Assembly: GCA_023132155.1 (NCBI GenBank)
Contig: JAGLYP010000018.1
Location: 1-43,006, forward strand
Origin: Candidatus Parcubacteria bacterium
GTDB taxonomy: Bacteria; Patescibacteriota; Patescibacteriia; Patescibacteriales; UBA12075
Reading direction: 5' to 3'
DNA: 43,006 nt
Shown here: one piece after another, positions 1 through 43,006 of the stretch
Layout: every line of letters starts with the position of its first letter
Position numbering within the stretch: position 1 is the stretch's first letter
Position numbers and translations under genes: made by a program
Notes under the pieces: generated by a model
Seen by the model: only the letters and a program-made list of their open reading frames with translations
Told to the model about the DNA's origin: nothing
Databases searched by the model: none

Positions 1-115
1 AATAACTAATATTAGTGTTTGCTTAAAGTTAATTAAGGTTTATTATTTTGAAGTGTGTAAGTCTTGTATTTAAAATTCAAAAAAGCGTTTATTTGGAGGA
101 AAACGAAAAAAAAGT

Positions 116-1417
116 ATGCAAAGATTATATAAGTTTTTTTCTTGTTTAAGTATTTTATTAATTGGTTTGATTTTTTTTGTTACAGCTGTTAATGCCGGCG
201 CTGATGTTAAAAAACCGATAATTGTATCAATAAATCAAAATGGCGCGCATATTAGCCGTCCTTTGATTACCGGTTTAACTTCGGCAAATACGGAGGTGCT
301 AATTTATGTGGATGGCGAATATGACGGCAATGCTCAAATTAATATTGAGCAAACAGGAACTGATAATTTTTATTATCAGATAAAACAAGAATTGCGCGAA
401 GGTACGCATACGGTAAGCGCGCTAGCCAAAGATAAAACATCTTTAAGATTGTCGGAATTTTCATTGTTTGAAACTTTTACAATTAAATCATTGCCGGCGC
501 CGACTTTAATAGAGCCTGATGAAAACACGGTAACCGGAAAAGTAAAGCCAGTTATAACGGGTTTAACCGTTAACAATACCTTTGTCCATATATTTGTGGA
601 CGGAAGGCATAATGGTAAAACCGAAATTTTAAAGCATCTGAGCGGAACCGCGAATTTTAGCTATAAGCCGTTTTTGAATTTAACAACCGGCTGGCATACT
701 GTTTGGGCGCGAGCCGAGGACGCAAGCGGCAGAGTAAGTTCGGCTTCAAAGGTTTTGCGTTTTTATATTGAAAGTCCGCTGCCGGCGCCAATTGTAATTA
801 AAGTTGATCCGCGCGGCTCAAAGTATAATCGGCCGTTTATAACCGGCTTAAGCAAAAATAATACCAAGATAAGAATTTTTATTGATCGCCAATTAAACGG
901 CGAATTCTTAGTTGCCAACCATCCGTCCGGTACCGCAAACTTTTCCTATTTGCCTTTTTTAGAGTTAAGACCCGGACGGCATATAATTTACGCGACCGCG
1001 CTTGATACGCGCGGCAAAGAGAGCCTTTGGTCTAATATTGTTTATTATAATGTTATCGGAGCGCGGTTGGCGGTTAAAGATATATTGGAAGAACCCGCCG
1101 ACGCTGAAGCCATGGAGGATAAGGATGAAATAAGTATAATTGATTTAGGAGAGAAAATAAACGATATTGGAGAGAAAGCGATTGATTCCGGGAGCGCGAC
1201 AGTCAGTCCTGACTTGAAAGATATTTTAAATTTTGACCGGTCTACCGGTACTGAAGAGGGTGGTTTAATGGATGAAAGCCAAGAACAACAGGCAAAATTA
1301 AAATTAAATTTAATAATATTCATTATTTTCTTGTTCGCGGTAATCGGCTGGATATTTTGGGTGAATCGGGAGTTAATTAAAGAAAAACGAGAACAGAATA
1401 AACAGGATAAAAAATAA
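116..1417 (+). CDS. Secreted/membrane-anchored protein with three Ig-like (bacterial Ig-type) repeats and a C-terminal TM helix
   Basis: ORF 433 aa; N-terminal signal-like helix; three repeats of the pattern PVITGLTxxNTxVxIFVDGxxNG...SGTANFSYxPFLxL; C-terminal hydrophobic segment LNLIIFIIFLFAVIGWIFWV. Confidence 0.8.
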   Translation: MQRLYKFFSCLSILLIGLIFFVTAVNAGADVKKPIIVSINQNGAHISRPLITGLTSANTEVLIYVDGEYDGNAQINIEQTGTDNFYYQIKQELREGTHTVSALAKDKTSLRLSEFSLFETFTIKSLPAPTLIEPDENTVTGKVKPVITGLTVNNTFVHIFVDGRHNGKTEILKHLSGTANFSYKPFLNLTTGWHTVWARAEDASGRVSSASKVLRFYIESPLPAPIVIKVDPRGSKYNRPFITGLSKNNTKIRIFIDRQLNGEFLVANHPSGTANFSYLPFLELRPGRHIIYATALDTRGKESLWSNIVYYNVIGARLAVKDILEEPADAEAMEDKDEISIIDLGEKINDIGEKAIDSGSATVSPDLKDILNFDRSTGTEEGGLMDESQEQQAKLKLNLIIFIIFLFAVIGWIFWVNRELIKEKREQNKQDKK

Positions 1418-1481
1418 AGTGTATAAGATTTATATATTTTCTTTTAGTTTCGCGAGAGGCTAAACAACCCCTTTTTTCGCA

Positions 1482-1528
1482 AAAAAATCCCTTTTTTGAG
1501 ATTAACTTGAAAAAGGGATTTTTATTTT
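1482..1528 (+). terminator. Rho-independent terminator after the Ig-repeat gene
   Basis: AAAAATCCCTTTTTT ... GAAAAAGGGATTTTTATTTT inverted repeat followed by T-rich tract. Confidence 0.75.
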
Positions 1529-1604
1529 GACATTGTTTTGCCAAGAGTTTACAAATTTTACGAATAGCATTAAAATATAGTAAAAGAATTAGTAAAAAGA
1601 GTAC

Positions 1605-2855
1605 ATGAAAAAAGTATTATTTATTATAAGTTTTTTTATTTTTGGCTTTAGTCCGTTTTTCGCGCATAGCCAATTGCAGGATGAAATTAATCTTTATTTT
1701 TTTTATGGCGATGGCTGTCCTCACTGCAATAAAGAAGATGTTTTTTTAAAAAAATTGGAACAAAAAAATGAGAATATTGAAATTTTTCGCTATGAAACAT
1801 GGAATAATAAAGAAAATCAAGAATTTTTAGTTAAACTTGGGAAAGAACTAAACATCGTTATTCGCGGCGTTCCAATGTTAATAATCGGCGACAAGGCTAT
1901 TACCGGTTATTATAATGAGGAAGTTACAGGCAGAAAAATTAAGAATATAATTAATGAATATACGCAAACAGAATGTAATGATATAGCGGCTTCAGTTATT
2001 AATGGAGATAATATTCTTCAAACTTGTATTCACAATTGCGAAGAAGGCGATGAAGAATGCTTGCGTAATTGCGGCTGCGGCACGGATGTTAAAATTAATG
2101 AAAATACTGCTATGGTGGCGGTTCCTTTATTAGGTGAAATTAATCCGCAAAAATTTTCTTTGCCGGTATTAACAATTATCATGGCGGCAATTGACGGTTT
2201 TAATCCCTGCGCGATGTGGGTGCTTTTGTTTTTGATAAATTTGCTTTTAAATGTAAAAAGCAAATTCAAAATGTGGACGCTTGGTTCAGCTTTTATAATT
2301 TCGTCCGCGGCTGTTTATTATTTATTTTTAGCCGCTTGGCTGAATGTCGTTTTGTTTATGGGTTTTGTTTTTTGGATTCGTCTGTTGATTGCGGGGGTAG
2401 CGGTTTTTAGCGGAGCGTATCATTTGCGGGATTATTTTAAAAATCATAATCAGGGCTGTAAAGTAACCGGAGCTAAAAGCCGGCAAAGGGTTTTTAAAAA
2501 TTTGCGCAGAGTTGTTTTGGAGGAAAAATTTATTTTTTCTTTGCTTGGAATAATAATTTTAGCTTGTCTGGTTAACATGGTTGAGCTTTTGTGTTCCGCC
2601 GGCATTCCGGCGGTTTATGTGCCGATTTTAACTTTGGCCAATTTGCCTTCTTGGCAATTTTACGCTTATTTATTTTTATATGTTTTAGTGTTTTTATTTG
2701 ATGATTTAATTATATTTTTTGTAGCCATGAAGACTTTGCGCTTGAAAGCGTCTGATTCAAGATACACGCGTTATTCCGGCTTGGTCGGCGGGGTAATCCT
2801 TGTCGTAATCGGCTTGTTATTAATATTCAAGCCCGGTTGGCTGATGTTTGGATAG
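1605..2855 (+). CDS. Thioredoxin/glutaredoxin-like domain fused to a DsbD/CcdA-like membrane domain
   Basis: Signal peptide, FFYGDGCPHCNKE redox motif, Cys-rich linker, then multiple TM helices with DGFNPCAMW. Confidence 0.75.
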   Translation: MKKVLFIISFFIFGFSPFFAHSQLQDEINLYFFYGDGCPHCNKEDVFLKKLEQKNENIEIFRYETWNNKENQEFLVKLGKELNIVIRGVPMLIIGDKAITGYYNEEVTGRKIKNIINEYTQTECNDIAASVINGDNILQTCIHNCEEGDEECLRNCGCGTDVKINENTAMVAVPLLGEINPQKFSLPVLTIIMAAIDGFNPCAMWVLLFLINLLLNVKSKFKMWTLGSAFIISSAAVYYLFLAAWLNVVLFMGFVFWIRLLIAGVAVFSGAYHLRDYFKNHNQGCKVTGAKSRQRVFKNLRRVVLEEKFIFSLLGIIILACLVNMVELLCSAGIPAVYVPILTLANLPSWQFYAYLFLYVLVFLFDDLIIFFVAMKTLRLKASDSRYTRYSGLVGGVILVVIGLLLIFKPGWLMFG

Positions 2856-2881
2856 ACGGATTTATTTGTTTTTTTTGATGA

Positions 2882-3003
2882 GCAGCTTAAGGGACTGAAC
2901 CCCTCCGCGTTTAACTTTTATTTTATATTAGTGGCTGTATGAAAGTACTGATATGGGATTAAATTTGACCGTGCAGGGGTTTAGTTCCTTTTTTCATAGC
3001 TGC
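2882..3003. repeat. Extended imperfect hairpin / possible structured RNA or MITE-like element
   Basis: Nested complementary segments: GCAGCT/AGCTGC (2882-2887/2998-3003), AAGGGACTGAACCCCT/AGGGGTTTAGTTCCTT (2889-2904/2975-2990, two G-U), CGCG/CGTG (2906-2909/2970-2973), ATTTTATATTAGT/ACTGATATGGGAT (2920-2932/2947-2959). Confidence 0.6.
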
Positions 3004-3069
3004 AAAGACGGGGAATCGGCAAAAATATGCTATAATTAAAGAGTATTAAATAAAAATTGAAAATAAGTT

Positions 3070-4590
3070 ATGTCTTCAAAAGTCTTGTCAGCCGCGGTGA
3101 TTGGATTGGACGCGGAGATTGTTGAAGTTGAAGCTGATACCACGTCGGGCCAGCTTGGGACTTTCGCTGTTGTCGGCTTGCCTGACGCGGCTGTGTCGGA
3201 ATCGCGCGAAAGAGTGCGGACCGCGATTAATAATTCAGATTTTCCTTTTCCAAGGCGCAAAGTCGTTATTAATCTTGCTCCGGCGGATTTGCGAAAATAC
3301 GGCCCCAGTTACGACTTACCGATCGCGGTAAGTATTTTATTGTTGAAAGGTTTGATAATTTCAAAATTGGATTTTAAAAAAGCAATGTTTGCCGGCGAAT
3401 TGGCGCTAAACGGCTCACTCAGGCCGATACGCGGAATATTGCCGATTGCGATTAAGGCCTCGGAGGAGGGAATGAAATATTTATTTGTACCGAAAGAAAA
3501 CGCGCGCGAAGCTAAGCTTGTAAAAAATATTGAAGTAATTCCCGTAGAAAATATTAAACAGTTAATTTCGCATTTAGACGATAAGGAAAAAATAGAAGCG
3601 GCCAAGACAAGCGAATTTGATTTTCGCAACCAAAAAATTCAATTTGATATGGCGCATATCCGCGGACAAGAGCATGTAAAAAGAGCAATGGAAATATCCG
3701 CGGCAGGCGCGCACAATATGATGATGAGCGGTCCTCCGGGTTCGGGTAAGACTTTGATAGCCAGAACAATGCCTTCAATTTTGCCGAATTTAAAATTAAA
3801 AGAGGCTTTGGAAATTACGAAAATATACAGCGTGTCCGGCGAGTTAAATTCTAGCGAGTCATTGGTTACCAGCCGCCCTTTTCGTTCGCCGCATCATACA
3901 GCCTCCGGCGCTGCTTTGGTGGGCGGCGGCGCTTGGCCGCGTCCCGGAGAAATTTCCTTAGCTCATCGCGGAGTTTTGTTTTTAGATGAATTCGGCGAGT
4001 TTCCACGATCAATTTTGGAAAATTTGCGCCAGCCATTGGAGGATGGCATTATTCATATCAGCAGGGCGGCCGGAAATTTAAGTTTTCCGGCAAAATTTAT
4101 TTTAGTGGCGGCAATGAATCCTTGTCCTTGCGGTTATTTGGGCGATAAGAAAAAAAATTGCATTTGCTCGCAAACACAGATTATGAATTATAAAAAGAAA
4201 ATTTCCGGACCGATTATTGACCGCATTGATATTCATATTGAAGTGCCGCGCGTAAAATTTGAAAAATTATCAGAAGTCGCGAGGGGTGAAAAATCAACGG
4301 GCATAAAAATAAGGACGGAAAAAGCGCGGGAAATACAAAAACAAAGATTTAAAAATACTGAAATTTTAACTAATTCGGAAATGAGTTCGGAGGCGGTAAA
4401 ACAATTTTGCCAAATTGACAGCAGTTCAAAGCAACTTTTAAAAAACGCGGTTGAGCAAATGCATTTATCGGCTCGCGCCTATTTCCGCGTTTTAAAGCTT
4501 GCCCGCACAATCGCGGATTTAACGGAAGAAGAACAGATAAAAACCGCGCATATCGCCGAAGCCTTGCAGTATCGGCCGAAAGACACATAA
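3070..4590 (+). CDS. comM: YifB/ComM family Mg-chelatase-like AAA+ ATPase
   Basis: 506 aa; N-terminal Lon-like ChlI fold (VVGLPDAAVSESRERVRTAI), Walker A GPPGSGKT, FLDEFGEFPRSILENLRQPLEDG. Confidence 0.93.
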   Translation: MSSKVLSAAVIGLDAEIVEVEADTTSGQLGTFAVVGLPDAAVSESRERVRTAINNSDFPFPRRKVVINLAPADLRKYGPSYDLPIAVSILLLKGLIISKLDFKKAMFAGELALNGSLRPIRGILPIAIKASEEGMKYLFVPKENAREAKLVKNIEVIPVENIKQLISHLDDKEKIEAAKTSEFDFRNQKIQFDMAHIRGQEHVKRAMEISAAGAHNMMMSGPPGSGKTLIARTMPSILPNLKLKEALEITKIYSVSGELNSSESLVTSRPFRSPHHTASGAALVGGGAWPRPGEISLAHRGVLFLDEFGEFPRSILENLRQPLEDGIIHISRAAGNLSFPAKFILVAAMNPCPCGYLGDKKKNCICSQTQIMNYKKKISGPIIDRIDIHIEVPRVKFEKLSEVARGEKSTGIKIRTEKAREIQKQRFKNTEILTNSEMSSEAVKQFCQIDSSSKQLLKNAVEQMHLSARAYFRVLKLARTIADLTEEEQIKTAHIAEALQYRPKDT

Positions 4591-4656
4591 CATGCAACAC
4601 ATACCACACATCACATATCAAATTTATATTATATGATGCGTGCTGTGTGTTGCGTG
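4591..4656. repeat. Imperfect palindrome made of CACA/TGTG-rich simple sequence, downstream of comM
   Basis: CATGCAACACATACCACACATCACATAT versus ATATGATGCGTGCTGTGTGTTGCGTG pair with a few mismatches/wobbles. Confidence 0.5.
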
Positions 4657-4761
4657 ATGCGTGATTTGTGTTATAATATAAGCAAATTACAAGTTATGCC
4701 CAAAGGGCACTAACAGTAGTCGGGAATATTCAAATTCCTTGACTATAAATTATTATCATCT

Positions 4762-6219
4762 ATGCCTAAAAAAATAATAATTTTATTTACATTAATAACA
4801 ACGCTTTTTTTTATGGCCGGCTGCGGTTTAAGCGGAGTTGACAGCTCTGTAAAAAGATATATCAGGCCGGTTACTTTGAATTATTGGCGCGTTTGGGACG
4901 GTCCGGATGACTTTGGGGAAATAATTAACGCTTATACGCGCGCGCATCCTTTTGTTAAAATCAATTATCGCAAATTGCGCTATGAAGAATATGAGCAGGC
5001 TTTAATTGAGGCTTTCGCTACTGACAGAGGACCGGATATCTTTTCTATTCATAATACTTGGACAAGAAAATACCAAGAAAAAGGCCTGATCGCCCCTATG
5101 CCGGCAAATGTAAAAATGGCTTTCCCGTTTGTTAAAGGCAGTATTAAAAAAGAAGTAAAATGGGAATTAAAAAATTCGCCAATGCCGGTTACTCATAAAA
5201 TTAAAAGTGAATTTGTGGATGTAGTTTATGGCGATATAGTTATAATGTCGCGGGATAGCGATGGCCAGTATAAAGAAAATATTTTTGCCCTGCCTTTGTC
5301 AGTTGATACCTTGGCTATGTATTATAACAAAGACTTGTTTAATAATGCCGGAATTATATCCGCCCCTGAATATTGGAATCGCGAGTTTCAGCAGGATATT
5401 AAAAAATTGACCAAGCAGAATAATAAAGGAGAGATTGTCCAATCCGGCGCGGCTTTGGGAGGGAGTGATAATATTGAAAGATTTACGGATATTTTAGCTT
5501 TATTAATGATGCAAAGCGGCGCGGAAATGATGAATAAAAAACAAGTTACTTTTCATCAAATTCCGGGCTCTTTTGTTGACAAAAGCTATAATCCGGGCAT
5601 TGACGCTTTGCGCTTTTATTCGGATTTTTCTAATCCGGCTAAAGAGGTTTATAGCTGGAACAGCGCTTTGCAAAATTCTTTGGATATGTTTATTAATAAT
5701 AAGCTGGCAATTATGTTCGGCTATTCCTATATGCTTCCCGAGATAAAAGCGCGCGCGCCAAAATTAAATTTCGCGCTTGCGTCAATGCCGCAAATTGAAG
5801 GCGATTCTTTTGACGTTAATTTCGCGAATTATTGGGTGGAGGCTGTTTCCAGTAAAATTTTAACTAATGCCGATAATATTGCCCAAGGCAGCGGCTATGC
5901 CAAGCAAAAACTTAATACAGCATGGGATTTTGTTCGTTTTGCCGCTGAGGCTAAATATGTTAAAACTTATTTGGATAAAACAGGAAAACCAACCGCCAGA
6001 CGCTCATTAATCAAAGAACAGAGTGAAAATCCGGAATTGGCGGTTTTTGCCGATCAGCTTTTAACCGCGAAAAGCTGGTATAAGGGCGGCGATTCCAATG
6101 CTATGGAATTAATTTTTAAAGAAATGATAGATAGCGTAATTACCGGACAAGTTGAATTGCAAAAAGCGATATATTTGGCGGCCAGCAAAATACAGCAGAC
6201 GGTGAATACTTTTGATTAG
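4762..6219 (+). CDS. Extracellular solute-binding lipoprotein (ABC sugar-type)
   Basis: Lipobox-like LFFMAGCG; LNYWRVWDGPDDFGEIINAYTRAHPFVKINY, DIFSIHNTW, ALPLSVDTLAMYYNKDLF; no permease genes adjacent. Confidence 0.85.
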   Translation: MPKKIIILFTLITTLFFMAGCGLSGVDSSVKRYIRPVTLNYWRVWDGPDDFGEIINAYTRAHPFVKINYRKLRYEEYEQALIEAFATDRGPDIFSIHNTWTRKYQEKGLIAPMPANVKMAFPFVKGSIKKEVKWELKNSPMPVTHKIKSEFVDVVYGDIVIMSRDSDGQYKENIFALPLSVDTLAMYYNKDLFNNAGIISAPEYWNREFQQDIKKLTKQNNKGEIVQSGAALGGSDNIERFTDILALLMMQSGAEMMNKKQVTFHQIPGSFVDKSYNPGIDALRFYSDFSNPAKEVYSWNSALQNSLDMFINNKLAIMFGYSYMLPEIKARAPKLNFALASMPQIEGDSFDVNFANYWVEAVSSKILTNADNIAQGSGYAKQKLNTAWDFVRFAAEAKYVKTYLDKTGKPTARRSLIKEQSENPELAVFADQLLTAKSWYKGGDSNAMELIFKEMIDSVITGQVELQKAIYLAASKIQQTVNTFD

Positions 6220-6265
6220 TATTAAGTATTTAGTATTAGGTGTCTAGCATTTAAACACTTTATTT

Positions 6266-6718
6266 ATGATAAAAAAAATATTAAATTGTTGTATTGTTGT
6301 ATTGTTATTTGTTTTGGTTTCGTTTCCGAATATGGTTTTGGCGCAAGATACGGTGATGTCCGGAAGCGGCGGGGAGCATAGTTGTCCCTGCCCTGAAGGC
6401 GCAAGTGATGCTTGCAAGCAATATTGCGGTGATTATGAAGTAAATGATTTTCTTTCTCTTGGTGTTCACGTATCTAATATTATTCTCGGTATAGTCGGTT
6501 CATTGGCTTTGCTCGCTTTTGTCGCGGGCGGGCTTATGTTTTTGGCTTCAGGCGGAAACAAAACTTTGATAGACCGCGGGAAGGCCACGATTATCGGCGC
6601 GGTGATCGGCTTGGTAATAGTTTTTGCCAGTTATACGATAATCAGTTTCGCGGCGGATGCTATGGGAGTTGAGGTGCCGGACAATAAAAGTATTTTCCAA
6701 ACCAGTTGGTTTAAATAA
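6266..6718 (+). CDS. Small pilin-like protein (TrbC/VirB2-like, two TM helices)
   Basis: 150 aa; signal peptide then LSLGVHVSNIILGIVGSLALLAFVAGGLMFLASGGN and a second TM helix. Confidence 0.65.
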   Translation: MIKKILNCCIVVLLFVLVSFPNMVLAQDTVMSGSGGEHSCPCPEGASDACKQYCGDYEVNDFLSLGVHVSNIILGIVGSLALLAFVAGGLMFLASGGNKTLIDRGKATIIGAVIGLVIVFASYTIISFAADAMGVEVPDNKSIFQTSWFK

Positions 6719-6728
6719 TTAAAAACCA

Positions 6729-6774
6729 AGCGCCTAAAGCCCCGCTCTTCGCGAAGGGCGGGGCTTTAGGCGCT
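6729..6774. repeat. GC-rich 46-nt palindrome, copy 1
   Basis: AGCGCCTAAAGCCCCGC-T-CTTCGCGAAG-G-GCGGGGCTTTAGGCGCT; second copy at 41167-41212. Confidence 0.9.
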
Positions 6775-6805
6775 ACGCGTTTGGCGTTTTTATAATTGAT
6801 TTAAC

Positions 6806-7486
6806 ATGAACAATTTTAAAATAAATAAAATATCTCTAAATAGTGAAACCTTGGGGCAGCAGCTAAAAAGGGAAAGAGAGGAAAAAAAGATAAGTTTGGA
6901 AAAAATTGCCGATGATTTAAAAATAAATAAAAAATATTTAAGCGCGCTAGAAAACGGGCGCATAAAAGATTTGCCAGCCGGTGTTTACGCGAGAAATTAT
7001 TTTAAAGCTTATACCGAATACTTAAATTTAAATACTGATGAAATTTTAAAGCAATATGAAGAAGAATATGAGGGCAAACCGGCTAAAAACAAAAAAAATC
7101 TTTTCATTCAAAAAGTTACAAAAGCGCGATATTTTTTTAGCATACCCAAAGTTTTTAAAATTACCGCTATTTTATTTGTAATTTTTATTTGTATAATTTA
7201 TATAGGTTTTTATTTAAATAATTTAATTTCACCTCCAAAATTAATAATATTCAGCCCTGAAACCGATGTTAATATTAACAAAAACAAAATTGAGATTAAA
7301 GGGCAAGTTGAGAATGACGCTAATATTAAAATAAACGGTAAAGACGTGCTGGCCGGTAAAGACGGTTTTTTTTCCGAGGTTATTTTTTTAAAAAAAGGCC
7401 TTAATATGGTGCTGATTGAAGCTCAAAAAAAATACAGTAAAAAAAATGAGATTATAAGGAATATTTTGGTTAATTTAGAAGAATAG
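6806..7486 (+). CDS. RodZ-like helix-turn-helix membrane protein
   Basis: N-terminal HTH LGQQLKREREEKKISLEKIADDLKINKKYLSALE, central TM helix, C-terminal beta-rich domain. Confidence 0.75.
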   Translation: MNNFKINKISLNSETLGQQLKREREEKKISLEKIADDLKINKKYLSALENGRIKDLPAGVYARNYFKAYTEYLNLNTDEILKQYEEEYEGKPAKNKKNLFIQKVTKARYFFSIPKVFKITAILFVIFICIIYIGFYLNNLISPPKLIIFSPETDVNINKNKIEIKGQVENDANIKINGKDVLAGKDGFFSEVIFLKKGLNMVLIEAQKKYSKKNEIIRNILVNLEE

Positions 7487-7584
7487 CCGGTTCTTGTTTG
7501 CTTTTTTTTCTTAAATGCGATAAAGTAATAATATATTAACAGGAGGCACTAACCCTCTTTTTTATTTGTAATAATTATAAAAAT

Positions 7585-8637
7585 ATGAGTGAAGATAAAA
7601 GTAAAAACGTAAAAAATAAAGATGAAAAAAAAGGCGAAAAAGATGAAAAATTAAGCGCGGCAATGGACGCTATGGAACAAATAAAATCAAGATTCGGCGA
7701 AGGCTCTATTATGAAATTCGGCGAAGCCAGAAAAGTGGATGTTGATGCGGTGCCAACAGGATGCCTTTCTTTGGATATTGCCCTTGGAATTAACGGCGTT
7801 CCCCGCGGCAGAGTTATTGAAATTTACGGGCCGGAAGCATCGGGTAAAACCACATTGGCTCAGCATATTATTTCCGAGGTGCAAAAATTGGGCGGCATCG
7901 CCGCTTTTGTTGATGCTGAACATGCTTTGGATCCTGATTACGCGTCTAAAATCGGGATTAATATTAAAGATATGCTTATTTCCCAGCCGGACACGGGAGA
8001 ACAAGCCTTGGAAATAGTTGAAACCTTGGTTCGTTCCAACGCGGTTGATGTAATAGTTATTGATTCAGTGGCCGCTTTGGTTCCGCAAAAAGAAATTGAA
8101 GGCGAAATGGGCGATCAGCATATGGGATTGCAAGCCAGGTTAATGAGCCAGGCGCTTAGAAAATTAACAGGAATTGTCGCCAAGACCGGAACGGTTGTAA
8201 TTTTTATCAATCAAACCCGCCACAAAATCGGCGTATTTTTCGGCAATCCGGAAGTTACTACCGGAGGCAATGCTTTAAAATTTTATTCATCAGTCAGGAT
8301 TGAAGTAAGAAGAAGCGCGCAAATCAAGCAGGGCGACAGAATAATCGGCAATCGCGTTAAAGTAAAAATCGTAAAAAATAAAGTCGCGGCGCCGTTTAAA
8401 ACTTGTGAATTTGATATAATGTACAACGAAGGCATTTCAATCGCCGGCGACTTGCTTGATGCAGGCACGGTTTATGGAGTAATTAAAAAGGCCGGAAATT
8501 CATACTCATTTGAAGAAATAAAACTCGGAGTAGGCAGGGAAGCCGCGAAAAGATTCTTGCGCGCCGATAAAAAGCTTATGAAAGAAATCAGAAAAAAAAT
8601 TATGGCGGAAGTGCAGGCAAGGGAGGTGGAGGAATAA
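7585..8637 (+). CDS. recA: Recombinase A
   Basis: 350 aa; [13 protein letters not shown] Walker [61 protein letters not shown]. Confidence 0.99.
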
Positions 8638-8679
8638 TATAATTTTTGATTTCAGATTTATGATTTCAGATTTTTGGTA

Positions 8680-8717
8680 TAAAAAAATATCGGATTTAAA
8701 CTCCGATGTTTTTTACT
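8680..8717. terminator. Bidirectional terminator between recA and efp
   Basis: A-rich tract + ATCGGA TTTAAAC TCCGAT + TGTTTTTT. Confidence 0.7.
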
Positions 8718-8756
8718 TTTACATCATAAATCTAAAATCATAAATCGTAAATTTGC

Positions 8757-9314
8757 CTAGATTCTCTCCACATACTCCCCAGTCTCCGTATTAATGCGAA
8801 TAACATCTCCCTCGTTTACAAATAACGGCGCGGTAATAGTTGCCCCGCCTTCCAGTTCAACTTGTTTTGTAACATTGCCGGCTGAATTTCCTTTGACTCC
8901 CGGAGGGGCTGATATAACTTTAAGCTCAATTTTAACCGGCAAATCTATCGCAACGGGATTTCCGTTAAAATAAAGCACATCAACATCTACGCCTTCTTTT
9001 AAAAATCTAGCCTTCTCTCCAACGGCTTCCAAGGAAATTTCAAACTGCTCATAAGACGCGTTATCCATTAAATAAACATTGGCTTCGTCTTTGTACATGT
9101 AGTTGGCTTTTTTCTTTTCAATGTTGGCCTCTTCCGCTTTATCATTTCCCTGAAAAGTCTTGTTTAGAGCGCTGCCTGTAATCAAATTTTTTAATTTAAC
9201 TTTCAAAACAGCTCCTCCTCGTCCCATTTTATGATGGTCTGCCCCGACAATTAAATAAGGTTCTTTGTTAACCTCAATAATTTTGCCAAGTTTTATTTCG
9301 TTTAGGTTTAACAT
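8757..9314 (-). CDS. efp: Translation elongation factor P
   Basis: 185 aa; LNEIKLGKIIEVNKEPYLIVGADHHKMGRGGAVLKVKLKNL and conserved C-terminal GDVIRINTETGEYVERI. Confidence 0.96.
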   Translation of the reverse strand: MLNLNEIKLGKIIEVNKEPYLIVGADHHKMGRGGAVLKVKLKNLITGSALNKTFQGNDKAEEANIEKKKANYMYKDEANVYLMDNASYEQFEISLEAVGEKARFLKEGVDVDVLYFNGNPVAIDLPVKIELKVISAPPGVKGNSAGNVTKQVELEGGATITAPLFVNEGDVIRINTETGEYVERI

Positions 9315-9330
9315 AAAATATTGCTAAAGT

Positions 9331-9552
9331 TTATCTTATATACGGAAGCAAGGCCATAACACGCGCGTTTTTAATGGCAAGCGCGAGTTTTCTTTGATGC
9401 TTGGAGCAAAGACCTGTTTTTTTTCTTGGAAAAATCTTTTTGTAAGTGTTAATAAAATTACGCAAAGTGCGAATATCTTTGTAATCAACTTCTTTGATTC
9501 CGTTTTCGCAAAAATAACAAGTCTTTTTTGTTTCAATTTGGTTATTGTTCAT
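9331..9552 (-). CDS. rpsR: 30S ribosomal protein S18
   Basis: CYFCENGIKEVDYKDIRTLRNFINTYKKIFPRKKTGLCSKHQRKLALAIKNARVMALLPYI. Confidence 0.97.
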   Translation of the reverse strand: MNNNQIETKKTCYFCENGIKEVDYKDIRTLRNFINTYKKIFPRKKTGLCSKHQRKLALAIKNARVMALLPYIR

Positions 9553-9570
9553 ATTTTCTAAAATTATTTA

Positions 9571-10041
9571 TTAAAAAGGGATATTTTCTACTTTAATTTC
9601 GTCTTCTTCCGGTTGTTGATTGCCCGCGAGTTCGTTGCTTTCTACTGTCGGTTCATTGCTTTCGCTTGGCGCGGGCGGCGCCTCGGAGGGAAAAGAACCG
9701 CCACCGGTACTGCCGATTCTATCAAGCATAATCATATTGTCGGCGACAATTTCAGTGCGATAGCGTTTAACACCATCTTGTCCAACCCAGTCTCTGGTTT
9801 GCAGGCGGCCTTCAATATATATTTTTGCTCCCTTTTTAAGGTATTGCCCGCAAATTTCCGCTAACCTTCTCCACGCGACAATGTTGTGAAACTCAACTCT
9901 TTCTTGTTTTTGTCCGGCTTGATCAGTCCATATTTGATTAGTAGCAACGCTAAATGACGCTACCGGCGTTCCATTGGGAGTGTTTCTTAATTCCGGGTCG
10001 CGGGTCAAATTTCCGATAATCATTGCTTTATTAAGATTCAT
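9571..10041 (-). CDS. ssb: Single-stranded DNA-binding protein
   Basis: [35 protein letters not shown]; acidic C-terminal tail [10 protein letters not shown]. Confidence 0.97.
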
Positions 10042-10120
10042 AAATTTGTTTGCCGCGCATCATTTTTAAAATGATACGCCGGCTAATTAGTTATTAAAGA
10101 TATTTTTATTAAAAAATTTT

Positions 10121-10618
10121 TTATAATAAATCATCCGTTTCCAAAATTTTATCCAGTTTTTCGTCTAACTGTTTCATATCAACTTTTTGTTCAGTTTTTT
10201 TACTTTCCTTTTTATCAATAATCTTGCTTTCTTTTTTTTCTTCTTTAATTTTTTCACTAATTTTCTTTTCTTCCCGCATTTTTTCGGCTTTAATTTCTTT
10301 TTCGCTGAGCAATTTTTTAACAACGATCATATGCCGTAAAATTTCATTGTTTAGGCGAAATTCCCGATTGATTTTATTAATATTTTCGCTCAGACAATCA
10401 AATTCAGCTAAAGAATAATAACCGTAATGAAAATGTTTTATCGGATAAGTAAATTTTTTCTTGCCCCATTCCTCGCTATATGTAATCTTTCCGCTGTTAT
10501 CGGTAATGGTTTTGTGCGCGGTTTTAACCACATTTTTTAATTCGTCTTCCGAATATTTATTGGAAACAATAAATAATAATTCATAATGAGGAATTTCTGC
10601 TGATTTATTTTTTGCCAT
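10121..10618 (-). CDS. rpsF: 30S ribosomal protein S6 with charged C-terminal extension
   Basis: HYELLFIVSNKYSEDELKNVVKTAHKTITDNSGKITYSEEWGKKKFTYPIKHFHYGYYSLAEF; operon position rpsF-ssb-rpsR. Confidence 0.93.
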   Translation of the reverse strand: MAKNKSAEIPHYELLFIVSNKYSEDELKNVVKTAHKTITDNSGKITYSEEWGKKKFTYPIKHFHYGYYSLAEFDCLSENINKINREFRLNNEILRHMIVVKKLLSEKEIKAEKMREEKKISEKIKEEKKESKIIDKKESKKTEQKVDMKQLDEKLDKILETDDLL

Positions 10619-10671
10619 AATATTTGCGGGCTTTAATAGAGTTTACTAAAAGACCGTGATTAAATTTAAAT

Positions 10672-10750
10672 AAAAAATCCCCAAGATATTCTCTAATACT
10701 AGGGATTTTATTGAGAATACCTTTAGTTCTGCTTAATTTGTTTCAGAACT
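10672..10750 (-). promoter_or_regulatory. Attenuator-like leader of the rpsF operon
   Basis: On the minus strand: AGTTCTG/CAGAACT hairpin, then GGTATTCTC/GAGAATATC and AAAATCCC/GGGATTTT-TTATTT helices that interleave. Confidence 0.6.
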
Positions 10751-10796
10751 GCCTATAAAAATAAGCGCGGAAAAGGTTTTTTGATTGTTTTAATTG

Positions 10797-10836
10797 TAAA
10801 TATATCCTAGCATAGAGTTAAAAAAAATGCAAAGTT
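10797..10836 (-). promoter_or_regulatory. Putative sigma70-type promoter for the rpsF operon
   Basis: Minus strand TTGCAT-N17-TAGGAT with extended -10 TGC. Confidence 0.5.
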
Positions 10837-10911
10837 AAATCCTTGAAATTAGCTTATTTTGTGGAATTTGATATAATTAAATTTATAACATATAGATATA
10901 AATACACTTAT

Positions 10912-12093
10912 ATGAAATATTTTTTTGAGTTAGGCAATAATCCCGCGTTATCAATCGCGGAAATTTTTTCAGTTTTAGGGGCGCGTGAAAATTATAAAAT
11001 AATTAATAATAAAATATTAATTATAGAATCTGAAACAGAATTGGAAGAAAAAAAATTAATTCAACGAATGGGCGGCGTGATTAAAATCGGCAAAATCATC
11101 CTTGAAGAAGTTAAAAAAATAAATTTAGAAAATTTAAGCGAGTATCTTGAAGAACAAACAAAAGCGGAATCAAAAATTTTTTTCGGGTTTTCCTATTATG
11201 GAAGCAAAAGAATAAATTTAAAACCTTTGGGAATGGAAACGAAAAAATATTTTAAGCAAAAAGGCTTATCAAGCCGCTGGGTAAACAGCAAAGAAAACAT
11301 TTTATCAAGCGTAGTTGTGGAGCAGAACAATTTAATTAAAAAAGGGTTTGAATTGGTTGTAATAGAAAATAAAGAAAATTTTTTAGTTGGCGAAACAAAA
11401 GCCGTCCAGCCTTTTAAAGAACTATCTTTTAGGGATTATGGCCGGCCGGCAAGAGATGATCGTTCCGGAATGCTCCCGCCGAAATTGGCGCAAATAATGA
11501 TAAATTTAGCGCTCGCTCCTTTTGAAAATAAAAAGAACGCGGTTTTGCTGGATCCGTTTTGCGGTTCAGGCACGCTCTTAACAGAAGCTTGTTTGAGGGA
11601 CATTAAAAATATTATCGGAACCGATATTTCCCCCAAAGCCGTTTTAGACGCGAAAAAAAATATTAATTGGGCTATAAAGAATAAAGGAAAAGATAAGGCG
11701 CGAATATTTGAATGCGATGTAAAAAAAATCGCGAACAAAATTCAAAAAAAATCAATTGACGCGATTGCAACGGAACCGTATTTGGGGCCGCAACGCGGAA
11801 GAATTGATATTAAAAAAACCGTGAAAGCATTAGAGGAGTTATATACGAAGGCTTTCGCGCGATTTGCTAAAATTTTAAAGCCAAAAAGGAGAATTGTAAT
11901 AATTTTTCCGGTTTTTAATTTGGGGAAAAATAAAAAAGTTTTTATAAACCCGGAGTTTTTACAATTTAAAACAGTTTTTCCTTTGCCGGAAAAACTGTTG
12001 GAAAAATATAAAAATCTTTTAAGCAAAAGAGGCGCGATTGTTTACGGACGGCAAGGGCAAAGAGTTTGGCGGGAAATTTTGATTTTGGAGTAA
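10912..12093 (+). CDS. Trm11-like tRNA guanine-N2 methyltransferase (THUMP + SAM methyltransferase)
   Basis: MKYFFELGNNPALSIAEIFSVL start; DPFCGSGTLLTEACLR motif; catalytic-like TEPYLGP. ORF track opens at 10843, but homology-like N-terminus begins at the ATG at 10912. Confidence 0.8.
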   Translation: MKYFFELGNNPALSIAEIFSVLGARENYKIINNKILIIESETELEEKKLIQRMGGVIKIGKIILEEVKKINLENLSEYLEEQTKAESKIFFGFSYYGSKRINLKPLGMETKKYFKQKGLSSRWVNSKENILSSVVVEQNNLIKKGFELVVIENKENFLVGETKAVQPFKELSFRDYGRPARDDRSGMLPPKLAQIMINLALAPFENKKNAVLLDPFCGSGTLLTEACLRDIKNIIGTDISPKAVLDAKKNINWAIKNKGKDKARIFECDVKKIANKIQKKSIDAIATEPYLGPQRGRIDIKKTVKALEELYTKAFARFAKILKPKRRIVIIFPVFNLGKNKKVFINPEFLQFKTVFPLPEKLLEKYKNLLSKRGAIVYGRQGQRVWREILILE

Positions 12094-12221
12094 AAGGCGG
12101 GATTTTACCAAATAACCGCAGCTGGATAACTTTGTTAATTTTTTTATGCGATTCATGTATTACAGATATCTCCTTCCTCTGTCGCTTCAGTCGAGATGAC
12201 AAAAAAACAGGAATGACAAAT

Positions 12222-14969
12222 TTAATCCCCAACCGTCCCGCTCTCTATTTTCTCCAAATTTTCATCAGTGATTCCCAGTGATAAAAAACGCATAATTTCA
12301 TAAGCCGATTCCCCGTCTTTCATATAATAGCGCCGCCTATCGTCGGGGTTTAAATACCATGCTTCGCCGCGCGATTCAACCTGCAAAAGAATTTTGCCTT
12401 TTAATTTTCCGGTTAAAGTATTATTAATCTCTGTTTTGCCCGCGCCGAGCGGGTTGTAAGAACCTAAAACCTCCTCTCCGTCATCATAACCGTCGCCATC
12501 GCTATCTCTGTCATACATATCGGTTCCCAATGCTTCTTCCATTTTATCCGGAATTAAGTCGCCGTCATAATCCCACTCATCAAAACGATTATCAAGGCCG
12601 ATTGGAATTTTATTTAAATCTTCATTTGTGATTCCCAGACCGAACTTTCTTAGCATTTCATAAGCTGTTTCCCCGTCTTTCATATAGTAGCGTTTTCTGC
12701 TGGCAGTATCAACATACCAGGCCTCGCCGCGCGATTCAACCTGCAAGAGTATGCGGCCGCTTAATTTATCTCCAAGTGAATATGATATTTCAGGAACAGC
12801 CAGTTGGAATTTTTTGTCAGGACTGATAATTTGATTATTCGCGAATTGTATAATCACTGTTTGGTTTTTATTGTTTTCAGCATATAGCACTTGCCCGTAT
12901 TCTATTTTATCGTCTATAACGGTAAAAAGATAAGGATTTGGCGTCAATGAAATATTGATAGAATTTTCTTTACTGCTTGCGGTTTTTAATTTTTTGCCTT
13001 TAACAAAGTAACCGTTGTCGTTTTCAATCAATTCGTAAATATTTACGGTTTTGCCGGCAAGAGTTTCGTTTGAACCGTTTTTTATGATGATTCGCGTATT
13101 ATTTTTAACCAAGTTAAAAGTATTGCGCGTCCTGTTTTTAATATTAATGTTCCAAAAGGAATTATCTTTGCCTAAATAATCTTTAACCGCTGCCGCGTAA
13201 TATCCGTTTGGGTATTCAAAACGCGCGTTGCCGCGTACATCGGTTTTGGCTGATTTTAATTTTTTTCCCAATATGTATTCGCCATTCGCGCTTCTTTTTT
13301 GTTCATAAAGATTAATCATTTCATCTTGGATAACCGTGCCATCGGGGTTTTTGCAGTTTAAAATAATATCGCTATAAACATAGTTTAAGTTAAAATTTTC
13401 ATTTTTATTTATATTTAAATCATATTCAATAAAATTGGCGCCTTCCTCGCCCTTGCTTTCAATTATATATGTGCCGCGCTTATTTTTGTCGTAAGGATGA
13501 TCATAGGAAACATAAATAGTAACCATGCCTTCTTCACTTGTGTTGAGCTTGGAAGAAACCAAATCTTGTTTTTCTTTAATCGGCATATCGTCCGCGTCGT
13601 ATTTTTGCGTATAAATGGAAAAGCTATGATTTTTAACCAGTTCCTTATGGCCGTTTCGCAAAATAATGTTAAAACTTGGCAGTTGTTTGGTGATTTTAAT
13701 ATCCTGCCCGCAGCTAAATTGAATTTCGTTAAAATACCAAAAGTCACCAACAGAAGAATTTTTATCATAAATTTGCAAGGCATACTTTTTTCTTGGATCA
13801 GGGTAAACAGTAACAACGCCTTCACCGTTTTCGTTAACAATTCCTTCGTCCAATTTTTCGTCAATTGCCGGCAGTCCGTCCGCGTCGGTAATTTGTTCAT
13901 ATAAATTATAATTTAATCCCGGTATTAAATTATAATCAAGGTTTTTAGTATAAAGTGAAAAAATTGAAGCCGCGGAGCAAGCACCATCTCCTGACTCCCA
14001 AGAGTCATTTGTATTTAAGGCGTAAGCGCTTCTTTTCTGATCATTGATTTCCAAATCCCAAAAATATGTGTATTGACCGTTTTTTCCTGTTAATCGCGCG
14101 GCATAAATTCCAGCCGGATATTTAAAAGCCGCTATACCGAAATCGTCAGTATAAATATCTTTTATTTTTTCACCGAGAATATCATTGGAATCTTCATCTT
14201 CAACTTGCTCAAATATTTCAATTTTTTCATTGGCAGGAAAAGGAATATCATTTTTATCGCGCAATTCGAGTTTTAGTTCGCTAAAAATATAATTAATTTC
14301 AGTTTCATTTCCAGCGTCTGCTTGAATGTCATATACGGCGTAAACGCCTTTATTTGAATTGGTTTTTTCGAAAATATAATAGCCGTTGTTAACATTAATC
14401 GACTCTTGTTCGCTTGGAACATAAACCGTAACCTCTCCCTTGTCTCCGGTATTTAGGGTTGCAAGCAAATTTCCTCTTTCTTTTATCGGTTCGTTATCAG
14501 CGTCATATTTTTGCAAATACAGATTAAAACTCTCGTTTTTCATTAAATTTTCATCAGCATCTCTGAGAATAAATTTTATTGAGCTTAAAACATTGCTTTG
14601 CTCTGAATTTTCGCCGCAGGAAATTGTATTGTTATAAAACCAAAACACCGATTCTTCTTTTGCGATATGGCTTATTTTATAAACGTAATGCTCGCTTTTC
14701 GGCTCTTTTATAATAGCGCTAAAAAATCCGGTAATCGCGCTGGTTTTTCCCGAACTGACTTTAAGACCGTATTTCGGATTATTATCCGCGTCATATATTT
14801 GTTCGTAAACCTCAACGCTTATATTTGGAACAAAATCACCGTTGGCGTTTCTGACTACAAAATTAATAAGCGCGTTCGCGCATTCTTCTTCTTGCGCGAT
14901 AATTTTTATCGGAATAGCTAAAAAATTAATTAAAAAAATCAGAATTAGAATTAAAAATTTTTTGAGCAT
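12222..14969 (-). CDS. Large secreted repeat protein: tandem beta domains, Ca-binding TSP3-like motif and two CPR-type GEAWYxxxxxRRYYMKDGExAYE domains
   Basis: 915 aa; signal peptide; repeats of (L/I)YEQKYDADxxPI; two copies of GRILLQVESRGEAWYVDTASRKRYYMKDGETAYEMLRKFGLGIT; DRDSDGDGYDDGEEVLGSYNPLG. Confidence 0.8.
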   Translation of the reverse strand: MLKKFLILILIFLINFLAIPIKIIAQEEECANALINFVVRNANGDFVPNISVEVYEQIYDADNNPKYGLKVSSGKTSAITGFFSAIIKEPKSEHYVYKISHIAKEESVFWFYNNTISCGENSEQSNVLSSIKFILRDADENLMKNESFNLYLQKYDADNEPIKERGNLLATLNTGDKGEVTVYVPSEQESINVNNGYYIFEKTNSNKGVYAVYDIQADAGNETEINYIFSELKLELRDKNDIPFPANEKIEIFEQVEDEDSNDILGEKIKDIYTDDFGIAAFKYPAGIYAARLTGKNGQYTYFWDLEINDQKRSAYALNTNDSWESGDGACSAASIFSLYTKNLDYNLIPGLNYNLYEQITDADGLPAIDEKLDEGIVNENGEGVVTVYPDPRKKYALQIYDKNSSVGDFWYFNEIQFSCGQDIKITKQLPSFNIILRNGHKELVKNHSFSIYTQKYDADDMPIKEKQDLVSSKLNTSEEGMVTIYVSYDHPYDKNKRGTYIIESKGEEGANFIEYDLNINKNENFNLNYVYSDIILNCKNPDGTVIQDEMINLYEQKRSANGEYILGKKLKSAKTDVRGNARFEYPNGYYAAAVKDYLGKDNSFWNINIKNRTRNTFNLVKNNTRIIIKNGSNETLAGKTVNIYELIENDNGYFVKGKKLKTASSKENSINISLTPNPYLFTVIDDKIEYGQVLYAENNKNQTVIIQFANNQIISPDKKFQLAVPEISYSLGDKLSGRILLQVESRGEAWYVDTASRKRYYMKDGETAYEMLRKFGLGITNEDLNKIPIGLDNRFDEWDYDGDLIPDKMEEALGTDMYDRDSDGDGYDDGEEVLGSYNPLGAGKTEINNTLTGKLKGKILLQVESRGEAWYLNPDDRRRYYMKDGESAYEIMRFLSLGITDENLEKIESGTVGD

Positions 14970-14986
14970 AAATTTTATTATATTTT

Positions 14987-16369
14987 TTAACTTTTAACAA
15001 TCGGAAAAAGCAAAGTTATTTGCGTGCCGACTCCTTTTATTGAGTCAATCATAATCTCTCCTCCCATAAGTTCAACGAATTTTTTGGTAATCCAAAGTCC
15101 AAGTCCTGTGCCTACGATATTTTTAGTTTTATCGCTTTGAATGCGGTAAAATTTTTCAAACAGTCTTTCTCTTTCTTTGCTTGACATGCCTATTCCAGTG
15201 TCTTTTATTGTTATTTCCAGAATTGAGGCATTGTCTTTTTCTTTGGTAATAATTTTTATGCCTCCATTTTCCGTATATTTAATGGCATTGCCGATTAAAT
15301 TAATCAAAACCTGTTTTAAGCGGTCAGTATCAACATTTATTATCGGCAAAATTTGCGTATTGCTTTTGAAATCAAGGTATAATTTTTTATTTTCCGCCTG
15401 AACGCTTAAATTTTCAATAACTTCATTGATTATGTGGCCGGCGTCAGCCGGTTTTAAATTCATTTTTACGCGATTTTGTTCAATGCGGCTGACATTTAAC
15501 AAGTCTTCCACCAATATTGCCAAGCGCTCTGATTCACGCTGAATCATAAGCGCGCTTTTTTTGACTTTATCATTGACTTTGCCCAGCGTGCCGTCCACAA
15601 TCATTGACGTAAAACCGCGAATTCCGGTTACCGGAGTGCGCAATTCATGCGAGGCGATTGAAATAAATTCATCTTTCATTTTATCCACTTCTTTAATTTT
15701 TCTATAAAGCAAAGCGTAATCCCATAGGCGGACGGCAACCAGTAAAAACATAATTACGATTATAACCGTTCCGACTAAAATAAATATAGACGCGTTTCTG
15801 TTGTAATTTGTTAAATTATCAATTATTTCAGAGGATATTTTAATGCTGATCAGCGCTTGTTTGCTTCCGTCGCTTCCTGTCATCGGCATGGCCACTAGCC
15901 AGAAACGATTTTCAGGCGCGTCTATTTTTTGATTCGCGCCGGAAAGTCCAAGTGAATCCGTTGCCAAACCGTCATTTTTCGGCTGCAGCCATGCGAGTTT
16001 ATAAAAATAAAAATCATTTGTTTTTCCAATATTTTTTTTATCACTGGAAGCGATTATTTTAAAGTTATCGCCGTTTTTTTCCGGAATTAAAACATCAATC
16101 GCTTCAATCGCGATATTGTTTTTAATTAAAGCCTCTATTTTGATTTGTATAAAATCAGACCAAGGCAGATCGTTTTCCACTAAAGTAGCGATTGTTCTGC
16201 CCATGGAAAGCGCCTGTCTTTGCAAGGTTACATCAAGGGTTTGGTTATATTTATTAATAATAAAAACAGTGTTAAAAGTTATTAGCAGAGGGATTAGCAC
16301 AATTAAAAAAATACCATAAGCAATTTGAGACATCATCCTATTTTGTATAAAAAAATTTTTAATTTTCAT
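14987..16369 (-). CDS. Membrane sensor histidine kinase with extracellular sensor region
   Basis: Two TM helices, H-box SHELRTPVTGIRGF, N-box NLIGNAIKYTENGG, G-box DTGIGM, GTGLGLWITKKFVELMGG. Confidence 0.93.
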   Translation of the reverse strand: MKIKNFFIQNRMMSQIAYGIFLIVLIPLLITFNTVFIINKYNQTLDVTLQRQALSMGRTIATLVENDLPWSDFIQIKIEALIKNNIAIEAIDVLIPEKNGDNFKIIASSDKKNIGKTNDFYFYKLAWLQPKNDGLATDSLGLSGANQKIDAPENRFWLVAMPMTGSDGSKQALISIKISSEIIDNLTNYNRNASIFILVGTVIIVIMFLLVAVRLWDYALLYRKIKEVDKMKDEFISIASHELRTPVTGIRGFTSMIVDGTLGKVNDKVKKSALMIQRESERLAILVEDLLNVSRIEQNRVKMNLKPADAGHIINEVIENLSVQAENKKLYLDFKSNTQILPIINVDTDRLKQVLINLIGNAIKYTENGGIKIITKEKDNASILEITIKDTGIGMSSKERERLFEKFYRIQSDKTKNIVGTGLGLWITKKFVELMGGEIMIDSIKGVGTQITLLFPIVKS

Positions 16370-16378
16370 TAGTTAAAA

Positions 16379-19300
16379 TTATAAGTCTTGCGCGTCTTCC
16401 GCTCTTTTTTTATTTATTATAAAAATTATAAAAAGCATGATGCCGATGGCGATTATTATGATTGAAATATAAATATATAATTTTATCATACTTTCTGTTT
16501 TTGTTGTCCGAGAAGACGGCGCGGAAGCGGCAAACTCTTCTATTGAAATCGCTTTTGCCTCTTTAATAAAGAAGCTGATCGGACTTCCTTTTTTTATGAC
16601 GCGTCCGGTATTGTCATTTAAAGCGACATAAGCCTCGTGTTCGCCTTCAATTAAAGACTCGCTTAATTCATAGCGCCAATTTCCATATTCATCTGTTTCG
16701 GCTGTTATCAGCAGCGGAATATCGGAATATAAATATATGGTAACAACTGAACGCGGATCAGCTTGTCCGCTCAAAATATAGCCTTTATTGCCTTTATCGT
16801 TGTTATTTGTTATTTTTTTAATTTTAAAGTTGTTAGAAACATTTCCTTGCGTTTTGGGGTGTTCAATGGTTTTGTTGTTAAGAACTGCCAGATCAATTGC
16901 GGCCAGAGTTTTTTTAATGGCGCCGCTTCCAAGCGGGTTATAACCGTTTTTTACTTCTTCCCCATCGTTATAGCCGTCGCCGTCGCTGTCAATATTATTT
17001 TTGTCGGTGCCTATTCTTTTTTCAGCGTCATCCGGCAAGCCGTCGCCGTCAGAGTCAATTAATATGGCAAGCGGAGCCGTTTGAATTAAGGTGTCTGAAT
17101 TTTTTAATATCATGTTTTCGGAAGCGGCTATCATTTTTATTTTGGCATTAACATCGGCAACAGGGATTAATTCTTTTGAAATTTTTAATTTTGCCCGCAA
17201 TTCGCTGATTTTTTGTGATTTTTCTTGTTGTTCCGCGTAATTATCTTTCAATTCTTTAAATTTGATTTGCCTGTCGGAAATTACGCCTAAGAAGTTTTTT
17301 TCAATAATTTTTCGGCATTCCCATCTGTTTAAGTTTTCACAGGAGATTTTTTGCTGGTATTTGTTTAAGATAAAAGAGCGGCATTGTTTTTCGTCATCTA
17401 TTCCGGCTTTGCCGCATTCCTGAATTCCGTATTTTTTAAACAAAGCCTCGCCGCATTCTTTAACATCGTCAATGCCTAGTTTTTGGCATTCTTTAGCAAG
17501 ATATTTATTGTCCAAATAATAGCGGCATTGGCTTTTTTTGCTTATGCCGACTATTCGGCACTCTTCTTTTTCTTTTTGGCTTTTTAAATATTTTTCACAT
17601 TCAGCATCAATTGTAATTCCGGCTCGCAGACAATTTTGCGGAAGAGAATTTTGTTTGCTTAATTTTTGTTCGCATTCCTTTTCGGTGTTAATACCCGCGT
17701 CCAGACATTCTTTGGGAAGATGTTTTTTTTCTAGGTAGCTTTTGCACTCTCCATGTGTTTGTATATTAGCTTTTTGGCATTCCTGAGGCATCGCTTGAAA
17801 ATATATAAAATTATTGCAGGCATTTTCGGTAACAACTTTAGCTGCGCGGCATTCCCGGGGCAAAGATAGAAATTCAGCGCAAGCGCTTTCGCCTAGTTTT
17901 AATTTTCTGCATCGCAAGTCAAGTTTGAGATAATTTTCACATTGAATTTTTGTAATTAGACCGCTCTGCCTGCATTCATCAGCGAGCGCCAAATACTCAT
18001 CACAACGGTAGCTGTCTTTAATTCCCATGTCAGCGCATTCTTGGCTTAAATTGATTTCAGTATTTATTTCTTCTTGTTTCTCTTCTGTTTTTTCTTCTGA
18101 GCTAACAGTGCCTGATTCGGAAAAATTAATTGGTTTTTCAAGGCCAATGTTATTTTTTGTTGTTTCTTTTTTAATGTTTATTTTAACGCTTTTTTTCGCG
18201 GCAATTTGCCCGTTGATTATTACGCCCGCGGTTAATTCATATTCGCCGTTTACAAAGCCGGCAACCGGCAAAATAAAATAATATTCAAAATCATTTATAG
18301 GCGTGCCTGTAAATTTTTTATTTATTAATCCGGAAAGCGCGAATTCTACCTTGTCCGCGCTTTTGTTGGTTTTGATTGCGATTTTTTTATCATTTTCAAA
18401 TGTTATGGGAAAAGCATCAACAAAATCAATTGTTAATGCTTCGGAGTCTATTGGATTTTCTTTTGAAGTATCATAATTTTCTTTTGAATAATTAATTTCA
18501 ATCTCGTCGTTATAAATTTTTCCGGCAAAATTTGCTTGCGCCTTAATTTTGTATAAAGCCTCGGGAAAGCCGTCATTAATGTTCCAGCTAAAAGAATAAA
18601 TATTATTTTCAGATGCGATTCCTTTATGTTCGGCGTTTTTTGGGCCGATAACAAAGAATTTTACTTGGTCGGGAACAAAATTTGTTTGCGCTTTAATTGA
18701 GATTGGTCCGTTAATAAATTTATGTTCGTCAATAAAAATAATTTTTTTTGTTGATGAATCCGTTGAATTTATTTCTTCATCGTCTTTTATGCCCGTGCTA
18801 TCCGTATTTGCCTTCGTGATCGTATCATTGCCTGTATCATTATTTAAATCTGGATTAGCAGCGGTAATATCAATATCTTCATTTGGATCAAGATTTGAAT
18901 TTGAAGTTGTTACCGTTTCATTGTCAGTGTTAATAAGCTTTGTGTCTGCCGCGAAATCATTTTCAGTTTCTTCGGTTATTGCCGCGGCGGTTGTATCTTC
19001 TTCCGGCGTTTCATTAAAAATATTCAGAGAAACAGAATCGGAATTTACATAACTAATACCATCGTATGCGCGAGCGATTAATGCGTAAGAGCCATTTTCA
19101 ATATTTTCGGTTTGCCAAGAATAGGAAAATATATTTGTTTCCGGCTCTTTTGCCATTGCGACAGTGCTGAATATCGCATCGTTTTTGTATGTTTTTAAAT
19201 AAACATCATTGGTATCAAAAGTACTTTTAATTTGTAAACTAATCGCGCCTGTTATTATTTCGTCTGTTGGCAAATTAATAAAATCAAGCGTGTTCTCGCT

Positions 19301-19471
19301 GCTTGTTATAACGCTATTTTGAGCTTTTACAGAAAATAAATAAGGGGAAATTAAATAAAATAAAAAAACCGCTTGAAATACCACCAAGGAAATGGCAATA
19401 GATGCTTTTAGCAGTTTATTAAAAAAATTATTATAACAAAAAAATTTGCTAATTTTATTTAATTTTAGCAT
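16379..19471 (-). CDS. Large surface protein with Ig-like region, two-Cys tandem repeats, TSP3-like Ca-binding motif and C-terminal TM
   Basis: 1030 aa; about ten C..G(I/L)....C...L units; DSDGDGLPDDAEKRIGTDKNNIDSDGDGYNDGEEVKNGYNPLGSG; C-terminal TM. Confidence 0.8.
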   Translation of the reverse strand: MLKLNKISKFFCYNNFFNKLLKASIAISLVVFQAVFLFYLISPYLFSVKAQNSVITSSENTLDFINLPTDEIITGAISLQIKSTFDTNDVYLKTYKNDAIFSTVAMAKEPETNIFSYSWQTENIENGSYALIARAYDGISYVNSDSVSLNIFNETPEEDTTAAAITEETENDFAADTKLINTDNETVTTSNSNLDPNEDIDITAANPDLNNDTGNDTITKANTDSTGIKDDEEINSTDSSTKKIIFIDEHKFINGPISIKAQTNFVPDQVKFFVIGPKNAEHKGIASENNIYSFSWNINDGFPEALYKIKAQANFAGKIYNDEIEINYSKENYDTSKENPIDSEALTIDFVDAFPITFENDKKIAIKTNKSADKVEFALSGLINKKFTGTPINDFEYYFILPVAGFVNGEYELTAGVIINGQIAAKKSVKINIKKETTKNNIGLEKPINFSESGTVSSEEKTEEKQEEINTEINLSQECADMGIKDSYRCDEYLALADECRQSGLITKIQCENYLKLDLRCRKLKLGESACAEFLSLPRECRAAKVVTENACNNFIYFQAMPQECQKANIQTHGECKSYLEKKHLPKECLDAGINTEKECEQKLSKQNSLPQNCLRAGITIDAECEKYLKSQKEKEECRIVGISKKSQCRYYLDNKYLAKECQKLGIDDVKECGEALFKKYGIQECGKAGIDDEKQCRSFILNKYQQKISCENLNRWECRKIIEKNFLGVISDRQIKFKELKDNYAEQQEKSQKISELRAKLKISKELIPVADVNAKIKMIAASENMILKNSDTLIQTAPLAILIDSDGDGLPDDAEKRIGTDKNNIDSDGDGYNDGEEVKNGYNPLGSGAIKKTLAAIDLAVLNNKTIEHPKTQGNVSNNFKIKKITNNNDKGNKGYILSGQADPRSVVTIYLYSDIPLLITAETDEYGNWRYELSESLIEGEHEAYVALNDNTGRVIKKGSPISFFIKEAKAISIEEFAASAPSSRTTKTESMIKLYIYISIIIIAIGIMLFIIFIINKKRAEDAQDL

Positions 19472-19550
19472 GGGATTTGCTTTTATTTTTTGCTTTATTG
19501 CATTTTTATTATATCACAATATGCGCCTTAACGCAAAAAAATTATAAAAT

Positions 19551-20330
19551 TTACATTATATTTCTCTGCCGGACAATTTCAAATAAAATTATTGCGGCGC
19601 TGACTGAGGCATTCAAGGAATCAATTCTGCCGTTCATTGGTATTTTTATTTTATTATCGGCAAATTCAAGCCATTCTTTGCTCAAACCTTCATGTTCGGC
19701 GCCGATAATCAGCGCGCTTGCTTGTTTAAAATCATCATCATAATAAAGCTTATCAGTGTTTGGCGTGGCGGCAAAAGTATTGATATTTCTTTCTTTAAGC
19801 CATGAAAAAAGTTCTTTGTTTTTGCAAATCGCGATTTTATTGGTAAAAATCGCGCCTAAGCTTGAGCGGATAACATTTGGATTAAAAATGTCAGTTCGCG
19901 ATTCAGTGATAATTACCGCGTCGGCCCCCGCGGCGTCAGCGCTTCGTAAAATCGCGCCGATATTTCCCGGTTTTTCAATTGCTTCAAGAATTAGCAAAAA
20001 GGGATTTTTGCTTAATTTAATGTCTTTTAATTGAAAATTTTTTGTTTGCGCGATTGCCAAATATCCATCCGGATTTTCACGGAAAGATACTTTGCTAAAA
20101 ATTTCATTAGTAAGAGAATATTTTATAGTATCAGGAAAGCTATTAAGCTCTTTTTGATAAATATTTTCTGAAAAAAATAATTCTTTAACGCAAATTCCGG
20201 ATTTTTTTGCCAATTTAATTTCTTTTTCACCCTCAATTACAAACAAGCCTTCTTTTTTTCTTTTATTGCTTTTCCGCAGTTTATTAATTTCTTTGACTTT
20301 TATATTTTTAAGGCTGGTTATGATTTTCAT
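19551..20330 (-). CDS. SpoU/TrmH family RNA 2'-O-methyltransferase
   Basis: LLILEAIEKPGNIGAILRSADAAGADAVI, IIGAEHEGLSKEW, KIPMNGRIDSLNASVSAAIILFE. Confidence 0.95.
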   Translation of the reverse strand: MKIITSLKNIKVKEINKLRKSNKRKKEGLFVIEGEKEIKLAKKSGICVKELFFSENIYQKELNSFPDTIKYSLTNEIFSKVSFRENPDGYLAIAQTKNFQLKDIKLSKNPFLLILEAIEKPGNIGAILRSADAAGADAVIITESRTDIFNPNVIRSSLGAIFTNKIAICKNKELFSWLKERNINTFAATPNTDKLYYDDDFKQASALIIGAEHEGLSKEWLEFADNKIKIPMNGRIDSLNASVSAAIILFEIVRQRNIM

Positions 20331-21496
20331 GTTTTTGTTTGCAATTCATTTATTAATTTTATAAAAATCGCGTCAGTCCAGCCAAAACCTTTTTGAGTTG
20401 GATACCTTCCATCTTTACCTCTGTCTACAGTTACAACATTATATTTTTCCCAGAATGTTTTAGTTTTTTCAAAAACCTTTTTGTTCATTTCCAGCCATTT
20501 TTTGGCTAGTCTGTGAGCGTCTTTTTTAAATTCGTAATCTAATAATCCCCTAATCACAATCCATTGTTGATTAGGCCATCCATTAGGATAATCCCATTGT
20601 TTAAAAGTTTTTGATAATTTTTCTTTTTGAGTGTTGGCTAAACCTCCTCTGTATTCAAATATAGAAAGTTTGTCTTTAATTTTTTTAGCTTGTTTTTTTG
20701 TCGCTAATTTGGCCCAAAGAGGATAAAAACCGGCAAGAGAATAAAATTTGCTTTGTTCTTTGTTTTGATAATCATAATCAAAGAAAAAGCCTTCTTTTTC
20801 ATTCCACATCAATTTATTTATAGTCTCTTTTCTTTTTTCCGCTTTATCAAAGTAATACTTTTTTTTAGATTTATCTTTAAGCGCATTGTAAATAATAGAA
20901 AGATCTGATTCATATTTGAAAAGCAAGCAATTTAAATCAATAGGCAAAAAATCAAGACATCTTTCATTAAAACGCGAAGTCATATCCCAGCCTGATTCAT
21001 GTTCAGCGGTTAAATGCGTACGCCAATGATTGCAGTATCTAGATAGCTCTTTGTAGGCCTTATGAATTTTTTTGCTGTCCATCCAATAGTTTTTTAGCTC
21101 ATATTCCGCAACCTTTGCCATCTCTTGAAGCCATTTTTTGTCTTTTGTTTTATTAAAAACCTCGAAAATCATTGAAGTAAAGAAAGGTGGTTGTGAAACC
21201 CCCAAATTGTAATATCTATTTCTTGAGGGCATTATCCCAAACCTCTTGCAAAGATAAGCAAAATTATCAACCATTCCTTTTGCTAAATCAACTTTGCCAG
21301 ACTCTGTAAGCTCAAGGATTATAAAATAACTGTCCCAATAAAATTGGTCATTCTTAAAAATACCTTCGCTAGAAGACGGAGCTATAAAAGGATTTGGTAA
21401 ACCAAGATGAATACCTTCATCCTTAGGAAGATGGAACGTTAATTCTTTTCGATTGTTTTCTATATAGTCTATGCAATTTTTGTACTTTTTTTTCAT
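20327..21496 (-). CDS. Trehalase-like glycoside hydrolase (GH37-type)
   Basis: FIAPSSSEGIFKNDQFYWDSYF and QWDYPNGWPNQQW resemble the two trehalase signatures; RGKDGRYPTQKGFGWTDA. Confidence 0.85.
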   Translation of the reverse strand: MKKKYKNCIDYIENNRKELTFHLPKDEGIHLGLPNPFIAPSSSEGIFKNDQFYWDSYFIILELTESGKVDLAKGMVDNFAYLCKRFGIMPSRNRYYNLGVSQPPFFTSMIFEVFNKTKDKKWLQEMAKVAEYELKNYWMDSKKIHKAYKELSRYCNHWRTHLTAEHESGWDMTSRFNERCLDFLPIDLNCLLFKYESDLSIIYNALKDKSKKKYYFDKAEKRKETINKLMWNEKEGFFFDYDYQNKEQSKFYSLAGFYPLWAKLATKKQAKKIKDKLSIFEYRGGLANTQKEKLSKTFKQWDYPNGWPNQQWIVIRGLLDYEFKKDAHRLAKKWLEMNKKVFEKTKTFWEKYNVVTVDRGKDGRYPTQKGFGWTDAIFIKLINELQTKT

Positions 21497-21741
21497 TTAA
21501 ATATTTAATAAATCGAATAATTTAAAAATGTTTCTTTAGGCTCTTTTACGAATTTCATCTAACATATCGGCATCATCTGAAGTTTCCGCCTCTCTTTTTA
21601 GATTAATTTTAATAATGAGTTGAGGCGGAAATTTGCGTGAGCATTTGCTCGAATAGGCAAGCGCGAACCAGATATGCCGTGTTGTGTGTAGTGTTGTTCT
21701 TCTGATTGGCGATAGCCAAGCAGGTCGCCTGAATAGGCGAC

Positions 21742-22122
21742 ACAATAAAATATTTTTAGAGAGGAGGGGCGTTTAAATTATATTTCTTTTACCTCCTCAG
21801 GACTTAAAACAATACCATCGGTTTCTTCAATTTCACTCAAAGTACTTTTTAGAATGTCATATAGCCATGTTCCTTTTTCGTAGGCAGCCGCGAGTAAATT
21901 GTTAATTTCAACAATATACTCTTTTACACAGTTATCTGTTGCGGTTCTCCTGCTACAAAGAGGCTTGTTATACGACACTCCAAAAGGAGCTGTTTGAAGT
22001 TTGAATCCTAAAATTTCTTTTAAAATTTGTTTATCTAGCTTGTCAAAAATTGGAATATCAGGAATCTTGGTAATTTGTATAATCATGTTTCCTCCTCCGC
22101 CCCTCTAAAAATATTTTATTGT
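21742..22122. repeat. Cassette bounded by 20-bp perfect inverted repeats
   Basis: ACAATAAAATATTTTTAGAG (21742-21761) and CTCTAAAAATATTTTATTGT (22103-22122), plus inner GGGGCG/CGCCCC. Confidence 0.75.
21778..22086 (-). CDS. Hypothetical protein, 102 aa, inside inverted-repeat cassette
   Basis: ATG preceded by strong SD GGAGGAGGAAAC; ordinary amino-acid composition; no recognised family. Confidence 0.6.
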   Translation of the reverse strand: MIIQITKIPDIPIFDKLDKQILKEILGFKLQTAPFGVSYNKPLCSRRTATDNCVKEYIVEINNLLAAAYEKGTWLYDILKSTLSEIEETDGIVLSPEEVKEI

Positions 22123-22222
22123 TAAGAACAACATTTCGCCTAACAAGTTATATGTAAACTCGCCGTCTTTATATTTAAAATTAGTTAAAATTATTTTATA
22201 ATTATGCAATCAAATAGGAGGT

Positions 22223-22306
22223 ATGAATTCATTAAATATTAAAAGAAATACGGTTTTTGCAAGAGATTTGATGTGTTATTTGGAGCAGGATTTTTTAAAT
22301 TCGTAA
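22223..22306 (+). CDS. Possible 27-aa small ORF (or remnant of a gene start)
   Basis: AGGAGG-T-ATG; MNSLNIKRNTVFARDLMCYLEQDFLNS; SD spacing is unusually short. Confidence 0.2.
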   Translation: MNSLNIKRNTVFARDLMCYLEQDFLNS

Positions 22307-22390
22307 TTTTAGCGAAAAAATTATTGATATATATTTGTATTATAACAAAAAATTGTTAATATCCGCAAGGCGAATTCTCTTTAGCTACGC

Positions 22391-22425
22391 AAAAACACCG
22401 TTTTTAAGAGTCCAACGGTGTTTTT
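22391..22425. terminator. Bidirectional terminator
   Basis: AAAAACACCGTT TTTAAGAGTCC AACGGTGTTTTT. Confidence 0.8.
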
Positions 22426-22618
22426 GTTTTCCGGCCTTCCCGCAAAGGCAGGCCGGAATTTTATCCCCATGCTCACTTTGCCGCAAGAGCGGTAAAGTAA
22501 AAAGGAGATAAAAAAAGAGAAAAGAGGAGCTGCGCAGAAAAAATATTGCCTATTACCTACTTTTTTTATAGTTATTGCTGATCTTCTGTGCCGATGTATC
22601 TAGCACAGCCCCTTGCTT

Positions 22619-22638
22619 AGAGCCTTTTGGCTCTTTTT
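22619..22638 (+). terminator. Rho-independent terminator on plus strand
   Basis: AGAGCC TTTT GGCTCT TTTTT with no annotated gene upstream on this strand. Confidence 0.75.
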
Positions 22639-22642
22639 TGGG

Positions 22643-22704
22643 AAAGGACGAGTAAGCTGTTAATAGAGAAAGGACGAGTAAGTTGTTAATAGAGAAAGGA
22701 CGGG
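22643..22704. repeat. 26-bp tandem repeat, about 2.4 copies
   Basis: AAAGGACGAGTAAGCTGTTAATAGAG / AAAGGACGAGTAAGTTGTTAATAGAG / AAAGGACGGG. Confidence 0.9.
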
Positions 22705-22844
22705 TTACTCCATTAGTGGCTAATTGCGGCTCATTTTTATTTTGGCCGGCTTTTATTATTTATTAATTAAATAAAAATTTAATTAATAATAGCTAATAAA
22801 CTGGCGATAAGTTTATTAATTATTATTAATCAAAAATTTTGAAT

Positions 22845-23135
22845 TTATATAAAAGAACTGAAATTAGTTGAATTTATTTGACCGGCTTCTAATATATATA
22901 TTTGCTGGTTAATTTTTTGTTCAAGTCGGGTTTTTTTAAAAGAAGTATGCAATAAGCCTAGGCTATAAGCGGTAATGGTCACAATAAAAAAAGCAATGGA
23001 CATGCTAAGGAAAAGTCCAGCCCAGCTGAACTCCTGCTCCATTGCTTTCTTTTTTATGCTATTGTAATATTTCCAGCCGTTTTGACGGATATTGAAAAAA
23101 TTTTCCGGCTGAGAAATTTGTGTGTTAATATTCAT
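22845..23135 (-). CDS. Small single-pass membrane protein, hypothetical
   Basis: 96 aa; TM segment WAGLFLSMSIAFFIVTITAYSLGL; preceded by consensus-like promoter. Confidence 0.6.
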   Translation of the reverse strand: MNINTQISQPENFFNIRQNGWKYYNSIKKKAMEQEFSWAGLFLSMSIAFFIVTITAYSLGLLHTSFKKTRLEQKINQQIYILEAGQINSTNFSSFI

Positions 23136-23163
23136 TTTTATTTTTTGTTTTTATTTTCAGTCC

Positions 23164-23216
23164 ATAGTATTGTGGACTTATAATACTATTTTAGCAAATA
23201 TATCGTTGTTTGTCAA
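23164..23216 (-). promoter_or_regulatory. Promoter plus operator-like palindrome upstream of the 96-aa membrane protein
   Basis: Minus strand TTGACA-N17-TAAAAT; palindrome ATAGTATT-N10-AATACTAT (23164-23171/23182-23189) at the -10/start region. Confidence 0.6.
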
Positions 23217-23243
23217 TTGTGGATAATTATGAGAATAATTTGT

Positions 23244-24167
23244 TTAATCTGATTTTTTTAACTTACTTTTCCCGATAAATATATCATAAGCTTCTTTTGG
23301 GGTGTTATTATAGAGAGTAATTGCCGATATCGCGTTAGCCGTTCTTATAGCTTCATCCAGAGGCCTTTGATAAATATTTCTGCCAATTGCGCAGCCTCTG
23401 GTGCCGGCTTCATGAATTTGTTCGTAAAGATCATTAAAGAATTTTTTTTCAGGTTGTTTAGAGCCGCCAACGCAAATTACTCCGGCGCGCCCGGCCGCTT
23501 TTACCACTTCTTTAAAGGCTTTGGTTTTTTGTTTGCCTTTTTTATCTTTTGGGCAGATTATTTTAATAAAATCCGCTCCCAAGCAAAGCGCGACTCCGGC
23601 TCCGCCTGCGTTTAAATGAATATCTTCGCTATCCGGTACCGCTTGTCCGCGCATATATACCCAAAGTACGGTTAATAATCCGTTCTGATGGGCGTCAAAA
23701 ATCATGCGCGAAACTTGCTCAAACATGGCGGACTCATACCAGCTGCCGATATATAATGTATATCCGACGCCGATAATATTCGCGCCTGACTGTTTTTTAA
23801 ATTTAATCACGTTTTTCACTTGCAGCCAATTATTACTAAAAGGATCTTTGTATTTGGTCTTTAAGATGTTGGTTTTGGAATTCATTTTAATCAAATAGGG
23901 GATTCGCGGATAATCGCGGCCGTATCTGCTTATTAATCCAAGCTGAGTAGCAAACACGCCGATGCGCGCTTTATCGGCAATTTTAAAATAATGTTCCGGA
24001 TCAGCCACTTCTTTTGGAATTCCTTTTCCGTAAAAATCGTTATTTAAGTGTTCTACTTTTTGATCACCGGCAAACATCATCATTTTTCCGGTTTTACGGG
24101 TAGCAAGATTAAAGTTTTTTTGGTATTCCCGTTCTTTTTCACGGGGAACGGATAAGGGGATATGCAT
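23244..24167 (-). CDS. Class I fructose-bisphosphate aldolase (archaeal/DeoC-FbaB type)
   Basis: GDQKVEHLN, GADFIKIICPKDKKGKQKTKAFKEVVKAAGRAGVICVGGSKQPEKKFFNDLYEQIHEAGTRGCAIGRNIYQRPLDEA. Confidence 0.9.
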   Translation of the reverse strand: MHIPLSVPREKEREYQKNFNLATRKTGKMMMFAGDQKVEHLNNDFYGKGIPKEVADPEHYFKIADKARIGVFATQLGLISRYGRDYPRIPYLIKMNSKTNILKTKYKDPFSNNWLQVKNVIKFKKQSGANIIGVGYTLYIGSWYESAMFEQVSRMIFDAHQNGLLTVLWVYMRGQAVPDSEDIHLNAGGAGVALCLGADFIKIICPKDKKGKQKTKAFKEVVKAAGRAGVICVGGSKQPEKKFFNDLYEQIHEAGTRGCAIGRNIYQRPLDEAIRTANAISAITLYNNTPKEAYDIFIGKSKLKKSD

Positions 24168-24172
24168 ATTTT

Positions 24173-24218
24173 ATTTATGATTTATACCCGTCAAGCGAGT
24201 ACAAGTGATTTATGATTT
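24173..24218 (-). promoter_or_regulatory. TGTACTCG-CTTGA-CGGGT hairpin element, copy A (upstream of aldolase)
   Basis: Minus strand TGTACTCG CTTGA CGGGTATA flanked on both sides by AAATCAT-type heptamers. Confidence 0.75.
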
Positions 24219-24250
24219 AATTATACCGCTAAATGATTTTTTTAACAAAT

Positions 24251-25471
24251 TCAATCTTTATACCGCAAATCAAGCCCTTTGACGGCTTTTTTTTGGCAAG
24301 GCAAATGAATGGTAAAGGTAGATCCTTTTTCTTGTTTGCTTTCAACACTGATGTATCCGCCGTGCGCTTCGGCAATCCAGCGGCAAATAGAGAGCCCAAG
24401 TCCTGTTCCGCCTTCTTTTCTGGATCTGGCTTTGTCAACCCGGTAAAATCTTCCGAAAATATAAGGCAAATCTTCCTTGGGGATGCCAATGCCATTATCT
24501 TGAATATTGATTTTAACAAATTTGCTATTATTTTCTATCCAGATTTTGATTTTGCCTTTTTTTTCCGTATATTTAATGGCATTGCGTATAATATTTAATA
24601 ATAGTTTTTCCAATTTAGCTTCATCGCCAAAAATTTTAACGCGTTTGGCGTTTTTTTTGTAAATTAGGCGAATTTTTTTTTGCTCCGCTAAAATTTGTAA
24701 AGATTGGCTGGCGGCTCTAATCAGTTTTTTCAGATTCACTTCTTCGTAATGAAGGGTTTCGGTTTTAGCGTCAAAATTAGTCAATATGGTGAGATCGGAT
24801 AATACGCCGGTCATTCTTTTTATTTCATTTAGAATTAAAGTATAGGTTTCCGGAATTTTAGTTTGAGTGTTTTTTATTTCGCGGATGGCTAAATCAAGAT
24901 TGCCTTGTATAACTGTAAGCGGCGTACGCAGTTCATGCGAGGCATCGGCGATAAATTTTGATTTTAATTCAATTGCTTCCCTGAGCTTTTTATTTATAAC
25001 ATCAAGCTGTTTTGTCCTTTCCAGAACTTTTATTTCCAAATTTTTATTTAATTCCTGTAATCTTTGCTTGGTATGCATAGCTTCGGTGTTGTCCAAGGCA
25101 ATTGAAATCGCGCCATCAAGTTTTTTGTTATTATCAAAAAGGGGTACGGCAATAATATTTAAATGTTTTGTGTGCAAAGAAGAACTTTTTTTATAAAGCA
25201 GGCTTTCATAATAAAAAGGCTTGCCTTTTTCCAGCAAATTTTTATAGAGCTTTCTTAATTTTTGATTGTTTTTTATTTCATAGGTATCAGTTAGCTTGCT
25301 GTTGATTATAGGTCTTTGGGGTTTATCCATTAATTCCATAGCCAATCTGTTGGCGGTAATAATAGCTCCTTCTTTATTGAGCGCGACAACACTTACAGGG
25401 GCGCTGTCTAAAATTCTTCTATTAAATTCATTTAATTTTTTTGTTTTGCTAAATTTATTTATGATTGGCAT
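24251..25471 (-). CDS. PAS-domain sensor histidine kinase
   Basis: SHELRTPLTVIQGNL H-box, NIIRNAIKYTEKKGK, DNGIGIPKEDL, GGTGLGLSICRWIAEAHGG. Confidence 0.95.
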   Translation of the reverse strand: MPIINKFSKTKKLNEFNRRILDSAPVSVVALNKEGAIITANRLAMELMDKPQRPIINSKLTDTYEIKNNQKLRKLYKNLLEKGKPFYYESLLYKKSSSLHTKHLNIIAVPLFDNNKKLDGAISIALDNTEAMHTKQRLQELNKNLEIKVLERTKQLDVINKKLREAIELKSKFIADASHELRTPLTVIQGNLDLAIREIKNTQTKIPETYTLILNEIKRMTGVLSDLTILTNFDAKTETLHYEEVNLKKLIRAASQSLQILAEQKKIRLIYKKNAKRVKIFGDEAKLEKLLLNIIRNAIKYTEKKGKIKIWIENNSKFVKINIQDNGIGIPKEDLPYIFGRFYRVDKARSRKEGGTGLGLSICRWIAEAHGGYISVESKQEKGSTFTIHLPCQKKAVKGLDLRYKD

Positions 25472-25483
25472 ATTAGCTCGTTT

Positions 25484-26167
25484 TTATTTTTTACGACTTT
25501 TATCTTGAATTTTATATCCGACATCGCGCACGGTATGAATTAGTTTTTTCTGAAAGCTGCTATCTAGTTTTTTCCTTAAATAGCTGATATAAACATCAAT
25601 TACATTAGACTCATCAGTAAAATTATAACCCCAAATATGTTCACCGATCATAGTGCGTGTGCAGACATGTCCCGGTCGGCGCATCATATAGTCAAGCAGG
25701 CGATACTCTTTACTGGATAAATTAATTTCTTTGTCGTTGCGATAAACTTCGTGTTTAGCCGGGTCCAAAACCAAATTTCCAACCCGCAATTTTGTGCTTT
25801 TAACTAATTTTTCCCGTCTAAGCAAAGCGCGGATACGGGCGACTAACTCGCCAAAGGCAAAAGGTTTTATTAAATAATCATCAGCCCCGGCATCCAGCCC
25901 TTTGATTCTATCTTCAATCGTGTCGCGCGCTGTTAGCATAATAATCGGCGTGTCAATCCTTTTTTCCCTAATTTGGCGGCAAGTTTCAATTCCGTCAATT
26001 TTCGGTATCATAATATCCAGGATAATCAAATCATAATTATTTATTTCCGCTTTTTCCAAGCCTTCTTCGCCGTCATAAGCCGTGTCAACGGTATAATGCT
26101 CCATCTCCAGGCCCTTTTTAATAAAACGAGTAATTTTAACCTCATCTTCAACAACTAAAATAGTCAT
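25484..26167 (-). CDS. OmpR/PhoB-family response regulator
   Basis: ILVVEDEVKITRFIKKGLEMEHYTVDTAYDGEEGLE, LIILDIMIPKIDGIE, winged-helix C-terminus YISYLRKKLD. Confidence 0.97.
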   Translation of the reverse strand: MTILVVEDEVKITRFIKKGLEMEHYTVDTAYDGEEGLEKAEINNYDLIILDIMIPKIDGIETCRQIREKRIDTPIIMLTARDTIEDRIKGLDAGADDYLIKPFAFGELVARIRALLRREKLVKSTKLRVGNLVLDPAKHEVYRNDKEINLSSKEYRLLDYMMRRPGHVCTRTMIGEHIWGYNFTDESNVIDVYISYLRKKLDSSFQKKLIHTVRDVGYKIQDKSRKK

Positions 26168-26299
26168 AAATTTTTTTGCTTAGTATATTATAATTATACT
26201 ATATTATGGTAATATTAGAAATATGTTAAATTCAAGTCTAAATTTAAGCCTATTTACTCAATTAAACTATTTTGTTAATATAATTAAAGATTAAATTTT

Positions 26300-26337
26300 A
26301 AATCACTTGTACTCGCTTGACGGGTATAAATCATAAA
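26300..26337 (+). promoter_or_regulatory. TGTACTCG-CTTGA-CGGGT hairpin element, copy B (upstream of ychF)
   Basis: AAATCACTTGTACTCGCTTGACGGGTATAAATCATAAAT, essentially identical to copy A. Confidence 0.75.
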
Positions 26338-26343
26338 TAAATT

Positions 26344-27393
26344 ATGTCTTTATCAATCGCAATCGTCGGCCTTCCCAATGTCGGGAAGTCCACCTTGTTT
26401 AACGCTTTGACTAATAAAAAAGTTGAGGCTTCAAATTATCCTTTTTGCACGATTGATCCTAATGTCGGCGTGGTTAAAGTGCCTGACGAACGTTTGGAAA
26501 AATTGGCGAAAATTTCAAAATCAAAAAAAATAATCCCGACAGTAATTGAATTTATTGATATTGCCGGTCTGGTTAAGGGCGCTTACAAGGGCGAGGGCTT
26601 GGGAAATAAATTTTTAGCCAATATCCGCGAGTGCGACGCGATTTGCGAAGTGGTGCGAAATTTTAAAGATGAAAACATTAGTCATGTAAACGGCAAAATT
26701 GACCCAAAGGAAGATCGGGAAACAATCAATATGGAATTTATTATGGCTGATATGGAAACGGTTGAAAAAAGAATTTTAAAAACAACGAAAGAAGCCAGAG
26801 GCGGCGGCAAAGAAGCAATAAAGCTTTTAAAACTTTTGGAAAAAATTAAAAATTTATTAGACAAAGGAAAAGGCGCGAGAGAATTGGACTTGGATGAGGA
26901 TGAAAAAAATTTAATAAAAACTTTAAATCTTTTAAGCATAAAACCGATCATTTATGTCTTAAACGGTGAAGAAGAAAATTTGGAAATTAATGATGGCGAA
27001 ATTATAAAGCTTAATATTAAGCTGGAAGAAGAGATTGCCGCTTTAAGCGAGGAAGAGCAAAAAGAATATATTCAAGAATTGGGCTTAGGGCAAAGCGGCC
27101 TTGATAAGCTTATTCAGGCTTCGTATAAATTGCTTGAGCTTATTACTTTTTTAACTACCGGTCCGGAAGAAACCAAAGCGTGGACCGTAAAAAAAGGAAC
27201 TAAAGCCCCTCAGTCCGCCGGTGTAATTCATACTGATTTTGAAAAAGGCTTTATCCGCGCTGAAGTTGTCAATTGGCAAGAATTTTTGGAAGCGGGCAGT
27301 GAAGCGGCCGCGCGCGATAAAGGCTTGATTCGCACCGAAGGCAAAAATTATATCATGCGAGACGGCGATGTTTGCCATTTTTTGTTTAACTAA
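26344..27393 (+). CDS. ychF: Redox-regulated ATPase/GTPase YchF
   Basis: IVGLPNVGKSTLFNALTNKKVEASNYPFCTIDPNVGVV; C-terminal TGS-like AWTVKKGTKAPQSAGVIHTDFEKGFIRAEV. Confidence 0.98.
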   Translation: MSLSIAIVGLPNVGKSTLFNALTNKKVEASNYPFCTIDPNVGVVKVPDERLEKLAKISKSKKIIPTVIEFIDIAGLVKGAYKGEGLGNKFLANIRECDAICEVVRNFKDENISHVNGKIDPKEDRETINMEFIMADMETVEKRILKTTKEARGGGKEAIKLLKLLEKIKNLLDKGKGARELDLDEDEKNLIKTLNLLSIKPIIYVLNGEEENLEINDGEIIKLNIKLEEEIAALSEEEQKEYIQELGLGQSGLDKLIQASYKLLELITFLTTGPEETKAWTVKKGTKAPQSAGVIHTDFEKGFIRAEVVNWQEFLEAGSEAAARDKGLIRTEGKNYIMRDGDVCHFLFN

Positions 27394-27404
27394 AAAAAGT
27401 TTAG

Positions 27405-28892
27405 TTAATTTTTTGGCCGCAGCAAAGGGAAAGTTACGCATTCTCTTGCCGGCTTATTTTCCAAAAACCAAAACAAGCGTTCAGATACGCCAAAACCGGC
27501 AGTAGGCGGCATTCCGTGTTCTAAAGCTTCTACAAATTCTTTATCACGCATCTGCGCCTCAAGGTCGCCTTGCTCGCGCAATTTTGCCTGCTCGTTAAAT
27601 CTTTCATTTTGGTCTATGGGGTCATTCAACTCTGAATATCCGTTTCCTATTTCCGATCCGGCTATTAATATTTGAAAACGATCAACCGTATTTAAATTTT
27701 TCTCGCTTCTTTTGGCCAACGGAGAAATCTCAACAGGGTGGTTAAGCAAAAACGCCGGTCCGCTAATTGATTTTCTGCAATATTTCCAAAGAGAATCTAT
27801 TAACCTGCCTTTACCGCCCTTTTTATTGTACTCCACTTTTAATTCTTCTAACTTTTCCTTTATTTGTTTTTCGTTTGTATTGAATATATCAATTTTTGTT
27901 TGCTTGTATATTTCTTCCGCGTAATTAATTTCCGGCCATTCGCCGCTAAAATCTATAATTTCATTTTTAATTTTTATTTTTGTCGCGCTATATATTTTTT
28001 TAATAATTTCCTGATACATTTTTTCCATAAGACGCATCATTTGTTTGTAATCGGCAAAAGCCCAATAACATTCCATTTGCGTATAGTCCTGAAGATGCTC
28101 GGGGGAGATGCCTTCATTTCGAAATTGCCTGCCTATCTCAAACGTTTTTTCAAAACCCGCGACCATTAATCTTTTTTGCCAAAGTTCTCCCGTTGAAATC
28201 CTAAGATAAACATCCATGTCCAAAGCGTTAATATGGGTTTTAAAAGGTTCGGCGTCAGCTCCGCTCGGAGTTATTTCCAGTATAGGCGTTTCCACTTCAA
28301 GAAAATTATGCCTGTTTAAAAAGTTTCTTACAGCATCCCAAAATTTGGCTTTTCTTATAAGCATTTCTTTGACATCGGGATTAAAAATTATATCAAGATA
28401 TCTTTTGCGAAATTTTATTTCATCATCCTTTATGCCATGCCATTTTTCAGGCAAGGGTTTTAAGGATTTGCTTAACATTGTATAGCTAACAACCAGTAAA
28501 GTAATTTCACCTCTTTTGGTTTTAAATAATTCTCCTTCTACGCCGATAATGTCGCCGATATCAAAATTTTTTAAAAAATTAAATTTTTCTTCGCCCAGAA
28601 CATTAAATAAAAAGGAAATTTGAATTTGTCCCGAGAAATCGCTAATTTGAGAAAAAATAATTTTACCGTGTTTGCGCCAAGTCATTAATCTTCCGGCTAA
28701 TTTAATTTTATTTGAAGGATTTTGGCATATATCTTTAATATCCCTGCTTTTTAAGTCGTCAAAAGAATTAATAGCTTTGATATTTGTATGGGTTGTTTCA
28801 AATTTGCTTGGGTAAGGATTAATCCCCGCCGCTTTTATATTATTTAGTTTTTTTAATCTTTCTTTTTTTTCAGTTATATTTTGTCCCGGCAT
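27405..28892 (-). CDS. lysS: Lysyl-tRNA synthetase, class II
   Basis: FLEVETPILEITPSGADAEPFKTH, FRNEGISPEHLQDYTQMECYWAFADY, GFGVSERLFW. Confidence 0.96.
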   Translation of the reverse strand: MPGQNITEKKERLKKLNNIKAAGINPYPSKFETTHTNIKAINSFDDLKSRDIKDICQNPSNKIKLAGRLMTWRKHGKIIFSQISDFSGQIQISFLFNVLGEEKFNFLKNFDIGDIIGVEGELFKTKRGEITLLVVSYTMLSKSLKPLPEKWHGIKDDEIKFRKRYLDIIFNPDVKEMLIRKAKFWDAVRNFLNRHNFLEVETPILEITPSGADAEPFKTHINALDMDVYLRISTGELWQKRLMVAGFEKTFEIGRQFRNEGISPEHLQDYTQMECYWAFADYKQMMRLMEKMYQEIIKKIYSATKIKIKNEIIDFSGEWPEINYAEEIYKQTKIDIFNTNEKQIKEKLEELKVEYNKKGGKGRLIDSLWKYCRKSISGPAFLLNHPVEISPLAKRSEKNLNTVDRFQILIAGSEIGNGYSELNDPIDQNERFNEQAKLREQGDLEAQMRDKEFVEALEHGMPPTAGFGVSERLFWFLENKPARECVTFPLLRPKN

Positions 28893-29008
28893 AGAAGTAT
28901 TTTATTTATTTTTAGCTTATTACCTTGTTTATTTTAGCCTAAACACGCGCGCGTGTCAATTTTTTTGGGTAACTGCAAAAAAAAACATAAAAACAAAAAC
29001 ACAAAAAA

Positions 29009-29037
29009 TCTTGACTATAATCAATTAATTTGGTACA
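29009..29037 (+). promoter_or_regulatory. Putative promoter upstream of tRNA-Arg
   Basis: TTGACT-N17-TACATT; followed by TTGCCAA-GT-TTGGCAA hairpin (29047-29062) and a T-rich tract. Confidence 0.45.
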
Positions 29038-29094
29038 TTATATCTGTTGCCAAGTTTGGCAATTTTATTTTATGTTTATAAAAAACCGGAATAG

Positions 29095-29166
29095 GCGCCC
29101 ATAGTTCAACGGATAGAACACCAGCCTTCTAAGCTGGTTATGGGGGTTCGATTCCCTCTGGGCGCA
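29095..29166 (+). tRNA. tRNA-Arg (TCT)
   Basis: Cloverleaf GCGCCCA...TGGGCGC-A; anticodon loop CTTCTAA; T-loop GGTTCGATTCC. Confidence 0.95.
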
Positions 29167-29220
29167 CATTGACAGCATTAGAACAAAAATTTATAGTATA
29201 AAGAATATTATTGTAATTTT

Positions 29221-29769
29221 ATGTATATTATCAATTTATTGGAAATTATATTTTTGTTTGTCTTGATTTTTTGGTTTTTCTTTTTTATCGCGCAGGCTTA
29301 CAACATCATATTCAAAGGCTATGCCCCGTTTATTTCCACTAAAAAAAGCGTAATCAAAAAAATAATTAATAATATTGAGCTGGAAAATAACAGCGTTATT
29401 TGTGAATTGGGCTGCGGGCGAGCCGGATTTTCGCGCTTTGCGCGAAAGAAGTTTCCCAATTCAAAAATAATCGCTTATGAATACGCGCTATTGCCGTTTT
29501 TCTTGGCAAAAGTCCAAAATTGGTTTAAAAAAAGCAATCTTGATATTAGAAAAAATGATATATTCAAAGTTGATTTAAGCAAAACTGATTTGGTGTATTG
29601 TTTTTTGAGTGTAAAAATGATGAAGTTGCTTAAGGATAAATTTTTAAAAGAATTAAAATCGGGGACTCAGATTGTCAGCTATCAATTCAGACTGCCGGAA
29701 TTTGAACCGATAAAAGTTGTTATAGGAGACAAAACTACTGAGAAAATTTATTTTTATAAAATTAAATAA
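29221..29769 (+). CDS. Membrane-anchored class I SAM-dependent methyltransferase
   Basis: N-terminal TM; VICELGCGRAGFSRFARKKFPNSKIIAYEYA motif I. Confidence 0.75.
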   Translation: MYIINLLEIIFLFVLIFWFFFFIAQAYNIIFKGYAPFISTKKSVIKKIINNIELENNSVICELGCGRAGFSRFARKKFPNSKIIAYEYALLPFFLAKVQNWFKKSNLDIRKNDIFKVDLSKTDLVYCFLSVKMMKLLKDKFLKELKSGTQIVSYQFRLPEFEPIKVVIGDKTTEKIYFYKIK

Positions 29770-29773
29770 TTAT

Positions 29774-29846
29774 GGTGGCTATAGTTCAATGGTAGAACAC
29801 TGGCTTGTGGTGCCAGCTACGAGGGTTCAATTCCCTCTAGCCACCC
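29774..29846 (+). tRNA. tRNA-His (GTG)
   Basis: GGTGGCT...AGCCACC-C; anticodon loop TTGTGGT; T-arm GGGTTCAATTCCC. Confidence 0.94.
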
Positions 29847-29855
29847 CTATTAAGC

Positions 29856-29885
29856 ACAACGCTAATTTTAGCGTTGTTTTTTTGT
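29856..29885 (+). terminator. Terminator after tRNA-His
   Basis: CAACGCTAA TT TTAGCGTTG TTTTTTTG. Confidence 0.8.
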
Positions 29886-29933
29886 TAACCATTGACAATA
29901 TGGTTAACATATGATAACTTATAAATATAAGTT
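29884..29933 (+). promoter_or_regulatory. Promoter with two operator-like palindromes for the HTH-Fic module
   Basis: GTTAACCAT-N7-ATGGTTAAC (29884-29908) enclosing TTGACA; AACTTATA-AA-TATAAGTT (29916-29933) at the -10/start region. Confidence 0.65.
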
Positions 29934-29942
29934 AACAAAAAT

Positions 29943-30209
29943 ATGAAAAATAATAATGAAAAAAAATATTTATCAGTAAAAGAGCTAGCTGATATATTGG
30001 GTATTAGCAGGGTGGCTGTTTTTAAAAAAATTAAAAATGGTCAAATTTATGCTGAAAAAATTGGAAGAAATTATATAATACCTAAAAATAGATTGGATGG
30101 AATAGTTGCAAACGAATTAACCGACAAATTCAAAAAAGAAATTGAAAATGGTGTAAATAAAGTAATCAGGGAATATGGAGAAGTATTAAAAAAATTAGGG
30201 AAAGAATAA
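29943..30209 (+). CDS. Excisionase-type HTH DNA-binding protein (putative antitoxin)
   Basis: YLSVKELADILGISRVAVFKKIKNGQIYAEKIGRNYIIPKNRL. Confidence 0.8.
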   Translation: MKNNNEKKYLSVKELADILGISRVAVFKKIKNGQIYAEKIGRNYIIPKNRLDGIVANELTDKFKKEIENGVNKVIREYGEVLKKLGKE

Positions 30210-30213
30210 ATAT

Positions 30214-30633
30214 ATGATAAAAAGATTGTCTGTTGATGCTGTTAAATATAGCGCGCATTCGTTAGCGATAAAGTCTATGAGTTGGAATGAGCCGATTCCC
30301 GAATTTTCATCTAGATTTTCCAATATTCTTGAAAGCTGTATAAATGCTCCTTATCAGCGATATGGAGGGAAAGATTTATACAAAGGCTTAATTGAAAAAG
30401 CGGCTATCCTTTTTTATTTAATGATTAAAAACCATCCTTTTCAAAACGGAAATAAAAGAATCGCTGTTACAACATTGTTGTTGTTTTTGTATATAAATAA
30501 TAAATGGATAAAAGTTGATAACACGGAATTGTATAATTTAGCGGTTTGGATTGCCCAAAGTCCTTCTGACGCAAAAGATGAAATGGTAATTTTTATTTTT
30601 AAATTTATCAAAAAGCATATATTTGATTTATAA
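30214..30633 (+). CDS. Fic/Doc family protein (putative toxin)
   Basis: HPFQNGNKRIAVTTLLLFLYINN matches the Fic HPFxxGNKR motif; 4-nt gap from upstream HTH gene. Confidence 0.9.
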   Translation: MIKRLSVDAVKYSAHSLAIKSMSWNEPIPEFSSRFSNILESCINAPYQRYGGKDLYKGLIEKAAILFYLMIKNHPFQNGNKRIAVTTLLLFLYINNKWIKVDNTELYNLAVWIAQSPSDAKDEMVIFIFKFIKKHIFDL

Positions 30634-30771
30634 TGTTATTATGTAAATATCAAGCTTTGTTATGTATGCCCAAAAAAATCAAAACCTTGCCAAGCCGGTT
30701 TTCTTGTGTTAAGATATTTACGACAATAAACTCTTGAAAAAGAGTTTGTCTGAATTAAAAAATTAATCGTT

Positions 30772-30983
30772 TTGTTGTTGGGAAAGAATCTAACAGTTTA
30801 TAGGATTTATCTAAAATTAGTATAAAATTTGTGAATAATCAATTCAAATTTATAAAAAATCAAATTTCGCAAAAAAATGCTAAAAAACAAATAAATTTTT
30901 CAAAAAATTATTTAGTTTTGTTTGGAAATTTTTAATTTGTTTAATTTTGTTAAATAAAATTCATTTTAACCTCCCAACAACAA
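30772..30983 (+). promoter_or_regulatory. Candidate structured leader of rny closed by a 12-bp perfect stem
   Basis: TTGTTGTTGGGA (30772-30783) complementary to TCCCAACAACAA (30972-30983), AT-rich interior. Confidence 0.5.
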
Positions 30984-30998
30984 TAACGCTTTAAATGT

Positions 30999-32513
30999 AT
31001 GGAATATTTAATGTATGTTATTGTTCTTGCGGGCGGTTTTTTTGTCGGTTATTGGATACGAAAAAAAAATATTGACAGCAAAATTAAATCAGCTGAAGAA
31101 AAAGCGGAGAAAAGATTATCCGAGGTTAAAGCCAAGAGAAACGAGATAATTTTGAGTGCCCAGGAAAAAGCGGTGAAAATTATTGATGAAGCCAAGCAAG
31201 AAGAAAAAAATCGCAACCGGCAGACTAATAATCTGCAAGCCAGGCTGGAAAAAAGAGAAACAATTTTTTCACAGAAATTATTAGAGTTGCAGGATAAGCA
31301 GCAAAAATTATATAATAAAGTTGAAAAAGTTGAAGAAGTAAAAAGTAAAATCTACAAAATCAAAAAAGATCAAATAGAAAAGCTGGAAAAAGTCGCCAGC
31401 ATGTCAAAAGACGAGGCGCGGGAAGTTTTATTGAGAAATTTAAAAGAAAAAATGAAAGAAGATTTAATATCCCGCGTTCGCAAGCAAGAGGCGCTTGATA
31501 CGGAAGTATTGGAAGAAAAAGCGCGTGATGTAATGGCCGGCACTATGCAGCGCTTGGTGTCAAATTATACGACCGAGATTACCACCACTTCAGTTGATTT
31601 GCCAAGTGATGAAATGAAAGGGCGCATTATCGGCCGCGAAGGAAGAAATATCAAAGTAATTGAGCAGATTACAGGTACGGAAATTATTGTTGATGATACT
31701 CCGAATACGATTACTATTTCAGCCTTTTCGCCGATTAGGCGGCATATCGCCAAAAAAACATTGGAAAAATTAATTCTTGACGGCCGGATTCATCCGACAA
31801 AAATTGAGGACGCGATTGAAGAGTCTAAAAAAGAATTGGCGCTTGACATTAAAAAGGCGGGAGAAGACGCTTTGTACGAAGTAGGCATTACTGGGCTTGA
31901 TCCGAAGTTAGTGCAGATTATCGGCCGCCTTAAATATCGCACCAGCTACGGGCAAAACGCGCTTCGCCATTCTTTGGAGGTTGCCCACCTTTCCGCTTTG
32001 TTGGCTGAAGAACTTGGCGCTGACGTGACTATCGCCAAAAAAGCCGGAATGCTGCACGATATCGGCAAGGCCGTTGACCATGAAGTAAAAGGAACTCATC
32101 CGGAAATCGGCAGGGATATTGCCAAAAAATTCGGTTTGCCGCAAGAGATAATTGATCCGATTGAAACTCATCATGATGATCATCCGCGCGGATTAATATC
32201 AATTATCGTAAAAGTGGCAGACGCTATGTCCGGAGCCAGGCCGGGAGCCAGGCATGACAGTTTTGAACGCTATATCCAGCGTTTGGAAGAATTGGAAAAA
32301 ATTGCCGGTTCTTTTGATGGCATTGAAAAAACCTACGCGATTCAAGCAGGGCGCGAAGTGCGCGTATTTGTTACCGCGGATGAAGTTGACGATCTTAAAG
32401 CCCGTGAATTAGCGCGCGAAGTCGCGAAAAAGATTGAAGCCGAGCTTAAATATCCCGGAGAAATTAAAGTTAATGTTATCAGGGAGATGAGAGTGATTGA
32501 ATACGCGAGGTAA
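30999..32513 (+). CDS. rny: Ribonuclease Y
   Basis: N-terminal TM, coiled coil, KH domain GRIIGREGRNIKVIEQITGTEIIVDDTP, HD domain HSLEVAHLSALLAEELG...KAGMLHDIGKAVDHE. Confidence 0.98.
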   Translation: MEYLMYVIVLAGGFFVGYWIRKKNIDSKIKSAEEKAEKRLSEVKAKRNEIILSAQEKAVKIIDEAKQEEKNRNRQTNNLQARLEKRETIFSQKLLELQDKQQKLYNKVEKVEEVKSKIYKIKKDQIEKLEKVASMSKDEAREVLLRNLKEKMKEDLISRVRKQEALDTEVLEEKARDVMAGTMQRLVSNYTTEITTTSVDLPSDEMKGRIIGREGRNIKVIEQITGTEIIVDDTPNTITISAFSPIRRHIAKKTLEKLILDGRIHPTKIEDAIEESKKELALDIKKAGEDALYEVGITGLDPKLVQIIGRLKYRTSYGQNALRHSLEVAHLSALLAEELGADVTIAKKAGMLHDIGKAVDHEVKGTHPEIGRDIAKKFGLPQEIIDPIETHHDDHPRGLISIIVKVADAMSGARPGARHDSFERYIQRLEELEKIAGSFDGIEKTYAIQAGREVRVFVTADEVDDLKARELAREVAKKIEAELKYPGEIKVNVIREMRVIEYAR

Positions 32514-32630
32514 GGTTATTGATTGCGTACGCTGCGGTCATGCCACGGCTTTTGTTAAAAATATATGTTTAAGATAGATCAGAAATTACTGCATAATAAT
32601 TACAAAAAATAATTTGAAAGGAGGAGGGCT

Positions 32631-33204
32631 ATGACCGAGGAAATAATTTCCATTATTGATGCTAGGGCGAAGAAAGCGGGGCAGAATCATCCTTTTAACA
32701 AACTGATTGAAAGGGCTCAAATACTTAAAAGGGGCCTGAAAAAATCAAATAAAGTTATTATGGGTGTGAATGACTACGGGAGTCTGTCCAGATTTTTTGA
32801 AGCTGTCATCTCCAAAACATTATTTTCTTTTGAGATGGTTAGCGAGGATATTTTTCTATGTGGTATATATTGCCAGATTACTAGCCGATATTGGCAGAGA
32901 ATCACCAAAAAGCTGGTATGCTATTGATTTTATTTTGGAGGGTAATGAAACCGGTGATCCGATGCTTATAAAAAATGGCGCGGATGTTTGTTTTCTTCTG
33001 TGTTCCATATTTCAAGAAAGAGCAAAACACCGTTCAATGGCCATCAGTGATTATCAAAAATACGGCATAGGGCTTTATTACCAATATTATTCATCCACGG
33101 ACAGGGTAATCGGGATGCACATGAGTGACAATTTTAACGCAATGGCTGAGGTAACTCATGAAAGCATTTCCCAAATCAGCGGTACATTTAAAAACGGAGC
33201 TTAG
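32631..33204 (+). pseudogene. Hypothetical gene split by a single frameshift (98-aa ORF continuing as 144-aa ORF)
   Basis: Frame 0 coding until MVSEDIF; continuation VVYIARLLADIGRESPKSWYAIDFILEGNETGDP is in the +1 frame; junction at T5 run near 32851. Strong SD GAAAGGAGGAGGGCT. Confidence 0.7.
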
Positions 33205-33276
33205 TTGAAAAAATAGCTTATATCAGAAAAAGGCCAAAACTGTGTTTGCAGCGTTGGTCTTTTTTATTTTAAGGGC

Positions 33277-33447
33277 ATGCCGCCGAATACCGCCATAGTT
33301 TGCTCTTGCCGGTCTGACCGTTACAACTGCAACGATTTTAAAACGCGCCGTGAGGCGCGGGAAAAATATGAATGCTGTATGCGGAAAGTTGGGTATGATG
33401 CTCATAATTTGGATGGGGATTCTGATGGGGTTGCTTGTGAACGGTAG
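33277..33447 (+). CDS. Short Excalibur-like Ca-binding protein or fragment, 56 aa
   Basis: [66 protein letters not shown] is Excalibur-like. Below the ORF-track cutoff; frame is open upstream to 33217. Confidence 0.55.
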
Positions 33448-33553
33448 TGTTGACAAAAAAGTTTCACGATATATTAATTGTTTTATATAATAAGGACATA
33501 ATAAAATTATTCATCTATTCCAATTATATCACAAGCAGAACAAAACCCCTCAG

Positions 33554-33628
33554 CGGGAGTGACGAGACTCGAACTCGCGACCTCTTGCGTGACAGGCAAG
33601 CGCTCTAACCAAACTGAGCTACACCCCC
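33554..33628 (-). tRNA. tRNA-Asp (GTC)
   Basis: Minus strand GGGGGTG...CACTCCC-G; anticodon arm CTTGC-CTGTCAC-GCAAG; T-loop GAGTTCGAGTCTC. Confidence 0.95.
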
Positions 33629-33693
33629 GCTGAGGGGTTTTAAATATTGAAATATTTATTAATGAATTTTATTACATTGCATAATTGTAAATT

Positions 33694-33745
33694 GCGGCCT
33701 CCCCGGTTAAACCGGGGCGCCCTAACCAAACTGAGCTACACCCCC
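33694..33745 (-). pseudogene. Partial tRNA-Asp copy with replaced anticodon arm
   Basis: GGGGGTGTAGCTCAGTTTGGTTAGGGCG then CCCCG-GTTTAAC-CGGGG then AGGCC; no T-loop or 3' acceptor strand. Confidence 0.8.
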
Positions 33746-33747
33746 AA

Positions 33748-33810
33748 ATGATTTATGATTTATGATTTATGATTTATGATTTATGATTTATGATTTATGA
33801 TTTATGATTT
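33748..33810. repeat. Heptanucleotide microsatellite (ATTTATG), about 9 units
   Basis: Uninterrupted ATTTATG repeats. Confidence 0.98.
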
Positions 33811-33958
33811 GAGAAGTAGGATATATTCAACAAAAGAAAAAATAGCCGCCCTTAGCTATCTAAAAAATATAGTAGCATAATAAACGAGACAAGTCAATAT
33901 TTTTTATTTTTTAAAATTTTAAATAATTTAGCTAGTTTTAAATAATAAAATTATTAAA

Positions 33959-35038
33959 TTAGCCGTGTTTTAGTTGCTCCTTAAACCAGTCAACCCAGGG
34001 AATTTTAATCGGATCAACCCCGTAAAGAATTCCCAGGTAATAACTTATCCATGACCCCATTTGTAAAAGTTTAAAAGCTTGATATGGTTTTGTTTTCCCT
34101 GTTAATTCATAGGCGCTGATTTTTATACCGTTTTTTTTGACAACTTGCTTGGTAAGTTCACTGCGTTTTTGCGTGCGCTTGTGATAAAGTTTTGAATCAA
34201 AAAATAAAAAGTGTAAAGTTTTTTTATTGCCGGTTGGATTAACCAAGCCTTCCATGGCATAATGATTCATATCAGGCAGTTCCAAATAGCTCGCGAATAG
34301 CTTGGCGTTTTCATTAATTTGATTTCTAAGCGCGCGCAAGTTACCGCTTAAATGTTCGGCTCCGACTAAAATCGGTGTTTTGTTGTAAAGTTCTAACGCG
34401 ATTTTTTTAGCTTTATTTAAATTGCTTTTTATATTGGGACTTAATTTTCGCGAACCGATTTCCAAATTGGAAATAATATCTTTGACTTCTTTTACGTTTA
34501 TTTTAAATAGCCCCGCTTTAGCCAATATTACCGATAACCCAAAGACCATGTATCCTGTTCCCATCCGCGGCTGTCCGGATGGATTATATTCGGGTTTAAA
34601 AATAAGCCCCGGAAGATTATCTTTGAGCATTATATTTTTAAGCTTATTCTTCGGCATATCAGCGGTAATCGCGATAATTTTTGCTTCGCGTTTTTTTGCC
34701 TCTTTATATGTGCTAAGTGTTTCTTCGGTTGTTCCGGAATAAGAAGAAAGCACGAAAAGCGTATTTTTATCAATATGGGCGGGTAATTGATAGCCTGAAA
34801 GAATTGAAATGGGCGCTTTAATTTTTTCGCCAAAAGCCGAGCGTGTGATATAGGCGCCCAGGCTGGAGCCGCCCATGCCCGAGACAACCACTTGCGTAAT
34901 TTTGCTATATTCTTTCGGAATTTTAATTAAGCGTGAATCTCTAAGAACCTGCCGAATTTGATCAGGCAAAAGCTCAATTGATTTAGCAACGCCATGTTTA
35001 TCCAATTTTTCAAATGATTTTTTATCATCAAGATTCAT
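33959..35038 (-). CDS. Bifunctional phosphoglucose/phosphomannose isomerase (SIS domain)
   Basis: VVSGMGGSSLGAYITRSAFGE, VLSSYSGTTEETLSTYKEAKKREAKIIAITA, AEHLSGNLRALRNQINENAKLFASYLELPDMNHYAMEG. Confidence 0.92.
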   Translation of the reverse strand: MNLDDKKSFEKLDKHGVAKSIELLPDQIRQVLRDSRLIKIPKEYSKITQVVVSGMGGSSLGAYITRSAFGEKIKAPISILSGYQLPAHIDKNTLFVLSSYSGTTEETLSTYKEAKKREAKIIAITADMPKNKLKNIMLKDNLPGLIFKPEYNPSGQPRMGTGYMVFGLSVILAKAGLFKINVKEVKDIISNLEIGSRKLSPNIKSNLNKAKKIALELYNKTPILVGAEHLSGNLRALRNQINENAKLFASYLELPDMNHYAMEGLVNPTGNKKTLHFLFFDSKLYHKRTQKRSELTKQVVKKNGIKISAYELTGKTKPYQAFKLLQMGSWISYYLGILYGVDPIKIPWVDWFKEQLKHG

Positions 35039-35226
35039 ATTTTTATTGTTAATATTTATTTTTAAATTGTATCATATTTTTTAAAATAAAGGTATAAAAA
35101 TTATTTTAGTCCTTGATTTTTAATTTTTTTTATGTTAATCTTTGTGTAAGGAAAAGATAGGCGACAGACAAGTAGAATATGCTCAATGTCGTCTATTTTA
35201 TTGCTAATATAAAAAGTTTTAAAAAT

Positions 35227-35943
35227 ATGTCAGGACATTCAAAATGGTCAACAATTAAAAGGAAGAAGGGCGCGACTGACGCGAAACGTGGGGCGATATT
35301 TACCAAACTCGGAAAACTAATAGCTGTGGCCGTGAAAGAAAAAGGCGGAGATCCGGATACGAATTTTACTTTGCGCATGGCGATTGATAAGGCTAGAGCC
35401 GCTAATATGCCCAAAGATACTATTGAAAGGGCAATTAAGCGCGGCACAGGAGAGCTTGAGGGCGACCAAATCGTGGAATTAATTTACGAGGGAATCGGTC
35501 CGGCAAATTCCCAGTTTATTGTAAAGGCCTTAACTGATAATAAAAACAGAAGCGCGGCCAGCATTCGCCATACCTTTACCAAATATGGCGGGTCACTCGG
35601 ATCTGTAATGTGGAATTTTGAACAAAAAGGAGTATTTCGAATTGCGAATGACGAATTTAAAATTATAAATGATGAAGATGAGTTAGAATTAATTGAGGCC
35701 GGAGCGGATGATATTATTAGATTGGAGGAAGGCGTAACATTATTTACCAAGCCTGAATATTTACAGAAAGTAAAAAAATATTTAGAGGAGAAAGATATTA
35801 CCGCTGAATCAGCGGAGATTGAATATGTTGCTAAAGACGAAGTTGATGTGAGCGATGAAGACAAGGAAAAAATTGAAAAATTTATTGAAGAACTGGAGGA
35901 TAATGAAGATGTGGCGGATTATTATACTAATGTAAATATATAA
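35227..35943 (+). CDS. YebC/PmpR family protein
   Basis: MSGHSKWSTIKRKKGATDAKRGAIFTKLGK N-terminus; start moved from ORF-track 35179 to ATG 35227. Confidence 0.96.
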   Translation: MSGHSKWSTIKRKKGATDAKRGAIFTKLGKLIAVAVKEKGGDPDTNFTLRMAIDKARAANMPKDTIERAIKRGTGELEGDQIVELIYEGIGPANSQFIVKALTDNKNRSAASIRHTFTKYGGSLGSVMWNFEQKGVFRIANDEFKIINDEDELELIEAGADDIIRLEEGVTLFTKPEYLQKVKKYLEEKDITAESAEIEYVAKDEVDVSDEDKEKIEKFIEELEDNEDVADYYTNVNI

Positions 35944-35954
35944 TTAATTTTGCC

Positions 35955-35975
35955 TGTACTCGCTTGTCGGGTGAA
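35955..35975 (+). promoter_or_regulatory. TGTACTCG-CTTGT-CGGGT hairpin element, copy C (upstream of ruvC)
   Basis: TGTACTCGCTTGTCGGGTGAA, 20 nt from CGGGT end to ATG. Confidence 0.7.
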
Positions 35976-35992
35976 TTTCAAATTTTGAAATT

Positions 35993-36493
35993 ATGGAAAA
36001 AGTAATATTAGGTATTGACCCCGGCATTGCCGATACCGGCTACGGAGTAATAAAAAAAGCAAAAAACGGAGAATTAAGCTGTATTGATTATGGTTCTATT
36101 AAAACTAAAGCCGGAATCAAATTGCCTGTTCGTTTGGAAATTATCAATAAAGAATTGGAAAAAATAATCAATAAATATAAGCCGAGTTTAGTCGGTGTTG
36201 AGGAATTATTTTTTTGTAATAACGTTAAAACCGCTCTTATAGTCGGACAGGCGCGCGGAGTAGTGCTTTTAACCGCACAGCAAAAAAAAGTGCCATTAGT
36301 TGAATTCACTCCTTTGCAAGTCAAGCAAGCCGTATCCGCTTACGGGAAGGCAAGTAAATTGCAAGTACAAAAAATGGTAAAATTACTTTTAAATCTAAAA
36401 GAAATTCCCAAACCCGATGACGCGGCTGACGCGTTAGCGGTGGCAATCTGCGCCACAAATAGTAACAATGCTAATAATGCGAATAAATGCTAA
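35993..36493 (+). CDS. ruvC: Crossover junction endodeoxyribonuclease RuvC
   Basis: ILGIDPGIADTGYGVI, GVEELFFCNNVKTALIVGQARGVVLL, KPDDAADALAVAIC. Confidence 0.96.
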   Translation: MEKVILGIDPGIADTGYGVIKKAKNGELSCIDYGSIKTKAGIKLPVRLEIINKELEKIINKYKPSLVGVEELFFCNNVKTALIVGQARGVVLLTAQQKKVPLVEFTPLQVKQAVSAYGKASKLQVQKMVKLLLNLKEIPKPDDAADALAVAICATNSNNANNANKC

Positions 36494-36540
36494 TCCGCGA
36501 ATTGCTAATGAATAATATTCGCAATTCGCAGATTAGCATT
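36486..36540. repeat. Long inverted repeat overlapping the 3' end of ruvC
   Basis: AATGCTAATC-C-GCGAATTGC / GCAATTCGC-A-GATTAGCATT, 19 of 20 pairs, loop TAATGAATAATATTC; followed by further AGATTAGCATTATAT copy. Confidence 0.85.
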
Positions 36541-36583
36541 ATATTAGCAGATTAGCATTATATTTTTAGCATTATTAATTATT

Positions 36584-38059
36584 ATGCCTAAAAAATTAAA
36601 AATAGTTCATATTAGCTCTGAAGTGGCGCCGTTTTCAAAAACCGGCGGTCTTGCTGATGTTGTCAGGAGCCTGCCGAAAGCGATTAAGCGTCTTGGGCAT
36701 GAGGTTATTGTTATTACTCCAATGTATGGCCGGGTTATTGATAAAAATAGGCATGATTTAAAATTGATTTATGAAAATGTTAAAGTTTATTTAAATTCCA
36801 AAGAGGCAATAAGCGTGAGTTATTGGAAGGGATACTCAATGGAGGATCTGCCGATTTATTTTATTGAATGCAAAAAATATTTTTCAAAAAGAAAAACTTT
36901 ATATGGATCAAGCCACGAAAATGCCCGGTGGCTTGTTTTTGATGTGGCGGCATTGAAACTAATTTCGCTTTTGAAATTTGCGGCAGACATAGTAAATTGC
37001 CATGACTGGCAGACAGGGCTAATTCCGTATTATTTAAAAACTGATTTTCGTTATTCAAAAACGCTTAGAAAGGCTAAGACAATATTTACCATACATAATC
37101 TTGTTTTTCAGATGGGCATGAATTGGTGGAAAGTGCCGCCGGAAAAAAAAGATTTTGGGCGCACCCGTATTCCGCATTTAGCTGATGAAAATATTGAGTA
37201 TATTAATTTTGTTAAACGGGCGATTTTATCGGCTGACGCGATCAGTACCGTAAGCGAGCAGTATCGCGAGGAAATAATGACGAGAAAATTCGGACAGGAC
37301 TTGCATCGTATTTTAAAAAATCGCGAAAAAAGGCTTTTTGGCATCGTAAATGGCATTGATTACAATGCTTTTAACCCGCAAAAAGATCCAGGGCTTTTTA
37401 AACGTTATTCCCATAAAGAAATTCACAGAAAAAAATTAAATAAAGAGTGTTTGCAAAAAAAATTCGGATTAAATGTAGATATGAAAGTTCCGGTTTTTTG
37501 CGTAACATCAAGAGTGGCCTATCAAAAAGGAATTGAATTGGTTTTAAAAATAATTGATCCTTTAATAAAGTTGAATATTCAGCTGATACTGATGGGTGAC
37601 GGGGATAAAAATTATATTAAGGAATTGAAAAAATTGCAGAGAAAATACAGAAAAAAAATTGTTTGGCTGCCATTTGCCAAAAATAAAGATTATGAAACAT
37701 TGCTGTATGCCGGTTCTGATTTTTTCTTGCTTCCCTCGCATCACGAGCCATGCGGAATCAATCAGCTGATTGCCATGCGCTATGGCTGCATTCCAATTGT
37801 CAGAAAAGTCGGCGGCTTGCGGGATACGGTAACAAATTATAATCCGGCGACAAAAAAAGGTACCGGTTTTTCTTTTGAACGCTTTGAGCCTTTTGATTTT
37901 TATGGGGCTGTGGTTAGGGCTTTAGAGAATTTTAAACACAAGCAAGAGTTTAAAAATATTATGATTAGAGCTATGCGAGAATCAAACTCATGGGAAATAC
38001 CCGCTAAAAAATATGTTAATTTATATTATAAAATGATTAGGATAAATGGAAAAAAATAA
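36584..38059 (+). CDS. glgA: Glycogen/starch synthase (GT5)
   Basis: KIVHISSEVAPFSKTGGLADVVRSLPKAIKRLGHEVIVITPMYG; C-terminal HHEPCGINQLIAMRYGCIPIVRKVGGLRDTV. Confidence 0.94.
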   Translation: MPKKLKIVHISSEVAPFSKTGGLADVVRSLPKAIKRLGHEVIVITPMYGRVIDKNRHDLKLIYENVKVYLNSKEAISVSYWKGYSMEDLPIYFIECKKYFSKRKTLYGSSHENARWLVFDVAALKLISLLKFAADIVNCHDWQTGLIPYYLKTDFRYSKTLRKAKTIFTIHNLVFQMGMNWWKVPPEKKDFGRTRIPHLADENIEYINFVKRAILSADAISTVSEQYREEIMTRKFGQDLHRILKNREKRLFGIVNGIDYNAFNPQKDPGLFKRYSHKEIHRKKLNKECLQKKFGLNVDMKVPVFCVTSRVAYQKGIELVLKIIDPLIKLNIQLILMGDGDKNYIKELKKLQRKYRKKIVWLPFAKNKDYETLLYAGSDFFLLPSHHEPCGINQLIAMRYGCIPIVRKVGGLRDTVTNYNPATKKGTGFSFERFEPFDFYGAVVRALENFKHKQEFKNIMIRAMRESNSWEIPAKKYVNLYYKMIRINGKK

Positions 38060-39239
38060 TATGCTTTGGATCAATTTTCTCCACATCTATCAGCCGGTTA
38101 ATATTGATGCCTATAATATTAAGGAAGCGACTGAAAAAAGTTATTTAAGAATTGTACGGGCCTTGGAAGAAAACAGGGGAATTAAATTCACCATAAATAT
38201 TAACGGGTGCCTTTTTTTGCGCTGGGAAGAGCTTGGATATCAGAATTTAATAAAAAGGATCGGAGAATTAATAAAAAAAGGCCAACTGGAAATTACCGGC
38301 AACGCCGCCTACCATCCTTTGCTTCCGCTTATTCCCTTGAAAGAAGCAAAAAGGCAAATTTTGGAATCAGAAGAAATTTTTAGAAAATATTTCGGAAAAG
38401 ATTTTAAGCCAAAAGGTTTCTTTTTTTCGGAAATGGCTTATGGCAAAGAAATTGCCAAGCTGGTAAAGTCGTTTGGGTATGATTGGGCTGTTTTGGATGA
38501 AATATCCCGCGAAGGCAAAATTGGAAACCATGATTTTAGTAAAAATTATTTTGACGAAAACAACGGATTAAAAATTATATTCAGATCGCGCGAATTATCC
38601 AATTCATTTGTTCCCGATACTATTCAAAAAATGATTGAAAATAACGAAGAACTCGCGGTAACCGCGACTGATGGCGAATTATATGGATTAAGATATATTG
38701 ATCAAACCGGAAAATTTGAAAAGCTTTTAAGGCAAGAAAATTTTAGAACATTAACTATTTCCGAATTTTTAAAACAAAACACAAAAGAAGAAAATATCGC
38801 GGTTGTGGATTCCAGCTGGGAGTCAAGCGAAGAAGAATTAAAAAGTAATAAGCCTTATGCCTTATGGCAGGATAAAGACAAAGAAATTCAAAATAGCCTA
38901 TGGAGTTTGGCTAATTTGGCTTACAAAACGATTGAAAATAATAAAAATGACGTGAATTACGCTTGGGCGCGCTGGCACATGGTTAGAGGTTTTGCCAGCT
39001 GTACTTTTTGGTGGGCCAGCGGCAAGGATTTTAAAAAATCATTCGGCCCTCTTGCGTGGAATCCGGATGAAATTGAAAGGGGCAGCAATGAATTAATACG
39101 CGCGATTCGCGCCTTGGATAATATTGAAACCAGAGAAATAAAAATGAAAGCGGAGAAAATGTATATTGAGATAAAAAGAAAAATTTGGAAACAGCATTGG
39201 GCTTATTATTGGAAAAAAAATATTGATAAAAATTTATGA
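38046..39239 (+). CDS. Glycoside hydrolase family 57-like protein
   Basis: WINFLHIYQPVN, EITGNAAYHPLLPLIP, GFFFSEMAYG, AWARWHMVRGFASCTFWWASG; overlaps glgA stop by 14 nt. Confidence 0.82.
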   Translation: MEKNNMLWINFLHIYQPVNIDAYNIKEATEKSYLRIVRALEENRGIKFTININGCLFLRWEELGYQNLIKRIGELIKKGQLEITGNAAYHPLLPLIPLKEAKRQILESEEIFRKYFGKDFKPKGFFFSEMAYGKEIAKLVKSFGYDWAVLDEISREGKIGNHDFSKNYFDENNGLKIIFRSRELSNSFVPDTIQKMIENNEELAVTATDGELYGLRYIDQTGKFEKLLRQENFRTLTISEFLKQNTKEENIAVVDSSWESSEEELKSNKPYALWQDKDKEIQNSLWSLANLAYKTIENNKNDVNYAWARWHMVRGFASCTFWWASGKDFKKSFGPLAWNPDEIERGSNELIRAIRALDNIETREIKMKAEKMYIEIKRKIWKQHWAYYWKKNIDKNL

Positions 39240-40258
39240 ACAAAATACGGCAATTGCTAGACGAAGAATTTGTTTTTGATTATTTGAGTAAAAAACTTCT
39301 TCCGATTTATAGTGATTTTAAGAAAATTAAAAAAATAAAAATTATTCCCCATAAAGATAATATTTGGCATGAGACTTATCATGTGGTTTTTGAATTTAGG
39401 ACCAGTTTTTTGGGAAAAGACGGGAAAGTCAGAACTTTGCCGATTTTTTGCTCCGCCCATTCCGAAGAACCAAGAAAAAATGTTTATGACAGTTTGCGTT
39501 TTTTATGGGATAATGATTTTGGCAAGGGTTATCTTTCAATCCCGCATCCGTTATTTTTTTCAAAATATTTTAACGCGACATTTTATCGCGGCGTAAGCGG
39601 ACATAATCTTTATTATTATATCTGCAGTAAAGAGCTTGACGTGATTGAGGATATAGTCGTGAAATTCGCGAGGTGGCTGGTAAAGCTCCACAGTATAAAA
39701 ACTAAAAAAAATCTTAATCCTGTTAATAGCAGAATAGAGACTGTTTATCCCGGGGTTGAACACATTTTAGAGAGAATAAAAAAAGATTATCCTGAGTACG
39801 GACAAATTTATAAAGAAATTTACGGGATTATTATTAATAATGAAGAAGTTTTTTCGGATAGTACGAGAAATAGGTGGTTGATACATGGCGACGCGCATCC
39901 GGAAAACGTAATTAAGATGAGCCCAAAAAAAATCGGCGTAATTGATTTTACCGATCTTTGCCTGTCTGATTTCGCGAGAGACTTGGGGTCTTTTATTCAA
40001 CAGCTTGATTTTATGATAATGCGCAAAATCGGAAATCAAAAATACGCTGATAAAATTAAAAAAATATTTTTAGACAATTATTTTACAAATTCAAAAGAAA
40101 AATACACAGAAGAAACGCAGGCAAGAATAAACAATTATTATAATTGGACAGCTATGCGTACCGCCACTTTCTTTTTAATCAAATCCGGCCCGGAACCGGA
40201 AAGAGCGGCGCCGCTGATTGAAGATGTAAGAAAGAATATTTTAAATCATAAATCATAA
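39236..40258 (+). CDS. Aminoglycoside phosphotransferase (APH)-fold kinase
   Basis: WLIHGDAHPENVIKMSPKKIGVIDFTDLCLSDFARDLGSFIQQL; ATGA overlap with upstream gene. Confidence 0.85.
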   Translation: MNKIRQLLDEEFVFDYLSKKLLPIYSDFKKIKKIKIIPHKDNIWHETYHVVFEFRTSFLGKDGKVRTLPIFCSAHSEEPRKNVYDSLRFLWDNDFGKGYLSIPHPLFFSKYFNATFYRGVSGHNLYYYICSKELDVIEDIVVKFARWLVKLHSIKTKKNLNPVNSRIETVYPGVEHILERIKKDYPEYGQIYKEIYGIIINNEEVFSDSTRNRWLIHGDAHPENVIKMSPKKIGVIDFTDLCLSDFARDLGSFIQQLDFMIMRKIGNQKYADKIKKIFLDNYFTNSKEKYTEETQARINNYYNWTAMRTATFFLIKSGPEPERAAPLIEDVRKNILNHKS

Positions 40259-40264
40259 ATCGCC

Positions 40265-40285
40265 TGTACTCGCTTGACGGGTGAA
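40265..40285 (+). promoter_or_regulatory. TGTACTCG-CTTGA-CGGGT hairpin element, copy D (upstream of PHP gene)
   Basis: AAATCATAAATCGCCTGTACTCGCTTGACGGGTGAAAATCATAAATC, 22 nt from CGGGT end to ATG 40305. Confidence 0.7.
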
Positions 40286-40304
40286 AATCATAAATCCAAA
40301 AATT

Positions 40305-41168
40305 ATGCTAATAGACCTCCAACTTCACTCAACATATTCCGACGGTTATTTGACTCCGACGGAACTGGTTAAGCACTTAAAAAAAAGAAAAGTAGAAATA
40401 GCCGCTTTGACCGATCATAATACGGTTGGCGGAGTGCATGAATTTAAAAAGACATGCAAACAAAACGGAATTAAGCCCATAATCGGCATAGAGCTTTACG
40501 TAAAATTGGGAAATAAAAAGTTTAATATCTTGTGGTATAATTTTGATTATAATTCTCCGGATTTGCATGATATGCTTCGCGGCAGCCAAATGCGCCGTAG
40601 AAAAATGTTTCGTTCAGCTTTGGAGCGGCTTGTGGGGGATGGTTTTAAAATTAATGTTAACAAAATTTTGGATAAATACAATCATTACGTGCCGTTAAAT
40701 CATGTGACGGATGATATTTTGGCGAATAAATTTAATTATAATAAAATAAAAAGAGAGCTAAAAGTAAAAATTGTTTTAGATGGAGATGTAATAAACGAGT
40801 ATTTGCGAAATAAAAAAGTTGGAAAACTGCAAAATAGCTATTTAGATATTAACTGCGTACTCAGATTAAGAAAAAAAATCGGCGGACAAATCGTGCTTTG
40901 CCACCCCGCCAAGCATCATTATTTAAAGGAAGATTTTTTAATAAAGTTGAAAAAACTTGGATTAGACGGAATAGAATTATTATCTCCCCATCATTCTTAT
41001 AACGCGGTCATGTTTATTCAATTTTTAGCGCACAAACTTGATTTAATTGAAACCGGCGGTTCTGATTTTCACTGTTTTGAAGGTAACAAGCAGCCGATAC
41101 AAAGTTCCTGGGATTATTTTAAAATTGATTTTGATTATTTAAGGGGGGTTAAGAAAATTATCGCTTAG
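40305..41168 (+). CDS. PHP-domain phosphoesterase
   Basis: MLIDLQLHSTYSDGYLTPTELVKHLKKRKVEIAALTDHNTVGG; GIELYV; GGSDFHCF. ORF-track start 40281 would place coding over the repeat element. Confidence 0.87.
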   Translation: MLIDLQLHSTYSDGYLTPTELVKHLKKRKVEIAALTDHNTVGGVHEFKKTCKQNGIKPIIGIELYVKLGNKKFNILWYNFDYNSPDLHDMLRGSQMRRRKMFRSALERLVGDGFKINVNKILDKYNHYVPLNHVTDDILANKFNYNKIKRELKVKIVLDGDVINEYLRNKKVGKLQNSYLDINCVLRLRKKIGGQIVLCHPAKHHYLKEDFLIKLKKLGLDGIELLSPHHSYNAVMFIQFLAHKLDLIETGGSDFHCFEGNKQPIQSSWDYFKIDFDYLRGVKKIIA

Positions 41169-41212
41169 CGCCTAAAGCCCCGCTCCTCGCGAGGGGCGGG
41201 GCTTTAGGCGCT
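41167..41212. repeat. GC-rich 46-nt palindrome, copy 2
   Basis: AGCGCCTAAAGCCCCGC-T-CCTCGCGAGG-G-GCGGGGCTTTAGGCGCT; overlaps stop codon of the PHP gene. Confidence 0.9.
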
Positions 41213-41230
41213 TGGTTCCTTATAATATTT

Positions 41231-42406
41231 ATGGAAAAGTTAAAATTACCAACTCAAGCGGACAAAAGAAGAGAGCGGGCGGAGAAAAATAATGAATTAA
41301 GCATCTCGCATTATCGCGGAGACTTGCACGCGCATACAAAATCAGGAGAAGAAAAGCACGGTGATCCTGAAAGAATTTTTAAAGAGCGCAAGGGCAGCAA
41401 CTGCGGGCATATTCCATTGGAAATTCTTACGCGTTATCACGCGGAGTCGTTGTTGAATGAATATCAGGCGATTACCGAGCATTCTCGCGATGCCAGTCCG
41501 GATGATTCGGTAAAAAGCATAACAAATTGGTTTAGTGATTTGTATTTAAAAAAAATCGGCAAAACTGAAAATGAATTAAACACGGAAGAAAAAGAAAAGT
41601 TTGCTTATATAAAATCGCTAGCTGTTAAAACGGCTAATTATGGAGATGAAAGGATTGAAGATATTTTAGAGTCAATAGACAGTCTCCCTGAGTTTAGTTC
41701 TCATTTGAAAGTTATCAAAGGAGTTGAAGCCAATCTTTTGCCTGACGGCAATTTTGATACAAAGATGATTGATAATAACGAATTTGAAATAGTTAATTGT
41801 TCTATTCATACTAAAGTTGGCGGAGAAGAAATGCAGGAAATAATTAAAGATCCGAAAAAATATTCAAATTTAGCCATAAAAGGAATAAATAATCCCAAAA
41901 CAAATATAATGTGCCATATCGGCTATGGCTGCAAAGGTTTTAATCATAAAAAATTTGATTGGAGCAGAATCGCGGAAGAAGCGATTAAAAATGATGTTGC
42001 CTTGGAAATAAATTTAGGTATATTAATGAAATATATATTTAAAAATATATTAAGCGATCCTGCATTTGCCGGAAAAGAAAAATATGAAAAATTTGAGAAC
42101 GAACTTCCAAGGTTAATTCCGATTTTAGGGTCTGAAGAAATTAGAGATAAGCTTAAGGAATATTTTGCTAAAGGCTTAAAAATTTCCATTAATACGGATG
42201 AACATAAAAATCCGTTTATTGATGTTGATTACGAAAACGGACAAGCAGTTGGAAAATTTAAAAAACGAAATTTGCGTTTTTGGCGGGCATTAAAAATAGT
42301 GGAGAAATATTTTAATAAGATTTTTCAAGAATTGGAAATAAAAAAGGAAAACATAATTAATACTTATTCGCAGGAAGAATTGCAAAAGTTTTTAGAAAAA
42401 AAATAA
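41231..42406 (+). CDS. Second PHP-like metal-dependent phosphoesterase
   Basis: YRGDLHAHTKSG, YQAITEHSRD, VIKGVEANLLPDG, VNCSIHTKVGG, IMCHIGYG, SINTDEH. Confidence 0.75.
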   Translation: MEKLKLPTQADKRRERAEKNNELSISHYRGDLHAHTKSGEEKHGDPERIFKERKGSNCGHIPLEILTRYHAESLLNEYQAITEHSRDASPDDSVKSITNWFSDLYLKKIGKTENELNTEEKEKFAYIKSLAVKTANYGDERIEDILESIDSLPEFSSHLKVIKGVEANLLPDGNFDTKMIDNNEFEIVNCSIHTKVGGEEMQEIIKDPKKYSNLAIKGINNPKTNIMCHIGYGCKGFNHKKFDWSRIAEEAIKNDVALEINLGILMKYIFKNILSDPAFAGKEKYEKFENELPRLIPILGSEEIRDKLKEYFAKGLKISINTDEHKNPFIDVDYENGQAVGKFKKRNLRFWRALKIVEKYFNKIFQELEIKKENIINTYSQEELQKFLEKK

Positions 42407-42407
42407 T

Positions 42408-42971
42408 ATGACACATTTAATTTTTGAAGGCGCGGAGATGGCCGGGAAAAGCTGGGTTATGTCGCGAGTTTATAATTATCTGGAGCCAAAATACAACCAA
42501 AGCGGGGATATATTGGACGGCTGCCATTGGTTTAACGCGGATGTCGGAGTATACGGCACTGAGTTTGGCAGCCGCGTAATAAAAAATTATCTGCGGATTT
42601 TTAAAGTGTTGGAAGAAAAAAATATTATCGTGGAAAAATTTCATATTTCCGATTTGGTTTATAATCAAATTTATAATAATAAAAATATTAATTACAAGCC
42701 ACAAGAACAAAAATTATTAGAGCTTGGCTTTAAAATTATATTAATCAAATTCAAGCCGGATGAAGAACTTTTGGAAAAGCGAATTCAGGATAGGCTTAAT
42801 CTTTATCCGCATTATAAAAATATCCAAAAAACGCCGGAATGGTACATTGGCCAGCAGGGAATATACGAGAAAGCAATTGAATCATCCATATTGCCGAAGT
42901 TATCAATAGAAACAAACGTTTTGCCTGACAAAAGATATATAGAGAAGATTCTCGGTTGGATTGGGGAATAA
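42408..42971 (+). CDS. P-loop nucleoside/nucleotide kinase-like protein
   Basis: LIFEGAEMAGKSWVMSRVYNYL Walker A; VEKFHISDLVYNQIY; ILIKFKPDEELLEKRIQDRL. Confidence 0.7.
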   Translation: MTHLIFEGAEMAGKSWVMSRVYNYLEPKYNQSGDILDGCHWFNADVGVYGTEFGSRVIKNYLRIFKVLEEKNIIVEKFHISDLVYNQIYNNKNINYKPQEQKLLELGFKIILIKFKPDEELLEKRIQDRLNLYPHYKNIQKTPEWYIGQQGIYEKAIESSILPKLSIETNVLPDKRYIEKILGWIGE

Positions 42972-43006
42972 AATGGGCAGCAAAGGAACTAAGTACCTAC
43001 GGTTTT

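Follow-up and report, generated by a model that had tools for sequence, protein, structure and literature searches.

A gene cassette with complementary ends in an apparent decayed integron-like locus of a Parcubacteria genome

An inverted repeat between two recombination-site-like sequences

The window, i.e. the whole stretch of DNA analysed here, covers 43,006 nucleotides of contig JAGLYP010000018.1 of Candidatus Parcubacteria bacterium (assembly GCA_023132155.1), a tiny uncultured member of the Patescibacteria. A sequence-only reading had reported a 102-aa ORF as the only gene between 20-bp perfect inverted repeats, with GGGGCG/CGCCCC just inside the repeats and a strong Shine-Dalgarno sequence, and had considered a mobile cassette, a MITE-like passenger element or an RNA-controlled small gene. 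The features themselves are present at the coordinates given in Table 1. The left arm reads ACAATAAAATATTTTTAGAG and is matched at the right by its exact reverse complement, the 102-aa ORF is the sole ORF between them and its Shine-Dalgarno sequence is GGAGGAGG. GGGGCG and CGCCCC lie immediately inward of the arms, though their register is shifted by a bulge of 5-6 nt. In 100 simulations of the window with a first-order Markov model, no perfect inverted repeat of at least 20 bp arose within 2.5 kb, the longest being 18 bp. The helix extends outward with interruptions, as TGTTGTTCTT forms an extra 10-bp pairing with its complement, and a 40-nt insertion containing two small hairpins is found on the 3' side of the helix alone.

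Table 1. Coordinates of the features of the cassette locus in the window.
Feature	Position	Strand	Basis
Cassette ORF P0001, 102 aa, orphan	21778..22086	-	ORF call and homologue searches
Inner 5' arm, 20 bp, perfect	22103..22122	-	repeat search
Inner 3' arm, perfect complement of the inner 5' arm	21742..21761	-	repeat search
Outer 5' arm, begins 4 nt (GAAA) past the R' box	22124..22133	-
Outer 3' arm, complement of the outer 5' arm, stops 4 nt short of the R'' box	21692..21701	-
3'-side insertion, two small hairpins, in the gap between inner and outer arm	21702..21741	-
R' box GTTAGGC, putative attI/cassette junction	22138..22144	-	position matches attI of contigs C9 and C41 and of relatives
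attI-like site	22133..22228	-	76-80% identity to attI adjoining intact integrases (L017, L024, L033, L037)
R'' box ACACAAC	21681..21687	-
attC-like site, R'' ACACAAC ... AACTTCAGATGATGCCGATAT GTTAGAT (R')	21557..21687	-	sequence motif
XerA-type integrase gene remnant (start codon region and IRNFSEKIIDIYLYYNKKLL...), divergent from attI	22223..22373	+
2.05-kb segment missing in G002: trehalase, attC, cassette, attI and integrase remnant	20340..22389	.

The encoded protein is an orphan. It has no match in Pfam, NCBIfam or PHROGs, and the homologue search proposed in the sequence-only reading revealed no relative beyond chance level in GTDB contigs, IMG/VR, plasmids or 192 relative genomes. Nothing relevant emerged from an Rfam search.

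Read along the minus strand, the locus begins with an attI-like site ending in GTTAGGC, which is followed by GAAA, the outer arm, the inner arm, the Shine-Dalgarno sequence and the ORF. Downstream of the ORF come the inner arm, the insertion, the outer arm, the tetranucleotide CTAC, the R'' box ACACAAC and an attC-like site that ends in GTTAGAT. Divergently from the attI-like site lies the remnant of an integrase gene, of which 20 codons are 70% identical to an integrase of a relative (G045; tblastn, E 4e-6) and whose start region matches other attI-integrase junctions at 76-80% DNA identity. Since attI, attC, cassette and integrase remnant occur together, the window appears to hold a decayed, complete integron-like locus with a single cassette. 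The R' and R'' boxes of this cassette are not complementary to each other, so the copy in the window may be inactive.

Comparison with relatives, as the sequence-only reading had suggested, uncovered an empty site. In the same-genus genome G002, about 25 bp lie between the equivalents of window positions 20339 and 22390 (L204), where the window carries 2.05 kb. The site is flanked by an rRNA-methylase gene (window 19551-20330) and by the leader before a DeoC-family gene; this leader has diverged and the junction alignment displays no clear target duplication. What the site reports is gain or loss of the entire 2.05-kb unit only, and gain in the window is indistinguishable from loss in G002. 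The missing segment also includes a trehalase gene (window 20327-21496) located between attC and the methylase gene. None of 11 genomes of the same genus or family has a match to it, so its synteny is unusable; the gene may be another cassette, truncated at its distal end.

Two further features were noticed in the vicinity. An 838-bp leader block (window 22389-23226), which reaches from the integron remnant to the DeoC-family gene, is inverted relative to the DeoC-family gene in G001, another genome of the genus (L203:7416-8225), which suggests a segment able to flip. At window 24170-26341, a 43-bp perfect inverted repeat (TTTATTTATGATTTATACCCGTCAAGCGAGTACAAGTGATTTA) surrounds a histidine kinase/response regulator pair, each arm being placed directly upstream of the neighbouring gene (DeoC-family and YchF, respectively). 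This is a dispersed repeat, since the genome contains 22 occurrences of its 26-nt core at up to three mismatches and the control none.

Cassette arrays with private complementary ends

Searching the genome with the sequence to the right of the repeat retrieved an 81% copy on contig C41, where it heads an array of small genes with attC-like palindromes between them. On contig C9 the same type of site is located directly upstream of a divergent tyrosine recombinase gene, and the next cassette is a 139-aa ORF inside a 22-bp perfect repeat. The arrangement of attI beside an integrase gene with cassettes leading away occurs at C9 and also in the relatives G002, G005, G011 and G176. In C9 and the relatives, attI is a conserved AT-rich site that ends in GTTRNRY and is divergent from the integrase.

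Of 381 genomes of the class, 103 contain the right-half pattern of attC (AACTTC...GTTRNRYKAAAT). A stricter form of it matched about 9 of 180 further Patescibacteria and nothing in the control. In the arrays, 57 sites are identified by their sequence and pairing as imperfect palindromes with R'', L'', L' and R' elements. The longest ORF points in the direction of the array in 39 of the 43 cassettes of at least 200 nt, and the cargo (NUDIX proteins, methyltransferases, GNAT proteins, a deaminase and transporters) is typical of integrons. Three IMG/VR contigs (L205, L206 and L207) contain the right-half motif as well, and it is possible that viruses of these hosts carry cassettes.

The ends of these cassettes are complementary to each other. 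To delimit cassettes, only the R' 7-mer and its complement after approximately CATC were used, never the arms. The mean local score of end pairing amounted to 17.2, compared to 8.2 with permuted partners (n = 43 cassettes), and a score of at least 15 was reached by 27 of the 43 as against 1.4% in the permuted control. The helix begins exactly 4 nt from both boxes in 20 of 43 cassettes (control 0.5%), an offset that the outer arm in the window obeys too. Across positions, offsets 0-1 are paired and offsets 2-3 consistently mismatched, and at offsets 4-14 between 74 and 93% of the cassettes show complementarity. After removal of nested spans with a shared right end (100% overlap) in L150 (G006:C4, ~4410-5505) and L151 (G302:C12), 40 non-redundant cassettes remained, in which 380 of 440 positions (86%) at offsets 4-14 are Watson-Crick pairs compared to 35% after permutation. 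The complementarity is private to each cassette, because arm sequences mostly differ from one cassette to another. The sequence-only reading had envisaged copies of the repeat elsewhere: as letters they are absent, the two arms themselves being the only matches of the exact sequence in the genome, and as an architecture they recur with different arm sequences in the cassette arrays of the genome and its relatives. Cassettes without an ORF, 26-98 nt in length, likewise have complementary ends.

Three canonical cassettes, one of the OXA-2 type in plasmid R46 and two from Colwellia, served as a small control and lack arms (scores 6-8). They are all that a core-box method yielded; this method was used in place of a general search for canonical attC sites, which had missed even those of R46. 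Among 80 loci of distant integrase relatives, many of which may have no array, one locus gave two matches to arms. In the locus of Aquiflexum sp. TKW24L (L078:169-538), overlapping inverted repeats of 17-18 bp occur about 9.5 kb from the recombinase gene.

A second location of genes became apparent from the attC sites. The inner loops of 27 candidates measure 291-2001 nt, compared to 45-181 nt in the remainder, and approximately 20 of the 27 enclose an ORF with its own private arms, which start 12-16 nt after the beginning of the inner stem. Judged from these sequences, genes appear to reside inside the attC loop as well as between sites. Near-identical end modules were found around unrelated ORFs in different genomes.

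Recombinase and folding of the cassettes

The genome encodes two Phage_integrase proteins, neither of which is a canonical IntI. One, at C21, is XerC/D-like. The other, the C9 integrase (G000:C9:4638-5483), passes the XerA model NF040815 (244 bits, cut-off 220), annotated as 'site-specific tyrosine recombinase/integron integrase', and falls below the cut-off of the integron-integrase model TIGR02249 (201 versus 265 bits). Aligned to IntI4 (2A3V), a profile built from 12 relatives splits into two pieces and has 19 residues in place of the 61 of IntI4, so that about 42 residues are missing from the C9-type recombinase; the same profile aligns end to end with the XerA-type structures 4A8E and 5HXY. 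It follows from these two alignments that the IntI-specific insertion is absent, and the C9 integrase thus lacks the IntI domain of integrons. At C9, the genome that carries the cassette arrays retains an intact XerA-type recombinase beside its own attI. Among the 192 relatives, 28 encode this recombinase at E <= 1e-60. Many of the copies are at the end of a contig, which repeat-rich arrays alongside would lead one to expect. The host family includes Candidatus Falkowbacteria RIFOXYD12_FULL_34_57. By inspection, co-occurrence of integrase and attC motif at the genome level is modest, and for many arrays the contig carries no integrase.

Folding of single strands was computed with DNA energies. 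On linear single-stranded DNA, the R' and R'' boxes of the same cassette are predicted to pair across the ORF with a mean probability of 0.90 over 19 cassettes, and shuffling the 5' arm lowers this value to 0.45. This supports the view that the arms would tether the two ends of a cassette to each other on linear single strands. Two further ideas were discarded. In the excised circle, treated as a single strand, R-box pairing is 0.99 with and 0.98 without arms, which gives no support to a need for the arms in attC folding there. For attC stems with an ORF inside, the corresponding values are 0.96 and 0.95, and a requirement of the arms for closing attC around the loop ORF has no thermodynamic support.

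Interpretation and relation to known systems

Our preferred reading, which we hold to be probable, is that the window contains a decayed integron-like locus with one gene cassette, the arms of which pair across the ORF as a hairpin unit, most likely for excision or capture from single-stranded DNA. The anatomy of the cassette, the anchoring of the arms to the boxes, their private complementarity, the recurrence of the architecture and the empty site are direct observations, and the pairing of the boxes across the ORF is computed. The 'mobile cassette' of the sequence-only reading holds in kind, as an integron-type cassette that extends from an attI-like to an attC-like site and has an empty counterpart in a genome of the same genus. 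A XerA-type tyrosine recombinase, intact at C9, would recombine attI with the folded attC in an IntI-like manner; enzyme and attI/attC-like sites are linked only by their position. In the presumed cassette plan of the lineage, R'-GAAA-arm-ORF-arm'-CATC-R'', the arms would pair across the ORF on a single strand, loop out the gene and bring the two boxes of one cassette into opposition. Folded into a closed hairpin, the cassette would most likely be presented as a unit that can be excised or captured from single-stranded DNA. We infer that the arms serve recombination, and they may promote excision or capture as one unit. Because folding does not show that they are needed in the circle or in attC sites with an ORF, the arms could instead lock cassettes rather than mobilise them, or be a by-product of cassette origin.

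The by-product explanation holds that the complementarity arose when ORFs were inserted at hairpin tips or palindromes were corrected at replication forks, and that it has no function of its own. It fits the hairpins already formed by ORF-less cassettes and ORF-less attC loops, the unrelated ORFs in the same end modules and the near-perfect Watson-Crick pairing without wobble, as template-switch correction would produce; however, the fixed helix start at offset 4, shared by different cassettes and genomes, points to a constraint linked to the recombination boxes, and we regard this origin alone as unlikely. Quite improbable is a role in RNA, in which the 5' and 3' untranslated regions of a cassette transcript pair and protect, process (as an RNase III stalk) or regulate the mRNA. 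Arms lie near start and stop codons in many cassettes, so that a read-through transcript would hold both, but they keep a fixed offset from the recombination boxes, whereas they stand anywhere from -7 to 195 nt from the start codon. Arms are also found in cassettes that have no ORF, some lie upstream of TATAAT-like sites (by eye), and mispairs in cassette arms comprise 32 top-strand G.T and 33 A.C, i.e. no enrichment of G.U; the small numbers for ORFs inside attC are 16 G.T and 8 A.C. The anchoring to boxes, the presence without ORFs and the missing G.U excess on the mRNA strand make an RNA role less likely, and the 'RNA-controlled small gene' of the sequence-only reading finds no support in them.

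The arms might also work in an excised double-stranded circle, where arm'-CATC-R''-attC-R'-GAAA-arm forms one continuous palindrome, so that they would flank attC, lengthen its stem and aid cruciform extrusion and re-insertion. Extrusion from double-stranded DNA does limit recombination of some attC sites in canonical integrons (PMC8946536), which speaks for this possibility. The arms nevertheless shift R-box pairing merely from 0.98 to 0.99 in the single-strand model, and we consider a function of this kind rather improbable. A MITE or another transposable element with terminal inverted repeats would account for a short segment bounded by inverted repeats and for the empty site in the same-genus genome. 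This explanation is extremely unlikely and was rejected: the two arms have no further copy in the genome and thus no shared terminal repeats, the inserted unit of 2.05 kb neither ends at nor with the arms, and attI, attC and an integrase remnant are present. The 'MITE-like passenger element' has to be abandoned accordingly, the arms being private to the cassette and the ends of the element being attI and attC sites.

More tentatively, and with somewhat less confidence than we place in the preferred reading, the Patescibacteria may possess a separate integron lineage. Its XerA-type recombinase would lack the IntI domain, its cassettes would be DNA hairpin or dumbbell units with the gene always in a terminal loop, either between or inside attC sites, and its arms would provide mutual recognition of the ends. 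Single-stranded DNA and attC folding are limiting factors for integrons, and the penalty for long attC loops can reach four orders of magnitude under replicative conditions (PMC8946536). With whole genes inside attC, each closed by its own hairpin, this lineage apparently met the folding problem differently. If true, this would explain the flexible gene reservoir kept by genome-reduced Patescibacteria. The arms would also offer a searchable signal of cassette boundaries, and breaking or restoring their pairing would be an experimentally simple handle. The literature searched, which was thin on subscription journals and did not include bioRxiv preprints, contained no description of integrons or attC in Patescibacteria/CPR or of inverted repeats flanking cassettes; such a negative does not prove novelty.

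MITEs resemble the locus in the short segment between inverted repeats and differ from it in that the arms here form no family and the bounds are attI and attC. With XerA and archaeal XerC-like recombinases (NF040815; 4A8E, 5HXY), the likeness lies in the cut-off passed by the C9 integrase and in the end-to-end alignment of its family profile; what differs is its place here, next to cassette arrays and an attI-like site, in a genome that has a second, XerC/D-like recombinase. Archaeal integrons (Ghaly et al., 2022, PMC9668308) likewise lie beyond the classical proteobacterial range. Archaeal IntIs are stated in that paper to carry the IntI-specific domain, unlike the recombinase described here, and its text mentions neither inverted repeats nor Patescibacteria. 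According to Messier and Roy (2001, as cited in PMC9668308), integrons need this domain to recombine. The closest likeness is to class 1 and sedentary chromosomal integrons, with which the locus shares an attI adjoining a tyrosine recombinase gene, attC-like imperfect palindromes with R'' (RYNYAAC) and R' (GTTRNRY) boxes, and arrays of mostly co-oriented small ORFs with NUDIX, GNAT and methyltransferase cargo. It is set apart from them by a recombinase without the IntI-specific insertion (19 residues versus 61 in IntI4), by private complementary arms at the cassette ends, which are absent from three canonical cassettes, and by ORFs that are also found inside the attC loop. The element would work like an integron cassette; as a strict definition that demands the IntI-specific domain excludes membership, it is called integron-like rather than an integron.
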